This document shows, piece after piece, positions 1 through 64,000 of a DNA stretch of 64,000 nucleotides. The position numbers and the translations under genes were made by a program. Under the pieces are notes generated by a model. The model saw only the letters and a list, made by a program, of their open reading frames with translations. It was not told the origin of the DNA and made no database searches. Source of the stretch: Methanocaldococcus vulcanius M7. Its GTDB lineage: Archaea; AGJL01; Methanococci; Methanococcales; Methanocaldococcaceae. The stretch's first letter is position 1; each line of letters opens with the position of its first letter. The stretch is from contig NC_013407.1 of the NCBI RefSeq assembly GCF_000024625.1, positions 1,054,001 to 1,118,000 of the forward strand, in the 5' to 3' direction.

Positions 1-1
1 G

Positions 2-463
2 TATAAGAAGTATAAACCGATCGGCAATTTCTTAGTTGGATACTTAACAGGATCAGTTTTTTTATTTGGAGGTGTGGCAGGGAAAAACGTTTATCCAGTC
101 GTTATATTATTCCTTTGCTCTCTATTTTCAATATGGGGTAGAGAAATCATCAAGGACTTTGAAGACATGGAGGGGGATTTAAAAGAAGGTGTGGTTTCAC
201 TTCCAATAATGTATAAAGAGAAATCTTTATTTATTGCATCCCTTTTAATCATAATTGCGATTATTTTAAGCCCCCTCCCTTACATATTTGGAGTATTTGG
301 TATTTCCTATCTCATACTGATAGTACTCTGTGATATATTATTTCTTTGGGCAATAATTATTTTGCTAAAAAATCCAACCAAAAAAACCGCATCAAAGGTT
401 TCAAAATTATTAAAAATTATAATGAATATAGTCCTCGTTGCGTTTTTGGTTGGTGCAGTTTAA
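2..463 (+). CDS. UbiA-family prenyltransferase, likely digeranylgeranylglyceryl phosphate synthase (5' end cut off)
   Basis: The reading frame is open from base 2, so the start lies outside the window; 153 residues of the C-terminal half are visible. A conserved Asp-rich segment (REIIKDFEDMEGD) matches the second metal/diphosphate-binding motif of UbiA prenyltransferases, followed by several hydrophobic membrane helices. In archaea the best-known member adds the second geranylgeranyl chain to geranylgeranylglyceryl phosphate in ether-lipid synthesis at the membrane. The NAC gene lies 120 bp downstream on the same strand. The family call is firm; the exact substrate is inferred from archaeal context. 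Confidence 0.8.
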   Translation, partial: YKKYKPIGNFLVGYLTGSVFLFGGVAGKNVYPVVILFLCSLFSIWGREIIKDFEDMEGDLKEGVVSLPIMYKEKSLFIASLLIIIAIILSPLPYIFGVFGISYLILIVLCDILFLWAIIILLKNPTKKTASKVSKLLKIIMNIVLVAFLVGAV

Positions 464-582
464 ACCTTTTAAATAACGAAAATTATAAAAGCGGTAAGAT
501 ATAAAAGAAGATGAAAGTAGAATAGTCAAAAAGAATTTCCAACTTTTTGAAATACCATCAAACGCTTTTTAGGTGAAACATT

Positions 583-996
583 ATGTTCCCCGGTAAAATG
601 AATCCAAGAATGTTAAAAAAGATGCAAAAGATGATGAAGGACTTTGGAATGGAATCTGAAGATTTAAACGTTAAGAAAGTAATATTTGTATTTGATGAAG
701 AAGAGTGGGTCTTTGAGGAACCAAAAGTTCAAGTTATGGATATATTGGGGGTTAAAACATACTCCATAACTGGAAGACCTAAAAAACAGAAAATAGAAAA
801 AGAAAAAATAGAAAAAGAAACGGCAGAAGAAATAAGCGAGAGTGAAGAAGTTAAAATTGAAATAACAGATGAAGATATAGAATTGGTCGCAAACCAGTGT
901 AATGTATCAAAAGACGTTGCAAGGAAGGTCTTAGAGGAGTGCAATGGAGACATTGCAGAGGCCATTGTAAAATTAGAAGAAGAAAAAGAAAATTAA
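583..996 (+). CDS. nac: Nascent polypeptide-associated complex protein (archaeal NAC)
   Basis: A 137-aa protein starting MFPGKMNPRMLKKMQKMM, typical of archaeal NAC alpha. A basic N-terminal ribosome-binding stretch is followed by the NAC beta-barrel (about residues 25-75), a charged Lys/Glu linker (about 75-95) and a C-terminal UBA domain (about 98-137, containing VSKDVARKVLEECNGDIAEAI). Archaeal NAC is a homodimer that binds nascent chains at the ribosome exit. An AGGTGA ribosome binding site precedes the ATG. It converges with nadE, the two stops being about 11 bp apart. Confidence 0.93.
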   Translation: MFPGKMNPRMLKKMQKMMKDFGMESEDLNVKKVIFVFDEEEWVFEEPKVQVMDILGVKTYSITGRPKKQKIEKEKIEKETAEEISESEEVKIEITDEDIELVANQCNVSKDVARKVLEECNGDIAEAIVKLEEEKEN

Positions 997-1007
997 AAAT
1001 ATTAAAT

Positions 1008-1763
1008 TTAAGGAGTTGGAGGAAGAGTTCTTTTATGTTCGTTCTTTTTTATAAGGTTAAATATCTTATCAACAACCTCCTTTTCAACCCCAAGTTTTTT
1101 TACTACTTCATCAGCGTTCATTCCCTCTTCATAACACTTTAATATCTTATCAAGGGTCTCATATTTAACTCCCAACTCATCCTCATCAGTTTGACCTTCC
1201 CAAAGACCTGCTGAGGGTGGTTTTTCAATTATCTCCTTTGGAATCCCTAAATATTTTGCCATCTCTCTGACTTCTGTTTTAAATAAATTCCCAATGGGCT
1301 TTATATCGCATGCAATATCTCCATGTTTTGTTCCATAACCAACATACGTTTCTGATTTATTCGCTGTTCCAGCAACAAGCAGATTATACTTGTTTGCAAA
1401 ATAATAAAGAATACACATTCTTATCCTTGCCTTTAAATTACCGTCAGCTATTTTATCAAATTCTCTTGTTGGAACATATCCACCCGCTCCAAATGCCTTT
1501 AAAATATCTGTTATATCTGAAATTATATATTTTATCCCCAAAGATTTAGCAACCATTATGGCATGTTCAATATCTTTCCTATTACTATACTTCTCAGGCA
1601 TTATAATTCCAAGCACCCTATCTTTTCCAAGGGCTTTAACACACAGATAAGCGGTTAATGATGAATCAATACCACCACTCAATCCAATAACTACTCCGTT
1701 AACTCTGGCTTCCTCTACCTTATCTCTTATAAATTTAACGATTTTGTCAACTTCATTTTTCAT
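1008..1763 (-). CDS. nadE: NH3-dependent NAD+ synthetase
   Basis: A 251-aa protein with the ATP-pyrophosphatase P-loop SGGIDSS at about residues 29-35. Downstream lie the deamido-NAD and Mg binding segments (VGTANKSE-like: VAGTANKSETYVGYGTKHGD) and the GLWEGQTDEDELG motif typical of NadE. It makes NAD+ from nicotinate adenine dinucleotide, ATP and ammonia. The protein is short and lacks the glutaminase domain, so it should use free ammonia. GAGGAG precedes the ATG. The 230-bp AT-rich upstream region shows no clear additional feature. Confidence 0.95.
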   Translation of the reverse strand: MKNEVDKIVKFIRDKVEEARVNGVVIGLSGGIDSSLTAYLCVKALGKDRVLGIIMPEKYSNRKDIEHAIMVAKSLGIKYIISDITDILKAFGAGGYVPTREFDKIADGNLKARIRMCILYYFANKYNLLVAGTANKSETYVGYGTKHGDIACDIKPIGNLFKTEVREMAKYLGIPKEIIEKPPSAGLWEGQTDEDELGVKYETLDKILKCYEEGMNADEVVKKLGVEKEVVDKIFNLIKKNEHKRTLPPTP

Positions 1764-1995
1764 AGTTTCTCCTCTTTAGAGATGTCCCTATATTTGGATT
1801 TATTTATTAATGCCTTATTTATAATTATTATTTTATAATTATTATAATGCTTATTTCCTTATTACTTTTTGTTAATTTGACTTTATTATTAAAATATTTT
1901 TTATCAAAATCAACTTATCAAATTATAAAGTAAACGTTTTATAATAAATAACAAATAAATAATAAAATGAAATATTACCTTTTAAATTTAAATTT

Positions 1996-2703
1996 TTATC
2001 TCCCGAGTTTGCAGAATCTTTCGACTTTTAATATTTTGGAGATTCCTGCTATTGTTGTGCCGTAGAATATTATTTTTTTGTTGTATTTTTTAGCGAGGTT
2101 CCAGATTTCTTCGAAAGTTCCGTTTGCGATGGTTGAGCCAGTTGCTAAAACAATATCTGAGTTTTTTATTACTTCTTCATTGTATTTTCCGTGGATTATT
2201 CTAACTCCATACTTTATTTTTCCAATATTTTCAGGATTTAAATCACTTACTAATACATTTTCCGCTCCAAAGGTATCTACAATCTCTTTAACAAATGCTG
2301 GTTGTAATCCAACAACCCCGATCTTCTTCGGATTTAATTCTTTTAAATATTTAACCAACTCTTTTGCACACTTCTCTGGCTCATCCCCCGAGCAGTGGAC
2401 TGTTCTATCCACTAACCCAAGATACCTCATAACTGCATTTAACGTTGCCACAACCTCTGCCCTACTTCCTTTATCCAAAAGCTCCCTTACAGTTCCTTTA
2501 AATTCAACGGGTTTATCTGTGAAGGCATCCCCATAACATCCTTTAAAATCAGCCCTCAACAAAATCTCCTTCCCACTCATCAAAGGATAATCCTTAATTC
2601 GAGTAGTATCCAACTTAGTATCAGAAATCTTTATCTCCACAACCTCATCCAATAACCTATTCTTTTCAACAAGATCTTTTAAAAACCCTCTAACATCAAC
2701 CAT
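1996..2703 (-). CDS. DUF364-type putative heavy-metal-chelating protein in a mod operon
   Basis: A 235-aa protein. The central and C-terminal part (KKIGVVGLQPAFVKEIVDTF; VLATGSTIANGTFEEI; IIFYGTTIAG) resembles the DUF364 family, annotated as a putative heavy-metal chelation domain. The start is placed at 2703 because GGTGA sits just upstream of that ATG; an in-frame ATG at 2715 overlaps the RBS. The start overlaps the stop of the permease gene by about 8 bp, so it is translationally coupled to modB and sits where an ATPase gene is usual. A role in molybdenum or tungsten handling is inferred from position only. Confidence 0.75.
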   Translation of the reverse strand: MVDVRGFLKDLVEKNRLLDEVVEIKISDTKLDTTRIKDYPLMSGKEILLRADFKGCYGDAFTDKPVEFKGTVRELLDKGSRAEVVATLNAVMRYLGLVDRTVHCSGDEPEKCAKELVKYLKELNPKKIGVVGLQPAFVKEIVDTFGAENVLVSDLNPENIGKIKYGVRIIHGKYNEEVIKNSDIVLATGSTIANGTFEEIWNLAKKYNKKIIFYGTTIAGISKILKVERFCKLGR

Positions 2704-3487
2704 AACGTTCACCATTTAGATTTATTACAAATTTCATTAACGATATGATCAATACTGCAATAATAATATGCACAACTGCAATTGCAAGTGCAAGATCTAT
2801 GTTTCCAATGGATACATTTAAAAATATAGCTATTGGAAGTGTCTCTGTCTTCATCTTTGTGGCTCCTGCAATCATCAACGTTGCTCCAAATTCTCCGATA
2901 GCTCTTGCCCATCCAAGAATCGCTCCAGCAAGTATCCCACTTTTTGCCATTGGAAGAGTTATCTTCAAAAAACTTTCAGATCTACTCAAACCCAAACTTT
3001 GAGCCACATACTCATATTTCACATCTATACTTTCAAAGACAGCTCTTGTTGTTCTAATTATAAACGGGGTTGCTATTACAAATTGTGCGAGTATTATACC
3101 ATTTTGAGTGAATACCAGATCAAGTATATTGTTAATAAATTGTCCAGTGCAATTATTTCCCAAAAATAAAAGCAATCCAAACCCAAGCACAAGAGGTGGA
3201 AGCAAGATTGGAAGATTTATTAAGCTGTCAATAATCTCCTTCCCTTTAAAGTTGTATCTTGCAAGTGCATATCCAGATGGGACACCAATCAATAGAGCGA
3301 GGATTATTGCAATAATTGAACATTTTACACTAAGAGCAACCGAAAATCTAACTTCTTCTGATACTAATGCATCAAATAAATTTTTTATAGATATGTTTTC
3401 AAGTATGGAAATTAGTATACAAACAATCATTGCTAAGAACAAAATTAATGGGATGGTTGAAATAGTTTTCAAGTTATTTTGAATCAT
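2696..3487 (-). CDS. modB: ABC transporter permease, molybdate/tungstate type (ModB/WtpB)
   Basis: A 263-aa integral membrane protein with about six helices. The EAA-like cytoplasmic loop that contacts the ATPase is visible (AQSLGLSRSESFLKITLPMA, then GWARAIGEFGATLMIAG). The GEFGAT motif is typical of sulfate/molybdate/tungstate permeases. It forms an operon with the binding-protein gene upstream (stop and start about 46 bp apart) and the DUF364 gene downstream. No ATP-binding subunit is encoded next to it; one must be supplied from elsewhere. Molybdate versus tungstate cannot be decided from sequence. Confidence 0.88.
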   Translation of the reverse strand: MIQNNLKTISTIPLILFLAMIVCILISILENISIKNLFDALVSEEVRFSVALSVKCSIIAIILALLIGVPSGYALARYNFKGKEIIDSLINLPILLPPLVLGFGLLLFLGNNCTGQFINNILDLVFTQNGIILAQFVIATPFIIRTTRAVFESIDVKYEYVAQSLGLSRSESFLKITLPMAKSGILAGAILGWARAIGEFGATLMIAGATKMKTETLPIAIFLNVSIGNIDLALAIAVVHIIIAVLIISLMKFVINLNGERYG

Positions 3488-3533
3488 AGCAAACCCCTTT
3501 AAGATTAATATTTAAGATTTAAGTTTAATCTTG

Positions 3534-4322
3534 TTAGTTCCCAATTATTTCAAAACCATATTTTTTAAATATATTTTTTCCATCTGTTAAAACGAAGTTG
3601 TAAAATTTCTCTGCATTTTCTTTATTTTTTGTAGTTTTTAATATCGCTATTGGAACTGTCTTTATAACATTGTATTTTGGATCTATTGGGATAATATCTA
3701 CCTTATCTTTATTTTCAACAGCATCAGCTCTCCAAACTATCGCAGCATCAACATCTCCTTCTATAACATACATTAAAACCTGTTTTACGGTAGCTCCTCT
3801 AACAACAACATTCTTATTAATTTTTTCTGAGATTCCTGGATTGTAGTTTTCCGCTTTTTGTAGAATCTTTTTAACTGTTCTTCCAATTGCTATGTCGTCA
3901 TCCCCTAATGCTAATTTAACTCCTGGCTTCTCCAAATCTTCAAGACATGTTATATTCTTTGGATTTCCTTTTTGGACTACAATCACAGGTATATGTTTTG
4001 TAAAATTTTCGTATTTTAGTATGTATCCTTTTTTCTCAAGTTTTCCAATGTAGAAATAAGCTCCGGGCATGAATATATCTCCTTCGTTTGATGCTAAGAT
4101 TTTTGAATAGAGATACCCGCTTCCTGCGTAGTCATACTCCAATTTTATCCCATACTTTTTTTCAAACATCTTTCCAATTTCATCCATTGGCTTTTGCATT
4201 CCAGCTCCAACATAGGCATGTATTACTTCTTCTTTAGTTTCAGTTTTTTGTGTGCATCCAGAAGCCAAAATTGTTGTTATTATTACCAATAACCCAAATA
4301 TTGATGCTATTTTTCTGTTCAT
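3534..4322 (-). CDS. modA: Extracellular molybdate/tungstate-binding lipoprotein (ModA-like)
   Basis: A 262-aa protein with an N-terminal hydrophobic segment ending in a lipobox-like LASGC, so probably a lipid-anchored surface protein. The body follows the ModA-type periplasmic binding fold: YVGAGMQKPMDEI for the oxyanion site, DYAGSGYLYSKI, GDIFMPG, and DAAIVWRADA near the C-terminus. The start is set at 4322, preceded by GTGAG; an upstream TTG at 4334 lacks a site. It is the first gene of modA-modB-DUF364 and lies back to back with the nitrogen-regulated MBL gene, suggesting that metal supply is linked to nitrogenase (inference). Confidence 0.88.
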   Translation of the reverse strand: MNRKIASIFGLLVIITTILASGCTQKTETKEEVIHAYVGAGMQKPMDEIGKMFEKKYGIKLEYDYAGSGYLYSKILASNEGDIFMPGAYFYIGKLEKKGYILKYENFTKHIPVIVVQKGNPKNITCLEDLEKPGVKLALGDDDIAIGRTVKKILQKAENYNPGISEKINKNVVVRGATVKQVLMYVIEGDVDAAIVWRADAVENKDKVDIIPIDPKYNVIKTVPIAILKTTKNKENAEKFYNFVLTDGKNIFKKYGFEIIGN

Positions 4323-4401
4323 AATCTCACTCAAATAAGAACGTGAATCATGCTTACAATTTTTTATTTTAATGTTTGCTTTTGTTATATGCTATTCATG
4401 T

Positions 4402-4413
4402 ATTATATATATA
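4402..4413 (-). promoter_or_regulatory. Putative TATA box of the modA operon
   Basis: On the minus strand an AAAAG BRE-like stretch is followed by TATATATATAAT. Transcription would start roughly 25 nt downstream near 4380, giving a leader of about 55-60 nt before the modA ATG. Confidence 0.5.
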
Positions 4414-4419
4414 CTTTTC

Positions 4420-4433
4420 GGTATTAGGATACC
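4420..4433. promoter_or_regulatory. Inverted repeat GGTAT-N4-ATACC upstream of modA TATA (candidate operator)
   Basis: GGTATTAGGATACC is a perfect 5-bp inverted repeat with a 4-bp spacer, lying directly upstream of the BRE/TATA of the modA operon. An AATACC half-like element lies at 4461-4466. The regulator is not known; a metal-responsive factor is only a guess. Confidence 0.35.
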
Positions 4434-4472
4434 TACTTCCTATACGTGTATTTAATTAACAATACCAATAGA

Positions 4473-4484
4473 AAATTATATATA
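4473..4484 (+). promoter_or_regulatory. Putative TATA box of the MBL-fold gene
   Basis: AAAATTATATATAAACC contains a TATA element about 25-30 bp upstream of the NrpR-type operator at 4500-4513. The operator would therefore overlap the predicted transcription start. Confidence 0.55.
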
Positions 4485-4499
4485 AACCTAATATCATAA

Positions 4500-4513
4500 G
4501 GAAAAATAATTCC
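4500..4513. promoter_or_regulatory. NrpR-type nitrogen operator (GGAA-N6-TTCC)
   Basis: GGAAAAATAATTCC is an exact match to the GGAA-N6-TTCC operator bound by the nitrogen repressor NrpR in Methanococcus. It sits at the expected transcription start of the MBL gene and 15 bp before its ATG, between the TATA box and the ribosome binding site. Confidence 0.7.
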
Positions 4514-4528
4514 GTATGAGGTGATCTT

Positions 4529-5125
4529 ATGATAAAACTTCTCTACGAGGGTGAATTTGTTAGAAAAAATAATATAATAAAAAAAGCATCGTCCTCAATA
4601 ACTTTTATCCAAACAAAAAGTCATAATATAATAGTAGATACGTCAACAAAGGATAAAAGAGAGTTGATTATAAAAGAATTAAAAAAATTAAACTTAGAAC
4701 CAAAAGATATTGATGTAGTTATAAATACCCATAGACATTGTAATCATGTAGCAAATAATGATTTATTTTGTAATGCTGAGATATACTCCTCTGCACAAGA
4801 ATGCATTGTTGAGTATAATGGCTGTAAGCTATATACTAGTATAGACGAAATTGAGGAATTTACTCCAATTGAAAAATTTCAAGATGATGAAATAACGATA
4901 TTAAAAACTCCAGGGCATACGTATGGTTCTGTTTCAGTTGTATATGGGGATTATGTTATTGTTGGGGATGCCGCCCCACTAAGAGAGAATATCATAGAGG
5001 ATATTCTACCTCCCAGTATAGTTGATTATAGATCTGCAAAAGGAAGTTTGAGAAGAATAAAATTATTAAAAAAGAATGTTATAACTGGACACGATGGGAT
5101 TGTTTATAAAGAAGAGTTTATTTAG
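4529..5125 (+). CDS. MBL-fold (metallo-beta-lactamase superfamily) hydrolase, nitrogen-regulated
   Basis: A 198-aa protein with MBL-fold landmarks: T-H68-R-H70-C-N72-H73, PGH130T, GD147A and a late GH (about residue 187). The usual metal-binding Asp of HxHxDH is Asn72 here, so one of the two metal sites may be altered. No C-terminal flavodoxin or RNA-processing domain is present. A GAGGTGAT site precedes the ATG. A perfect NrpR-type operator lies in its promoter, and nifH follows 277 bp downstream with its own operator. Substrate unknown; expression under nitrogen limitation is inferred. Confidence 0.82.
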   Translation: MIKLLYEGEFVRKNNIIKKASSSITFIQTKSHNIIVDTSTKDKRELIIKELKKLNLEPKDIDVVINTHRHCNHVANNDLFCNAEIYSSAQECIVEYNGCKLYTSIDEIEEFTPIEKFQDDEITILKTPGHTYGSVSVVYGDYVIVGDAAPLRENIIEDILPPSIVDYRSAKGSLRRIKLLKKNVITGHDGIVYKEEFI

Positions 5126-5224
5126 TTAATTAATACCATATCCATATATGTTGTATCGTAAGTATTGAGACAAGTAGGGTGGCAATATTAGGCATTTTCA
5201 TTAAAATATCATATTAAGATATGA

Positions 5225-5245
5225 AAATTAGTCCAACTAATTTTT
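5225..5245 (+). terminator. Hairpin plus T-run between the MBL gene and nifH
   Basis: AAATTAGT-CCA-ACTAATTT is a perfect 8-bp stem with a 3-nt loop followed by further T residues. It lies about 100 bp after the MBL stop and upstream of the nifH promoter, so it could end MBL transcription. Intrinsic hairpins are not essential in archaea, hence the modest confidence. Confidence 0.35.
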
Positions 5246-5317
5246 ATAATTCTTATTTATGTATCCAATTATTTATATCAATATAGTAAAGGAAAAAAGC
5301 AACCTACAACCGTAAAG

Positions 5318-5326
5318 TATATATAT
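5318..5326 (+). promoter_or_regulatory. Putative nifH TATA box
   Basis: CGTAAAGTATATATATC provides a purine-rich BRE and a TATA element. The predicted start is near 5347, leaving an untranslated leader of about 55 nt that contains the operator at 5364-5377. Confidence 0.6.
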
Positions 5327-5363
5327 CATAACTTATCATTATTAGATTGCTGTTAAATATATA

Positions 5364-5377
5364 GGAAATAGGTTTCC
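5364..5377. promoter_or_regulatory. NrpR-type nif operator (GGAA-N6-TTCC)
   Basis: GGAAATAGGTTTCC matches GGAA-N6-TTCC exactly and lies about 17 nt downstream of the predicted nifH transcription start, a position comparable to nif operators in Methanococcus maripaludis. A degenerate GGAA-N6-AACC sequence lies upstream at 5291-5304 and is probably not a second site. Confidence 0.75.
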
Positions 5378-5393
5378 TACTACCGATAATTGA

Positions 5394-6257
<864 letters not shown>

Positions 6258-6349
6258 TAAGATGTTATAAATATTTGCCCAATATTCGTTTAATTATGGC
6301 TTCATTTTATTGATTTTAGTAAAAAGTCCAAAGATGATGGGGTGGAATT

Positions 6350-6667
6350 TTGAAATTAATAAAAGCAATTATAAGGCCAGAAAAAGTGGATGATGTAATT
6401 AACGCATTGGAAAATGCTGGTTATCCATCTTTCACTAAGATTGATGTTGTAGGAAGGGGGAAACAGGGTGGATTAAAGATTGGAGAAATATTCTATGACG
6501 AACTTCCAAAAACGATGCTATTAATTGGCGTTAATGACGATGAAGTGGATGAGGTCGTGGAGATCATAAAGATCAACGCCCATACAGGAAATTTTGGAGA
6601 TGGAAAGATCTTTATTCAGCCAATTGAAGAAGCTTACACGATTAGAACAGGATCTCGAGAGTTGTAG
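6350..6667 (+). CDS. nifI1: NifI1, PII-like nitrogenase switch-off regulator
   Basis: A 105-aa PII/GlnB-family protein beginning at TTG 6350 after GGGGTGG. It keeps the PII core (IIRPEKVDDVINAL; AHTGNFGDGKIFIQPIEEAYTIRTG) and has a T-loop distinct from GlnK. In methanogens NifI1 and NifI2 form a complex that binds dinitrogenase and shuts it off when 2-oxoglutarate falls after ammonia addition. Its position between nifH and nifD is diagnostic. It is followed by nifI2 only 14 bp later. Confidence 0.94.
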   Translation: MKLIKAIIRPEKVDDVINALENAGYPSFTKIDVVGRGKQGGLKIGEIFYDELPKTMLLIGVNDDEVDEVVEIIKINAHTGNFGDGKIFIQPIEEAYTIRTGSREL

Positions 6668-6681
6668 GGATCGGTGAAACG

Positions 6682-7068
6682 ATGAAAGAAATCTTAGCAA
6701 TTATTAGGCCTAACATGGTAGCAAAGACAGGAAAAGCACTTGAAGCTGTTGGATTTCCAGCAATGACGGTGATTAGTTGTTTTGGGAGAGGAAAAGAGAG
6801 GGGATATATTGATGCAAAACTTCCCGAAGATGTAGATAAAGAGAAAATCCTCAAAGAAGGAGAAAAGTTGGGAATGAGAATGAAATATATTCCAAAAAGA
6901 ATGATCTCGATAGTTGTGGATGACACAGATGTCCCTCTCGTAGTGGGAATAATAATGAAGATAAATAAAACTGGAAAGCCAGGAGATGGAAAAATATTCG
7001 TTATGCCAATTGATGAGGCAATAAGAATAAGAACAGGAGAGTTTGGAATTGAAGCAATAGGAAACTAA
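6682..7068 (+). CDS. nifI2: NifI2, PII-like nitrogenase switch-off regulator
   Basis: A 128-aa PII-family protein with IIRPNMVAKTGKALEAVGFPAMTV at the N-terminus, a longer T-loop region (about 36-75), and the [23 protein letters not shown] core. It partners NifI1 in direct inhibition of NifDK. The start ATG follows CGGTGAAACG. nifD starts about 86 bp further on after another GGTGAAA site, so the genes are probably cotranscribed. Confidence 0.94.
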   Translation: MKEILAIIRPNMVAKTGKALEAVGFPAMTVISCFGRGKERGYIDAKLPEDVDKEKILKEGEKLGMRMKYIPKRMISIVVDDTDVPLVVGIIMKINKTGKPGDGKIFVMPIDEAIRIRTGEFGIEAIGN

Positions 7069-7154
7069 TTATAAATTCGAGTATTTAATTAGTTATTAAT
7101 ATGGGGATATGATTTAAATAAAATAGCGAGTTAAAATAGACAAGGTGAAATACT

Positions 7155-8591
7155 ATGCCCTTTGTGTTATTGGGTTGCGATAAACCCATACCTGAAAGAA
7201 TGAAGCATACTTACATTTACGATCCAGAGGAGGAGATAATCCCTGCCTGTAATATTAAAACGGTTCCGGGAGATATGACTGAAAGAGGTTGCACATTTGC
7301 AGGAGGTAGGGGAGTCGTTGGAGGGCCGATAAAAGATGTTATACATATGGTTCATGGCCCTGTAGGGTGTGCTTATTACACTTGGGGAACAAGAAGAAAT
7401 CTATCTGATTGTGAGTTGCATAGAAGATACTGCTTTACAACAGACATGCAAGAGGCAGATGTTGTTTATGGGGGAGAGAAAAAACTTGAAAAAGCTTGTT
7501 TAGAGGCAGCCGCAGAATTTCCAGAAGCAAAGGGAATTATCATTTATGCAACATGCACAACGGGTTTGATCGGAGATAATTTGGGAGCAGTTGCAAAAAA
7601 AGTAGAAGAAAAAATAGGAAAACCTGTCTTTGCTTGCAACTGTCCGGGATATGCAGGTTGTTCTCAATCAAAAGGACACCACATATTTAACACAGAGTTT
7701 TACAGATGGCTAAAAAAAGCAAGGGAGAAATTTCCAGAAAAATGTTTAAAAGAAGAGGAAAAAACACCCTACGATATAGCAATAGTTGGAGAGTATAATA
7801 TGGACTGGGACATGGCAGTTATAAAGCCGTTATTTGAAAAAATCGGGTGTAGGGTTGTAACTGTCTTTACTGGAAACGCTTCGTTTGATGATTTGTTTAA
7901 ATTGCCAGATGTTAAGTTGTGTGTCGTTCACTGTCAGAGATCTGCCAACTATATTGCAGAGATGATTAGAGACGGATTTAATATACCAAGAATTTGGGTT
8001 TCATTATTTGGAATTGAACAGACAGCTGAGGCGTTAAGAAAAACAGCAGAATCATTAAATATACCAATGGATAGAGTTGAAGAAGTTATAAAAGAGGAAA
8101 TTGAGTCAATAAAACCACAAATAGAGTTCTATAAATCAAAATTAGAAGGAAAAACCTGTCTTGTTTATGTTGGAGGGCCAAGAACATGGCACTGGGTTAG
8201 AGCGATGAAAGAACTTGGAATAAAATATGTCGTTGCATGTTGCACATTTGCTCATGAAGATGATTATGAAAAATTAAATAAAAACTTTAAAAAAGCGGGA
8301 CTTAAAGGTGTTTTAGTTATCGATGCCCCTAACGAACTCGAATTAGAAGAAGCGGTTGAGAAATACAAACCCGACTTTATGCTTACTGGATTAAAAGAAA
8401 GATATTTATTCAGAAAATTTGGAATTCCGACAATCAACTCTCACAGCTATGAACAGGGACCATATGCAGGTTTTAGAGGATTCGTTAACTTTGCAAGAGA
8501 TATTTATAAAGCAATTTATCATCCAATTTGGGATATTGTAAAAGAAGGAGAGAAAAAATTCGAAGGGCTTAAAAAATGCGAAAATATATAA
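7155..8591 (+). CDS. nifD: Nitrogenase alpha subunit (NifD; vanadium/iron-nitrogenase-like loop)
   Basis: A 478-aa protein. P-cluster cysteines are visible at C46, C72 and C134; cofactor ligands at C260 (VHCQRS) and H430 (NSHSYEQGPY); and the catalytic Gln/His pair in SQSKGHH (Q171, H175). The loop near residue 340 reads GGPRTWHW, like GGPRLWHW of VFe protein and unlike GGLRPRH of MoFe protein; the N-terminus and the GPYAGF..FARDIYKAIYHP end also look Vnf/Anf-like. All ligands needed for an active enzyme are present. Metal content cannot be read from sequence, and no delta-subunit gene is seen here. Confidence 0.95.
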   Translation: MPFVLLGCDKPIPERMKHTYIYDPEEEIIPACNIKTVPGDMTERGCTFAGGRGVVGGPIKDVIHMVHGPVGCAYYTWGTRRNLSDCELHRRYCFTTDMQEADVVYGGEKKLEKACLEAAAEFPEAKGIIIYATCTTGLIGDNLGAVAKKVEEKIGKPVFACNCPGYAGCSQSKGHHIFNTEFYRWLKKAREKFPEKCLKEEEKTPYDIAIVGEYNMDWDMAVIKPLFEKIGCRVVTVFTGNASFDDLFKLPDVKLCVVHCQRSANYIAEMIRDGFNIPRIWVSLFGIEQTAEALRKTAESLNIPMDRVEEVIKEEIESIKPQIEFYKSKLEGKTCLVYVGGPRTWHWVRAMKELGIKYVVACCTFAHEDDYEKLNKNFKKAGLKGVLVIDAPNELELEEAVEKYKPDFMLTGLKERYLFRKFGIPTINSHSYEQGPYAGFRGFVNFARDIYKAIYHPIWDIVKEGEKKFEGLKKCENI

Positions 8592-8613
8592 ATTTTAACT
8601 TTTGGGTGATCGC

Positions 8614-10008
8614 ATGGCTATAAATTATGTTGAAAAACAGAGAGCAGGGACTATAAACCCAAATAAAACATGTCAACCAATTGGGGCAATGTGGGCTACT
8701 TTGGGAGTACATAAAGGGATTCCATTTGTCCAGGGATCTCAGGGATGTTGCACATATGTAAGATACGCATTTAACAGACATTTTAGAGAACCTGCAACGA
8801 TTGCAGTTGCTTCATTTCACGAAGATGCTGCTGTTTATGGAGGAATGAGAAATTTAGTGGAAGGTTTAAGAAATTTAGTAGCAAGATATGATCCTGAGTT
8901 AATTTCAGTTGTAACAACGTGTTCCTCTGAGACAATAGGAGATGATATAGAAGCATTTATTAGGGCAGCAAGAAAAAAGATTGCCTCAGAATTTGGGGAG
9001 GAAAAAGCAAAACTTCCAATAATTCCAATTCACTGCCCATCGTATCAAGCAAGCCACGTTAAAGGATATGATAACGCGGTTAAGGCATTCTTTCAGTATT
9101 TTACCTCTGGAAAGAAAAGAGACGAAGAAAAAGCTAAAAAAATAATGATAGTTCCAGGATTTGGTGTAAACCCGGGAGACATTTTAGAGATTAAGAGAAT
9201 ATTGAATATGTTTGGTTTAAAAGAAGGAGAGGATTATTCCGTTTTATTTGACATTAGTGAAACGCTTTATCAACCTCTCAGAGCACCAATTAGAGAAATT
9301 CCTTACTATCCAAGTGGTGGAACAAAAGTTGAGGAATTTGAAGATATAATAAATGCAAAAGCCATTTTCATCCTTTGTAAGCATGCAGGAGGAAGTGGAG
9401 CAGTATTTTTGGAGAGGAGATATAAAATTCCTGCTTATTATGGATTACCAATAGGAATTAAAAATACGGATGATTTTATTATAAATATTGCAAAGATCAC
9501 CGGATTAGAGATTCCAGATAAGTTATTGGATGAAAGAGGAAAGTTGGTTGATGCAATAGTTGATACCATCCACTACACCATGGATAAAAAAGTTGGTATA
9601 TTTGGAGATCCGGACTTTGTTATATCTGTTTCACGGTTTGTGTGTGAAATGGGAATGAAACCGACTGTTGTTAATACTCAAACTCCATCTACAACCTATA
9701 AAAAGGCAATGGAGGAGCTTGCAAATGAATATAACATAGATATTGAAGTCCAATACTCCGATCTGTGGGACTTTGAAAAATCAGTTAAAAAGGAGGAGAT
9801 AGATCTTCTCATCGGGCATCCAAGAGGAGGAGTTAAAATAGCCGAAGATATGGGTATAGGATTGGTAAGAATGGGATTCCCAATATATGACAGAGTTGGT
9901 TATTTCAGATGGCCAATTGTTGGATATATGGGAAGTTTAAGGTTTTTTGATGAGATAGTTAATACAATATTAGACACGCAAGTTCCATGGGATCAAAAAC
10001 AACAATAA
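8614..10008 (+). CDS. nifK: Nitrogenase beta subunit (NifK, short form)
   Basis: A 464-aa protein. The start is set at ATG 8614 (MAINYVEKQ), preceded by GGGTGAT; an in-frame TTG at 8602 overlaps that site. P-cluster cysteines are visible at C20 (NKTCQPIGA), C45 (GSQGCCTYVR) and C103 (TTCSSETIGDD). The first cysteine lies about 50 residues nearer the N-terminus than in Mo-type NifK, so the N-terminal extension is missing, as in AnfK and VnfK. It follows nifD closely. No nifE, nifN or nifX follows, which is unusual for a nif operon. Confidence 0.95.
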   Translation: MAINYVEKQRAGTINPNKTCQPIGAMWATLGVHKGIPFVQGSQGCCTYVRYAFNRHFREPATIAVASFHEDAAVYGGMRNLVEGLRNLVARYDPELISVVTTCSSETIGDDIEAFIRAARKKIASEFGEEKAKLPIIPIHCPSYQASHVKGYDNAVKAFFQYFTSGKKRDEEKAKKIMIVPGFGVNPGDILEIKRILNMFGLKEGEDYSVLFDISETLYQPLRAPIREIPYYPSGGTKVEEFEDIINAKAIFILCKHAGGSGAVFLERRYKIPAYYGLPIGIKNTDDFIINIAKITGLEIPDKLLDERGKLVDAIVDTIHYTMDKKVGIFGDPDFVISVSRFVCEMGMKPTVVNTQTPSTTYKKAMEELANEYNIDIEVQYSDLWDFEKSVKKEEIDLLIGHPRGGVKIAEDMGIGLVRMGFPIYDRVGYFRWPIVGYMGSLRFFDEIVNTILDTQVPWDQKQQ

Positions 10009-10045
10009 CAAATATGATATTAACAAATATGATATTCGGGATACG

Positions 10046-10375
10046 ATGATCGTTGAGTTTAAAAAATATGACGAATTCGGGAACATTGTAGAAGGAGATA
10101 ACTTCCATTGTATTGTTTTTTACATAAAAAAGAAAGAAATTCCTCACAAAGATGCTATACTGTTTGAGGCAGTAAAGGTAGAAAATATCCCCGGAATTGT
10201 TGCAAAATATCTAATAGATGAGATCGAAGGAGGTTATGGGGATCCTGAGGAGATTAAAAACGTTGAAGAATTAAAAAAATTTGGAGTTCCAGATGATATA
10301 ATCGATGCAATAGAGGAAACCTTAAAAAAATATGGCATAAATTGGCTTTTCAGAGTTAGAGAAGCAAATAAATAA
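10046..10375 (+). CDS. Unknown 109-aa protein downstream of nifK
   Basis: Not recognised. An acidic, soluble protein without signal or membrane segments; MIVEFKKYDEFGNIVEG at the N-terminus suggests beta strands and the C-terminal half looks helical (EEIKNVEELKKFGVPDDIIDAIEETLKKYG). It lies 37 bp after nifK, with a weak GGGA site before the ATG, and is likely cotranscribed with nif. It does not resemble VnfG/AnfG delta subunits or AnfO as I remember them. Position suggests a nitrogenase accessory role, but no function can be assigned. Confidence 0.7.
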   Translation: MIVEFKKYDEFGNIVEGDNFHCIVFYIKKKEIPHKDAILFEAVKVENIPGIVAKYLIDEIEGGYGDPEEIKNVEELKKFGVPDDIIDAIEETLKKYGINWLFRVREANK

Positions 10376-10420
10376 TTAAAGAAAAAATTGGTTAAATAAC
10401 CAAAATATAAGGGTGATATT

Positions 10421-10669
10421 ATGTGTTATGGAGAAATCGGAATCTTTAAGGGCTTTATAGTAAAAGGAGATGTTAGAGTTCCCTTAATTGAAATAAACGG
10501 AGAAGTGAGGGAAATAATGATTCCAATATCTCAAAATGTTAAGATCGGAGATAAAGTTATGGTTTACAACTCTTACAATTTTGATTATGAGTTTAATTAT
10601 ATAAATATTGAGGCACTTAAATTAGCACTATCTATGATTCAAAATGTCAAATCTCTGTTAATTCATTGA
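10421..10669 (+). CDS. Divergent HypC/HupF-like small chaperone
   Basis: An 82-aa protein starting MCYGEIG, comparable to the MC(L/I)..PG start of HypC, whose Cys2 carries the Fe(CN)2CO unit in hydrogenase assembly. The body (INGEVREIMIPISQNVKIGDKVMVYNSYNF) follows the HypC OB-fold pattern, ending in a helical tail. The HAGFA-type segment with its conserved His, usual in true HypC, is replaced. GGTGAT precedes the ATG. It is the last gene of the nif region, so a metal-delivery or assembly role for nitrogenase is conceivable but unproven. Confidence 0.65.
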   Translation: MCYGEIGIFKGFIVKGDVRVPLIEINGEVREIMIPISQNVKIGDKVMVYNSYNFDYEFNYINIEALKLALSMIQNVKSLLIH

Positions 10670-10943
10670 ACTTTTTTCTTCCTCTTTTTCCTCTCTTATC
10701 CTAAATTTTTATATTTTTCATTTTTAGGACAGATAATATGTTAATTTATACATAAAGTTTAATTAAAGTTTAATTGTATAAATTATTATATTCGTGAATT
10801 TAAAGACATTAAAAAATTAATTAAAATAATTAAAATTAATCAAAAACAAAGTTTTAATATATGAAACAATTATGGCAACATCAAAAATTATTTAATAACC
10901 TATATATATTCAAAAAACTAAAACTAACACCATCGGTGAGAGT

Positions 10944-11600
10944 ATGATTATATTTGGACTATTTGGAAAAACGGGATGCGGAAAAACAGAAATACTGCAG
11001 GAGTTAAAAAAGAAACACCCTGTTATAGATATTGAAGAAATCGCAAGAACACGAGGAAGTGTGCTTGGAGATCTTTATCACCTAAATATGAGAGATCAGG
11101 AGGAGTTTTCTAAAATAATAAACGAAGAAATCGAACGTGTCAAAAAAATCGGATATGTAGTTGTTGAATATGAAGGTAGAAAAATAGGAGGGGAGAAAAA
11201 ACTAAAAATACCCGATCTTCTTGGAGACATTAAAAATTACACATACAAGATTCTTATCGACTGCCCATATGAATGTCAGATAAAGAGATTAATCTCTATC
11301 TACAAACCAAAAAATGAAGAAGAGAAAAAAATCCTTCTAAATAAATTCGAAATACTTAAAAATAGCTTTAAAAAGCCAGAAATGATCGAAACAGTAAACA
11401 AGATAATAGAACTAATAAAAGAAGATAACTACTATGAATCAGCGAAGTTAATAGAAGAAAAACTTTATAGAGAACACTATCTAAGAAATGTGAGAAAAAT
11501 AAATCCTGATTTAGTTGTATACAATGAGAACATTTCAGAATCAGTAAAAATTATCGACTCCTTTATTAAAGAAAAATTAAAACTTCATAACATAATTTGA
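10944..11600 (+). CDS. selU: tRNA 2-selenouridine synthase, P-loop subunit (SelU C-terminal half)
   Basis: A 218-aa protein with an N-terminal Walker A motif GKTGCGKT (about residues 8-15) and [13 protein letters not shown], matching the P-loop half of bacterial SelU/YbbB. In Methanococcales SelU is encoded as two proteins, a P-loop subunit and a rhodanese subunit, which together replace sulfur of 2-thiouridine at tRNA position 34 with selenium. The rhodanese subunit gene follows immediately, with its RBS lying over this gene's stop. The order is reversed relative to the domain order of fused bacterial SelU. Confidence 0.85.
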
Positions 11601-11608
11601 GGGAAAAT

Positions 11609-12346
11609 ATGGATGAAGAAATTTTATCTCGACTGATAAATTTTACAGGAGATGTTGTTTTATGTATTGTGTTGAATGATGGGAGAAAGATGATAACCAA
11701 CGGAGAAAAAATATTAGCTGGAAAAATAGAAGGAGATCTCGCATCGTTTATACTTACCTCTTCAAGAGAACTCATCAAAGATGTGAAAAAAAATAAAACC
11801 AATAAGCCAGTAATAAAAAATTTTGGGGAGTATAGTGTTTATTTGGAGTTGGTAGATACTGAAAAATATTTAAAATCAATAGGGGGAGAGCTAACTAATA
11901 CCACAATAACCGTTAAGGAATTGTTAGAAATTATGAATGATGAGAACATTATATTAGTTGATGTAAGAAGCCCAAGGGAATTTAAAGAAGAAACCATCGA
12001 TGGAGCGATAAATATCCCTCTATTTTTGGATAAAGAGCATGAATTAATAGGAAAAATTTACAAAAAAGAAGGAAAAGATAAGGCAATTGATATAGCAATT
12101 GAAATAATCGAAAATGGGCTAAAAAGAATTTTAAATGAGGCAAAAAATCTTGATAGGAAAAAAACAATTGTCGTTTTTTGTGCAAGGGGTGGAATGAGGA
12201 GTCAAACAATGGCTTTAATTTTACAACTTCTTGGATTTAAAGTAAAACGGTTGATAGGGGGTTATAAGGCATTTAAGCATATATCGGGAAAAATAATGAT
12301 AAAAAATAAAGATAATAAAAAAGTAATAAAAAAGATAAAAATATAA
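11609..12346 (+). CDS. selU: tRNA 2-selenouridine synthase, rhodanese subunit (SelU N-terminal half)
   Basis: A 245-aa protein. Residues about 110-240 form a rhodanese domain with VDVRSPREF and the catalytic loop [10 protein letters not shown], which matches the CxRGGxRS loop peculiar to SelU. The first ~100 residues are an additional domain ([22 protein letters not shown]) that I do not recognise and that bacterial SelU lacks. The start is ATG 11609 after GAGGGA; the TTG at 11597 overlaps the site. It is coupled to the P-loop gene upstream. The selenium substrate would be selenophosphate. Confidence 0.82.
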
Positions 12347-12407
12347 TACAGATAAATAATAGTATCATAGTATTATAAAAGTATTATAAAATATATAAAA
12401 AATAAAA

Positions 12408-12755
12408 TTAAAGAAGTTTTAAATTTCCAGTTATTTTGTCTATCTTTTCATCCTTTTCTGGGCCAATAGCAACAGCAGTTAAAGTTCCGGGCTCTAATTG
12501 GGTGTGTCCGGCATCTCTAATGATTGAACAAGGTAATCCTTCACTCCTTGCTTTGTTATACACGTCTAACAGTTCTTTCTCTGAGTTTACCTTAACTACA
12601 ACCTTTTTCTGTCCACTTCTTAACCATTCCTCAACTATTTTTGAATTTTTCCTTTTAGCATCTAAAAATGCTTCTATTATTGCATGACCACCCTGAGCAA
12701 CCATCTTTCCCTTACCCATTCCAAGATCGTTTCTTATCACAACAACCATCTTCAT
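12408..12755 (-). CDS. pth2: Peptidyl-tRNA hydrolase, Pth2 type
   Basis: A 115-aa protein starting [25 protein letters not shown], the Pth2 signature with its basic tRNA-binding and catalytic segments, followed by [27 protein letters not shown]. It releases tRNA from prematurely dropped peptidyl-tRNA. The start is taken at 12755 because the conserved family begins there; the frame extends upstream by 18 codons without similarity. It is divergent from mfnA, a neighbourhood also known in M. jannaschii. Confidence 0.96.
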
Positions 12756-12988
12756 AATCTCAACTCTCATATATTCATACACTTGTATATAACCGTAGGT
12801 TAATGCCAAAGGTTATAAAACCATGATAATAATGATTAATAAAAACATTAACAACCAATTTAAAAAGATTTTGAACTAAAAATTTGAGGATAGCATAAGA
12901 TATAAATATTGAAATTTACGGTTAAGCAATATAATAAAAAATTAATAAAATTTAGTAAAATTGAATGAAATAACAATAAAAATGAAGG

Positions 12989-14179
12989 ATGAGAGATATG
13001 GAAGAAAAAGGAGTAGATGAGAAGGATATACTGGAAGAATTAGAGAAATATAGAAAGATGGATTTAAAGTATGAGGATGGAAAAATTTTTGGATCCATGT
13101 GTTCCAACGTATTGCCAATAACTAAAAAAATTGTAGATATGTTTTTAGAAACAAACTTAGGAGATCCTGGGTTATTTAAAGGAACTAAGATCTTAGAGGA
13201 AAAAGCAGTTTCACTTCTCGGATCACTAATGAACGGAAAAAATGTCTATGGTCATATAGTAAGTGGAGGAACGGAAGCTAATTTAATGGCATTGAGATGT
13301 ATAAAGAATATTTGGAAAGAAAAAAAGAGAAAAAACCTAACAAAAAATGAAAATCCAAAAATTGTCATTCCAATAACTGCCCACTTTTCGTTTGAAAAAG
13401 GAAGAGACATGATGGATTTCGACTATATCTACGCCCCCATAAAAGATGATTATACCATAGATATAAAATTTGTTAAAGATACCGTTGAAGATGAAGAAAT
13501 AGATGGAATTGTTGGAATTGCAGGAACAACAGAGTTAGGAACTATCGATAATATTGAAAAGTTAAGCAATATCTCCAAAGAGCATAACATCTACCTCCAC
13601 GTAGATGCAGCGTTTGGGGGGTTAGTAATTCCCTTCTTGGAGGAAAAATATAAAAGAAAAAATATTAGCTACAAATTTGATTTTTCACTGGGAGTGGATT
13701 CAATAACAATAGATCCACACAAAATGGGACACTGTCCAATTCCCTGCGGGGGTATACTGTTCAAAAATGAAACTTACAGATCTTATTTAGATGTAAACGC
13801 TCCATATTTGACTGAAACAAAACAAGCAACAATCTTGGGAACAAGAGTTGGCTTTGGAGGGGCTTGCACCTACGCTGTTTTGAAACTTTTAGGAAGAGAA
13901 GGGCAAAGAAAGATAGTGAGTAAGTGTATGGATAACACCCTCTACCTTAGTAAAAAGTTGAAAGAGAATGGATTCGAGACCGTTATAAACCCTATATTAA
14001 ATATTGTTGCAATTAGAGATGAAAACTACAAGGAAACATGTAAAAATCTCAAAGATAGAGGGATATATGTTTCAATTTGCAACTGTGTTGAAGCATTGAG
14101 AGTTGTTATCATGCCCCACATAAAAAAAGAGCACATTGACAACTTCATAGAACAATTATGTGAAGTTAAAAAGAACTAA
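12989..14179 (+). CDS. mfnA: Tyrosine/aspartate decarboxylase (PLP-dependent, MfnA)
   Basis: A 396-aa group II PLP decarboxylase. Visible are SGGTEANLMALR (cofactor phosphate region), HVDAAFGG with the pyridine-binding Asp, and the Schiff-base Lys in SITIDPHKMGHCPIP. Archaeal MfnA makes tyramine for methanofuran and can also make beta-alanine for coenzyme A. The start MRDMEEKGV agrees with the known M. jannaschii protein. An AAGGA site lies just upstream. Confidence 0.96.
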   Translation: MRDMEEKGVDEKDILEELEKYRKMDLKYEDGKIFGSMCSNVLPITKKIVDMFLETNLGDPGLFKGTKILEEKAVSLLGSLMNGKNVYGHIVSGGTEANLMALRCIKNIWKEKKRKNLTKNENPKIVIPITAHFSFEKGRDMMDFDYIYAPIKDDYTIDIKFVKDTVEDEEIDGIVGIAGTTELGTIDNIEKLSNISKEHNIYLHVDAAFGGLVIPFLEEKYKRKNISYKFDFSLGVDSITIDPHKMGHCPIPCGGILFKNETYRSYLDVNAPYLTETKQATILGTRVGFGGACTYAVLKLLGREGQRKIVSKCMDNTLYLSKKLKENGFETVINPILNIVAIRDENYKETCKNLKDRGIYVSICNCVEALRVVIMPHIKKEHIDNFIEQLCEVKKN

Positions 14180-14373
14180 AATAATATTTTTTAAAATTTT
14201 AAATAGTTATTCATTAGATTATTCAATATTTTAATCATAAAATTTGAAATACAAATATCGAAAAGTATATAAGCGAATTTAGATAGTATTATTTAAATAA
14301 TACCTTTAACTAATGCCAATTTTTTATTTTTTAGATTTTTAAAAATTGTAAAATCTTTGGGGGGAGGGGGATA

Positions 14374-14559
14374 ATGGATAAAGCATTGAAAGATACCCTT
14401 ATAAAAAATATTGTAGAGATAGACCAAAAAATAACAAGATTAGAGTGGTTATTAACTACCCATAAAAATGAAGATGAGATAAAGTATATTCAAGAAAAGA
14501 TTAACGAACTAAAACTTAGGAAAGAAGAATATTTAAACACTTTACGAAATTTAAAATAA
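14374..14559 (+). CDS. Small coiled-coil protein, unknown function
   Basis: A 61-aa, highly charged, helical protein with heptad-like Leu/Ile spacing (IVEIDQKITRLEWLL; IKYIQEKINELKLRKEEYL), probably one antiparallel or dimeric coiled coil. A very G-rich leader (two G runs containing GGAGGG at 14359-14370) supplies the ribosome binding site, and a GTATATAAG promoter element lies about 105 bp upstream near 14266. Not recognised; coding potential is supported by the RBS, promoter and composition. Confidence 0.6.
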   Translation: MDKALKDTLIKNIVEIDQKITRLEWLLTTHKNEDEIKYIQEKINELKLRKEEYLNTLRNLK

Positions 14560-14750
14560 AACTTAATAAACAGAATAGGAAAAATTAGTTAAATGAACCC
14601 ACCTAACATAATTAAAATACTTATTAAAATACTTAAATGAAGTATCCAATAAACCACGTAAAGCAAATGAGCATAATCTTTAAATATCTATTTTGTATAT
14701 GATAGTTGGTAGTTATTTTTATTCAACTAATTTTTTGGAGGTGTTTAACT

Positions 14751-14999
14751 ATGGAAGAAAGAATCTACACTATACCTTTGAGAGACGTTATAAATAGATC
14801 AGTTAGAAACAAGAGAGCTCCAAGAGCAATAAGAAAGATAAGACAGTTCTTAAAAAGACATATGAAAGCAGAAATTGTTAAGATAGACAGTGAATTAAAC
14901 GAAAAAATTTGGGAGAGAGGCATTCAAAAACCACCTGCAAGAGTAAGAGTTAAAGCAGTTAAAGAAGGAAATGTTGTAATTGCAACATTAGCAGAATAA
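14751..14999 (+). CDS. rpl31e: 50S ribosomal protein L31e
   Basis: An 82-aa basic protein beginning [13 protein letters not shown], typical of L31e, with [16 protein letters not shown] in the middle. The ATG at 14751 follows TTGGAGGTG; an upstream in-frame start would add 15 unrelated residues. It sits next to the peptide exit tunnel of the large subunit. It is followed 10 bp later by aIF6, the conserved archaeal L31e-aIF6 pair. Confidence 0.97.
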
Positions 15000-15009
15000 G
15001 TGATCAATT

Positions 15010-15690
15010 ATGATAATAAGAAAATACTTCTCAGGAATCCCGACAATCGGTGTATTAGCATTAACTACCGAAGAAATAACTTTACTTCCAATATTCTTGG
15101 ATAAAGATGATGTAGATGAAGTGTCAAACGTTCTAAAAACGCACTGTCTACAAACAAATATAGGAGGCAGTTCTTTAATCGGTTCTTTATCTGTTGCGAA
15201 CAAGTATGGTCTCCTACTGCCTAAAATTGTTGAAGATAAAGAGATGGAAGAGATAAAAAAATTTTTAAATGATATTGGGTTGGATCTAAATATTGGCATA
15301 ATAAAATCAAAAAACACGGCTTTGGGAAACCTGATCTTAACAAACGATAAAGGAGCGCTAATTTCTCCAGAATTGAAAGATTTCAAAAAAGATATAGAAG
15401 ATTATTTGAACGTTGATGTAGAGATTGGCACAATAGCAGAACTTCCAACCGTTGGGAGTAATGCAGTTATAACAAACAAAGGATGTTTAACACACCCATT
15501 AGTTGAAGAAGACGAGCTTAAATTTTTAAAGGATCTTTTTGATGTTGAATACATAGGAAAAGGAACTGCAAACAAAGGAACAACATCAGTAGGGGCTTGT
15601 ATTATTGCAAACTCAAAAGGAGCAGTGGTTGGTGGAGACACCACAGGTCCCGAACTACTGATAATAGAGGATGCGTTAGGTATGATCTAA
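15010..15690 (+). CDS. eif6: Translation initiation factor 6 (aIF6)
   Basis: A 226-aa protein made of repeated pentein units; repeats such as GNLILTNDKGALISPEL and NAVITNKGCLTHPLV are visible. aIF6 binds the 50S subunit at L14 and prevents joining with 30S. GTGAT lies between the L31e stop and this ATG, consistent with one operon. Confidence 0.97.
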   Translation: MIIRKYFSGIPTIGVLALTTEEITLLPIFLDKDDVDEVSNVLKTHCLQTNIGGSSLIGSLSVANKYGLLLPKIVEDKEMEEIKKFLNDIGLDLNIGIIKSKNTALGNLILTNDKGALISPELKDFKKDIEDYLNVDVEIGTIAELPTVGSNAVITNKGCLTHPLVEEDELKFLKDLFDVEYIGKGTANKGTTSVGACIIANSKGAVVGGDTTGPELLIIEDALGMI

Positions 15691-15768
15691 TACTCGGATG
15701 TTTATCTTATGCCCTTAGTATATTCTTTTAGTATTTTAGTATTTTTATTTCCTGCTTTATTTTTGATT

Positions 15769-16839
15769 TTATTGTTGTCTTAATTTAAAGATAATTTTAA
15801 TTTTATTTTCGATTTTATTTCCATAATGGACTATTTTTTCAACATAATACTCAAAAAACTGATGATTTATGATATATCCACAAACAATACCAATGATCAT
15901 TCCAGCAAACACATCAATTGGATAGTGCACCCCCACATACACTCTACTATACCCCACCAAAAATGCCCAAATTAAGAAAAGAATTCCTAATTTTCTCGAA
16001 TATCCAAAAAATAGAAAAGTTGCAGTGGCAAACGCCAGAACAGTGTGCCCACTTGGAAAACTTGATTCTACCCCTTTGTATAACAATAGATGAACATTGC
16101 TTAACACTAAATACGGTCTTGGCTCATAAATTATATACTTTAAAACATAGGTTAAAATAACTGCAAAAATCAGACAGAAAACCAATTTAATCCCTAACTT
16201 TCTGTTTTTAATTAGAAGTGTTAATGCAATAACTCCTACAAGAGGATAGACAGTTTTAGAAAGTATAATCATAAATATATCGAGTATTGGATTATAATGA
16301 GAGTTGATAATATAAAATAAATTGTAATTAAAGTTGTAAATATTTATATTCCCGAAATTCATTGTTTTTATATCATAAAATTTCTGGAGAACATTTCCAA
16401 AATACGCTACTGCTAAGAATCTCGGTAATCTACCAACTATCGTTCCGATTGCAAATAGGGTTAAATCCATTTCAAATATTCCTGCAAGCCAAGCAATAAC
16501 CTTATAAGGCAGAGGAGAAAATCCTGCTAAAACCACTCCATAAACCCCATACTTATCAAAAAACTCTTCTCCTTTTTTTAAATACTTCTCTCCAAAGATT
16601 TTTACAAAAATAGGATGTCCGAGTTTATACCCTAAAAAATAACCAAAAATTCCTCCAAGAGTAGTTCCAACAGTAGCCACTATTGCAGTGATTATTGGAT
16701 TTAAACCAAAATAAGACGCCCCAATTATAAAGACATCTGGGGGTATCGGCTGGATAAACGCCTCAGTAAATGAAATTAAAAATATCCCTACATATCCGTA
16801 ATGACTAACCAAGCTTTCAGCAATTGCATACAAATCCAT
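15769..16839 (-). CDS. DedA-PAP2 fusion membrane protein
   Basis: A 356-aa integral membrane protein. The N-terminal half (about 1-150) is DedA/SNARE-associated type ([39 protein letters not shown]). The C-terminal half is a PAP2 lipid-phosphatase-like domain with its three motifs: [17 protein letters not shown] and [12 protein letters not shown], all with catalytic residues present. The start is at 16839 after GGTGGGG. A role in isoprenoid or lipid pyrophosphate recycling, with the DedA part as transporter/scramblase, is inferred. The two parts are often separate genes. Confidence 0.88.
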
Positions 16840-17100
16840 AAAACCCCACCAAATCAAATGTCAACTTAACAACTTATAAATGTAGGTTATATTTACCTCT
16901 TTATGTGTTATTAAATTTATCGATATAAAAAATTATTTATAAAAAATTATTAAAGTTAAAAAGTTGCGAAATAAGATCTGATATTTAATTTTATAAAATT
17001 TTTTTAACTTAAAGAGTGTGGAGCAAATATGCTATATATTACAATAACAGAAATAACAAATGATAAAATAGAAAATACAATAATTTTATGCGTGATATTT

Positions 17101-17670
17101 ATGTTAAAGATCGCATGGGGCATAACAGGATGCGGAGATAAAATTAATGAAGTTGTTGAAATAATGAAGAAGTTAAAAAATAAACACAACTTGGATGTAG
17201 ATGTATACCTCTCCAAAAATGCAAAGATCGTGATCAAGTGGTATAAATTATGGCAAGTTTTAGAGGATGAATTTTACGATTTGAGAGTTGAAGTAAACTC
17301 AAATGCTCCTTTTTTAGTTGGAAAACTGCAAACTGGGAAGTATGATCTGTTTTTAGTGGCTCCTGCAACTGCAAACACAACAGCAAAGATTGCTCACGGT
17401 ATTGCAGACACGTTAATAACGAACTCAGTAGCTCAAGCGATGAAAGCGAGAGTTCCTGTCTATATATTCCCTCCAGATAACAAAAAAGGAACCGTAGAAA
17501 CTATCCTTCCCGGAAATAAAAAATTAACTTTATACATGAGAGATGTTGATATTGAAAACGTAGAAAAAATTAGAAAGATGGAAGGAATAGAAGTACTAAA
17601 TAAGCCCGAAGATATAGAAAAGGTTATTTTAAAACACATTGAATTAAAAAAGAGAGAAATTAAGAAATAA
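17101..17670 (+). CDS. afpA: Archaeoflavoprotein AfpA
   Basis: A 189-aa flavoprotein of the Dfp/UbiX-like fold: WGITGCGDKI at the N-terminus, VAPATANTTAKIAHGIADTLITN in the middle (the PxxANT-type FMN-binding segment). It matches AfpA, an FMN protein thought to accept electrons from ferredoxin in methanogens and Archaeoglobus. ATG 17101 follows GCGTGAT; an in-frame ATG at 17029 adds 24 residues without family similarity. Confidence 0.85.
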   Translation: MLKIAWGITGCGDKINEVVEIMKKLKNKHNLDVDVYLSKNAKIVIKWYKLWQVLEDEFYDLRVEVNSNAPFLVGKLQTGKYDLFLVAPATANTTAKIAHGIADTLITNSVAQAMKARVPVYIFPPDNKKGTVETILPGNKKLTLYMRDVDIENVEKIRKMEGIEVLNKPEDIEKVILKHIELKKREIKK

Positions 17671-17732
17671 GGTAAAATTTAGACAAAATGAGATAATAAA
17701 ATAATAAAAAGTGATAAAAAATTAAAAATTTC

Positions 17733-18080
<348 letters not shown>

Positions 18081-18178
18081 TCATTTTTCAGTGGTTTAAT
18101 TTTTGTTTAGTGATGATCTTGTTTTAATCATTTTTATTTTTATCTGAAAGGAAAAAAGATACTCTGTTCCTAAATAAT

Positions 18179-18198
18179 AAGAAGGAAAATTCCTTCTT
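18179..18198. promoter_or_regulatory. Perfect palindrome between glnK and amtB, overlapping NrpR-like half sites
   Basis: AAGAAGGAA-AA-TTCCTTCTT is a perfect 9-bp inverted repeat with a 2-bp centre, just upstream of the amtB BRE/TATA. Read in the NrpR frame it gives two overlapping imperfect sites (AGAA-N6-TTCC and GGAA-N6-TTCT). It is well placed to control both divergent genes. Confidence 0.55.
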
Positions 18199-18205
18199 TG
18201 GAAAA

Positions 18206-18216
18206 GTATATATTTA
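18206..18216 (+). promoter_or_regulatory. Putative amtB TATA box
   Basis: GGAAAAGTATATATTTAAG contains a TATA element, predicting a start near 18240 and placing any ATG before that (such as 18218) outside the message. This supports the amtB start at 18293. Confidence 0.6.
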
Positions 18217-18292
18217 AGTGTTTCTATTAGAGGAATTAGGAAGATGGGTAGTAGGTAGGTCAATTCCTATAAAAGTGTTTGAGGTGAAACAT

Positions 18293-19453
18293 ATGGATGG
18301 TGTTAATGTTTTCTTTTTTATGTGGGCTGCATCGTTGATATTTTTTATGAAAGCAGGGTTTATAGCGTTGGAAATCGGACAATTTAGGGCTAAAAACGTA
18401 TCATATCATTGTGTTTTAAAGTTATTGGATTTGGCAGCGGTGTTTATCGCTTATCTATTTATTGGTTATGGGATCTCCTATGGTTTGGAGAATATACTCC
18501 CCCTGATAACAGGAACATTTAACGCCGATTTGGGAGCTTGGTGGATGAAGATGGTTATGTTTGCCGCTGCTGCTGTAACTATAATAACAGGAGGGGTTGC
18601 TGAGAGAATAAAAATTCTACCTTACTTTATTGGTGCTTTAATAGTTGGAGGTATTTTATATCCAATTGTTGAGCACTTGGTTTGGGGAGGCGGTTTTGCC
18701 AGTTTGATGGGAATTAACTTCCACGATTTTGCAGGAAGTGGGGCAGTTCATTTGTTTGGAGGTTTGGTTGGTTTAATGGCTGCTTATGTCTTAGGACCAA
18801 GAATTGACAAATATATAAATGGAAAACCACAGGCAATTCCTGGGCATAATATTCCAATAGCTGTTTTAGGGGCTTTTATATTAGCGTTTGGATGGTATGG
18901 ATTTAACGTTGGAAGTGCTTCAGATCTATCAAGCGGTGTTGAGTTAGCAAGCGTGGCTTTGGCAACCACTATGGCCTTAGCAGGAGGAATTATAGGAGGG
19001 GCGTTAAGCTCAAGAAACGATCCTCTCTACACAGCTAACGGTATGTGTGCTGGTTTAGTCGCTGTTTGTAGTGGAGCGGATATATTCACACCAATTGGTG
19101 CTTTAATAGTTGGATTGATTGCAGGTCTTCAACAACCATTTACCTACAAGTTTATAGAAGAAAAGTTAAAGATTGATGATGTCTGTGCTATCGGCCCAGT
19201 TCATGCAATGAGTGGATTAATTGGAGTTATCTGTGCAGGAATCCCATTTTTATTGAGATCAGATGCTGTTTCTAAGGTCTCTTTAACTGGGCAAATAATT
19301 GGAGCCATTGTTATTGCTTTAATTGCAATTGTTGGAGGATTAATTATCTACAAAGGATTAGATCTAACTATCGGTTTAAGAGTCGATAAAGAAGCAGAAA
19401 AAGTCGGTTTAGATAGTGCAATCTTGCAAACAACTGCATACTCAGAAGAATAG
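18293..19453 (+). CDS. amtB: Ammonium transporter AmtB
   Basis: A 386-aa membrane protein with about eleven helices. The twin-His pore residues lie in SGAVHLFGGLVG and GPVHAMSGLIG; GGVAERIK and FILAFGWYGFNVGSA are further Amt signatures. It imports ammonium. The start is ATG 18293 (MDGVNVFFFMWAASL) after GAGGTGAAAC; the longer frame to 18218 begins in the promoter. Regulation by the adjacent GlnK is expected from the family. Confidence 0.96.
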   Translation: MDGVNVFFFMWAASLIFFMKAGFIALEIGQFRAKNVSYHCVLKLLDLAAVFIAYLFIGYGISYGLENILPLITGTFNADLGAWWMKMVMFAAAAVTIITGGVAERIKILPYFIGALIVGGILYPIVEHLVWGGGFASLMGINFHDFAGSGAVHLFGGLVGLMAAYVLGPRIDKYINGKPQAIPGHNIPIAVLGAFILAFGWYGFNVGSASDLSSGVELASVALATTMALAGGIIGGALSSRNDPLYTANGMCAGLVAVCSGADIFTPIGALIVGLIAGLQQPFTYKFIEEKLKIDDVCAIGPVHAMSGLIGVICAGIPFLLRSDAVSKVSLTGQIIGAIVIALIAIVGGLIIYKGLDLTIGLRVDKEAEKVGLDSAILQTTAYSEE

Positions 19454-19563
19454 ATCTAATTCTTTTTACACATTTTATTATATACTCAGAAAAGCTAAAT
19501 TAAGAACGAAGAATAGGATATAGAAAAAATAGAAAATAAAGATAAAAACAAAAAAATAAAAAA

Positions 19564-20715
19564 TTATCTTCTGACACTCAAAAACATGCATTTCAAATAT
19601 TCCAAATTTCTGTTTCCTATTGTAATCGGATGATCTGGGGCTTGTCCTTTATAATCAACAATTACCATATTTTTTTTAGCCCTAAAAGCAGATGAAATAA
19701 CTGTTTTTTTAAACAACTCCTTATCTACATGATGAGAGCATGAACAAGTAATCAACATCCTATTTGTTAATCTAATTCCAAGGTAGTTTAGAGAGGAATA
19801 TGCTCTCAAAGCATTTTTTAAATTTTTCTCTGTCTGAGCAAAAGCAGGGGGGTCTAATATAACGACATCAAACCTCTCTCCGTCTTCTATAAATTCTTCC
19901 ATAATTTTAAATGCATTCCCTTCTATAAACTCATATTTATCCTTTGGAATATTGTTTAACTCCATATTCTCCTCAGCAGTTTTTAGGGCTTTTTTTGATA
20001 GATCAACTCCAACAACCTCTGCCCCTCTAATAGCTGCATGAACAGAAAAACCCCCAGTATAACAGCATACATCCAAAACCCTATCCCCCTCTTTTATAAA
20101 CCTCTCAAGATATAACCTATTCTCCCTCTGATCCAAGAAAAAGCCAGTTTTATGTCCTTTAACATTAACCTTAAACTTCGCTTCTCCCTCTTGAATAACC
20201 GTCTCGAATTTTTTCTTATTTCCAAAAATTTTATCCTTTATTTTCTCTCCTTTTTTTCCTTTTTTTACATATATGGTTTCTAAATCAGATAACTCAAATA
20301 GTGCCTCTATTATTTCGTTTAAATATTTTTTTTCTATTAGTTTTGACATTAATTGCATTGCTCCAAGTTCGTTGTATTTGTCGAAGATTATTGTTGGAAG
20401 CTCGTCTCCCTCGGCATATATCCATCTATAAGTGTTTTTGTAGTTTAAAATTTCTTCTCTGTATAGTTTTGCATTTAATATTCTTTTATAAAAAAAATCG
20501 TAATCAATATCCTCGTTTTTGGTTGTCAATATTTTTATAATCACTGAATTTGGGTTGTATAGGGCTTTTGCTACAAATTTTCCTTTGTATGTTAAAATAA
20601 CAATTTCCTCTTTTTTTGGGAGATCTTCTTTATTTACTACTGCCTTTGTATAAATTATTTTAGAAAAATTTTGTATTGAGTTGTAAGCTCTTTTATCCAC
20701 TTCTAACTCTACCAA
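19564..20715 (-). CDS. RlmI-like rRNA cytosine-C5 methyltransferase (PUA + SAM domain)
   Basis: A 383-aa protein. The N-terminal PUA-like domain (about 1-80) is followed by an EEHEH-type domain and a class I SAM methylase: GHKTGFFLDQRENR, VLDVCCYTGGFSVHAA (motif I), FDVVILDPPAFAQ (motif IV) and CSCSHHV (motif VI, Cys nucleophile). This resembles RlmI, which methylates C1962 of 23S rRNA; the archaeal target is unverified. The start is TTG 20715 preceded by GGTGAT. Confidence 0.88.
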   Translation of the reverse strand: MVELEVDKRAYNSIQNFSKIIYTKAVVNKEDLPKKEEIVILTYKGKFVAKALYNPNSVIIKILTTKNEDIDYDFFYKRILNAKLYREEILNYKNTYRWIYAEGDELPTIIFDKYNELGAMQLMSKLIEKKYLNEIIEALFELSDLETIYVKKGKKGEKIKDKIFGNKKKFETVIQEGEAKFKVNVKGHKTGFFLDQRENRLYLERFIKEGDRVLDVCCYTGGFSVHAAIRGAEVVGVDLSKKALKTAEENMELNNIPKDKYEFIEGNAFKIMEEFIEDGERFDVVILDPPAFAQTEKNLKNALRAYSSLNYLGIRLTNRMLITCSCSHHVDKELFKKTVISSAFRAKKNMVIVDYKGQAPDHPITIGNRNLEYLKCMFLSVRR

Positions 20716-20793
20716 TCAGATCACCACTTCTTAATTTCTTTTATTTTTTTCTATTTTTAGTTTTTTATTAACTTTTTTATTTTATTGAATCTT

Positions 20794-21900
20794 TTACTCT
20801 TCTTTATCATCTTTTTTGCTAACAAGATACGGAATATCATCTTTTTTATATACTTTAACTTTATCTCCTTCTTTTAACTCCATACCTTCAATTTTATCGA
20901 ATTCGTAAATTTCGTAGTTTTTATCATCCATTACCATTATATTAGGATTTGTTGAGATAACGGTTGCTGTTTCTAAGTCATTATCTCTTTTAGATATTTT
21001 TGTCTCTTTTTCAGCAATATGCCAAGGAATTCCTATCTTCTCTCTTCTGCTGTCAAGGGATTTCATATAAACTTTATCTTCTGTTATTGCACTAACGAGG
21101 TAGGGTTTTTCTTTATAGATCACAACATCTCCCACCCTATACTCTGGAATTCTTACAGAGACGGTTACTCGATAGAGATCTTTACCACTATCCCTATCTA
21201 CGCCAATTAACGTAGCGGTTTCTGTAATTTTTCCCCCATATTTCTCCTTAATTCTCTGAGCCACATTTCTTGCTGCCCCTACTGAACCAAGTTGATAGTC
21301 CAATCCTTCTTTTTGTGGAATAAATTTAGAAATAAATGCCATCCTATCTTTTTTTAATCTTTTTAATAACTCTTCCCTAACAAATTTATCTAATATTTCT
21401 CTTTCTTCTTCCGTTAAATATCGATTCATTGCTCTAATTTGGAGTGTTGCCTCATAGTAGTTTGACATGAATCTTGAACACCTTGGACACTGAACCATCC
21501 TTATATGCACTTCAATATCTCTTTCTTCTGTTCTGTTCTCTTTTTCTCCAGGTAATCTCCCTTCTGCAATTATATGGACGGGAATTATTAACTTACTCCT
21601 CTTTCCTCCGGGAAGTTGTGTAATTTTTGGATAGATCTCAACATCTACCATAACGCTCTTTTTTTTAATTGCATCTTTTGTGGCGTAGTAGGCAATTTCT
21701 TCCAATATTTCGTAAGCATCTTCTCCTTTTGGTGTTTGCCATACTTTTCTTTTATAAGATCCACACAGATGGCAGACCTCAACTTCCACTCTGTTTGGAA
21801 CTTCTATTAATGGGTGTTCTTGGGCATAGCAGAGGGGGCATAAACCATCTATCAACTCATCCTCTGCTCCACATCTATAACATACTCCTCTAATTTTCAT
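20794..21900 (-). CDS. NMD3-family zinc-binding protein
   Basis: A 368-aa protein with N-terminal CxxC pairs ([18 protein letters not shown], then [15 protein letters not shown]) and a further pair CPRCSRF, followed by a beta-rich C-terminal region. This is the archaeal counterpart of NMD3, the eukaryotic 60S export adaptor; in archaea a role in large-subunit maturation is presumed. The start is ATG 21900 after GGAGGTG; a GTG at 21912 overlaps that site. Confidence 0.88.
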
Positions 21901-21976
21901 AAATCGATACACCTCCTTTTGTCATTTTGTTTTATTACTTGCTTATGATATTATTTGGTTATTATTACTTTATTTT

Positions 21977-22768
21977 TTATTTTTCTTTTCCCATAATTTC
22001 AATTTCATCTAAGTAATTAACATTGAGCAGTTTAGAGGCATTATCCATAAATTTCGAAATCTCTAAAAACCCTTCACTGTTTACTAAACATATTAAATCA
22101 TCTTTTCCTTCAAAATAGGACTTTACAAATTTGCATTTTATTATTTTTTCAGTCCTAATTTTATTTTTTTGTTTGTGAATTATTTTTATTTTTATCTCAT
22201 CCCCGTGTGTGAAAGATATTTCATCTTTTTTAATATTTGTTATAATATTTCCAAATCTATCGATGTGTATAATTTTCTTTTTTACTTCATCTAATTTCAC
22301 AAAATCTCTTAAACGCTCTCCTTCATACTTTCCTTCTTTTAAGATCTCAGCTCCGACTACTGCATAAATATCTCTTCCGTGGAACGTTGATGATGGAGAG
22401 TATTTCTCCTCATCTATTCTAAAAATTTCTTTAACTCCAAGTTTTTTTACAACATATGTGAATAATCCATTATCTGGCCCTACGAGATAATCTCCTCGTT
22501 CTGTTTTTATCACTATGGAGTTTCTCTCGCTACCTACTGTTGGATCTACTACTGCAATATGGACTGATGGAGGGAAGTGAGGAATTGATGTTAGGAGAAC
22601 ATATGCTCCGTGATATATGTTAAATGGCTCTATTTCATGGGATATATCTACGATCTTTACATCCCTATCTTGATCTTTATCTTTTAATAGGGATATAATT
22701 TTTCCTTTCATTGCTCCAACGTATCCTTCTCTTGTTCCAAAGTCGGTGGTTAGGGTAATTATATTCAT
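21977..22768 (-). CDS. S-adenosylmethionine hydrolase (DUF62/SAM hydroxide adenosyltransferase)
   Basis: A 263-aa protein starting MNIITLTTDFGTREGYVGAMKG, the signature of the fluorinase/chlorinase superfamily DUF62. VDPTVGSERNSIVI and PDNGLFTYVV are further SAM-binding segments; RFGNIITNI marks the C-terminal domain. Archaeal members convert SAM and water to adenosine and methionine. GGTGAT precedes the ATG. Confidence 0.92.
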   Translation of the reverse strand: MNIITLTTDFGTREGYVGAMKGKIISLLKDKDQDRDVKIVDISHEIEPFNIYHGAYVLLTSIPHFPPSVHIAVVDPTVGSERNSIVIKTERGDYLVGPDNGLFTYVVKKLGVKEIFRIDEEKYSPSSTFHGRDIYAVVGAEILKEGKYEGERLRDFVKLDEVKKKIIHIDRFGNIITNIKKDEISFTHGDEIKIKIIHKQKNKIRTEKIIKCKFVKSYFEGKDDLICLVNSEGFLEISKFMDNASKLLNVNYLDEIEIMGKEK

Positions 22769-23039
22769 CTAAAATCACCAATTTTCTATTTTTATTTTTT
22801 AAGTTTTTGAATTATTGGTTATCGGACTTATTAAAATTGGTTATGTAATAAATTCAAATTAAACGTTAGATGTTATTTAAATCGCTAATATAACTAATTA
22901 TAAAATTAATATAAAATTAAAAATATAAATAATGGTAAAAAGGTAAAAATCAAAAATAAAGCAGGAAATAAAAATACTAAAAGAAAAGATAAAAAGGGAA
23001 AATAAGATAAAATAAAATAATTTGTTTAATTTTTTATAT

Positions 23040-23525
23040 TTATTCTTCTTTGAAATATTCGTCATAAACGCCTTCATCTATTTCTTTTTGAACTTCTTTA
23101 GGATCTTTTCCTTCAACTGTTACACCCATTGAACCACAAGTTCCTAAAACCTCTTTTACTGCATTCTTTAATGTGTAAGAAAGCATAGCATCTCTCTTCA
23201 TTTTAGCAACTTTTATAACTTGGTCTAAGGAAAGATTTCCTACAACTTCGTGTCTTGGTTCATGAGCGGCTGTCTCAATTCCCAACTCTTTTTTAATTAA
23301 AGCAGTTGTTGGAGGAATTCCTACTTCAATTTCAAATTTTCTTGTTTCAGTATCTACTATAACTTTAACTGGAACTTGCATTCCTTCATAGTCCTTTGTT
23401 TTTTCGTTTATTTCATTAACTACTTGCATAACATTAACTCCCAATGGTCCAATTGCTGGTCCTAATGGTGGCCCTGCAGTTGCTCTTCCTCCGGTAACTA
23501 ATACTTCAACTACCTCCTTAGCCAT
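23040..23525 (-). CDS. rpl11: 50S ribosomal protein L11
   Basis: A 161-aa protein starting [20 protein letters not shown], with [17 protein letters not shown] (N-terminal thiostrepton-region domain) and [20 protein letters not shown] in the rRNA-binding C-terminal domain. The start is ATG 23525; the GTG at 23534 is part of the GAGGTGAA binding site. It stands alone here without L1 or L10 genes, and has a long upstream region. Confidence 0.97.
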
Positions 23526-23882
23526 AAAATTCACCTCATTGTATTTTAGGATTTTAAAATTTTATTAAAAATTTTTATTTTAGTATTTGGTATTTGCATT
23601 TAGTATTTTGTTTGGGTTATTTAAATTGCTTTATTTAAAATGTTAAGATCCCCTGTATAGGTATGGATTGTTGTATTGTGTGTTTTTGTTTTGAAGTTTA
23701 AATGTTTATGTGATAGAATAGTTAATGCATAAATGAGTATATAAAGTTATCCTTCTCCCTTTCAACACGTATCATTGATGTTAAAATGTTAATAATATTT
23801 GAGATGATAGTAAAATATAAAGTTAGTTTTGGTTGATTTTTTAGTATATGAAATATGAAAGAATTATGTATTTAGATAATAT
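23526..23882. other. Intergenic region upstream of L11
   Basis: AT-rich, without a convincing small gene. A TATA element (TTTATATAC on the minus strand) at about 23738-23746 could drive L11 with a long leader of roughly 190 nt; the same site reads GTATATAAAG on the plus strand. Nothing else supportable is seen. Confidence 0.4.
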
Positions 23883-24227
23883 TTAATAAATTCTAAATGC
23901 AATTTCTATATTAATATCATCAATTTTGACACATTTGGCAAATCCGAGCATTTCTAACTTTACCCTTCCAGCAATAACTTCTTTCTCTTCGAATCCTTTT
24001 ACTATTTGAGGAATTATATCCACATTTATAACCCTTCCCAGCACTCCATCAGTTCCGTTTCTAACGTCTTCTCTAAGTGTTGAGGTTATAAATACTAAAT
24101 CTCCATTTTTTAACGTTTTTACAACATCTAAGTTTAATGCGTTGATTATTGTGAACGTTTTTATATGATTTTCGATAAATTCGTTAATAGCGGTTTCATT
24201 TATTCCAAACAATCCGCAAACCTTCAT
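23883..24227 (-). CDS. DUF473-like methanogen protein
   Basis: A 114-aa protein starting MKVCGLFGINETAINEFIENH. The pattern NGDLVFITSTLREDVRNGTDGVLGRVI followed by VKLEMLGFAKCV fits DUF473, a small family restricted to methanogens and relatives, as I recall it. Function unknown. The start at 24227 is chosen because GGTGAT lies 3 bp before it; the frame opens 8 codons earlier. Confidence 0.65.
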   Translation of the reverse strand: MKVCGLFGINETAINEFIENHIKTFTIINALNLDVVKTLKNGDLVFITSTLREDVRNGTDGVLGRVINVDIIPQIVKGFEEKEVIAGRVKLEMLGFAKCVKIDDINIEIAFRIY

Positions 24228-24350
24228 CATATCACCAAAATATCGAATCAAAAGTTTTATTATTTAATATTATTTAGTTATATTTAGTTAATATCAATTC
24301 GTAGATTTGCATGTGATATAATAGGAATACAATAAAAATACCTATATGCT

Positions 24351-25055
24351 TTAAATATACATAGGATATTCTTTTTTACTCTTTGACATCATTTTTAAGT
24401 GTTGTTCTGCTAATTCTTTGAGCTTATTTTCAATGGCTTCCGCTTCTTTAATTAAATTTTCAACATTAACGTTTATATCTAACATTTTGTTTAATATTTC
24501 TAAAAGATTAGCACCCCCGCGAGGATCTGGTCTAATTCCCACTGTCTCAGCTAACAAACCAACTGCATCTATTCCTGCATCACCGCATCTAATTAAAATA
24601 TTCCCACTCATCCCTCCAACAACTCCAAATTTAAATATTTCGACATAATTTTTTAAATACTCTATCATTTTATTATTGTTTGCAATTCCAAATACTTTTT
24701 CAGATTTTCCAGCCATTAAACCTCCAAGTGAAATAAAAAGTTTTGCATCTTTCTCCAAAAATGTTTCTACTATCAACCTTGAGAGTTCGTTTATTTTTGC
24801 TGGTGGGATTATAACATCTGAAAATAACACTACAAGATCTTCTTTTGCATATGCTCTAACTGGAGGATATGGAATACCGTTTTCAATCGTCGTTAGAGGA
24901 GGAACTCCTTCAACCTCAAAGTATCCGAAATATTTTAGATTCAACTCTTTTATTATTTGAAAACCTGCAATGCTCCCCACTAATCCAGTTCCTGGAAAAG
25001 CTTCCAATATTACTGGGTTGTTGAAGTTTATATCTTCCTTTTCAATAAATCTCAT
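24351..25055 (-). CDS. PAC2-family proteasome-assembly-chaperone-like protein
   Basis: A 234-aa protein with FPGTGLVGSIAGFQII and FISLGGLMAGKSEKVFGIANN, followed by GGMSGNILIRCGDAGIDAVGLLAETVGIRPDPRGGA, the PAC2 pattern. In eukaryotes PAC2 helps assemble the proteasome; the archaeal role is unproven. A charged C-terminal helix (about 205-230) ends the protein. The second ATG (25055) is preferred on spacing to GGGG. Confidence 0.85.
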   Translation of the reverse strand: MRFIEKEDINFNNPVILEAFPGTGLVGSIAGFQIIKELNLKYFGYFEVEGVPPLTTIENGIPYPPVRAYAKEDLVVLFSDVIIPPAKINELSRLIVETFLEKDAKLFISLGGLMAGKSEKVFGIANNNKMIEYLKNYVEIFKFGVVGGMSGNILIRCGDAGIDAVGLLAETVGIRPDPRGGANLLEILNKMLDINVNVENLIKEAEAIENKLKELAEQHLKMMSKSKKEYPMYI

Positions 25056-25369
25056 AATCATCCCCTTTGTTTACAATGTTCAATTATGTATCTATATCAC
25101 ATAATCACTTTTATAATTAATTAAAATTAAATAAATATTATTTAATATTTAATAAATAAGATTATAAAAATAAGGCATGTTATATCTTAATTATTAGTTC
25201 TATTATTATAGTTTACTTAGTTTTTAGCCGTTATTTTAATGTTTTTATTTAACGTTTTATTTCCTAAGTTTTTTAGCATATTTGTGCCTAATCATTAATA
25301 ATTATTAGTTGTGAGGATTTGTAATTATTTACAATATTATGTATTATTTGTGTTGTTTGAGGGGTAAAG
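25056..25369. other. Intergenic region between divergent PAC2 and DHPS-like genes
   Basis: AT-rich, with several short AATAATTATT-type palindromes expected from composition. It must hold promoters for both divergent genes, but no TATA element stands out and no small gene or RNA is supported. Confidence 0.4.
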
Positions 25370-26956
25370 ATGAGAATTTTAATAATAACTGGAAAACTTG
25401 CAGGAGAAAAAGTAAAAAAAGCTGTTGAGAGGTTTGAATTTGTGGATGTTCACATTGCGGATATTTCAGTAGCAGCATTTTTAACTCCTAATTTGATAAT
25501 TAAAGAAATAAAAACGTTAGAGGACAAAATTGGTAAAAAATTAAAAGAGATTTATGATTTTGTTTTAGTAACTGGATTGATAAGACATGATTTAAAAAAG
25601 GTTGAAGAAGAAACGGGAGTGAGGTGTTTTAAATCCACAAGAGAAGCGTCCGATATTCCCATATTAATTGAAAATTTAGATAAAATAACACTCTCCACAA
25701 AAGAATATGCCGATTTGCAACTCTTAGAAATAATCAAAAAAAGATGTGAAGAAGAGATCCAAAAAGCGGAAGATCTCCCTCTTGGAGAGGGAGATATAAA
25801 AATAGGAAATCTAAAAGTTGGAGATAGCTTTCCAATGAGAGTTTTAGGAGAAATAGTTCATGCCCCATGGTTAAAAGAAAAAGAACTCGAAGAAAAAATA
25901 AATTATTATTTAGAGAGCGGGGCAGATATGATCGATTTAGGAATGGTAAGCAATGAAGACAATACCGATAAAATAAAAGACATGTTGAAGATTGCGAGAG
26001 ATTTAACCGATAATCCGATAAGTGTAGATACACTAAATACCAAAGAGTTAATAGAAGCGATAAATTTAGGAGCAGATATGATTCTAAGCGTAGATGCTGG
26101 AAATTTGGAAGATCTGATCCCATATTTGAAAGATGCTGAGACGGCAGTTGTTGTATTGCCCACAAACTACAAAATAAACTATATTCCCGAAACAATCGAA
26201 GATAAGGTTAAATCATTAGAAAAAAACATTAAAAGGTTAATAGATGCAGGAATAGGGAAAATTGTAGCAGATCCTATCTTGGAACCTGTAAATAACGAAG
26301 GATGTAATTTTGTTGAGAGTGTTATCGCGTGTAGAAGTTTTAAAATGAGAAACAAGATACCTATGTTCTTCGGTGTTGGGAATGTAACAGAGCTTTTTGA
26401 TGCAGATAGTAATGGAGTCAACGCCTTGTTAACTGCTATTGGATCTGAAATTGGTGCTAATATATTATTTACACCAGAAGCAAGTGCAAAATGCAAATTT
26501 TCAATAAAAGAGCTTAAAATTGCATCAAAGATGATGTTTCTGTCTAAAAAAAGGAATTCCTTGCCGAAAGACGTGGGATTTAATTTAATAAATTATAAAG
26601 ATAAAAGGTTTGAAGAAGAGATAACTTTTAAAAACTACTCCATCGAAGTGATAAGAGCCAAAGAGAACGAACGGCAGATATTAGATGAAGGAAGTTTTAA
26701 AATAGAGATTGACAGAAAAAATAAAGAAATTGTAGCAATATACTTTAATAAAAGAAGAGATCCCATACTAATGATTAGGGGAAAAACACCAAAAGAGATA
26801 TATGAGACAGCAATAAGATTAAATTTAATAAAAAAATTAGATCATGCATCCTATCTGGGGAGGGAATTAGCAAAAGCGGAAATTGCTTTAAGGATTGGTA
26901 AAAAATATAATCAGGATTTTGATTTGTTTTATAACGAATTTTGGTGGGAAGAATGA
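25370..26956 (+). CDS. Dihydropteroate-synthase-like protein (MJ0107 family)
   Basis: A 528-aa protein. An N-terminal archaeal domain (about 1-150) precedes a DHPS/pterin-binding TIM barrel: SGADMIDLGMVS, NPISVDTLNTKELIEAI and GADMILSVDAGN are visible. A C-terminal alpha/beta part follows (about 400-528). Methanogens need tetrahydromethanopterin; this family has been proposed in pterin metabolism or methyl transfer, but canonical DHPS activity is uncertain. The stop overlaps the pyruvate kinase start by ATGA, so the genes are coupled. Confidence 0.82.
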   Translation: MRILIITGKLAGEKVKKAVERFEFVDVHIADISVAAFLTPNLIIKEIKTLEDKIGKKLKEIYDFVLVTGLIRHDLKKVEEETGVRCFKSTREASDIPILIENLDKITLSTKEYADLQLLEIIKKRCEEEIQKAEDLPLGEGDIKIGNLKVGDSFPMRVLGEIVHAPWLKEKELEEKINYYLESGADMIDLGMVSNEDNTDKIKDMLKIARDLTDNPISVDTLNTKELIEAINLGADMILSVDAGNLEDLIPYLKDAETAVVVLPTNYKINYIPETIEDKVKSLEKNIKRLIDAGIGKIVADPILEPVNNEGCNFVESVIACRSFKMRNKIPMFFGVGNVTELFDADSNGVNALLTAIGSEIGANILFTPEASAKCKFSIKELKIASKMMFLSKKRNSLPKDVGFNLINYKDKRFEEEITFKNYSIEVIRAKENERQILDEGSFKIEIDRKNKEIVAIYFNKRRDPILMIRGKTPKEIYETAIRLNLIKKLDHASYLGRELAKAEIALRIGKKYNQDFDLFYNEFWWEE

Positions 26957-28287
26957 GAAAAACTAAAATATTAATAACATTAGGTCCTTCAATTGAAGAT
27001 AAGTTAGATAAGGTTATAGATTTAATAGATGGCGTTAGATTTAACATGTCTCATGCTACAACTGATTATTGCAATAGATTTTTAAATACTCTTGAAAAAA
27101 ATAACATATCAAAAGTAATGGACTTGAAAGGGATAAAAATAAGGATTAAAAAAGTTAATTTAAAAAATAACATCCTTAAAAAGGGAGAAAAAGTGATAAT
27201 TGGCAAGGACATTATCTTAAACTACGATATAAAAACTATTGAAAAGGGGCATTTTATCTTAATTAACGATGGAAAAATTAAATTAAAAGTTTTAGAGAAA
27301 AAAGATGATGACATTGTTGCAGTGGTAGAGATTGGAGGGGAGATAAAAGAGGGAATGGGGGTTAATCTTCCAGATACAGAGATCGATCTTCCAATTATCG
27401 ATGAGGAAGACATGAAGAATATAAAATTTGCAGTAGAAAATGAGTTTGAATATATTGCACTATCTTTTGTTAGGGATAAAAATGATGTTAAAGAACTTAA
27501 AAATATTATTAAGCAACTTGGGGGAGGTTGTGAGGTAATATCAAAAATAGAGACAAAGAAAGGGCTAAAAAATGTAAAAGAGATAGCAAAAGAAAGTGAT
27601 GGATTGATGGTAGCACGGGGAGATCTTGGGGTAGAAATTCCTATTGAAAACATTCCAATAGAGCAAAAAAATATTTTAAGAGTTGCAAATAAATGCGGAA
27701 TCTTGTCCATAACTGCAACTCAAATACTTGATTCTATGGTTTACAATCCATTTCCAACAAGAGCAGAGGTTACGGATATTGCCAATGCCATATACGATGG
27801 AACTGACTGTTTAATGCTTTCCAATGAAACAACAATCGGGAAGTATCCAGTAGAGGCAATAAAAGTTTTAAATAAAGTAGCAAAAGTAGCAGACGAACAT
27901 TATAATGAATTTGGGGATAGAACATGTTTGGATGTTGAAAGTATCGATGAAGGGCTTGTCTATGCTGTTTATGAACTTTACAAAAAACTCAACACCGATC
28001 TTGTGATCACTCCAACCTACTCGGGAAGAACAGCCAAACTAATATCTAAACTGAGGATAGACAATAGAATCATCGCACCTACTCCAAATCTCTCTACTCT
28101 AAGAAAACTTAGGTTGGTCTGGGGCGTAGAAAGCTGTTTAATTGATGAATTTGAAGATATGGAAAGTGTGATAAACGCATGTAGAGAAATTGCAAAAAAA
28201 GAAATTGGAAAAGGGATCTATCTAATTACACTCGGCCATCCAATTGGCCACAAAAAAACCAACACTATAAAAGTGGAGAGGATCTAA
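26953..28287 (+). CDS. pyk: Pyruvate kinase
   Basis: A 444-aa protein. The start is ATG 26953 after GGTGGG, overlapping the upstream stop. It shows KILITLGPS and RFNMSHA at the N-terminus, the catalytic ISKIETKKGLKN with the Lys, and GLMVARGDLGVEIP with Mg ligands, then TATQILDSM. The C-terminal domain (about 330-444) has the TYSGRTAKLISKLR segment. It converts phosphoenolpyruvate and ADP to pyruvate and ATP. Confidence 0.96.
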   Translation: MRKTKILITLGPSIEDKLDKVIDLIDGVRFNMSHATTDYCNRFLNTLEKNNISKVMDLKGIKIRIKKVNLKNNILKKGEKVIIGKDIILNYDIKTIEKGHFILINDGKIKLKVLEKKDDDIVAVVEIGGEIKEGMGVNLPDTEIDLPIIDEEDMKNIKFAVENEFEYIALSFVRDKNDVKELKNIIKQLGGGCEVISKIETKKGLKNVKEIAKESDGLMVARGDLGVEIPIENIPIEQKNILRVANKCGILSITATQILDSMVYNPFPTRAEVTDIANAIYDGTDCLMLSNETTIGKYPVEAIKVLNKVAKVADEHYNEFGDRTCLDVESIDEGLVYAVYELYKKLNTDLVITPTYSGRTAKLISKLRIDNRIIAPTPNLSTLRKLRLVWGVESCLIDEFEDMESVINACREIAKKEIGKGIYLITLGHPIGHKKTNTIKVERI

Positions 28288-28351
28288 ACGAGGGGAATTA
28301 TTAAATGTCGATCTATTGAACAATATCCAAATAACTTAAATTAAATAATAT

Positions 28352-29110
28352 TTAAATAATATCCAGTATGATATTAAGCATTTCTTTGCTGTTAGCAACC
28401 AAAACTTTTATTCGATCAGTTGCGTTGAGTTCGAACTTTAACTCCTCTCCATTTTCATCAGTTATTATTGCCCCCGCCTCCTTGCAAATTATGTAAGAGG
28501 AGGCAATATCCACAGCCCTAACCTTCGGCCTAACATCAAAGATCGCATCCAAAATGCCGTTAGCAACATAACACATCTCCAATCCAAACGCTCCAAATAT
28601 CCTAACTCTTTTTATTTTTTCCCTAAGTTTTTTTATATCAACGTTTTCATCAGGATAGTAGCTTATAATTACATCCTTTGGATTAAAATCTTTAACTTTT
28701 ATTCTTTTTCCATTTAAAAAAGCACCTTCTCCTATTTTCGCTTCATAGAATCTTTTGGTTAAGAACTCGTAGGTTAATCCAAAGTAGGGATTATTATTTT
28801 TAAAAACACCAAAACAGAAGCCAAAAAATGGAATTCCATTGATGAAATTAAACGACCCATCAATTGGATCTATAACTACTGTCCATTCACTCCCTTTATC
28901 AATTGCCCCTAACTCCTCACTAACAATATTCACACCCAACGGTTCTAAGTATTTTAAGGCAATATCTTCACTTACCTTGTCGAATATTTCTGTCTCATCA
29001 CCACTTGGAGATGTGCCAATAACATATGATCTATCTTTCCTTCCGAAATACTGTAAAACTTCTTTTTCAATTTCAATTGCAATTCTTTTACCAATCTTAC
29101 TCCAATCCAT
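28352..29110 (-). CDS. Inositol-1-monophosphatase / fructose-1,6-bisphosphatase
   Basis: A 252-aa protein of the IMPase fold: SEELGAI (metal Glu), VVIDPIDGSFNFINGIPFF (metal Asp-Pro-Ile-Asp-Gly-Ser), and VRAVDIASSYIICKEAGAIITDENG at the C-terminal metal site. The archaeal protein of this type, known from M. jannaschii, has both IMPase and FBPase activity, serving inositol-phosphate and gluconeogenic routes. GAGGGG precedes the ATG. It converges with pyk. Confidence 0.95.
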   Translation of the reverse strand: MDWSKIGKRIAIEIEKEVLQYFGRKDRSYVIGTSPSGDETEIFDKVSEDIALKYLEPLGVNIVSEELGAIDKGSEWTVVIDPIDGSFNFINGIPFFGFCFGVFKNNNPYFGLTYEFLTKRFYEAKIGEGAFLNGKRIKVKDFNPKDVIISYYPDENVDIKKLREKIKRVRIFGAFGLEMCYVANGILDAIFDVRPKVRAVDIASSYIICKEAGAIITDENGEELKFELNATDRIKVLVANSKEMLNIILDII

Positions 29111-29198
29111 AAATACCCCTCAAATAAAAGATTTTTATTAATTATTTAATTAATTATTTATTTTTGCATGCTATATCGTTATATTATCTGGCATTATG

Positions 29199-29492
29199 TT
29201 AAATGTTCCTGGATGTTTTATGATCAGATCGGCTTAACTCATCCTTAATTTTTAAATAAGTTATTGGAATCCAAAACATCAAAGACAAAATGTTAAATAC
29301 TATTATTGGGTAATCATTCTTTAATATTCCATATATTAACCATAGTGTTAATCCAGTTGTGAATGTTATAACAAAAACCAGAGAAATGTTGCTCATATCC
29401 TTTTCCCGTATTGACTTTATTAATTGAGGAAGAGATGCAAACGTCGTTAATGTTCCTGCAATATATCCAATAATCGTAACATCAAATTTCAT
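29199..29492 (-). CDS. SemiSWEET-type PQ-loop membrane protein
   Basis: A 97-aa protein with three predicted helices and the PQ motif in TTFASLPQLIKSIREKDMSNIS, the single three-helix bundle of SemiSWEET transporters, which act as dimers moving sugars or related solutes. The basic tail after the third helix is short. GTGATTAATGT precedes the ATG. Substrate unknown. Confidence 0.88.
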   Translation of the reverse strand: MKFDVTIIGYIAGTLTTFASLPQLIKSIREKDMSNISLVFVITFTTGLTLWLIYGILKNDYPIIVFNILSLMFWIPITYLKIKDELSRSDHKTSRNI

Positions 29493-29701
29493 ACATTAAT
29501 CACCCACTTAATACTCGAATTTAAATTTAAAAATCTTAAACATTTAGAGGATAAGGTTATTATTGATGAGATGAAATTGCCTACTATTTAAATACGGGTA
29601 GTATATAAAATAGCATTTGAAGTATTAAATCTACAACCAACCATTATATATAAATTTAACGAAATAGTGTAAGAAATTTTAATTATTTAAAGGTGGGATG
29701 A

Positions 29702-30892
29702 ATGAAAATACCGAACCTTCTAAAAGATAAGCGAATTTTACTTTTAATAATAGTTGTCACGGCATCAATACTGCTCATTGCATTTAAAGGTTTGCAATTT
29801 GGGATTGATCTGAGCGGAGGAACGATCATAGTTTTAAAGGCCGATAAACCGATGAACGACAAAGAAATCGAGGCAACAATTAGGATTATTACAGAGAGAT
29901 TAAACTATAATGGATTGAACGATGTTATAATCTATCCAAGAGGGAATGATGAAATTGTAGTAGAAATCCCGAAAAGTTGCGACACAGATCGAATAATTAA
30001 AATACTGAAACAACAAGGGGTTTTTGTAGCTAAAATTGATAATATAACTGCCTACACGGGAAGTGATGTTCAAAATGTTGAACTTCCACAGAAGATCCCT
30101 GAAGGAAATAACTGGGCATATGGAGTTCCTTTTGAACTTACGTTAGATGGAGCAAAAAAATTTGCAGAAGTAGCAAAAGGAAAAGCATATCATAAAGTTT
30201 ATCTATACATGGATGGGAAGTTAATCTCCGCTCCTGTCTTATCTCCTGACTTAGCAGATGGAAAACCTCATCCAAAACAGGTTATTACTGTTGGTAGTTA
30301 TCCTCCAACAAAAGAAGAAATCGACGAGGCCATGGCTATATATTCTGCTTTAAAATCAGGGGCTCTACCAGTAAAATTGAATATTGAATATATGTCAACA
30401 ATATCTCCAGAGTTCGGTAAGGACTTTTTAAAAGGAACGGCTATTGCTTTACTACTGGCATTTATAGCGGTTGGGACAATTATTAGTATTAGATACAAAC
30501 AACCAAAGATAGCAATTCCAATTTTAATAACCTGTATCTCAGAGGTTATAATTATACTGGGCTTTGCATCCCTAATTGGTTGGAAGTTGGATCTTCCATC
30601 AATTGCAGGGATTATTGCAGCGGTAGGGACTGGTGTTGATAACCAGATAGTTATAACAGATGAAGCGTTGAAAAAAGGTGCTGGAAAGATCAGAGCAAGT
30701 ATTAAAAGAGCTTTCTTCATTATATTTGCGTCTGCATCAACATCAATCGCAGCAATGCTACCTCTCTTCGTTCTTGGAGTAGGAATGTTGAAAGGGTTTG
30801 CAATAACCACAATAGCAGGGGTTTTAATAGGGATCTTTATAACAAGACCTGCATTCGCGAGAATCATTGAAGAGATGTTTAAAAAGTTTTAA
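29702..30892 (+). CDS. secD: Protein-export membrane protein SecD
   Basis: A 396-aa protein with one N-terminal helix, then GLQFGIDLSGGTIIVLK (the D1 motif), an external P1-type domain (about 45-220), and five C-terminal helices with GIIAAVGTGVDNQIVITDE and the last-loop RASIKRAF. SecD with SecF supports late steps of Sec translocation. secF is not adjacent here. GGTGGG precedes the ATG. Confidence 0.95.
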   Translation: MKIPNLLKDKRILLLIIVVTASILLIAFKGLQFGIDLSGGTIIVLKADKPMNDKEIEATIRIITERLNYNGLNDVIIYPRGNDEIVVEIPKSCDTDRIIKILKQQGVFVAKIDNITAYTGSDVQNVELPQKIPEGNNWAYGVPFELTLDGAKKFAEVAKGKAYHKVYLYMDGKLISAPVLSPDLADGKPHPKQVITVGSYPPTKEEIDEAMAIYSALKSGALPVKLNIEYMSTISPEFGKDFLKGTAIALLLAFIAVGTIISIRYKQPKIAIPILITCISEVIIILGFASLIGWKLDLPSIAGIIAAVGTGVDNQIVITDEALKKGAGKIRASIKRAFFIIFASASTSIAAMLPLFVLGVGMLKGFAITTIAGVLIGIFITRPAFARIIEEMFKKF

Positions 30893-31041
30893 TAAATAAG
30901 AAAGAGATAAAAATAAAACTATAAAAGAAGAAATATTGTGAACAAATAACCTTTTAACTATTTCATTTCTTATATAAAAGAAAAGTAAAAAATAAATAAA
31001 AAAATAAAATAGTAAATCCAAATTATAACTTTTTATACTTT

Positions 31042-31239
31042 TTATGCTTTCATTGATGTTTTATAGGCCTGACATGCCCAATAATCTAAAACATCTTTTA
31101 TGGATCTTATATTTTTTTCTCTTCTTTTTTTAATTCTTGCCATTCGTCTTAACACTTTTAAAGTTTTTTCTATTTCCTCTTCACTCATCAAGGTGGCATT
31201 CAACAATAACATAACTGCTTTTCTATCAATATCATCCAT
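31042..31239 (-). CDS. Small basic helical protein, unknown function
   Basis: A 65-aa protein, [22 protein letters not shown] at the start, then a very basic stretch ([15 protein letters not shown]) and a single Cys near the end. GGTGGAAG precedes the ATG. It may bind nucleic acid on charge grounds, but no family is recognised. It stands alone between secD and ilvD. Confidence 0.6.
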
Positions 31240-31482
31240 ACTTCCACCTGTTAATACTAAAACTTAAATTAGTATTATGCTATATAAAATTTTTGGTAAT
31301 TTGTATGAATAACATCGTTCTTTTTCAATTAAAAGTTATTTTATAACTATTAAAATTTTTTGGATTTTCTATAATCTAAATATGTAGTTATATTAAAAAC
31401 GACAAAAATTATATAACATAATACCAACATCAAATAAAACAAATAAACCTAAAAAAATAAAACAAAAATACGAAGGGAAAAA

Positions 31483-33138
31483 ATGATAAGCGACAATGTA
31501 AAAAAAGGGATAAAAAGAGCACCCAATAGAAGTTTATTAAAGGCCTGCGGATATACAGATGAAGAATTAGAAAAACCATTCATTGGGGTTGTTAATAGCT
31601 TTACCGAAGTAGTTCCTGGCCATATTCACCTAAAAGATCTCGCAGAGGCAGTAAAAAAGGGAATTTACGCAAATGGAGGAACGGCTTTTGAGTTTAACAC
31701 AATGGCCATCTGTGATGGAATAGCAATGGGACATGAGGGAATGAAATATTCTCTTCCATCAAGAGAGATCATTGCAGATACAGTAGAGAGTATGGCAAAG
31801 GCACACGGATTTGATGGATTAGTTTTAATTCCAAGTTGTGATAAAATAGTTCCCGGAATGATAATGGGAGCTATAAGGACAGGACTTCCCTTTATAGTAG
31901 TTACAGGAGGGGCAATGTTTCCAGGAGAACTAAGAGGAAAAAAATACGACTTAATAAGTGTATTTGAAGGAGTTGGAGAATACTTCTCAAAAAAAATTAC
32001 AGAAGAAGAACTTAAAGAGATTGAAGATATTGCATGCCCTGGAGCAGGTAGTTGTGCAGGACTTTTTACTGCAAACACAATGGCCTGTTTAACAGAAGCC
32101 ATGGGGTTGTCTCTTCCCTACTGTGCAACCTCGCATGCAACAACCGCTGAAAAAGTTAGAATAGCTAAAAAAAGCGGAATGAGGATAGTGGAATTGGTCA
32201 AAAATAACATAACTCCTGATAAGATACTAACAAAAGAGGCATTTGAGAATGCTATTTTGGTAGATTTAGCCCTTGGAGGATCAACCAACACAACCCTCCA
32301 CATTCCAGCGATAGCTAATGAGATAGAACCAAGATTTATAACTTTGGATGATTTTGATAGGTTATCTGAAGAAGTTCCCCATATTGCCTCTTTAAGACCG
32401 GGAGGAGAGCATTTTATAATTGATTTACATAAAGCAGGTGGAATTCCAGCAGTTTTAAAGGTATTGGAAGAGAAGATTAGAAAGAACTGCTTAACAGTTA
32501 GCGGAAAGACAGTAGAGGAAATAATTAAAGAGGTTAAATATATTGATTACAATGTAATAAGACCCATAGATAAACCGGTCCATAAAACTGCAGGATTGAG
32601 AATATTAAAAGGAAGTTTAGCTCCTAAAGGTGCAGTGGTTAAGATTGGAGCAGTGGATCCAAAAATGTATAAATTTGAAGGAACAGCGAGGGTCTTTAAC
32701 AGTGAAGAAGAGGCAGTTGATGCGATATTAGGAGGAGATATAGAAAAAGGAGATGTAGTTGTGATAAGATATGAAGGTCCAGCAGGAGGTCCAGGAATGA
32801 GAGAGATGTTAGCCCCAACCTCAGCAATATGCGGAATGGGGTTAGATGATTCTGTGGCTTTAATAACAGATGGAAGATTTAGTGGAGGAAGTAGAGGACC
32901 TTGTATTGGGCATGTTTCTCCAGAAGCAATGGCTGGAGGGCCGATAGCAATAGTTGAAGATGGGGATCGTATAAAAATAGATATGATAGGTAAGAAATTA
33001 GATCTGTGTTTAGAAGAAGAGGAGATAAAAGAGAGATTATCAAAATGGAAAAAACCAGAACCAAAAGTTAAGAAAGGATACTTGGCAAGATACGCTAAGC
33101 TGGTTACATCTGCTGATGAAGGGGCAGTTCTGAGATAA
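31483..33138 (+). CDS. ilvD: Dihydroxy-acid dehydratase
   Basis: A 551-aa protein with the IlvD cysteines of the Fe-S cluster ([40 protein letters not shown]) and the C-terminal [22 protein letters not shown]. It converts dihydroxy-isovalerate and dihydroxy-methylvalerate to the 2-oxo acids of valine and isoleucine synthesis. GAAGGG precedes the ATG. It is monocistronic. Confidence 0.97.
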
Positions 33139-33393
33139 TCATAAACAAATTTTCAAACTTAACAATTAATTTTTCTCTGTGATTTCTTTAAAAAATTTTT
33201 AAATGATTTAAATGTTTTCGAATAAAAGTTTCTGTTTCTATATTTTTATCTTTAATATCATGCATGTTTAGTTTTATTTTTCATCGTTTCTTATTATTAA
33301 ATTTTATTAAGTTTTATGCTATTATAATGTTAATTGCCATCCAAATTAAATTAGAATTCAACTGTAATCGTCCAACTCAAAAGTGGTGAAGAC

Positions 33394-34125
33394 ATGATAA
33401 GAGAGATATTTAACTCAATAATGGGAGAGGGAAAGTATATTGGAAGAAGATTCATATTTATAAGATTTGCTGGTTGTCCATTAAATTGTTTGTATTGCGA
33501 TGAAGAACATAAAAAACATGTTAACTTAGTTGAGCAATATCCAAGTAGTGGAAAATTTGAAAAACAGAATCTTGAAAGTGAAGAGGATATTATAAAAGCA
33601 GTGAATAAATTAAAAACACCAGATTTGTTTTCGGTCTCGTTTACCGGAGGAGAGCCCCTTTTATATCATAAAGAAATTAAAGAAATATCTAAAATTTTAA
33701 AAAATCTTGGATATAGGACATTTTTAGAAAGCAATGGCATATTTCCAGAAAGAGTTTTTCATTTTGACATTGCATCAATTGATATAAAATTAAAGGATCA
33801 CTTTAAAAACATAGGAGAAGAGGAGTATAAAAAAATATACAAGAATGAGTTAAAAACAATTAAAAAATTTTACAATATGGGAACAGATGTGTATGCAAAA
33901 ATTGTAATAACAAAAGATAGTAAAATAAATGATTTAGTTGAGATTTCAAAAGATTTAAGTGATATAGGGGATGTGATGTTGTGTATACAACCAGCCACGC
34001 CAATAAATAATATACAACCCCCCTCCCAAAAAACTCTATTTAAAATTATGGAGGCATGTGGAGAACATTTAAAAGATAATGTAATGTTAACTTTGCAAAT
34101 ACACAAGATCCTAAACATATTGTAG
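33394..34125 (+). CDS. queE: 7-carboxy-7-deazaguanine synthase (QueE), radical SAM
   Basis: A 243-aa protein. IFNSIMGEGKYIGRRFIFIRFAG leads into the radical-SAM cysteines as CPLNCLYC (CX3CX2C), followed by SFTGGEPLLY. It catalyses ring contraction of carboxy-tetrahydropterin on the way to preQ0 and archaeosine in tRNA. GTGGTGAAG precedes the ATG. Confidence 0.93.
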   Translation: MIREIFNSIMGEGKYIGRRFIFIRFAGCPLNCLYCDEEHKKHVNLVEQYPSSGKFEKQNLESEEDIIKAVNKLKTPDLFSVSFTGGEPLLYHKEIKEISKILKNLGYRTFLESNGIFPERVFHFDIASIDIKLKDHFKNIGEEEYKKIYKNELKTIKKFYNMGTDVYAKIVITKDSKINDLVEISKDLSDIGDVMLCIQPATPINNIQPPSQKTLFKIMEACGEHLKDNVMLTLQIHKILNIL

Positions 34126-34291
34126 TTCAATTATATTATAATTATTACATATTATAATATAAAATTAAATATGGAAATTATTAACATTTTAGCTATAATA
34201 AACATTACAATAAAAAATAAAAATAATTTTATTACTCTCAAACATTTAAACAAAAACATTAACAATAAAACAAACATAAACAGAAGGAAAT

Positions 34292-34459
34292 ATTTGTAGG
34301 GGATCTTGCTGTATCGCGATCATCCTCATTGAGCGAATGCTCTCTTCTCGCGACGCGCCCAGATCCCCACAACTGAAAAACTGTCCCCTCAACTTCGAAC
34401 CCGCTATCATCGCAACTCTCTGGATGTGCTCCATGTGGGTCGGTTTCGTTGAGGGGCAA
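34292..34459 (-). ncRNA. Two-hairpin H/ACA-like guide sRNA
   Basis: A strongly G+C-rich island in AT-rich DNA. On the minus strand, hairpin 1 (34456-34385) closes with CCCCTCAAC/GTTGAGGGG and is followed directly by ACA (34384-34382). Hairpin 2 (34368-34299) closes with GGGGATCT/AGATCCCC and is followed by T-ACA. In each, an internal pocket lies below an upper stem (ACCC/GGGT; TCGCGA/TCGCGA), with about 14 and 16 nt from the upper stem to ACA, as in H/ACA guides; GATGAT elements above could form k-turns. A minus-strand TATA lies at the right distance upstream. RNA ends are estimates. Confidence 0.75.
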
Positions 34460-34480
34460 TATTTAATAATATATTGCTAA

Positions 34481-34490
34481 TTATATAAAT
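34481..34490 (-). promoter_or_regulatory. Putative TATA box of the H/ACA-like RNA
   Basis: On the minus strand GCTAAAAATTTATATAATT gives a TATA element whose expected start (about 25 nt on) coincides with the first base of hairpin 1 near 34457-34460. Confidence 0.55.
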
Positions 34491-34523
34491 TTTTAGCAAA
34501 CTAACCAACAGAAAGGTGATAGG

Positions 34524-35447
34524 ATGAAATATGTTGTAGGGCATAAAAGCCCAGATACTGACAGTATTGCCTCAGCTATTGTTTTAGCATACTTCTTAGA
34601 TTGCTATCCTGCAAGATTGGGGGATGTAAATCCAGAAACAGAGTTTGTTTTGAGAAAATTTGGAGTTATGGAGCCAGAACTGATAACCTCAGCTAAGGGT
34701 AAAGAAATAATTTTAGTTGATCACTCAGAAAAGAGTCAAGGGCTTGATGATTTAGAAGAAGGGAAGTTAATAGCTATTATAGACCATCACAAAGTTGGTT
34801 TAACAACAACTGAGCCAATTTTATACTATGCTAAGCCAGTTGGTTCAACAGCAACAGTTATAGCTGAACTCTACTTTAAAGATGCTATCGATTTAATTGG
34901 AGGAAAGAAGAAAACATTAGGAGCAGATTTAGCCGGCTTATTATTAAGTGCAATTATATCAGATACTGTTTTATTCAAATCACCAACAACAACTGAATTA
35001 GATAAAGAGATGGCTAAAAAGTTAGCTGAAATTGCTGGAATAAGCAATATAGAAGAGTTTGGAATGGAAATTTTAAAGGCAAAGTCAATTGTTGGTAAGT
35101 TGAAACCAGAAGAAATTATTAATATGGACTTCAAGAACTTTGATTTCAATGGAAAGAAAGTTGGAATTGGGCAAGTTGAAGTTATAGATGTTAGTGAAGT
35201 TGAGAGTAAAAAAGAAGATATTTACAAATTATTGGAAGAGAAATTGAAGAATGAGGGATATGATTTGATTGTGTTTTTGATAACCGATATTATGAAAGAG
35301 GGTAGTGAGGCATTGGTTGTTGGTAATAAGGAGATGTTTGAAAAGGCCTTTAACGTCAAAGTTGAAGGAAACAGTGTTTTCTTAGAAGGAGTTATGTCAA
35401 GGAAGAAGCAGGTTGTTCCTCCATTGGAGAGGGCTTATAATGGCTAA
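34524..35447 (+). CDS. ppaC: Manganese-dependent inorganic pyrophosphatase (family II, DHH)
   Basis: A 307-aa protein. GHKSPDTDSIASAI carries the first metal ligands, VDHSE and IIDHHKVG the DHH motif, and GADLAGLLLSAIISDT further ligands; the C-terminal DHHA2 domain ends with SRKKQVVPPLERAY, the substrate-binding SRKKQ motif. It hydrolyses pyrophosphate. AAGGTGAT precedes the ATG. Codon use is slightly more uniform than its neighbours. Confidence 0.97.
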   Translation: MKYVVGHKSPDTDSIASAIVLAYFLDCYPARLGDVNPETEFVLRKFGVMEPELITSAKGKEIILVDHSEKSQGLDDLEEGKLIAIIDHHKVGLTTTEPILYYAKPVGSTATVIAELYFKDAIDLIGGKKKTLGADLAGLLLSAIISDTVLFKSPTTTELDKEMAKKLAEIAGISNIEEFGMEILKAKSIVGKLKPEEIINMDFKNFDFNGKKVGIGQVEVIDVSEVESKKEDIYKLLEEKLKNEGYDLIVFLITDIMKEGSEALVVGNKEMFEKAFNVKVEGNSVFLEGVMSRKKQVVPPLERAYNG

Positions 35448-35528
35448 ATCTTTTTAGATTTTAATTTTTTAACAATAAATAAGAACACATAAATATGTGT
35501 ATTCACATAAAATACTTTTGGTGAGACC

Positions 35529-35807
35529 ATGCCAAATATAACACTATCAATTCCAGAAGAGATATATCTTAAAATGAAAAAACATAGGGAAATAAAGTGG
35601 AGTGAAGTTGCAAGAAAGGCAATAGTTGATTATTTGAGAAAAATAGAAGAATCTTATGAGATTTCATCAGAGGAACTTCTTAAAGAACTTGGAAAAGAGT
35701 TTAAAAAAGACATTGAGGAAACCGATTTAGAAGTTTATGAAAAGGGATATAAGAAAATGAGGGAGGAAGAATGGAAAAGACAATCTATGATACAAACAAG
35801 ATCATAG
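35529..35807 (+). CDS. Ribbon-helix-helix antitoxin (VapB-like)
   Basis: A 92-aa protein. [36 protein letters not shown] is a ribbon-helix-helix DNA-binding domain, followed by an acidic tail (about 45-92) that would wrap the toxin. Its 3' end overlaps the PIN toxin gene by 37 bp, the usual antitoxin-toxin coupling. TTGGTGAG precedes the ATG. It probably represses its own operon. Confidence 0.85.
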
Positions 35808-36100
35808 AGGCCTATAAAAATAATGAAGAACTAAACGGATATACTACAATTTTTAGTATTGTTGAATTTCCAAAGGCATTAAAACTTGGCTTAAAAATTA
35901 TATATCCATCAAAAGAAGATTATTCCTTAGCTATAAAACTTTCAAACAAACTTTTAAAAATTGGGAAGCCAATTCCAGCAGTTGATATTCTTGTTTCAGC
36001 AATTGCAATAAATAGAAAAATGAAACTTATAACAAAAGATAATCATTTTTCAAATGTAAAAGAGATTTTTAATGAATTTGATGTTATAATTGAGGGATGA
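35771..36100 (+). CDS. vapC: PIN-domain toxin (VapC-like ribonuclease)
   Basis: A 109-aa PIN-domain protein with the four acidic metal-binding residues visible: D7 (YDTN), E32 (SIVEF), D72 (PAVDIL) and D90 (TKDNHF). VapC toxins cut tRNA or rRNA when freed from their antitoxin. It is translationally coupled to the upstream antitoxin, starting inside it after GGGAGG. All catalytic positions are intact, so it is likely active. Confidence 0.88.
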
Positions 36101-36103
36101 TTT

Positions 36104-36346
36104 ATGCACTATTCCATAATAAAACCAAAATGCAAAAAAGAGGTTATAGAGATAGATAAGGGTTCATTAAAAACGAAGAGGAAGTTTGCGTTTTTGTTAA
36201 AAGTTGGAGACAAAATTTTAAATATTAGGGAGTTTTATTCTACTAATGATGATGTTGAGGTTGTAGTTGATTACTCTTTTACTGATTCAAAGAGACCGAA
36301 AGAAAAGATAACAATATATACAGTAAACTCTATTGAGAGGGATTAA
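36104..36346 (+). CDS. Unknown 80-aa protein after the toxin gene
   Basis: Not recognised. A small, mainly beta-type protein (KFAFLLKVGDKILNIREFYSTNDDVEVVVDYSFT). It starts 3 bp after the toxin stop, with GAGGGATGATTT before the ATG, so it should be cotranscribed with the VapBC-like pair. No catalytic motif is visible. Confidence 0.6.
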   Translation: MHYSIIKPKCKKEVIEIDKGSLKTKRKFAFLLKVGDKILNIREFYSTNDDVEVVVDYSFTDSKRPKEKITIYTVNSIERD

Positions 36347-36347
36347 A

Positions 36348-36623
36348 ATGGATTTAGAAGGAAAATGCTGTTCACTTCATACAATTGGAGGAATCATTTT
36401 TGGATATTTGGCAAATTATGTATACACTGCTGGATTAGGAATGTTCAGTGGAATTGCAACATTGATATTCTTGTTCATCGGAGCAGTGATCTCTGGACAC
36501 CTATCCGCCAAACTTTTTGGAGAGAGTAGTTTAAACCAAAAGCAGTGGTTAAGTTGTGGAGTTCTTCCGTTTTTTTTAGTGGCAATAGTCGTATGGATCC
36601 TAAAATATAACAACTTAATATAA
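36348..36623 (+). CDS. Small membrane protein, unknown
   Basis: A 91-aa protein with a short Cys-containing N-terminus (MDLEGKCCSLHTIGG) and three hydrophobic segments (about 13-32, 35-55, 70-88). The start is ATG 36348, 1 bp after the preceding stop, following GAGGGA. It is the last gene of the small vapBC-led cluster. No family recognised. Confidence 0.6.
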   Translation: MDLEGKCCSLHTIGGIIFGYLANYVYTAGLGMFSGIATLIFLFIGAVISGHLSAKLFGESSLNQKQWLSCGVLPFFLVAIVVWILKYNNLI

Positions 36624-36827
36624 ACTCATTAAACTAATTTAATTTTAATAATTTTTATTTAGCTATTCAATAAAAATTCTGATTTGAGTTCTAATTCTCT
36701 TTTTTAATTTCAATAATATTTATCTTTATAATTAACATCAAAGCTTTAAAATTATCACAATTATCTTACCCAAATAAATTTATACAAACCAATTTAAAAT
36801 GATTTAAAATTCATCCAGGTGATCAAC

Positions 36828-38108
36828 TTGTTTATAGGAATAGATGACACAGACAGCCCAAATAAATACTGCACAACCTATATAGCCACACTACTGCTTG
36901 AAACACTGAGAGAAAACGGATACACATTAGATCTTCCAAAATTGATAAGAATGAATCCAGCAGTTAAATATAAAACGCGAGGAAATGGTGGAATCTCACT
37001 TAGAATATTGGATAATTTATCATCAAAAGATAAAGAAGAGATTAAAAATATAACAATAAAATTAGTTGAAAAATACTCTGACTTTGATTGCGATAACACA
37101 AACCCTGGGATTGTTTTTATAGACGAAGAGAAATATAAAGAACATAAAGAAGAACTGCAACAGTATTACAAAAAAGTTCTATATGATATAGTTGACATTG
37201 ATTTTGCTGAAAGATTTATTTCAAAAATTGGAGGGCAATTTATAAAATACAAACTTGGAAGAGGAATTATTGGTGCATTAGGGGCTGTTTCTTCAACACC
37301 TCCATACACATACGAGTTATTGACTTATAGAAAAAAAGAAATGTGGGGTAAAAAAAGAAATATTGATGAAAAAAGCGTTATAGAGATGGATAAATCTACA
37401 TTTCCATATACCTACGATAACTATGATTATGAAAACGAAAAAGTGTTAATAACGCCAAATACTCCCTGCCCTGTCCTTTATGGTATAAGAGGGATAAATA
37501 AAGAAGTGCTATTAAAAGCAAAAGAAATGATTAAAGGAGAAACCCCGGAAAAATACACAATTTTTAAAACAAATCAAGGGACTGATGTTCATTTAAGGAA
37601 TATGAAAATTAAAGAGATCTATCCAAATACAGGAGTAATTGTTTATGGAAAAGTTATTAAAAATCCTAAAAATATAGAAGGAGGGCATGTTTTATTTACC
37701 ATATCTGATGAAACAGGAGAGATCGGCTGTATTGCCTACGAACCTACAAAAAGATTCAGAGATATTGTTAGAGAGTTAATTATTGGGGACTATGTAGCCG
37801 TTTATGGAACAGTAAGAGAATATCCCCTTGAAATAAATATTGAGAAAATAAAAATCCTAAAATTGGCAAAAAAATATATTAAAGATAAAAAATGTCCAAA
37901 TTGCGGAGGAACATTAAAATCAAAAGGGAAAAAACTTGGCTACAAATGTAAAAAATGCAAAATCATAATTCCCTACGAAAACATAAAAAAAATAGAAATT
38001 GAACGACAGATAAAAATCGGATTCTACGAAGTTCCAGGGTCTGCAAGAAGACATCTCAGTAAGCCAATTCAGATTATTGACTTCAACCTTTTAGAAAATG
38101 ATAGTTAA
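36828..38108 (+). CDS. tiaS: tRNA(Ile2) 2-agmatinylcytidine synthetase TiaS
   Basis: A 426-aa protein beginning at TTG 36828 (MFIGIDDTDSPNKYCTTYIA) after GGTGAT; a GTG at 36819 overlaps that site. Visible are the TCKD/kinase part with RGNGGISLRI, a ferredoxin-like region, an OB fold (about 270-345; VIVYGKVIKNPKNIEGGHVLF) and a C-terminal zinc ribbon CPNCGG..CKKCK. TiaS attaches agmatine to C34 of tRNA-Ile2 so that it reads AUA. Confidence 0.95.
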   Translation: MFIGIDDTDSPNKYCTTYIATLLLETLRENGYTLDLPKLIRMNPAVKYKTRGNGGISLRILDNLSSKDKEEIKNITIKLVEKYSDFDCDNTNPGIVFIDEEKYKEHKEELQQYYKKVLYDIVDIDFAERFISKIGGQFIKYKLGRGIIGALGAVSSTPPYTYELLTYRKKEMWGKKRNIDEKSVIEMDKSTFPYTYDNYDYENEKVLITPNTPCPVLYGIRGINKEVLLKAKEMIKGETPEKYTIFKTNQGTDVHLRNMKIKEIYPNTGVIVYGKVIKNPKNIEGGHVLFTISDETGEIGCIAYEPTKRFRDIVRELIIGDYVAVYGTVREYPLEINIEKIKILKLAKKYIKDKKCPNCGGTLKSKGKKLGYKCKKCKIIIPYENIKKIEIERQIKIGFYEVPGSARRHLSKPIQIIDFNLLENDS

Positions 38109-38181
38109 AGTTTTAATTACTTTTCTAATAACTATTTTTTATAAAACGGTATTAACAGAGACCGTCGCATTTTCATTCTTA

Positions 38182-38483
38182 ATTTCCATCACGATCCGTG
38201 CTGATTTTAATTCTAATAATGATTTCATAACCACATTATATATATACATTTCCATCACGATCCGTGCTGATTTTAATATAAAATTGATATTATGGACTTA
38301 GAAAATGAATTTACATTTCCATCACGATCCGTGCTGATTTTAATGGAGGGTTAAAATGACAAGTATTTTTTTAGAACTTAATAAAACATTTCCATCACGA
38401 TCCGTGCTGATTTTAATGTTGTTCATCCGTTATATATGTATCCTTTATTACTAATTTCCATCACGATCCGTGCTGATTTTAAT
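38182..38483 (-). CRISPR. CRISPR array 1 (5 repeats, 4 spacers)
   Basis: Five identical 30-bp repeats at 38182-38211, 38248-38277, 38315-38344, 38388-38417 and 38454-38483, with spacers of 36, 37, 43 and 36 bp. Read on the minus strand the repeat starts ATTAAAATCAG and ends ATGGAAAT, with a CACG-GAT-CGTG hairpin between. The leader lies on the right (38484-38852), so transcription runs leftward. No cas genes are in the window. Confidence 0.97.
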
Positions 38484-38852
38484 AGGGTAATTTTTCTTAT
38501 TTCATTATAATATTTTTACTTATATTTATATTTTTCTACACTATAAAATTTCTACCCATAGATAACCTCTTTTCTTTATAAACCCTATAACAAAACAATC
38601 CAAACTTTTATTTAAAAAATAACAATAAATAAAATATAAAAACAAAAAACACACTTAACTAACCGTGGATTTTTAAAAACAACTACAAATAATTAAAAAC
38701 TCTAAAAAAACTCCATAATTAAATACATCCAAATATACAAAATAATAAAACAAACCACCCCTCAGAAACCAACTAAAAAACAAATAAAAAAACAAAAATC
38801 TAAACTAAAAACTCAAAAATCAAAAAAACAAAAACAAACAACAAGATAAATA
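38484..38852 (-). repeat. CRISPR leader / long repeat, copy 1
   Basis: About 369 bp of A-rich DNA without a gene, directly abutting the leader-proximal repeat. It is nearly the same sequence as 48592-48958 next to array 2; shared landmarks include TTTCTACCCATAGATAACC, CTAACCGTGGATTT and the end ACAACAAGATAAATA. It corresponds to the long (LR) segments that flank short repeats in M. jannaschii. It stops at the stop codon of the next gene. Confidence 0.88.
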
Positions 38853-38853
38853 G

Positions 38854-39450
38854 TTATGGGGATATTTCATCTACGTAGGGAATATCAGACATATTCTCTT
38901 CCCAAATTGCCATACATGAGTCAAAAATATTCTGTATGTTTCTGAATGTGTAGCATATTTTCACAACCTTTACATCTTTTGGAATTTTGTATATTATGTA
39001 GCCCTCTATCGATTCCTTAGGAGGGATTGTAGTTATCGTTAGTGCATGTTTTAAATCGAGAACGTTCATTTCACAGTCGTATTTTCGTCCTTTGTCATCT
39101 AATAAGAAAAAATCCATATTTGATATATAATAAGAGACGTTTTTTCTTAAATTTTCTATTTTAACTTTTACTACAATAAACGTCTCATTATCTTTTATTT
39201 TTCGATAACCCATATTTCCTTTGATCTTTTGAGTTCGAAGTATTTTCTCTACAACGATTTTTATATTTGAAGAGGTTATTGGTTCTCCTACTTTTAAGAC
39301 AACCACTTTGTTCGGTTCGTTTGTAGTTATAGATGGACTGGCATTTTCAACTCCATACAAATCCTTATATAAAAAATTTGAAAGATTCACAGCAGTAAAT
39401 ATTAGTATTATCATTGTGATTCCTAAAAGTAGTATTGTTTTTAAACCCAA
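38854..39450 (-). CDS. Membrane-anchored DUF4352-like protein
   Basis: A 198-aa protein with one N-terminal hydrophobic helix (about 4-24) and an exported domain (about 55-180) in the style of DUF4352: VLKVGEPITSSNIKIVVEKI, then FIVVKVKIENLRKNVSYYISN and FFLLDDKGRKYDCEM. This Ig-like fold occurs on surface lipoproteins and anchored proteins. The start is uncertain: TTG 39450 has GGTG at good spacing, while GTG 39459 overlaps it. It ends at the edge of the CRISPR leader. Confidence 0.7.
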   Translation of the reverse strand: MGLKTILLLGITMIILIFTAVNLSNFLYKDLYGVENASPSITTNEPNKVVVLKVGEPITSSNIKIVVEKILRTQKIKGNMGYRKIKDNETFIVVKVKIENLRKNVSYYISNMDFFLLDDKGRKYDCEMNVLDLKHALTITTIPPKESIEGYIIYKIPKDVKVVKICYTFRNIQNIFDSCMAIWEENMSDIPYVDEISP

Positions 39451-39667
39451 CTCCCCCACCTTTTTAATGTTAATGAAATTGAATTAGATTTTTATATGTT
39501 GTAGATAATAACTCAAATTGTGCACATAAATGTTCTTTAATATAGGAGTGGTTTATATAAATTTCTATATACTTTTATTCGCACCATTAGAAAAACTAAA
39601 TGAAAAGGTTTATATCCTACATTTTTAACAGTTAAAGTGTTAACTTTTCCTCATAAGGGGGATATTT

Positions 39668-40006
39668 ATGACAAAACGAATACTATTTAAAATCTTTGTG
39701 GAAGAAAAGAACGTCGGAAGAGCCATAAACATAATGACACTTGCAGGAATTACTGGGTTTTTTTTACACAAGTATAGGGGATTATCTCCAGAACATTTTA
39801 AACACTTGGATATTAAAGATCTTGAAGACGTAGAAAAGGTCTATGAAGTGATAAAAAATTCCCAGAGTGCGGTGGTTATTGGAACAGTCGTAAAAGAAGA
39901 AAGGGCTAAAAAAATTGAAGAGTTATTAAAAGACAAACTTAAAAATGAAAGATGGACAGTTATGAAAATACCAATATTAAAAGTTAAGGTTAATAGAGTT
40001 CAATAA
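39668..40006 (+). CDS. MJ1244-type small protein, first paralogue
   Basis: A 112-aa protein with a ferredoxin-like, PII-like layout: ILFKIFVEEKNVGRAINIMTLAGITGFFLHKYRG, then VVIGTVVKEERAKKIEELLKDKL. It is a clear paralogue of the gene at 40138 (shared VGxAIN...GITGFFLxxYxGxSP). GGGGG precedes the ATG and a GGTTTATATCC promoter element lies near 39608. It opens an operon leading to a DUF134 regulator and component A2. Function unknown. Confidence 0.75.
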   Translation: MTKRILFKIFVEEKNVGRAINIMTLAGITGFFLHKYRGLSPEHFKHLDIKDLEDVEKVYEVIKNSQSAVVIGTVVKEERAKKIEELLKDKLKNERWTVMKIPILKVKVNRVQ

Positions 40007-40137
40007 AACAGTAATATATATTAAGGACAATATTAGGTATTGAAAAGTAAATTAAAAATAAATTTAGGATAAAATCGTTGGATAGAATTTATTTAGGAAC
40101 TGAAAAATTGTTAAGTGGAACTAAAAGGTGATACTTT

Positions 40138-40464
40138 ATGAAGGTTCTCCTATATCTCTTTGTTGAGAGCGAAAATGTTGGAAAGGCAATAAACGCTTTA
40201 TCAGAAGGAGGAATTACGGGATTTTTCTTATATGATTATAAAGGGATGTCCCCACAGGATTGGCAGGGATTTCTTTTAGATGAAGATCCAGAAATGGCAA
40301 TTAAAGCGGTTAGTGATTTAGCACAAAATGCAGTTTTAATCGGAACTGTTGTAGATGAAAACAACCTTATGGAGATAGAAAAAATTATTGATGAAAAACT
40401 TTCTGACTGTAAATATACAATAATCGAGATTCCAATAGAAGGGATCATAGTAAACATGCCATAA
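40138..40464 (+). CDS. MJ1244-type small protein, second paralogue
   Basis: A 108-aa paralogue of the preceding gene: [37 protein letters not shown], then [24 protein letters not shown]. Fold pattern resembles PII/CutA-like trimers (inference). AGGTGAT precedes the ATG, and the DUF134 gene follows 14 bp later. Function unknown; position in the A2 operon hints at a role near methyl-CoM reductase activation or nucleotide sensing. Confidence 0.75.
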
Positions 40465-40478
40465 TAAGAGGAGATTTT

Positions 40479-40850
40479 ATGGGTAGAAGAGGTAGGCCGA
40501 AGATCCCAAGATTTATATCTGAAGAACCAAAGTATAGGGTATTTAAGCCACATGGTGTTTCTGTATCTGAGATCGAGAAGGTAGTTTTAAAAGTTGATGA
40601 ATTGGAAGCTATCAGATTGGTTGATTATCTTGATTATACTCAGGAGGAGGCATCTAAATTGATGGGAATCTCAAGGAGGGTGTTGTGGAGTTTACTAACT
40701 GAGGGTAGAAAAAAAATAGCCGATGCATTAATAAATGGGAAGGCATTAGTTATTGAAGGAGGCGACTATAAGATCAGAGAGTGCGGATTTTGTATGAGGC
40801 ACAGATTTGGAATAAAAAAACATTGTAGAAATTGGAGGGAAGAGCTATGA
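40479..40850 (+). CDS. DUF134 (UPF0251) putative DNA-binding protein
   Basis: A 123-aa protein. [13 protein letters not shown] opens the family, followed by [44 protein letters not shown], a sigma-70 region-4-like helix-turn-helix, and a C-terminal Cys/His cluster ([15 protein letters not shown]). It is likely a regulator, possibly metal or redox responsive through the cysteines. Its stop overlaps the atwA start by ATGA. Confidence 0.85.
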
Positions 40851-42451
40851 TGTTGTTAGAGGTTAAAAACGTCAGTAAAAAATTTGGAGATAAAGTAGTT
40901 TTAAAAAACATATCCTTCACATTAAACGAGGGAGAGACCTTAGGAATATTAGGAAAAAGTGGAGCAGGAAAATCCGTGCTGTTGCATATGTTAAGGGGTA
41001 TGGATGGCTATGAACCGACAGAAGGGCAGATAATCTACCACGTTTCTTACTGTGAGAACTGCGGTTATGTAGATGTGCCCTCCAAAGCAGGAACTCCATG
41101 TAAAAAATGTGGAAGCGAACTTAAAAAAATAGAAGTTGACTTTTGGAATGACAAAAAATACACTTATGCCCTAAAAAGAAAAATTGCGATAATGCTTCAA
41201 AGAACCTTCGCTCTCTATGGAGAAAAAACAGTTCTTGAAAATATTTTAGAGGCATTACATCAAACTGGCTATGAAGGAAAAGAAGCTGTCGAATTAGCTC
41301 TAAAATTAATAAAAATGGTAAAATTGGAGCACAGAATAACCCACATAGCAAGAGATCTAAGTGGTGGAGAAAAGCAGAGGGTTGTTTTAGCAAGACAAAT
41401 TGCAAAAGAACCAGTTATATTCTTAGCAGATGAACCAACGGGAACGTTAGATCCTCAAACAGCAAAGTTGGTTCACTCCGCTTTAAAAGAGCTTGTAATA
41501 AAAAACAAGATAAGCTTAATTTTAACATCTCACTGGCCGGAGGTTATCGCAGAATTAACAGAGAAGGCAATTTGGTTGGATAAAGGAGAAATTGTAATGG
41601 AAGGAACTTCTGAGGAAGTTGTTAACAAATTTATGGAAACAGTAAAAGAATTTAAAAAACCAGAAACAGAAGTTGAAATTAAAGAAGACATTATAAGATT
41701 AGAAAATGTATCAAAACACTACTGTTCAGTTGAGAGGGGAATAATAAAAGCGGTTGATGGAGTTAGTTTAAACATTAGAGAGATGGAGATCTTTGGATTA
41801 GTTGGAACGAGTGGAGCTGGAAAAACAACATTGGCAAAGATTATCGCTGCCGTATTGCCTCCTTCTAAGGGTAAATATTGGTTTAGAGTTGGAGATGAAT
41901 GGGTAGATATGACTAAACCTGGACCAATGGGTAGGGGAAGAGCTAAGAGATATATTGGAATATTATTCCAAGAATATGCTCTCTATCCACATAGAACAAT
42001 ATTACAAAATCTAACAGAGGCCATTGGATTAGAACTTCCGGATGAGTTTGCAAGAATGAAAGCAATTCATACGCTTGTTTCGGTAGGATTCAGTGAAGAA
42101 GAAGCAGAAGAAATTTTAGATAAATATCCTCACGAGTTAAGTGTTGGAGAGAGACATAGGTGTGCTTTGGCCCAGGTCTTGATAAAAGAGCCGAGAGTTG
42201 TTATCTTGGATGAACCAACTGGGACAATGGATCCAATAACAAGAAATATTGTTGCTGAATCCATACATAAATCGAGAATAGAATTAGAACAAACTTATGT
42301 AATTGTTTCGCATGATATGGACTTTGTATTGAACGTCTGTGATAGAGCAGGATTGATGAGAAACGGAAAATTAATAAAAGTTGGAAAACCAGAGGAGATC
42401 GTTTCGTTATTAACAGAGGAGGAGAAGCAAGAAATGTTAGGACAGAAATAA
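40847..42451 (+). CDS. atwA: Methyl-coenzyme M reductase system component A2 (ABC ATPase)
   Basis: A 534-aa protein with two ABC cassettes. Cassette 1 has [24 protein letters not shown] and [10 protein letters not shown]; cassette 2 has [19 protein letters not shown] and [10 protein letters not shown] zinc-ribbon-like insert (CENCGY..CKKCGS) lies in cassette 1. Component A2 takes part in ATP-dependent reductive activation of methyl-CoM reductase. The ATG 40847 follows GGAGGGA and overlaps the upstream stop. Confidence 0.92.
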
Positions 42452-42483
42452 GAAATCTCCTTTATTTTACCTTCATTTTAATT

Positions 42484-45400
42484 TTAACTTACGCTAACTT
42501 TTGATACATTCCCCTCTTTTTTAACATTTATTATCACATCGGCTATTTCCTCAAGTTCTCTGTGATGGGTTATTATTATCATTTGAGGAATACTTTTAAC
42601 TTTTTTAAATATCTCAGCTAACTTTGCTCTTCTGTTTTCATCGAGAAAAACGGTAGGTTCATCAAGTATTATACACTCTATTCTATTGCCAATTAACGCG
42701 TTAGCTATTGCCAATCTCAAAGAAAGAGCAACTGCAATCTGCTCTCCTCCACTAAGGTTGTCTAAATTTAACACACCCTCGGGAGTGTGAACTCTAACTT
42801 CGAAATCTTTTGTAAGTTCTACAAAGTTGTAAGGAAGGTCAAACTCTTCAAATGCCTCATTTAAATATTTTTGAATTAAAGGAACATACTTTTCCCTGAG
42901 ATATGATTGAAATCCATGTCTTCCAAAGATCTTTCTTATTTTATCTAAATAATCGATAAACTTTGATAATTTCTCTTTTTCTTTTGAAATATTTTCTAAC
43001 TCATCAAGTTTTCCTTTTAACTTTTTAATACTGTCGTTTATATATCTTATTTCAGTGTTTATCTCCGCTTCATATTTTTTATATTCTTCAAGTTCCTCTC
43101 TTTTATTTTTGACTTTAAGTTTTGCTTCTTCATAATACTCTTCGCGGTAGTTTATTTCTCCAAGTTTTTGATGTATATATTTTATTCTCTCCTTTATATC
43201 CTCAATATTTTTGGTAATTTTGTAAATTTCAGATTCTAAGTAAGAAATAACGTCCTTAGTAGAATATCTATTTTTTATATCTTCGATTATTGACATTTTT
43301 GAAGTGCATTCATTGTAAATGTTTTCAAGTTTTTGTTTTGATTTTTTTAACCGATCTAACTCTTCATTTAAAGCCAGATACTCCCTATAATTTCGGTAAT
43401 TTATACTTAGCAGATTTTCTACTTTTTCTAATTCTTCTTTTTTGCTATTGAGTTCTTTCAATACATCTTTAATTTTTATTAACTTTTTTTCTTTATCTCT
43501 AAGTTTGTCTATCTCTCTTTTACATTTTTCTTTGTCCCAGCCATTTATTTTGTTTTCAAGTTTATCAAGTTTATTTTTTATATCTTTTTCATTAATGTCC
43601 TCTAAATATTTCTTAGCAGATAGATAATTATTATAATATGGTTTTATCTCGTCCATTTCTAATTTTATGTCCCTTAAAACTTCATCTATTGGTTTTCCAT
43701 CAATTTTATAGTTTTCAATGCGTTTATCTATTTGTAGTAAATATTTCTCTTGCTCTCTCAACTTTTCTATGAGTTTTTCAAGATTTTTCTTTTTTTCTGA
43801 ATATATGGTTTTTGTTTTGTTTAGTTGATCTTCTTTTTCAATTTCTCTTGTTAATTTTTCTATACTTTTTTCTATCTCTTCGATATTATGCTCTATATTC
43901 TTTAATTCTTTGAGTTTTTCCGAAAGTTTAAGTTTATGTTGATTTATAAGTTCCATTTTTCTTTTTTCATCGATTGGAGTTTTACAAAGAGGACATCTAC
44001 CTTCTACTTTTTCAAGTTCGTTTAAGATTTTCTTTAATTGCGATATTTCACTATTCAACTCTCCAATTCTTTTATTTAGATCTATTTTTTCTCTTTGTAA
44101 TTTTTCAAGCATTTTTTTCTTTTCTTTAATCGATCTTAATGTTTCATCTATTTTTTCTATATTTATGGACTCAATCTCCTTTGATAATTTTTCAACATCA
44201 GTTTTTAATTTTTTTAAATTTTCTTCAGCTGAATTCCTCTCTTGGGATAATTTTGCATATTCCACATTTAATTTTTCTAATTTCCCATATTTCTCTTCTA
44301 ATTCGAGGTATCTGCTATAATATGGTTCACATCTTATTTTAATTTTTTTATATCCCTCTATCTTTTCGACTTCGGAATGTAGGGTTCTAAGTTCTTCAAT
44401 TAAATCCTTAATTCGCTCTATTTTTTCAATTTTATTTTTTATTTTATCGATCTCTTCTTCTATATCCTCCAAATCTCCATTATAATTGACTTTATCAATA
44501 AATTCTTCTAATTTTTTAATATCTTCTTTTAGTATATCTTTTTTATTTACTAATTTTACGTAGTTCTCATAACTCTCTTTAAGTTCTTTGAGTTTGTTTT
44601 CTATTTCCTCTATTCTATTAACTACTGACATGTATTTCTCATATTCCTCCTTATGTTCCTCTAAAAATTTTATAGACCGTGTTATTACTTCAAAATCATA
44701 TTTTAGTGTGTTTAATTTCTGCTTATTTAATTCTAATGCAGTTTTTCTTTCTTCTAATTTTGATATAAATTTTTCATATTGTAGTTTTTTCTTTTCAATA
44801 TTTGACAGTTCATCTTCCGCATCTTTAAGTTCTTCTTTCATCTTTTTAATTGTTTCATTAATTTTTGATAGTTCATCTGTTTTCTCTTGCAGTTTTTTTT
44901 CCATGTCTCTTAATTCTTGCTCGAAGGATTTTTTATTACTTAACTCTCCTTCCAATCTCTCAAGTTTTGACTTGTATTCTTTTAAAATCTCCCCCATCTT
45001 TTGATAGCACTTTTCGAATTCATCAATACCGAGGAGTTTTGCTATTGTTTCCATTCTCTCAGCGGGTTTCAGCATTAAAAATTTTGCAATCTCCCCCTGT
45101 TTTATATAAATAGAATTTAAAAATAGATTTTTATCGATACCTAAAACTTCACTTACTGTTTTATTAACTGCACTTATACTGCTTGCATATAATTTTCCAT
45201 TTTTGTATAATTTGGCTTTTCCTCCGTTGTCATATTCTCTTATTATTTTATAATAATCTCCTCTAACTTCGAAGTCAAGTTCCACTCTAACCGATTTTCT
45301 GTTTTTTGAGATTATATTTTCATATTTAAAGTTGCTGTCTACTCCAAACAGTGCAAAAAACACTGCTTCGAATATTGATGATTTTCCACTGCCGTTTTCT

Positions 45401-45495
45401 CCAATAATTGCTACAATTCCCTTATCAAATGTTATTTTTGAGTTTGCATGACTTTTAAAGTTGTTCATCTTTATTTCTTTTATTATCATGCTCAT
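42484..45495 (-). CDS. rad50: DNA double-strand break repair ATPase Rad50
   Basis: A 1003-aa SMC-like protein: Walker A GENGSGKSS near residue 35, two long coiled coils (about 170-430 and 530-830) around a zinc hook CPLC near residue 500, then the signature LSGGEQIAVALSLRLAIA and Walker B CIILDEPTVFLDE near the C-terminus. It pairs with Mre11 in end processing. Its ATG overlaps the Mre11 stop by ATGA. Confidence 0.97.
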   Translation of the reverse strand: MSMIIKEIKMNNFKSHANSKITFDKGIVAIIGENGSGKSSIFEAVFFALFGVDSNFKYENIISKNRKSVRVELDFEVRGDYYKIIREYDNGGKAKLYKNGKLYASSISAVNKTVSEVLGIDKNLFLNSIYIKQGEIAKFLMLKPAERMETIAKLLGIDEFEKCYQKMGEILKEYKSKLERLEGELSNKKSFEQELRDMEKKLQEKTDELSKINETIKKMKEELKDAEDELSNIEKKKLQYEKFISKLEERKTALELNKQKLNTLKYDFEVITRSIKFLEEHKEEYEKYMSVVNRIEEIENKLKELKESYENYVKLVNKKDILKEDIKKLEEFIDKVNYNGDLEDIEEEIDKIKNKIEKIERIKDLIEELRTLHSEVEKIEGYKKIKIRCEPYYSRYLELEEKYGKLEKLNVEYAKLSQERNSAEENLKKLKTDVEKLSKEIESINIEKIDETLRSIKEKKKMLEKLQREKIDLNKRIGELNSEISQLKKILNELEKVEGRCPLCKTPIDEKRKMELINQHKLKLSEKLKELKNIEHNIEEIEKSIEKLTREIEKEDQLNKTKTIYSEKKKNLEKLIEKLREQEKYLLQIDKRIENYKIDGKPIDEVLRDIKLEMDEIKPYYNNYLSAKKYLEDINEKDIKNKLDKLENKINGWDKEKCKREIDKLRDKEKKLIKIKDVLKELNSKKEELEKVENLLSINYRNYREYLALNEELDRLKKSKQKLENIYNECTSKMSIIEDIKNRYSTKDVISYLESEIYKITKNIEDIKERIKYIHQKLGEINYREEYYEEAKLKVKNKREELEEYKKYEAEINTEIRYINDSIKKLKGKLDELENISKEKEKLSKFIDYLDKIRKIFGRHGFQSYLREKYVPLIQKYLNEAFEEFDLPYNFVELTKDFEVRVHTPEGVLNLDNLSGGEQIAVALSLRLAIANALIGNRIECIILDEPTVFLDENRRAKLAEIFKKVKSIPQMIIITHHRELEEIADVIINVKKEGNVSKVSVS

Positions 45496-46583
45496 CCCCT
45501 AAATTTAGAGTTGTAATAGTTTTGTAGCAAGTGTTTCCAGTCATCATTCGTTAATAAGCACTTATAAAGCTCTAATACCAAATTCCCATCCACACCTTGC
45601 TTATTTGCATATTCAATTAATGTTTTTTTAATATCTATTGCTTCAATATCTAAATTATCGTTTATATTTACGAATTCATCATCTACTAAGACCGCCTTAT
45701 TTATTAAGATTTTATTGCTTATTAAATCAAAAAGAGGTTTAAATTCTTTTTTTATTTTCCCATAAACGACTGGTTTATCTTTACATTTTTTTATTGTGTT
45801 TATTGCTTCGTTTAATGACTTCTCATCTTTAATATTTACCTCTACAAATTCTCTACATTCAATATTTATCTTCTCTATATCTGAAAGATCAAGTTCATTT
45901 TTACTATAATCCACTAAATAAAACCCTTTACCCTCTTTTTTGTAGTTTTCATATTCATTTCTATAAATTATTTCTGTTGAACCGCTATAAGCCAATATCC
46001 CTTCATTTACTCTCTCCAATATTCTACTATGAACATGTCCAAGGGCATAGTAATTAAATTTAGGGAGATCAAAAAGTTCAATCTCATAATCGTATGGAAG
46101 ATAGGGATTTACTCCTTGATGTAGCATTAATATCCTTTTATTGTATGATTTTGCCTTAACTTCAAATTCTTTTAATTTTTCGAGAATTTTCTCTCTTTTA
46201 CTTTTCCTATGAAATCGAGTTCCACAGAGAAATATCTCTCCATCTATCACATCATATCCGTTTAATATATGAACATAATCTCTGAAAAGGGATATAGGGG
46301 TGTCTTCACTTTCCCTTCTTGGAGTTTCATGATTTCCTGCTACAATGTAAACTTTAATTCCCTTTTCTTTTAGTTTTTTAAAACCCTGCATTGCCACTTT
46401 TAACGCTCTAACTGGAGGTCTTATATCATTGAAAAGATCTCCACAATGTAAAACTACATCAGGCCTAATTTCTAATATTTGATCAATACATGTCTTAAAC
46501 GCTTTATATATGTCTTTTTCTCTATCATCTAAGTTGTATTGTCTATATCCAAGATGATTATCAGCAATATGAACAAATAGCAT
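45492..46583 (-). CDS. mre11: DNA repair nuclease Mre11
   Basis: A 363-aa phosphoesterase: HIADNHLGYRQYN (motif I), VVLHCGDLFND (motif II), VAGNHETPR (motif III), LGHVHSR (later His motif). It is the Mn-dependent nuclease partner of Rad50. The start is ATG 46583 after GTGAT; an upstream frame adds 7 residues. In archaea HerA and NurA often share this operon, but they are not next to it here. Confidence 0.96.
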   Translation of the reverse strand: MLFVHIADNHLGYRQYNLDDREKDIYKAFKTCIDQILEIRPDVVLHCGDLFNDIRPPVRALKVAMQGFKKLKEKGIKVYIVAGNHETPRRESEDTPISLFRDYVHILNGYDVIDGEIFLCGTRFHRKSKREKILEKLKEFEVKAKSYNKRILMLHQGVNPYLPYDYEIELFDLPKFNYYALGHVHSRILERVNEGILAYSGSTEIIYRNEYENYKKEGKGFYLVDYSKNELDLSDIEKINIECREFVEVNIKDEKSLNEAINTIKKCKDKPVVYGKIKKEFKPLFDLISNKILINKAVLVDDEFVNINDNLDIEAIDIKKTLIEYANKQGVDGNLVLELYKCLLTNDDWKHLLQNYYNSKFRG

Positions 46584-46795
46584 ATTGATCACGTTAGTTT
46601 TCATTTGTTATGTTTTTTGAGTAGAATTATCAATTAAAAGATATAAAAATTTTCCTCTAACTGTTTTTATTTTAGCGGGTAAGTGATATAGTATATAAAC
46701 ATATACAAATGCCCTTCATAGAAAATTCAAAATAACCCATTGAAATTATAAAGAAAACTTTAAATACTTAATAGTAATGATCTTGATAAGTAAAG

Positions 46796-46810
46796 TATAC
46801 AACATGTATA
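46796..46810. promoter_or_regulatory. Inverted repeat TATAC-N5-GTATA before the V4R gene
   Basis: TATACAACATGTATA is a perfect 5-bp inverted repeat with a 5-bp centre, 37 bp before the V4R start codon and near AT-rich promoter-like sequence. It may be an operator, or an accident of AT-rich composition. Confidence 0.3.
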
Positions 46811-46846
46811 AATTACTTTATATAATAAAATAGGCCTGGTGGAATA

Positions 46847-47293
46847 ATGGCAATAAGGTTCTCAATTGATGAGATCTCAAAATCTAACAGACATACATTA
46901 GGAAGAGATATAGATGTAGCAGTTTTTAGATTAATAAGGTTTATGGATTTAGAGAAATACTTGGGAAGAGGTGCCCATGGAGTTATTTATGAATGTGGAA
47001 GAGAACTGGGACAAAGTTTAAATCCGAAGAACATAGATGACTTAATTAAGTTTTGTGAAGAGTATAAAATTGGAAAAATAGAGGTTGTAAATAAAAATCC
47101 AATACAAATTCGAGTATACGAGTGTATCTCCTGCTCAGGTCTTCCCGAAGTTGGAGAAACATTGTGCTGGTTTGAAGGAGGGTTTATAGCAGGATGTTTA
47201 GAGAAAATACTAAATAAAAAAGTTAGAGCCAAAGAAACTCACTGTGCAGGTTTGGGAGACGATTTTTGCCAATTTGAAATTACCACACTATAA
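46847..47293 (+). CDS. V4R-domain protein
   Basis: A 148-aa protein of the V4R (4-vinyl-reductase-like) fold: FRLIRFMDLEKYLGRGAHGVIYECGRELG, then IRVYECISCSGLPEVGETLCWFEGGFIAGCLEKIL and the end KETHCAGLGDDFCQFEI. The domain binds small hydrophobic ligands or metal via its Cys/His residues (CISCSG, HC..G.DFC). Here it stands alone, so it may be a ligand sensor or carrier. GGTGG precedes the ATG. Confidence 0.85.
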   Translation: MAIRFSIDEISKSNRHTLGRDIDVAVFRLIRFMDLEKYLGRGAHGVIYECGRELGQSLNPKNIDDLIKFCEEYKIGKIEVVNKNPIQIRVYECISCSGLPEVGETLCWFEGGFIAGCLEKILNKKVRAKETHCAGLGDDFCQFEITTL

Positions 47294-47316
47294 TCTAAAA
47301 ATTTAAAAAATTAGGG

Positions 47317-47676
47317 TTAGTGATGTTTTTTCATCTCTTCAACAATAAATTCCAATGCCTTAAATCCCTCCCCCCTATGTTTTGCAAAAACTGCAATAGA
47401 TGCAATTCTCTCCCCAACTTTTAAAAATCCAGTATTATGGTAAAATAAGGCATCTATTATACCAAATCTACGTTTTGCTTCTTCTAAAATCGGCTCTAAT
47501 TTTTTAAAAATGTCTTTTTCAATAGACATTCCATCTGTGGAAATTTTTTCTCCATCTTTTAAATCATACTCTCTAACAAATCCATTAAAGGTTATCACAC
47601 ATCCAAATTTTCCTCTATATTTACATATATATGAATCTAACAATCTACAAAACTCTTCATAATCTTTAACAATCAT
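47317..47676 (-). CDS. moaE: Molybdopterin synthase catalytic subunit (MoaE)
   Basis: A 119-aa protein. GKFGCVITFNGFVREYDL is the MoaE N-terminal signature (usually GAxxxFxGxVR), followed by FYHNTGFLKVGERIASIAVFAKHRGEGFKALEFIVEEMK with the conserved Lys region. It adds dithiolene sulfur to precursor Z with MoaD. The tail after EEMKKHH is short compared with bacterial MoaE (about 150 aa), losing part of the C-terminus. ATG 47676 follows GGGTGG. Methanogens need the pterin for formylmethanofuran dehydrogenase. Confidence 0.88.
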   Translation of the reverse strand: MIVKDYEEFCRLLDSYICKYRGKFGCVITFNGFVREYDLKDGEKISTDGMSIEKDIFKKLEPILEEAKRRFGIIDALFYHNTGFLKVGERIASIAVFAKHRGEGFKALEFIVEEMKKHH

Positions 47677-47872
47677 AAAACCACCCAAATAAACTTTTTA
47701 ACTTAATTAACTACTGAAAACAATAAAAAAGTTTCGAAAGTATCTGCTCTTTTATTAAATAGAAAAAATAATAATTAAACGAATTCATTTACAAAATAAT
47801 TATATAATTATCTTTTCAGAGTTTCTATCCCCTTAAGAAGTTTTATTTTACCTAATTTTAAAATTTTTATAT

Positions 47873-48591
47873 CTCCATCCACGAAGAGGTCTGATTTTAA
47901 TCAAAGCTGTCGAAATAGTTGCACACATAAAAGGTTCTTTCCATCCTCGAAGAGGTCTGATTTTAATAATAATCCTCCTTGGATTTGTAGTCGTGATGAC
48001 GTGTTGTAATTTCCATCCTCGAAGAGGTCTGATTTTAATTATTATTTTCTGTAATCAGAGACCATCTTCCTGAGTTATATTTCCATCCTCGAAGAGGTCT
48101 GATTTTAATAAAGTTTTAGAGCTGAATCCAAGCATGATTCAAGCATATTTCCATCCTCGAAGAGGTCTGATTTTAATAGAAGCGTTAAAAGAGATTTCAA
48201 AAGCATTTAAGAAGTTTCTTCCATCCTCGAAGAGGTCTGATTTTAATTTAATACAGTAAGGGCAACATATAACAGCTCAGCAACCAACTTCCATCCTCGA
48301 AGAGGTCTGATTTTAATTTAATACAGTAAGGGCAACATATAACAGCTCAGCAACCAACTTCCATCCTCGAAGAGGTCTGATTTTAATTTAATACAGTAAG
48401 GGCAACATATAACAGCTCAGCAACCAACTTCCATCCTCGAAGAGGTCTGATTTTAATTTTTTTAATAATGCATCTGAATACTCGCTTGATGTTTTCTTCC
48501 ATCCTCGAAGAGGTCTGATTTTAATTAAATAGTAATTGCTGTGATATTAATCAACATAATGCTTCCATCCTCGAAGAGGTCTGATTTTAAT
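47873..48591 (-). CRISPR. CRISPR array 2 (11 repeats, 10 spacers)
   Basis: Conserved 29-bp repeats start at 47873, 47939, 48011, 48081, 48149, 48219, 48289, 48359, 48429, 48497 and 48563. On the minus strand they begin ATTAAAATCAGA, contain a CCTC-TTC-GAGG hairpin, and end ATGGAA with following bases varying. Spacers are 37-43 bp; the three at 48248-48288, 48318-48358 and 48388-48428 are identical. The leftmost repeat is degenerate, as expected for the leader-distal end. The leader is on the right. Confidence 0.97.
48248..48457. repeat. Tandem triplication of one CRISPR spacer-repeat unit (70 bp x 3)
   Basis: The 41-bp spacer starting TTAATACAGTAAGGG plus its repeat occurs three times without a change, giving an exact 70-bp period inside array 2. 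Confidence 0.95.
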
Positions 48592-48958
48592 AGAATAATT
48601 TTTCTTATTTCATTATAATGTTTTTACTAATATTTATATTTTTCTACACTATAAAATTTCTACCCATAGATAACCCCTTTTCTTTATAAACCTTTTAACA
48701 AAACAATTCAAACTTTTATTTAAAAAATAACAATAAATATAAAATAAAAATAAAAAACACACTTAATTAACCGTGGATTTCTAAAAACAACTACAAATAA
48801 CTAAAAACTCTAAAAAATCTCCATAATCAAAAACATCCAAATATAAGAAACAATAAAACAAACCAACCCTTAGAAACCAACTAAAACCAAATAAAAAACA
48901 AAAATCTAAACTAAAAACTAAAAAATCAGAAAAACAGAAACAAACAACAAGATAAATA
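48592..48958 (-). repeat. CRISPR leader / long repeat, copy 2
   Basis: About 367 bp, aligned end to end with 38484-38852 with only scattered substitutions and small indels. It abuts the newest repeat of array 2 and contains no convincing gene; the open frame inside it on the minus strand is low-complexity. It ends about 110 bp before the ehbM start. Confidence 0.88.
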
Positions 48959-49070
48959 AGAAAACAAATAGTCCATATGTTTAATAATATAAATATTAGA
49001 TGCATAACTTATATATACTCAATGTCTTAAAATTTGTCATTAATAATAATGATAAATTATTGGTGGCAGC

Positions 49071-49517
49071 ATGCTTAAAAAAATCGCAAGGAAGAAGTGT
49101 ATTCATGCGATGCTTGTTTATACTGGTGGATGTAATGCGTGTGATATTGAAGTAGTTAATGCAGTGTTTTCTCCGTATTATGATGCAGAGCAGTATAATG
49201 TTTTTCTCACGTTTAATCCGAGGGAGGCGGATATCTTAATAGTTACAGGATGCGTTACTAAGGTGGTTGCTGAATCGTTGAGGCAGATATATGAAAAGAT
49301 TCCAGAACCAAAGGCAGTTATTGCCGTAGGGGCGTGTGCTTTAATGGGAGGCGTCTATAAAAATATAGGTGGAGATCTTGGAACTTCGGAGTTCATTGCT
49401 GGCCCTGTGGAGAATATTATTCCCGTGGATGTTAAAGTGCCGGGATGTGCTCCAAGACCTGAGGATATAATCTCCGGAATAGTTAAGGCGATTCCTAAGG
49501 TTATCGAGGGAAAATAA
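49071..49517 (+). CDS. ehbM: Energy-converting hydrogenase B small subunit EhbM
   Basis: A 148-aa NiFe-hydrogenase small subunit of the Ech/NuoB type. The proximal [4Fe-4S] ligands are visible: [26 protein letters not shown] and VPGCAPRP. Ehb uses the membrane ion gradient to reduce low-potential ferredoxin with H2 for anabolic CO2 fixation. The ATG follows GGTGG. The membrane subunit EhbO gene follows; other ehb genes are not here, as in M. jannaschii, where they are scattered. Confidence 0.9.
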
Positions 49518-49586
49518 CAATATATAATATATTATTACATTTAAGTTAATTGACGTATTAGTTAATATTTATGTGAGGGATGAATT

Positions 49587-50555
49587 ATGATCAGTGAAGT
49601 TGCTTCTGTATTGGGAATTCCAGCGTTGGCATTTGCAATCTCTACATACATTCCTGGTATCCAAAGGAAGATAGAAGCGAGAATACATCAGAGAATTGGG
49701 CCAAATATTTTATCTCCAGGATTTTGGTCGGTTTTTAAATTTATATTCAAGGAGGTAAAAGTTCCAGATGCCAGTTTACCTCGTTTATATAATTTACTTC
49801 CTCTTCTTTCTATCGCAGTATTGTGGGTTATCTTAGCAATAACTTCGTTAACATCGTTTCATATCTTATCAAATGAGATCGGTATTGTAGGATTTTTAAA
49901 GTTAGAGGAGATGATGTATGTTATTCTTGGTTCGTTATCTTTTTCTATAATGGGATGGAGGATGCCATACATTGATGAATGTAAAGGAACACCATTTATA
50001 AAAACATTGAAAATATCACTTGAACAGTTAGGAGCGATCAGAAGTTTTAAAATGATAACCATCGGATCCTTTCCTTTTTATTTAGCAACATTTCTCCCAT
50101 TTATCCAAAAAAAGAGCATCTTTTTAAAAGATATTATTGGAGAGCCATTTTTATTATCACTTGCGGGGATTTTTGGAGCAGTTTGTTATTTTATAGGATA
50201 TTTGATAATGATAAAAGAGTATCCATTTTCAATAACACATACTAAGGCGGATGTTATTGAAGGGCCAACGATGGAGTTGATTGGAAGGTATAGAGCGATC
50301 TATTTGGCAAGCACTGAACTTTTAATGATAACACTTGGTAGTTTATTTGCAACTTTGTATTTGGGAATTGCCCCTGATATAAATAATCCTATCACTATTG
50401 TTGAGAACTTAGCCATTGCAGTGATCTTTCCAATATTAGCAACGTTTGTTAGAGCATTCTCTCCTGTTCTATTATTTAGGCAGATATATCCTATTTCCTA
50501 TGTGGCAACATTGATCGGCGTGATTGGTTTTGTCTTTGCACTACTCGGTTGGTAA
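49587..50555 (+). CDS. ehbO: Energy-converting hydrogenase B membrane subunit EhbO
   Basis: A 322-aa NuoH/EchB-like membrane protein with about eight helices. QRKIEARIHQRIGPNI and the cytoplasmic loop ITHTKADVIEGPTMELIGRYRA are the NuoH-type conserved acidic and basic loops thought to couple electron transfer to ion movement. It lies 69 bp after ehbM. Its 3' end overlaps the convergent COG1900 gene by 15 bp. Confidence 0.9.
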   Translation: MISEVASVLGIPALAFAISTYIPGIQRKIEARIHQRIGPNILSPGFWSVFKFIFKEVKVPDASLPRLYNLLPLLSIAVLWVILAITSLTSFHILSNEIGIVGFLKLEEMMYVILGSLSFSIMGWRMPYIDECKGTPFIKTLKISLEQLGAIRSFKMITIGSFPFYLATFLPFIQKKSIFLKDIIGEPFLLSLAGIFGAVCYFIGYLIMIKEYPFSITHTKADVIEGPTMELIGRYRAIYLASTELLMITLGSLFATLYLGIAPDINNPITIVENLAIAVIFPILATFVRAFSPVLLFRQIYPISYVATLIGVIGFVFALLGW

Positions 50556-51689
50556 ATTGAGCTTAAAATTTCCTTTTAAAATTCTATCTTTTAAGTCGTT
50601 TGCTAATTTTAGAGCTCTCTTTCTATCTGATTGCCTGCATGTTATTGGAATTCCACATATAGATCCGAGTTTTGTTTCAAAAACATTGTAGGGGCAGATA
50701 TTACAAACTCCACATCCAAAACAATCTTCTGTTATTTTTATTTTACCATTTTCTCGTTTTATAGCGAGAGTAGGGCAGTTTTCCTCAGCTATGCAATTAT
50801 TACAATTTTTACAGTTTTCTTGCTTTATTTTTGGCCTTAGGTCTACATTTTCCCAGACCTCTGCATAATTTCCAATATCTATAATTTCTCTTCCAAAAAT
50901 ATTAACAAGTGGTAATGCAATATCTTTATCAAGCTTTTTTAGAGCATTTATATGGTTTTTAACGTATATTGGAATTGCTATTGTATTATATATCTCTACT
51001 CCGTTTGATGTTATAAACCCTCCTAAGTAGTAGGGATCCATTTCTTTCATATCTGCTGAGATCATTAAATTTGGCTTATCTATTGAGGATCTTGTCCCAA
51101 ATCCTAATATTAATCCTTCAGCTCCATTTAAAAGTGCTTTTTTTCCAATTATATCTTTTTCATTTTTTATATTCATATTTTCAAGTGGATTGAACATTCC
51201 ACATCCAGAAAAAGAGGCCTCTCCTTTTTTTATTGGTAATCTATGAAATATTGTGTTAACTTTACTATCTGAGGTGTTCGTAATTGCAGTGTAATTTTTA
51301 AATGCCATTCTTGTCCCTAACATTTTAGCTGTTGGCAGATCTTCAAGTTTTATTTCATTTTTATATATTTTTCCCTCACATATGGCTTTTGCTTCAAAAC
51401 TTTTTCCTTTAACAAGATCTTTAAATAAAAATCCAACTTCTCCGTAAAATATCGCATCAACCTTTCCTAAAAATTCATTGGGGCAAATTCCAACCGTACC
51501 TTTTATATCGTTTAAGTAGATCTCTTCTGCTCTCTTGAATGTTTCATTAAATGGAATATGAAAGATCCCAGCAGTTCCAGACATTATTCCACATGTAGCT
51601 GAGGTTACAATATCTACTTCCTCGAGTTTTTCTTCTTCGTTGTTTCTTATGTATTTTTTCAATTCTTCAATAGTTATAACGTTTACCAC
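50541..51689 (-). CDS. COG1900/DUF39 sulfur-transfer protein with C-terminal ferredoxin domain (methanogenesis marker 16 type)
   Basis: A 382-aa protein. The DUF39 part (about 1-280) has [16 protein letters not shown] and [10 protein letters not shown]; the C-terminal part carries two [4Fe-4S] motifs, [14 protein letters not shown] and [14 protein letters not shown]1900 proteins form homocysteine from aspartate semialdehyde and sulfide; the fused ferredoxin form is the methanogenesis-marker-16 type. Which activity applies here is unsettled. The GTG start follows GGTGG and overlaps the htpX stop by 7 bp. Confidence 0.82.
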
Positions 51690-52552
51690 TTTTGGCCACC
51701 TTTTTTCATTTTCTTACACATTTCTAATAATCTCTCTATCCTTTCTTCTGTTGGGGGGTGTGTTGAAAAGAGTTTCGCAATAAAATCCTTTCTAAATGGA
51801 TTTATTATAAACATGTGTGCAGTTGCAGGATTTCCACCTTCCATCGGATGAAGTTCTACACTTTTTTCTAATTTCGCGAGAGCATTTGCTAACCATAAGG
51901 GATGAGTTAGTTTTGCTCCTTCTTCATCTGCATAAAACTCTCTCTGTCGTGAAATGGCAAATTGTATTAAAGCAGCAGCAATTGGGGCTAATATCAACAA
52001 CAAAATTGTCCCAATTAACTCCAACGGATTACTATCCTCTTCCTCAGAAACGAAAAAGATCCCTCCCCAGTAAAGCATCCATTGTGCTATATACATAATT
52101 GCTCCTGCTAATGTTGCAACTACTGTGCTTATTAATATATCATTATGCTTTATATGCCCAATTTCATGTCCTATAACTCCTTCCAATTCCTCTGGAGATA
52201 AGACCTGCAATATTCCCTCTGTTACTGCGACCACGGCATTATTTGCATTTCTTCCTGTTGCGAACGCATTTGGAGTGATGGTTGGCACTATCGCAACTTT
52301 TGGTTTTGGAAGCCCTGCTTTTCTTGCGGTTCTTTCAACTATTTGATGTAGCCAAGGCATTTCGTTTTCATCAATAATTCTTGCGTTATAACTCATTAAA
52401 ACAAATTTATCACTCATATAATATGCTATAATGTTCGGAATCAACGCTAAAAGTATCGCGATCAATGGATGGATGTGGAGTAGTAAACATACTATATAGA
52501 TCAACGCTACAAGTAAAGCCATTAAGAAATAGGTTTTTATGGTTTCCAACAT
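51683..52552 (-). CDS. htpX: HtpX-type membrane zinc metalloprotease (M48)
   Basis: A 289-aa protein with two N-terminal helices, the zinc site [14 protein letters not shown] (HEIGH), two further helices and [10 protein letters not shown] with the third ligand Glu. HtpX degrades misfolded membrane proteins. It is coupled to the downstream COG1900 gene. GGTGCGAT precedes the ATG. Confidence 0.95.
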
Positions 52553-52837
52553 AATCGCACCTTTTAATCTCTCTTAGTTTTTCTTGCATTTTTTCGATTA
52601 TTGTTGTATCTAAAATAAAAATTTTATGCTGTTTTAATGTTTACTTCAATTTGTATATACGGTGGGGGATTGTATATGGCTGGATGACAAGATATGTGGG
52701 TGTAATAATAAACATTATCAATTTTAAATAATTTTAAATAATATTTTATATCTTATGCCTCAACTCTTATCGCTTTTTAGTGATTGATTCCTCTCTGGAC
52801 TCTTTCATTTTGTAGTTTGTAATATTATTTAAAAATT

Positions 52838-53635
52838 TCATTGTTTGAATTTGCATTTAACACTTTCTAAGTCCCCTCCTCTTTTATATGAGAGGAGTAT
52901 TTTTATTTCTCCTTTATCTGCACTTCTATTTAGTGGAAATATAAGTGGAGGATTTAACATTGGTGTTTGACCAGAAACACAGTCCTCATTTAATATGGTA
53001 TAGGTTCTTAACTTTATTCCGAGATTTTCTGCTCTTTCTTCTGCTTCTAATGTTATGTTATATTTTACCTCAAGAGGATTTACTTTATAAAAATCTACCT
53101 CTTCGTATATTATCTCTTCTGAGATCTCCTTAGATGTTATCTCTTCATCATAGTAAGGATGGTTTAGTTTTGCCTCTACAAGTTGAATTGTTGTTATAGC
53201 TTTTTGAGGGATTATTTTAGCGTTTTCTTTTAAATAACCTCTTTTTATTATTGAGTTTAGGACGTTTACTTGTGGTTCGGTTATCAAAGCAGTATCTAAC
53301 AGTTCTGCTATGATCACATCTGCTTTTTCTTTAAAGTTGTAAAGTGAAGCATCTCCTTCGATAACTTCAATATTTTTAAAACCATTAATATATACATTTT
53401 CTTTTGCATATTCATAAGTAAATGGATCCAGTTCAATTGCATAAACTTTCTTTGCTTTTTTTGCTGACATCATCGCAAGAATTCCTGATCCAGTTCCAAG
53501 ATCGTAAATTACTTCTCCTCCCTTTAATGTATTTTCTATTACTTTTTTAAATATTGCTAATCTTTCGTAGTCGGTTAATAGAGAGTAATGCCATTGAGGA
53601 ACTTTTAACCTTAATTTGTTTTTTGTTAAGTCCAT
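52838..53635 (-). CDS. SAM-dependent methyltransferase, PRMT-like
   Basis: A 265-aa class I methylase: WHYSLLTDYERLAIFKKVI, motif I VIYDLGTGSGILAMMSAKKA, AIELDPFTYEYAKENV and ADVIIAELLDTALITEP, the last like the double-E loop of protein arginine methyltransferases. A beta-rich C-terminal half (about 150-265) supports a PRMT-like layout. Target unknown. GGAGGG precedes the ATG. Confidence 0.8.
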   Translation of the reverse strand: MDLTKNKLRLKVPQWHYSLLTDYERLAIFKKVIENTLKGGEVIYDLGTGSGILAMMSAKKAKKVYAIELDPFTYEYAKENVYINGFKNIEVIEGDASLYNFKEKADVIIAELLDTALITEPQVNVLNSIIKRGYLKENAKIIPQKAITTIQLVEAKLNHPYYDEEITSKEISEEIIYEEVDFYKVNPLEVKYNITLEAEERAENLGIKLRTYTILNEDCVSGQTPMLNPPLIFPLNRSADKGEIKILLSYKRGGDLESVKCKFKQ

Positions 53636-53815
53636 AGTTCCCTCCTTTTATTGTCTGTTATTGTTTACTTCTCTATTTTGGTGATTTGTTTTTTTATTTT
53701 ATTATCTTTTTATTATTTTATAATATTGAAATATTAGTGTTTAAAGTGCAAAGTTCACATTTTGAATTGCGTAATACATCCGAGAGTATTTTTCAGTTTT
53801 TACGAAAATGAAAAA

Positions 53816-54000
53816 ATATATATACTGTATAGTTAATAGTATTATTATGTGGGGGCATTAATTTACCTATTTTAGATTTTTAAATTTAATGCACTGGCAA
53901 ATTAGTTAATAGTGGGGGGAGGGGATTTACGCTTTGAGCCATTTAAACCGAATTTGCTACCTCTCTACTAATTACTTCATTTAATCCTTTATTTAATTTT
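53816..54000 (+). ncRNA. Possible unannotated structured RNA
   Basis: In a 546-bp gene-free gap, a plus-strand AAAAAATATATATA promoter-like element (53812-53824) precedes a G-rich stretch. AGTTAATAGT occurs twice (53831-53840, 53904-53913), each followed by a G run. GCATTAATTT/AAATTTAATGC (53856-53892) can pair, and TAGTGGGGGG can pair with CTCTCTACTA near 53960-53969 through several G-U pairs. A T-rich run follows. No RNA family is recognised; ends are approximate. Confidence 0.35.
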
Positions 54001-54181
54001 TTTACTTTCTTTTTACCATAACTTTAATATCTTCCATTTTTTATATTTTATTTTTATATTTTAAAAAAATAATAAAAAGAACAATAAGCATTTAAAAAGT
54101 ATATGTGATAACTACGATAATAATAAGACATAAAAAATATAAATATATAAAATAAAAATTATAAAAATTAGAAATATCAAG

Positions 54182-55636
54182 TTAGTCCCTTATCATTCCT
54201 CTTTCTTTCTGCCATTTTCTTCTTAGTGAAAGTATACATCCTCCTCCTCTAACCCCTCCAATCGGAACTTTTGGTGTTCCAAGACAGTTCATACATCTTG
54301 CCATTACCGAAGCTCCAAGTGCTAAACCATCTTCAACAAATACAACATTCTCCTCAACATTATCCCATATATTTAACGTTTTAAGTTTTTCAACAATTAA
54401 CTCAGGTTTCTTTCCAGTAATTCCAGCCCTTCCAGTTATTCCAATTGCAGATTTCTCATTTATTAAGTTCTTTTCGTATGCTAACTTTACCAATCTTCTA
54501 ACAACTTCACTCATAACGTAATCTAAACAACACAATAGAGTAGGAATATCGCTTTTCTCTACCAACTCCCTACCCAGTTCTTCCAATTTTACAAGATCAC
54601 TTCCATTTTCTCCAACATCACAACCTATCAACGTAGTTCCAGCTTTTTCAGCTGCTTTTGGATCTACGGGAACAGTTCCAAATCTCTCAACATCCTTAGG
54701 GACTTCTTTGATAATTATATACTTGTGCATTTTTTCTGCGTATTCTTTTGCTAACTCCTCATTTGGCTTTCCTTTTACATCTGAGAGATCTAACGCTGCT
54801 CCTGTCTTTTCATCTATCTTTCCAGATCCTCTCGCGATAGCGTCAGCAATCGCTCCTGCTAATCCACAGAGGTTTCCGATGACTTTTGCATAGGGAAGTG
54901 TATCGTTGGTAATTCGTCCTGCCAATGTGGTTCCAAAGTCAATACTCATACATGGATTTCTAAAATCGACATCAGTCCACTTGCTTCCAACTTTTATTCC
55001 TGCGGTTACAAGTTCTCCTTCCATTTCGTTTGCAACAACCTCTTTACCTGTTGGAGGTAAGACACCAGTAACTGCTCCATCAAAGATAATTTTATCTAAA
55101 AAAGAGTATTTATCGAATGGTTTTGGTATCTGATCTTTTGTCATTGCAGGAGTCATCTTCGCTGGTGGAACCCCTGCCTTCATACATCCTTGGGCTAATG
55201 CAATGATCATCTCTCCAACTTCTTCGGGGGATGCAAAACCAGCAGTAACCCCTGTACTTCTAACAACAAAGTGTAAATCATCTACTGTTAACCCTGCCTT
55301 TTTCAAACTTTCCAATAGGACTTCTTTAACCATATCCGAGACGGCTTCTCTTGTTAATTTAACACCCCAAAGTGTTTCTCCAAAGACCTCTTCTCCTTTT
55401 TTTGGTGGCCTAACATCTCTTGTCATTTTTACGTGCTTGCTAACTATGTATGTTTTACCCGTCTCCATATTGGTTGCAGTAATAATTGATTTGGTTGTAG
55501 TGTTCCCCAGTTCTACTGATGCGACAATATAGTAGGGATTTCTTTTTAATTCAATTAGATCAACGCTTTGGGATTTTGCATAGGCAATTTTTGGCTTCTT
55601 TTTGAATATTGAAGATATTACATCAAATATTCCCAT
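54182..55636 (-). CDS. Methanogenesis marker protein 14
   Basis: A 484-aa protein. VASVELGNTTTKSIITATN and CMSIDFGTTLAGRITND look like phosphate loops of an ASKHA (actin/Hsp70-like) ATPase, and VFVEDGLALGASVMARCMNCLG closes the protein. It matches the protein family conserved in methanogens as marker 14, related to activases of corrinoid or reductase systems; its function is not established. GGGGGAGA precedes the ATG. Several Cys near the C-terminus could bind a cluster. Confidence 0.85.
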   Translation of the reverse strand: MGIFDVISSIFKKKPKIAYAKSQSVDLIELKRNPYYIVASVELGNTTTKSIITATNMETGKTYIVSKHVKMTRDVRPPKKGEEVFGETLWGVKLTREAVSDMVKEVLLESLKKAGLTVDDLHFVVRSTGVTAGFASPEEVGEMIIALAQGCMKAGVPPAKMTPAMTKDQIPKPFDKYSFLDKIIFDGAVTGVLPPTGKEVVANEMEGELVTAGIKVGSKWTDVDFRNPCMSIDFGTTLAGRITNDTLPYAKVIGNLCGLAGAIADAIARGSGKIDEKTGAALDLSDVKGKPNEELAKEYAEKMHKYIIIKEVPKDVERFGTVPVDPKAAEKAGTTLIGCDVGENGSDLVKLEELGRELVEKSDIPTLLCCLDYVMSEVVRRLVKLAYEKNLINEKSAIGITGRAGITGKKPELIVEKLKTLNIWDNVEENVVFVEDGLALGASVMARCMNCLGTPKVPIGGVRGGGCILSLRRKWQKERGMIRD

Positions 55637-55742
55637 AACTATCTCCCCCTTTCCTCACTAACTGTTTAGATCTTCTTGCTTCTATTTAGTTTATTTTTAT
55701 GTTTATTTTATTTATTTTTATTTTGTTGTTTATAAATATTGG

Positions 55743-56885
55743 CTATAATATCTCCTTTACAAGTTTTTTTGATAGGGCAATAATTGAAACTATTGGGGGA
55801 AGTCCAAGTGTCTCTTTGAAAAGTGAAGCATCACAAACATAAAGCCCTTCCTTAACCTCAAATTCATCAACAACCAAACTTAAACTTCCCCCTGGATGAG
55901 ATCCTCTTGGATGTGTTGAATAAATCTCTTCCACTCCAAGTTTATGGAGATATTTTGATCCCTTACTAATTCCTCTCGCTAATATTTTGAAATCGTTTTT
56001 TGTTATCTCTTTTTTAAGTTCGTTTTCCAATACGATCCCGTTATTTTCATCTCTTATTTTAATCATAATTCCAATAACATCTTTTTCTTTAATTCCTTTT
56101 ATTTTGTTAGTTTTTTCTGTTTTTGTTATTTCGTTATAGAGTAGTTGAGAGTAGTGTGTAGTGAGTATAAAATCTTTATATTGTTTGCACATTAGCATTG
56201 AAATATCTTTATTTAAATAACTGTCTTTTAAAATCCCCCCGATTGTTATAAAAATGTCTACAAATAGGTTTTTTCCAATGTTATCATCATCAATAACTTT
56301 TTTTAAGAGTCGTGGGGAGTTAATTCCTCCTGCTGAGATGATGAGGTTTTTAGTTTTTATATCTCGTCCTTTTTTATCTTTAACCACCCAACAATCGTTT
56401 TTTTCAATTCTTATGGTGTTGAAGTTTGATATTATCTTGACATTAGCTTTTTTTAGGTAGTTTATTGGAGTCCACTTCGCTTCACATAGTTTTTTTGCAC
56501 ACATTCCACATTTTTTACATTTGTTGAAATTAATAAATTTTTCCATTTTTTTAAAACCCAAATCAGCAAATTTTCTGTCAATATCTCTTAAAAAATCATC
56601 GCTTGGGGATCTTATGTGCAATTCTTCCCATATTTCAGAGTATATTGATTTGTTTATTTTATACCCCTTTATTTTCGTTTTTATGGCATTTCCTAACGAG
56701 TAGATTCCACTACCTCCCACACCGCAGATGTAATTTACTTCAACATTTTTTCCTTCCGATATGTATTTTGGATTATCTCCTTTTTCAATGATCGCTATTC
56801 TACAATTCTCTCCGTATTTTTCTCTTAATTCTTTTGCTATTGTAGATCCTGCCACTCCAGAACCGATAATTACAAAGTCCTCCAT
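55743..56885 (-). CDS. GMC-like FAD-dependent oxidoreductase with a Cys cluster
   Basis: A 380-aa flavoprotein. FVIIGSGVAGSTIAKEL is the FAD Rossmann motif, VGGSGIYSLGNAI and LIISAGGINSPRLL are GMC-type segments, and HPRGSHPGGSLSLVVDEFEVKEGLYVCDASLF the C-terminal FAD end. Inserted near residue 120 is CKKCGMCAKKLC, which could bind an Fe-S cluster. The start is ATG 56885 after GGTGT; the longer frame adds a spurious hydrophobic stretch. Substrate unknown. Confidence 0.78.
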   Translation of the reverse strand: MEDFVIIGSGVAGSTIAKELREKYGENCRIAIIEKGDNPKYISEGKNVEVNYICGVGGSGIYSLGNAIKTKIKGYKINKSIYSEIWEELHIRSPSDDFLRDIDRKFADLGFKKMEKFINFNKCKKCGMCAKKLCEAKWTPINYLKKANVKIISNFNTIRIEKNDCWVVKDKKGRDIKTKNLIISAGGINSPRLLKKVIDDDNIGKNLFVDIFITIGGILKDSYLNKDISMLMCKQYKDFILTTHYSQLLYNEITKTEKTNKIKGIKEKDVIGIMIKIRDENNGIVLENELKKEITKNDFKILARGISKGSKYLHKLGVEEIYSTHPRGSHPGGSLSLVVDEFEVKEGLYVCDASLFKETLGLPPIVSIIALSKKLVKEIL

Positions 56886-57104
56886 TTTTACACCGATGAT
56901 ACTTATTGCAGTGAAGATTAATAAAAAAAGAGTTAATAATATCAAGATAATGATAAGATATTAGCAATTAATACATAGCAATATGTATAGCGAGGATTAA
57001 AAATTAATAAAATTAATAAGAAAGTAAAGATAAAAACCTAAAAAATCTATCCAACAAATCGCTAAAAAATTATTGCTTCTTTATATATTTTTACTATTTG
57101 ATCT

Positions 57105-58304
57105 TCATTCAATATCCTCAAATTCATCAAATTTTCTTTTTCTTCTTTTTATAAGGTAAAAGATAACCCCACATACAATTACAATTCCTATTATTGCGTA
57201 GATTGAATTAAAGTTCTCTTCCTCTTTTTTCTCTACCTCTATGCGAAATGTTTTTGAGAGGTTGTATTTTTTATGGTAATCATCAAAATAAGAAACTTCA
57301 ACATTTAACGTTAGATTTCCAAATTTATTTATTTTAAATACTGCCGTGTCGTAATCGTCTTCATCAAGATCTCCGATATATTTTGTATAATTTTCATTAT
57401 CTATATTTAAAATCATTACACAATGTTTAATTTTTGAATTTCCTCTATTTGCAATTCCTACGGTCAACTCTACATAATCTCCCCTGTTTTCTACATCATC
57501 TAAATAAATAAATGGTTGATCTGGATATATCTTCTTTAAAACTCTTATATTTATTGGAATAGTTGTATTGTATCTGTTTCCATCTTCTCCTGTCCAATAC
57601 AACTCTGCATTGATTGAATATATTCCATCCTCTATTTCAGGTATCGCATATAACTCAATAGGAATAGTTTTCTGCTCTCCTGCATTTAAACAACCTAAAT
57701 ACACTGAACTTCCGCCTAATACATTGATCTTTTCATTTCCTTTAAGATAAATGCTTAGATATTTTGCAGTTCCGGTTCCGTCATTTTTTATAGTTATGTG
57801 TATAAATTTACTCCTGCCGGGTGTTATGGAGGTGTTATCAACATTTATTTCAAAGTTGGCTTTTCCGTAGATTGGTAGGTAGTATATTTTTGTTAGTTGG
57901 TAGTGGTTTGTTATTTCTTTTCCGTTTTCGGTTTCTACTTCATCGTAGTTTACTTTTATGTCTATTTCATAGTTGTTTGAGGGAGCGTTTTCATTAACAT
58001 GGAGTTTAAAGTGAACGACCTCCGACTCTCCAATGTTCAAATGACTAATATAAACCCTCCCTTTCACAGGATTAACTTGCTTTAACTCAAAAGGATAATG
58101 CGGTTTAATCTCAACCACAATATTTTTAAGTTCATGATTATAATTATCATTCGTAACCTTAACCCACAAATCCACATCATCCCCAGGATGAATAACACTC
58201 GGCTGATACTCAACCTCCCCAACCTGCAAACCAAAGGTTGGAAGCATTAGGGAAAATATGCAAAAAGGTAGAAGAAGGTAGATAATAGCTTTTTCTCTGT
58301 TCAT
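57105..58304 (-). CDS. COG1361-type exported Ig-like surface protein
   Basis: A 399-aa protein with an N-terminal signal helix (about 5-25), three or so Ig-like/CARDB-type beta domains (VTNDNYNHELKNIVVEI; ITIKNDGTGTAKYLSIYL; VGIANRGNSKIKHCVMIL), then a C-terminal transmembrane helix and a KRRKRKFDEFED tail. It is therefore anchored outside the cell. It is divergent from an exporter of the MacB type, a pairing also found in M. jannaschii, so it may be the exporter's external partner. Confidence 0.82.
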   Translation of the reverse strand: MNREKAIIYLLLPFCIFSLMLPTFGLQVGEVEYQPSVIHPGDDVDLWVKVTNDNYNHELKNIVVEIKPHYPFELKQVNPVKGRVYISHLNIGESEVVHFKLHVNENAPSNNYEIDIKVNYDEVETENGKEITNHYQLTKIYYLPIYGKANFEINVDNTSITPGRSKFIHITIKNDGTGTAKYLSIYLKGNEKINVLGGSSVYLGCLNAGEQKTIPIELYAIPEIEDGIYSINAELYWTGEDGNRYNTTIPINIRVLKKIYPDQPFIYLDDVENRGDYVELTVGIANRGNSKIKHCVMILNIDNENYTKYIGDLDEDDYDTAVFKINKFGNLTLNVEVSYFDDYHKKYNLSKTFRIEVEKKEEENFNSIYAIIGIVIVCGVIFYLIKRRKRKFDEFEDIE

Positions 58305-58384
58305 TTTTTCCCTCTCTATCTCAATCTATATATAAGATCTTGTTCATAATAATTTATATAGTATGGCTATTTTGGGGAGTGGTT

Positions 58385-59572
58385 ATGAAAATTGATGACA
58401 TCGTTGCTTTTGCATTTAAGAATATTTCAAAAAAGAGAACGCAAAGCATGTTAACGATTATTGGAATAGTTATTGGAGTTTTAGCGATGGTTAGTTTAAT
58501 ATCTCTTGGTTATGGAGTTCAAAACTATATAAAAGAAGAAATGATGAAGATCGGATCAAATAAAATAACAATTCTACCAATGAAGCAATTTGGAGTTCCT
58601 CCATCTCATTATTTTACTAAAAAAGATGTTAAAGCAATTGAGAATGTTAAAGGCGTTGATGCAGTAATGTATGGTTGGTATGGAGGTTGTGAGATTGAAT
58701 ACAACGGAGAGAAGAAGTTTGTCTCCTATTATTATGCGAAACCTTCCCAATTAAAAAAGGTGTATAAGGGAAGTGGTTATGAGATAGACGAGGGAAGATG
58801 GTTGAGCGATAATGACAAATATGCGTGTGTTATTGGATATGGAACCGCTCATGATTTATTTAATAGAGAAATAAAAATTGGAGATGTTATAAAAATTAAA
58901 GACAAGAAATTTAGAGTTGTTGGAATTTTAAAACCTGTCGGAGATCAGCAAGATGACAATTCCGTTTTATTAAATATCGATATTGGAGAGAAGTTATTTG
59001 GAAATGAGGGAAAATATAATTTTATTACTGTTACAGTAAAAGAGGGAGAGGATATAAATGAAGTCGCAAATGAAATTAAAAAGGCCTTAAAAAAATCTTT
59101 TGGAAGTGATGATTTTTCAGTTTTAACTGCGGAACAGCTTGCTGAAACTGTCGGATCAGTTCTTGGGGTTATAACCATATTTGTAGTTGGTGTGGCAGGA
59201 ATTTCCTTACTTGTTGGAGCTGTTGGCATATCAAACACTATGCATATGAGTATTTTGGAAAGAAGAAAGGATATTGGAATCTTAAAAGCACTGGGAGCTA
59301 AAACTACCGATATTTTGGCAATATTTGTTGTTGAGTCAGGATTTTTAGGACTTTTTGGTGGAATGATCGGATTGATCTTGGGAATAGTGCTTGCTAAATT
59401 TGTAGAGTCGCTTGCTCATAAGTTTGGGTATTTGATGGTAAATGCATGGATCTCTTGGGAACTAATTGTTGGGGTGTTAATATTTTCCTTTTTAGTTGGA
59501 GTAATTAGCGGATACTTCCCTGCAAGGAGTGGAGCGAAACTAAATCCTATAGAAACATTAAGAGGGGAGTAA
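58385..59572 (+). CDS. MacB/FtsX-type ABC transporter permease
   Basis: A 395-aa protein with one N-terminal helix (ISKKRTQSMLTIIGIVIGVLAM), a large external MacB-PCD-like domain (about 45-260) and three C-terminal helices (SMLERRKDIGILKALGAKTTDIL between). The start is ATG 58385 after GGAGTGG. The ATPase gene starts 3 bp after its stop, so they form one transporter. Such transporters extrude lipoproteins, peptides or drugs mechanically; substrate unknown. Confidence 0.9.
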   Translation: MKIDDIVAFAFKNISKKRTQSMLTIIGIVIGVLAMVSLISLGYGVQNYIKEEMMKIGSNKITILPMKQFGVPPSHYFTKKDVKAIENVKGVDAVMYGWYGGCEIEYNGEKKFVSYYYAKPSQLKKVYKGSGYEIDEGRWLSDNDKYACVIGYGTAHDLFNREIKIGDVIKIKDKKFRVVGILKPVGDQQDDNSVLLNIDIGEKLFGNEGKYNFITVTVKEGEDINEVANEIKKALKKSFGSDDFSVLTAEQLAETVGSVLGVITIFVVGVAGISLLVGAVGISNTMHMSILERRKDIGILKALGAKTTDILAIFVVESGFLGLFGGMIGLILGIVLAKFVESLAHKFGYLMVNAWISWELIVGVLIFSFLVGVISGYFPARSGAKLNPIETLRGE

Positions 59573-59574
59573 TA

Positions 59575-60249
59575 TTGATAAAAGTTAAAAATGTTTGGAA
59601 AATTTATGGAAAAGGAGAAGCAAAAACCATTGCCTTAAAGAATATTAATTTGGAGATAGAAAAAGGAGAATTTGTTATGATAATGGGACCAAGCGGATGT
59701 GGTAAATCAACCCTCTTAAATATTTTGGGTCTTTTAGACGTCCCTACAAAGGGAGCAGTTCACTATAAGGGAAGAAAAACAAGTTCCATGAGTGAAAACG
59801 AAAGAGCAGTTTTTAGGAGGAAAATTGGGGGTTTTGTGTTCCAGCAGTTCCATTTAATAAAGACATTAACCGCTTTAGAAAATGTAGAACTTCCGATGAT
59901 GCTCGATGAAAAAGATAAAAGATATAGAAGAAGAAAGGCAAAAAAACTTTTAAAGATGGTGGGGTTGGAAAAAAGAATCAATCATTACCCACATCAATTA
60001 AGTGGAGGACAACAGCAAAGAGTTGCAATAGCGAGGGCTTTGGCAAACGACCCGAAAATAATATTTGCTGATGAACCAACAGGAAATTTAGATAGTAAAA
60101 GTGGTGAAGTTGTCATGAATATTTTAAAAGAACTGAATGAAAAAGGGATAACGATAATTATGGTTACACATGAGCAGGAGTTGACAAGATACGCTTCAAA
60201 AATCGTTAAGTTAAAAGATGGAGAGATCGTGGAAATCGTGGAGAAATAA
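59575..60249 (+). CDS. MacB/LolD-type ABC transporter ATPase
   Basis: A 224-aa ATP-binding protein: GPSGCGKSTLLNILG (Walker A), LSGGQQQRVAIARAL (signature), IIFADEPTGNLDSKSG (Walker B with the LolD/MacB-type extension) and VTHEQE (switch His). It starts at TTG 59575, with GGGGAG 6 bp upstream inside the end of the permease gene. It powers the preceding permease. Confidence 0.93.
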   Translation: MIKVKNVWKIYGKGEAKTIALKNINLEIEKGEFVMIMGPSGCGKSTLLNILGLLDVPTKGAVHYKGRKTSSMSENERAVFRRKIGGFVFQQFHLIKTLTALENVELPMMLDEKDKRYRRRKAKKLLKMVGLEKRINHYPHQLSGGQQQRVAIARALANDPKIIFADEPTGNLDSKSGEVVMNILKELNEKGITIIMVTHEQELTRYASKIVKLKDGEIVEIVEK

Positions 60250-60351
60250 GAGAAATAAATAAAAATAATTGAAAATAAAATAACAAAAAACAAAATATGA
60301 ATAAAAATAAAATAATAAAGAAGTAAGAACCGATAAACAAAACGTGAGATT

Positions 60352-61032
60352 ATGAAGTATGATAGTAGGGTTGTGGAGAGGGGAAAAGCGTACTATAAAA
60401 ACAATTTAGTTAAATACTGTATTAAATTTGGAGATTTCCTCTTTGGAGAGGTTTTTGGATCTGAACTTTATAGAGTTAAGGTAGATCTGAAAGATCACTC
60501 TTCTATATGTTCATGCCCTTATAGATTCAACTGTAAGCATGGATATGCGTTAATAGAGGCCTATAAAAATAATAACTACATTGATGGAGATGAAATATTT
60601 AATAATTTAAAAAATAAATCAAAAGAAGAGTTATTAGATATTTTAAAGGAACTGGTTGTTAAAAACTATTTATGGGATTGTTTTGTTGATGTAGATAGTT
60701 TAATATATAGAGCTATTGGTATAATAAAACTAATTCCAATAGAGAAAAAACATATCTTTACCCTTATTTCTTTTCTTAGAAACTGTTTTGTTAAAAATGC
60801 AAAAGATGAAGAACTTTTAAGGGTTATAGTTGAGATGTTAAAAATGGATCTGGATTTTAACGATTCCAATATAATTGAGGCGTTAACGTTGATATTGGAT
60901 GAGATTTTTGAAAGAAAAAATAAAGAAACAATAAAAAAACTTGTAGATCTATATAGGAAGAATAGAAAAGAGTTATGGTTAGTTCAAGATTATCTTATTG
61001 AGAACTGGGATTATCTTGATGAATTTAAGTGA
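60352..61032 (+). CDS. SWIM zinc-finger protein
   Basis: A 226-aa protein. The N-terminal SWIM motif CSCPYRFNCKH (CxCxnCxH; about residues 57-68) follows a basic beta segment (RVVERGKAYYKNN), and the rest (about 85-226) is helical. SWIM fingers bind DNA or proteins, often next to Snf2 helicases, but no helicase is adjacent here. CGTGAG precedes the ATG. It converges with the AAA ATPase gene. Confidence 0.82.
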   Translation: MKYDSRVVERGKAYYKNNLVKYCIKFGDFLFGEVFGSELYRVKVDLKDHSSICSCPYRFNCKHGYALIEAYKNNNYIDGDEIFNNLKNKSKEELLDILKELVVKNYLWDCFVDVDSLIYRAIGIIKLIPIEKKHIFTLISFLRNCFVKNAKDEELLRVIVEMLKMDLDFNDSNIIEALTLILDEIFERKNKETIKKLVDLYRKNRKELWLVQDYLIENWDYLDEFK

Positions 61033-61037
61033 GTAAA

Positions 61038-62153
61038 TTATAAGTAAAGGTGAGTTGGAGCTTCTTTTTGATTAACCTTTAATTTTTTGAGAGAGATCTC
61101 TAAATCTTCTTTATTTATATAATCTCTACCTTCTAATATTGCCCTATGGAGGGCTGGCTTTAAAAATTTCTCCTTAATGTCTCTGCCACTAAATCCTTTC
61201 GTTTTTTCTACAAATTCCTTTAAATTTGCTTTAATTGGAATTGGCATCTTTTTAGCATAGAGTTCCATAATTTTTAATCGTTCTTTATCATCTGGAAGCT
61301 TAAACTCTATTTCCTCCTCAAATCTACTTCTAATTGCTGAATCAAGCATTGCAGGATTGTTGGTTGCAGCAATAGTTACAACTCCCTCATTTTCTTTGAT
61401 ACCATCTAACTCTGTTAAAAGTGCATTAACGACCTCAGAAACATCTCCTCTAAGTGATTGATACTCCCTACTTAATCCTATTGCATCCAACTCATCTATA
61501 AATACAACACAAGGAGCATTTTCTGATGCTTTTTGATACAACTCTCTGATCATTTTAGAAGCATCTCCTACATGCTCTCCTATCAATTCAGGAGCTTTTA
61601 CCAATATAAATGAAGAATTTGTCTCGGTAGCAAGTGCTCTCGCCATAAGTGTTTTCCCAGTTCCGGGAGGTCCGTAAAATAAAACATTCTTTGGAGCCCA
61701 GTCCCCGAAGAGTTCTGGATCTTCCAGATACTTCATAATTATCCTACACTTCTTTTTTGCCTCTTCCTGCCCAACGATCTCGCTAAACTTAGCTTTTTTA
61801 AATTGTGTTCTTATAACTTTTTTTGGAGTTTGAAGTTTAAAAACCGTCTCGCTTGTGATCATCCCTCCATCTTTTGGATATGTAGAGAGAACTTTAAATG
61901 CATAATCAGGAATTATCGAATTATCAAAAAGATAATCCCCTTCTTTAACAATCTCTCCAATCCATTGATCTCTCGCGTAAATATTAAATAATACAGGATC
62001 CTCAGCAGACACACTGACGTTCTCGCTTCCCATTTTTATAGGAAAGCCAGCTGGCTCTATAACCACATACTTTAATGATGGAATTGTATCATCGTAAGTT
62101 TTAATCTTTGAAAATGTCTTTATTTTTATTGGAGTTAATCCAATCTTATTCAT
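61038..62153 (-). CDS. AAA ATPase (PAN/CDC48-like single AAA domain)
   Basis: A 371-aa protein. An N-terminal beta domain (about 1-115) precedes an AAA module: FSEIVGQEEAKKKCRIIMKYLEDPELFGDWAPKNVLFYGPPGTGKT (Walker A near its end), VVFIDELDAIG (Walker B), ATNNPAMLDSAIRSRFEEEIEF (sensor 1, Arg finger). It is probably an unfoldase or remodelling ATPase. The start is ATG 62153 after GGTGAT. It is divergent from an SDH-class membrane protease, suggesting cooperation. Confidence 0.88.
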   Translation of the reverse strand: MNKIGLTPIKIKTFSKIKTYDDTIPSLKYVVIEPAGFPIKMGSENVSVSAEDPVLFNIYARDQWIGEIVKEGDYLFDNSIIPDYAFKVLSTYPKDGGMITSETVFKLQTPKKVIRTQFKKAKFSEIVGQEEAKKKCRIIMKYLEDPELFGDWAPKNVLFYGPPGTGKTLMARALATETNSSFILVKAPELIGEHVGDASKMIRELYQKASENAPCVVFIDELDAIGLSREYQSLRGDVSEVVNALLTELDGIKENEGVVTIAATNNPAMLDSAIRSRFEEEIEFKLPDDKERLKIMELYAKKMPIPIKANLKEFVEKTKGFSGRDIKEKFLKPALHRAILEGRDYINKEDLEISLKKLKVNQKEAPTHLYL

Positions 62154-62247
62154 AATAATCACCAATTTAGTGATGATAAAGGGCAACTATATTTATATTT
62201 ATTAGGTTATATTAATAATTTACCTCACAAAAATCAAGGGGGATGAG

Positions 62248-63084
62248 ATGACATCGACGGACTTGTTTTTCTTTTTCTTCTTATTTTTCTTATTTATATA
62301 TCCAGAGATGATGTTAAGATACAAGATAATGAGAAGATTGAGATGTATTAAAGAGATTGAGAAAGAAAGAGGAACGAGAGTTATTGCAATGATACACAGA
62401 CAGGAAGCGTTAACTTTTTTAGGAATTCCATTATATAAATATATCACTATTGAAGATAGCGAGGAAATTTTAAGGGCTATACGTTTAACCCCCGAGGATA
62501 TGCCTATTGACTTAATAATACACACTCCAGGAGGTTTGGCTTTGGCAAGTGAACAGATAGCATTAGCATTAAAAGAACACAAAGCAAAAACAACAGTTAT
62601 AATTCCTCACTATGCGATGAGTGGAGGATCGCTAATTGCACTTGCAGCAGATGAGATACTGATCGATAAAAACGCGGTTATGGGGCCAGTAGATCCACAG
62701 ATTGGGCAGTATCCAGCCGCTTCAATATTAGAAACATATTACAGAAAGGGAGAGAAGGTAAGTGATGAAACACTGATCTTAGTTGACATATCTAAAAAAG
62801 CAATTAAGCAGATGTATGAATTTGTATATGAATTGTTAAAGGATAGATATGGAGAAGAGAAATCAAAAGACATAGCAAAAAAATTAACTGAAGGAAGATG
62901 GACTCATGATTATCCATTAACCGTTAATAAACTAAAAGAACTTGGGATTGAAGTTAATACAAACGTCCCAAGGAAAGTTTATGAGTTATTAGAGCTCTAC
63001 CCTCAACCAATGGGATCAAAACCATCCGTTTACTACATCCCAGTTCCATATGAAAAGAAAGAAAGTGAAAAAAATGCAAAATAA
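62248..63084 (+). CDS. Membrane-anchored SDH-class (ClpP/crotonase-fold) serine protease
   Basis: A 278-aa protein with an N-terminal helix ([17 protein letters not shown]) and a ClpP/SppA-like fold: [22 protein letters not shown], then [20 protein letters not shown] with the nucleophile Ser in AMSGGS, and [18 protein letters not shown] proteases are a family of archaeal and bacterial membrane serine proteases. GGGGGATGAG precedes the ATG. Its end overlaps the DUF192 gene. Confidence 0.85.
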
Positions 63085-63442
63085 TTCCAAATCTGTAAAA
63101 ATTAGAAAAAAAATTAGAAAAGTAAAAATAGGAGAATTAGAATTTGATGTTATATTGGCAGATAACTTTATTAAGAGAGCAATTGGTTTAATGATGAGAG
63201 ATATAGGAGATGGGGCTATGCTCTTTCTATATAAAAAGAGAAAAGTATCTATCCACACATTTTTCATGCGTTATCCCATAGATGTTATTTTCATTGATGA
63301 GAACAGGGTGGTTGAAACCACAACTCTCCCTCCGTGGAGAACTTACTCATGTAAAAGATATTCAACAGCAATGCTTGAATTTAAAAGTAGGGATGTTGAT
63401 TTAGAGGCGTTAATAGGAGAAGAAGTAAAGTTTATTTTTTAA
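63074..63442 (+). CDS. DUF192 protein
   Basis: A 122-aa protein with a basic N-terminus, then [55 protein letters not shown], the DUF192 pattern (GLM, FxM..PIDVxFxD), and [18 protein letters not shown]. The function is unknown across the family. The start at 63074 overlaps the protease stop by 11 bp; an in-frame ATG at 63050 is possible. Confidence 0.87.
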
Positions 63443-63492
63443 TTTTTAATTAATTTTTAATACTTTATTAAAATCATATTTGGAGGAATATT

Positions 63493-64000
63493 ATGGAGTA
63501 TTTAAAAATTTTAGAGGACTTAGTAAAAATTAGAACAGATAACGAAAAAGGAGTAAAAAAAGCGTTTAAATATTTATCAGATCTATTTAACAACCTTGGA
63601 ATAAAAAATGAAATAATAGAAGGATGTTTTATTGCATATAAAGATGATTTAAAAAAGATCAATAAAATATTTAACTCACATATTGATACTGTTAAATTTC
63701 AGAGGGAGTTTAAAAGAGAAGAGGATAAAATATATGGAACAGGAGTTATAGATGCAAAAGGAAACGTAATTTTAATGATGCACGCTTTTTTAACTACTGA
63801 AAATTCCTTATTGGTTATCTCCCCAGATGAAGAAACGAAATCTGAAGGGATTTGTAAATTTTGTCAGTATTTAAAAAATCATAAGGAATTTAAAGAAAAT
63901 ATTAAAAAAAGATCTCTCAACGTTATAGTTGGAGAACCAACCGACTTAAAAGTGTGCATTGGACATAAAGGTCGTTTTGAATATATGGTAGAGTGTTTTG
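63493..64000 (+). CDS. M20-family amidohydrolase (ArgE/DapE/LysK-like), 3' end cut off
   Basis: Open from ATG 63493, after TTGGAGG, to the window edge, 169 codons visible. Metal-site segments of M20 peptidases are seen: FNSHIDTVKF (His-x-Asp), YGTGVIDAKG (bridging Asp), SPDEETKSEG (catalytic and metal Glu) and VGEPTD. These enzymes remove acyl groups from ornithine, lysine or diaminopimelate intermediates. The sequence style fits LysK/ArgE-type enzymes of archaea, but the substrate cannot be fixed from half a gene. Confidence 0.85.
   Translation, partial: MEYLKILEDLVKIRTDNEKGVKKAFKYLSDLFNNLGIKNEIIEGCFIAYKDDLKKINKIFNSHIDTVKFQREFKREEDKIYGTGVIDAKGNVILMMHAFLTTENSLLVISPDEETKSEGICKFCQYLKNHKEFKENIKKRSLNVIVGEPTDLKVCIGHKGRFEYMVECF

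Follow-up and report, generated by a model that had tools for sequence, protein, structure and literature searches.

By its sequence, the nitrogenase component NifDK of Methanocaldococcus vulcanius belongs to a clade known in the literature as F-Mc (for Firmicutes and Methanococci), which is counted among the 'uncharacterized' nitrogenases, and judged by its relatives it is almost certainly a molybdenum-dependent enzyme. It is encoded in the window analysed here, a stretch of 64,000 nucleotides on a 1.746 Mb contig (G000:C1:1054001-1118000), in which the operon is intact in the order nifH-nifI1-nifI2-nifD-nifK. Molybdenum is the expected metal because the relative M. thermolithotrophicus depends on it and M. 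infernus is reported to. Deprived of Mo, M. thermolithotrophicus fails to grow on N2 whether or not V is supplied, and tungstate does not inhibit it (PMC9765008); growth of M. infernus on N2 is impaired when Mo is lacking, and its nitrogenase has been called molybdenum-dependent (PMC13381448). We infer both the metal and the regulation of the M. vulcanius enzyme from such relatives. Counting against molybdenum are P358 and N440, which are V-type states, and the absence of nifN, which canonical FeMo-cofactor synthesis needs. The clade, the loop over the cofactor, a near-neighbour structure and the metal in relatives are already known; a false lead is removed here, as the PRxWH loop and the short NifK must not be taken as signs of vanadium dependence.

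Operon organization and phylogenetic placement

The nif genes are real and conserved, and chance is no issue. On the plus strand, as are all genes of the operon, nifH (5403..6257) encodes a nitrogenase iron protein of 284 amino acids matching TIGR01287 with 447.8 bits (cut-off 394). The NrpR-operator-like palindrome GGAAATAGGTTTCC (5364..5377, plus strand) lies 25 bases upstream; it is an exact GGAA-N6-TTCC whose count over the window is not significant, yet its position is as expected. A GGAA-N6-TTCC-type element is also found 5' of nifH in genome G007 (locus L113 6311-6324), which by gene order fits Methanocaldococcus sp. FS406-22 (PMC8809328), and NrpR-operator-like elements also precede hp4-nifE in M. 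vulcanius (L126 8243-8256) and in G007. Two PII-family regulators with P-II family matches follow, nifI1 (6350..6667, 105 aa), which every Methanococcales cluster compared has between nifH and nifD, and nifI2 (6682..7068, 128 aa), likewise in conserved order. The alpha subunit gene nifD (7155..8591, 478 aa, loop VGGPRTWHW) matches TIGR01862 with 549.6 bits. For the beta subunit gene nifK (8614..10008), whose best NCBIfam model is nifK, the open frame begins at TTG 8602; the likeliest start is ATG 8614, giving 464 aa, and is favoured because a 951-bit match to 9spz_B spans the whole length. Downstream lie hp1 (10046..10375, 109 aa, function unknown), found 3' of nifK in 12/12 Methanococcales genomes of the clade and absent from the Methanococcus-type cluster, and hp2 (10421..10669, 82 aa), a putative HypC-like small protein.

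Upstream, on the minus strand, are two parts of a molybdate ABC transporter, modA (3534-4334, TIGR01256) and modB (2696-3487, TIGR02141), both over the curated cut-offs, together with a DUF364 gene of the mod operon (1996..2715, PF04016). The initial annotation's observations of a Mo-type transporter nearby and of nif-like genetics, with nifI1 and nifI2 between nifH and nifD, are therefore borne out. The mod genes adjoin nif in M. vulcanius and in 5/7 Methanothermococcus-type clusters. In addition, a PII-family glnK gene on the minus strand stands divergent from an ammonium-transporter-like gene (17733-19453) ~7 kb downstream of the nif cluster. As proposed, NifH would hand electrons to the P-cluster of NifDK, from which they would go to a cofactor of the FeMo type, with Cys260 and His430 as its ligands; NifI1/NifI2 would switch activity, NrpR would repress the operon, and ModAB(C) would supply molybdate.

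Trees were built by a quick method, that of NifD being rooted on NifE, with the root itself unsure owing to the long NifE branches. M. vulcanius lies inside a Methanococcales group (SH-aLRT 100) that joins Firmicutes and Thermodesulfatator (99), outside Mo (Nif-I/II; 99) and outside Vnf+Anf (100). Its clade comprises Methanococcales, one Archaeoglobaceae MAG, Firmicutes and Thermodesulfatator, and forms one branch (support 88) with (Methanococcus clade,(Vnf,Anf)); the rooted tree divides Mo (Nif-I/II) from everything else. This topology repeats that of Garcia et al. (PMC7216921). Clade membership is the same in the NifK tree, for which AU tests rejected both grouping the Methanococcales rows with Mo (p 0.0009) and joining them directly to V/Fe alone (p 0.0007). 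NifD and NifK alike group with thermophilic Firmicutes, Methanocaldococcus and Methanothermococcus, and neither falls in Nif-I/II or Vnf/Anf. NifD does not fall inside Nif-I/Nif-II, let alone well inside it, and its loop is of neither the GGLRxRH nor the GGSRxHx type; nor do NifD and NifK branch with VnfD and VnfK. Both trees support the earlier description of the enzyme as early-branching and as lying beyond the usual Mo clades; the group, suspected at that time to be known, is the F-Mc clade (PMC7216921).

The nifHI1I2DK-hp1 cluster of the Archaeoglobaceae MAG (L033; NifD 75% identity) is nested among the Methanococcales enzymes and reflects either lateral transfer or mis-binning. The uncharacterised nitrogenase lineage also occurs in Thermodesulfatator, Schekmanbacteria and Bathyarchaeota MAGs (L038, L039, L046).

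Cofactor ligands and assembly without NifN

All cluster ligands that had been listed for NifD are kept, with C46, C72, C134, Q171, H175, C260 and H430 aligning with C62, C88, C154, Q191, H195, C275 and H442 of A. vinelandii. The genome encodes four PF00148 proteins, which are NifD, NifK, one NifE-like protein (C1:845 kb) and a short CfbD-like protein, and nifN is therefore absent. The F-Mc trait of nifB and nifE with no nifN in most members was found to hold in M. vulcanius, in which a NifB-like frame at C1:1441685 matches 289/441 model positions, below the TIGR01290 cut-off.

Published work has already raised the question of how the F-Mc clade builds its cofactor without NifN. A molybdenum enzyme whose cofactor would be a variant ('proto') form and not standard FeMo-co, assembled by NifE alone, with Hp4 or with NifK, has been proposed for the clade (PMC7216921) and discussed since (PMC8809328), and the missing nifN and the single NifE-like gene, accompanied by hp4, at C1:845 kb are in keeping with it. 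However, the cofactor ligands, Q191, H195 and K426 are all kept, Methanothermococcus-type members of the clade possess both E- and N-like genes, and a solved structure exists that may already settle the identity of the cofactor. We consider such a variant unlikely for M. vulcanius.

Lie et al. described hp2 as having no detectable homology. The protein begins with Met-Cys in 7/7 copies (the window and L113, L114, L115, L116, L117 and L118). In hhalign its profile matches that of HypC in the same register (62%), with a score of 29.4 compared to 16.8 or less in 100 shuffles, and Foldseek placed HypC structures among the best matches of its predicted model (pLDDT 73), mostly at probability 0.8-0.98 with E of 0.05 or worse. 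The match to Pfam HupF_HypC is below the cut-off, a PDB profile search with hp2 gave noise only, and the genome also encodes its own HypC. Together, profile and model are suggestive of a HypC-like protein. It is a long shot that nitrogenase would have recruited hp2 as a metallocentre chaperone of the HypC type, to finish or hand over the Mo cofactor alongside NifE and Hp4; if true, NifN-less archaea would complete their Mo cofactor with a hydrogenase-style helper. In the literature searched, hp2 has not yet been raised regarding NifN-less cofactor assembly. A published deletion spanning hp1-hp2-hp3-fd had proved neutral in standard medium.

In G007 the mod and nif genes form one contiguous island, modA-modB-DUF364-modC-leuD-nifHI1I2DK-hp1-hp2-hp4-nifE. 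The M. vulcanius island is in two pieces ~216 kb apart (window 1996-4334 and L126 5833-10269, the latter at G000:C1:841-847 kb), a split that separates modA-modB from modC and nifDK from nifE. Each half has a copy of DUF364, the copies being 99.7% identical over 720 bp, and the second copy adjoins modC and hp4-nifE. As NrpR-operator-like sites stand 5' of both nifH and hp4-nifE, co-regulation of the two halves probably survives the split. A further Methanocaldococcus genome, G008 (L124, G008:C52; 86% complete, 70 contigs), has hp4-nifE and no nifD match, through either loss of the structural genes or missing sequence.

The cofactor loop, NifK length and the delta subunit

The loop of NifD reads YVGGPRTWHW; GGPRTWHW, the form given by the initial annotation, begins at residue 340. 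Garcia et al. 2020 (PMC7216921) list active-site residues unique to V, Fe, V+Fe and Mo enzymes, and these served to score 65 rows of NifD. M. vulcanius carries two of the 12 V- or V/Fe-unique residues (A. vinelandii numbering), P358 and N440, and its loop is not TGGPRL; all 11 Methanococcales relatives score the same 2/12, VnfD rows 11-12 and Mo rows 0, and AnfD rows carry 6/6 of the V/Fe-unique set. Positions 355 and 360 are Val and Thr, not Thr355 and Leu360. A65, G69, R96, CQRS, K426 and E427 are Mo-type, and T380 is among the diagnostic sites that are Mo-type or neither. P358 and W361 are present in every F-Mc, Chloroflexi-clade and Methanococcus-clade NifD row compared, the last of which we take to be M. 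maripaludis and M. vannielii. In Fe enzymes Trp361 is retained, whereas position 358 is Ser. From this distribution across the F-Mc, Chloroflexi, Methanococcus and V clades, Pro358 and Trp361 probably predate V use. McGlynn et al. 2013 had already characterized the uncharacterised group, with M. infernus as an example, by GxPRxWH with Ala65, Gly69 and Arg96, and inferred FeMo-co for it (PMC3578447); the same traits are present here (G-x-P-R-x-W-H, Ala65, Gly69, Arg96), with no positive charge at 380.

A vanadium-capable or mixed-metal enzyme, in which the PRxWH loop lets the site accept a V-type cofactor, is highly improbable. NifD does share P358 and W361 with VnfD and N440 with V/Fe enzymes, scores over the cut-off of the alt_nitrog_alph model, and has VnfD as its best PDB match beyond the clade. 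However, two residues of the TGGPRL loop, T355 and L360, which Garcia et al. connect with the carbonate loop of the FeV-cofactor (PMC7216921), are missing, as are K380, K96, C65 and R426, and the genome has no delta subunit gene. Relatives with the same loop, which is present as GGPRTWH in 7/7 Methanothermococcus-type genomes compared, fix N2 only with Mo (PMC9765008, PMC13381448), V being no substitute (PMC9765008), and P358/W361 also occur in the Methanococcus type, whose nitrogenase is Mo-dependent in M. maripaludis (PMC10390477). As the PRxWH loop is general to the archaeal and uncharacterised lineage, it is no sign of V, and P358/W361 were rejected as a metal marker on their distribution over the 65 rows. 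The labels 'vanadium-type' for the loop and 'mixed' for the nitrogenase consequently fall away; the V-like residues had been named selectively and the more numerous Mo-type residues omitted.

The short N-terminus of NifK was confirmed, its first P-cluster Cys being preceded by 19 residues (from ATG 8614). On the longest frame, which was used for all rows compared, the count is 23, relative to 19-48 in Vnf/Anf, 20-33 in the Methanococcus clade, 22 in group-II-like Mo rows (L109, L071) and 39-106 in the other (Nif-I-type) Mo rows; NifK of C. pasteurianum (1mio_B) has 458 residues. Because group-II Mo enzymes also have a short NifK, the feature is not the V/Fe mark it had been read as, and was rejected as such.

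The reported lack of VnfG/AnfG was upheld: AnfG_VnfG (PF03139) matched nothing genome-wide at E<=10, in a search whose control included one genome that passes the cut-off, and this absence fits a Mo enzyme. Delta subunits are helical. It is barely conceivable that hp1, near VnfG/AnfG in size and position and strictly linked to the clade's nifK in Methanococcales, would be an unrecognised delta subunit making a three-subunit enzyme, given that profile comparison with VnfG/AnfG shows no similarity (probability 0.3%), that its AF2 model (pLDDT 88) is beta-rich with no PDB fold match, and that its sequence matches no PDB chain despite the NifD and NifK chains of 9spz/9sq3; we reject it as a hidden delta subunit. 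By gene order hp1 seems to correspond to nifX of M. thermolithotrophicus, which is transcribed like nifDK (PMC9765008), a point in favour of the delta role, but deletion of hp1 in FS406-22 left near-wild-type diazotrophy with no clear effect (PMC8809328). The best match in a PDB profile search with hp1, a repetitive P22 protein, was discarded as noise, its score being summed from weak repeats.

Comparison with known nitrogenases

The chain 9spz_A is identical over all 476 residues compared to NifD of genome G003, which we take to be M. infernus, and through that genome 9spz/9sq3 are presumably M. infernus NifDK. M. vulcanius NifD is identical to 9spz_A at 417/476 residues (88%) with the same loop, and NifK matches over nearly its full length. 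The M. infernus cluster has the same gene order, with hp1, hp2 and hp4 present, but holds hp4-nifE inside the same cluster, which in M. vulcanius is ~216 kb distant. FS406-22 (G007) is closer still in NifD (96% identical) and shares nifH-I1-I2-D-K-hp1-hp2, hp4-nifE and the lack of nifN; unlike M. vulcanius, its mod-nif island is single. M. thermolithotrophicus is of the same clade, with the same loop in its type of genome, mod genes by the nif operon and a Mo-dependent enzyme (PMC9765008), although a NifN-like gene is kept there and hp4 was not found.

With the VFe protein VnfDGK of A. vinelandii (5n6y), the M. vulcanius enzyme has in common P358, W361, N440, a short NifK and an N-terminal LL-CDK-IPER stretch, but it is without the delta subunit and without T355, L360, K380, K96, C65 and R426, and it lies outside the V/Fe clade. 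With the MoFe protein NifDK of A. vinelandii (1m1n) it shares all ligands, A65, G69, R96, K426 and E427, whereas that protein has the loop GGLRPRH, a long NifK N-terminus and Glu at residue 440 (Gln in most), and belongs to a different clade. The M. vulcanius nitrogenase is best regarded as a typical representative of an archaeal lineage that is already known, depends on Mo and for the most part has no NifN.
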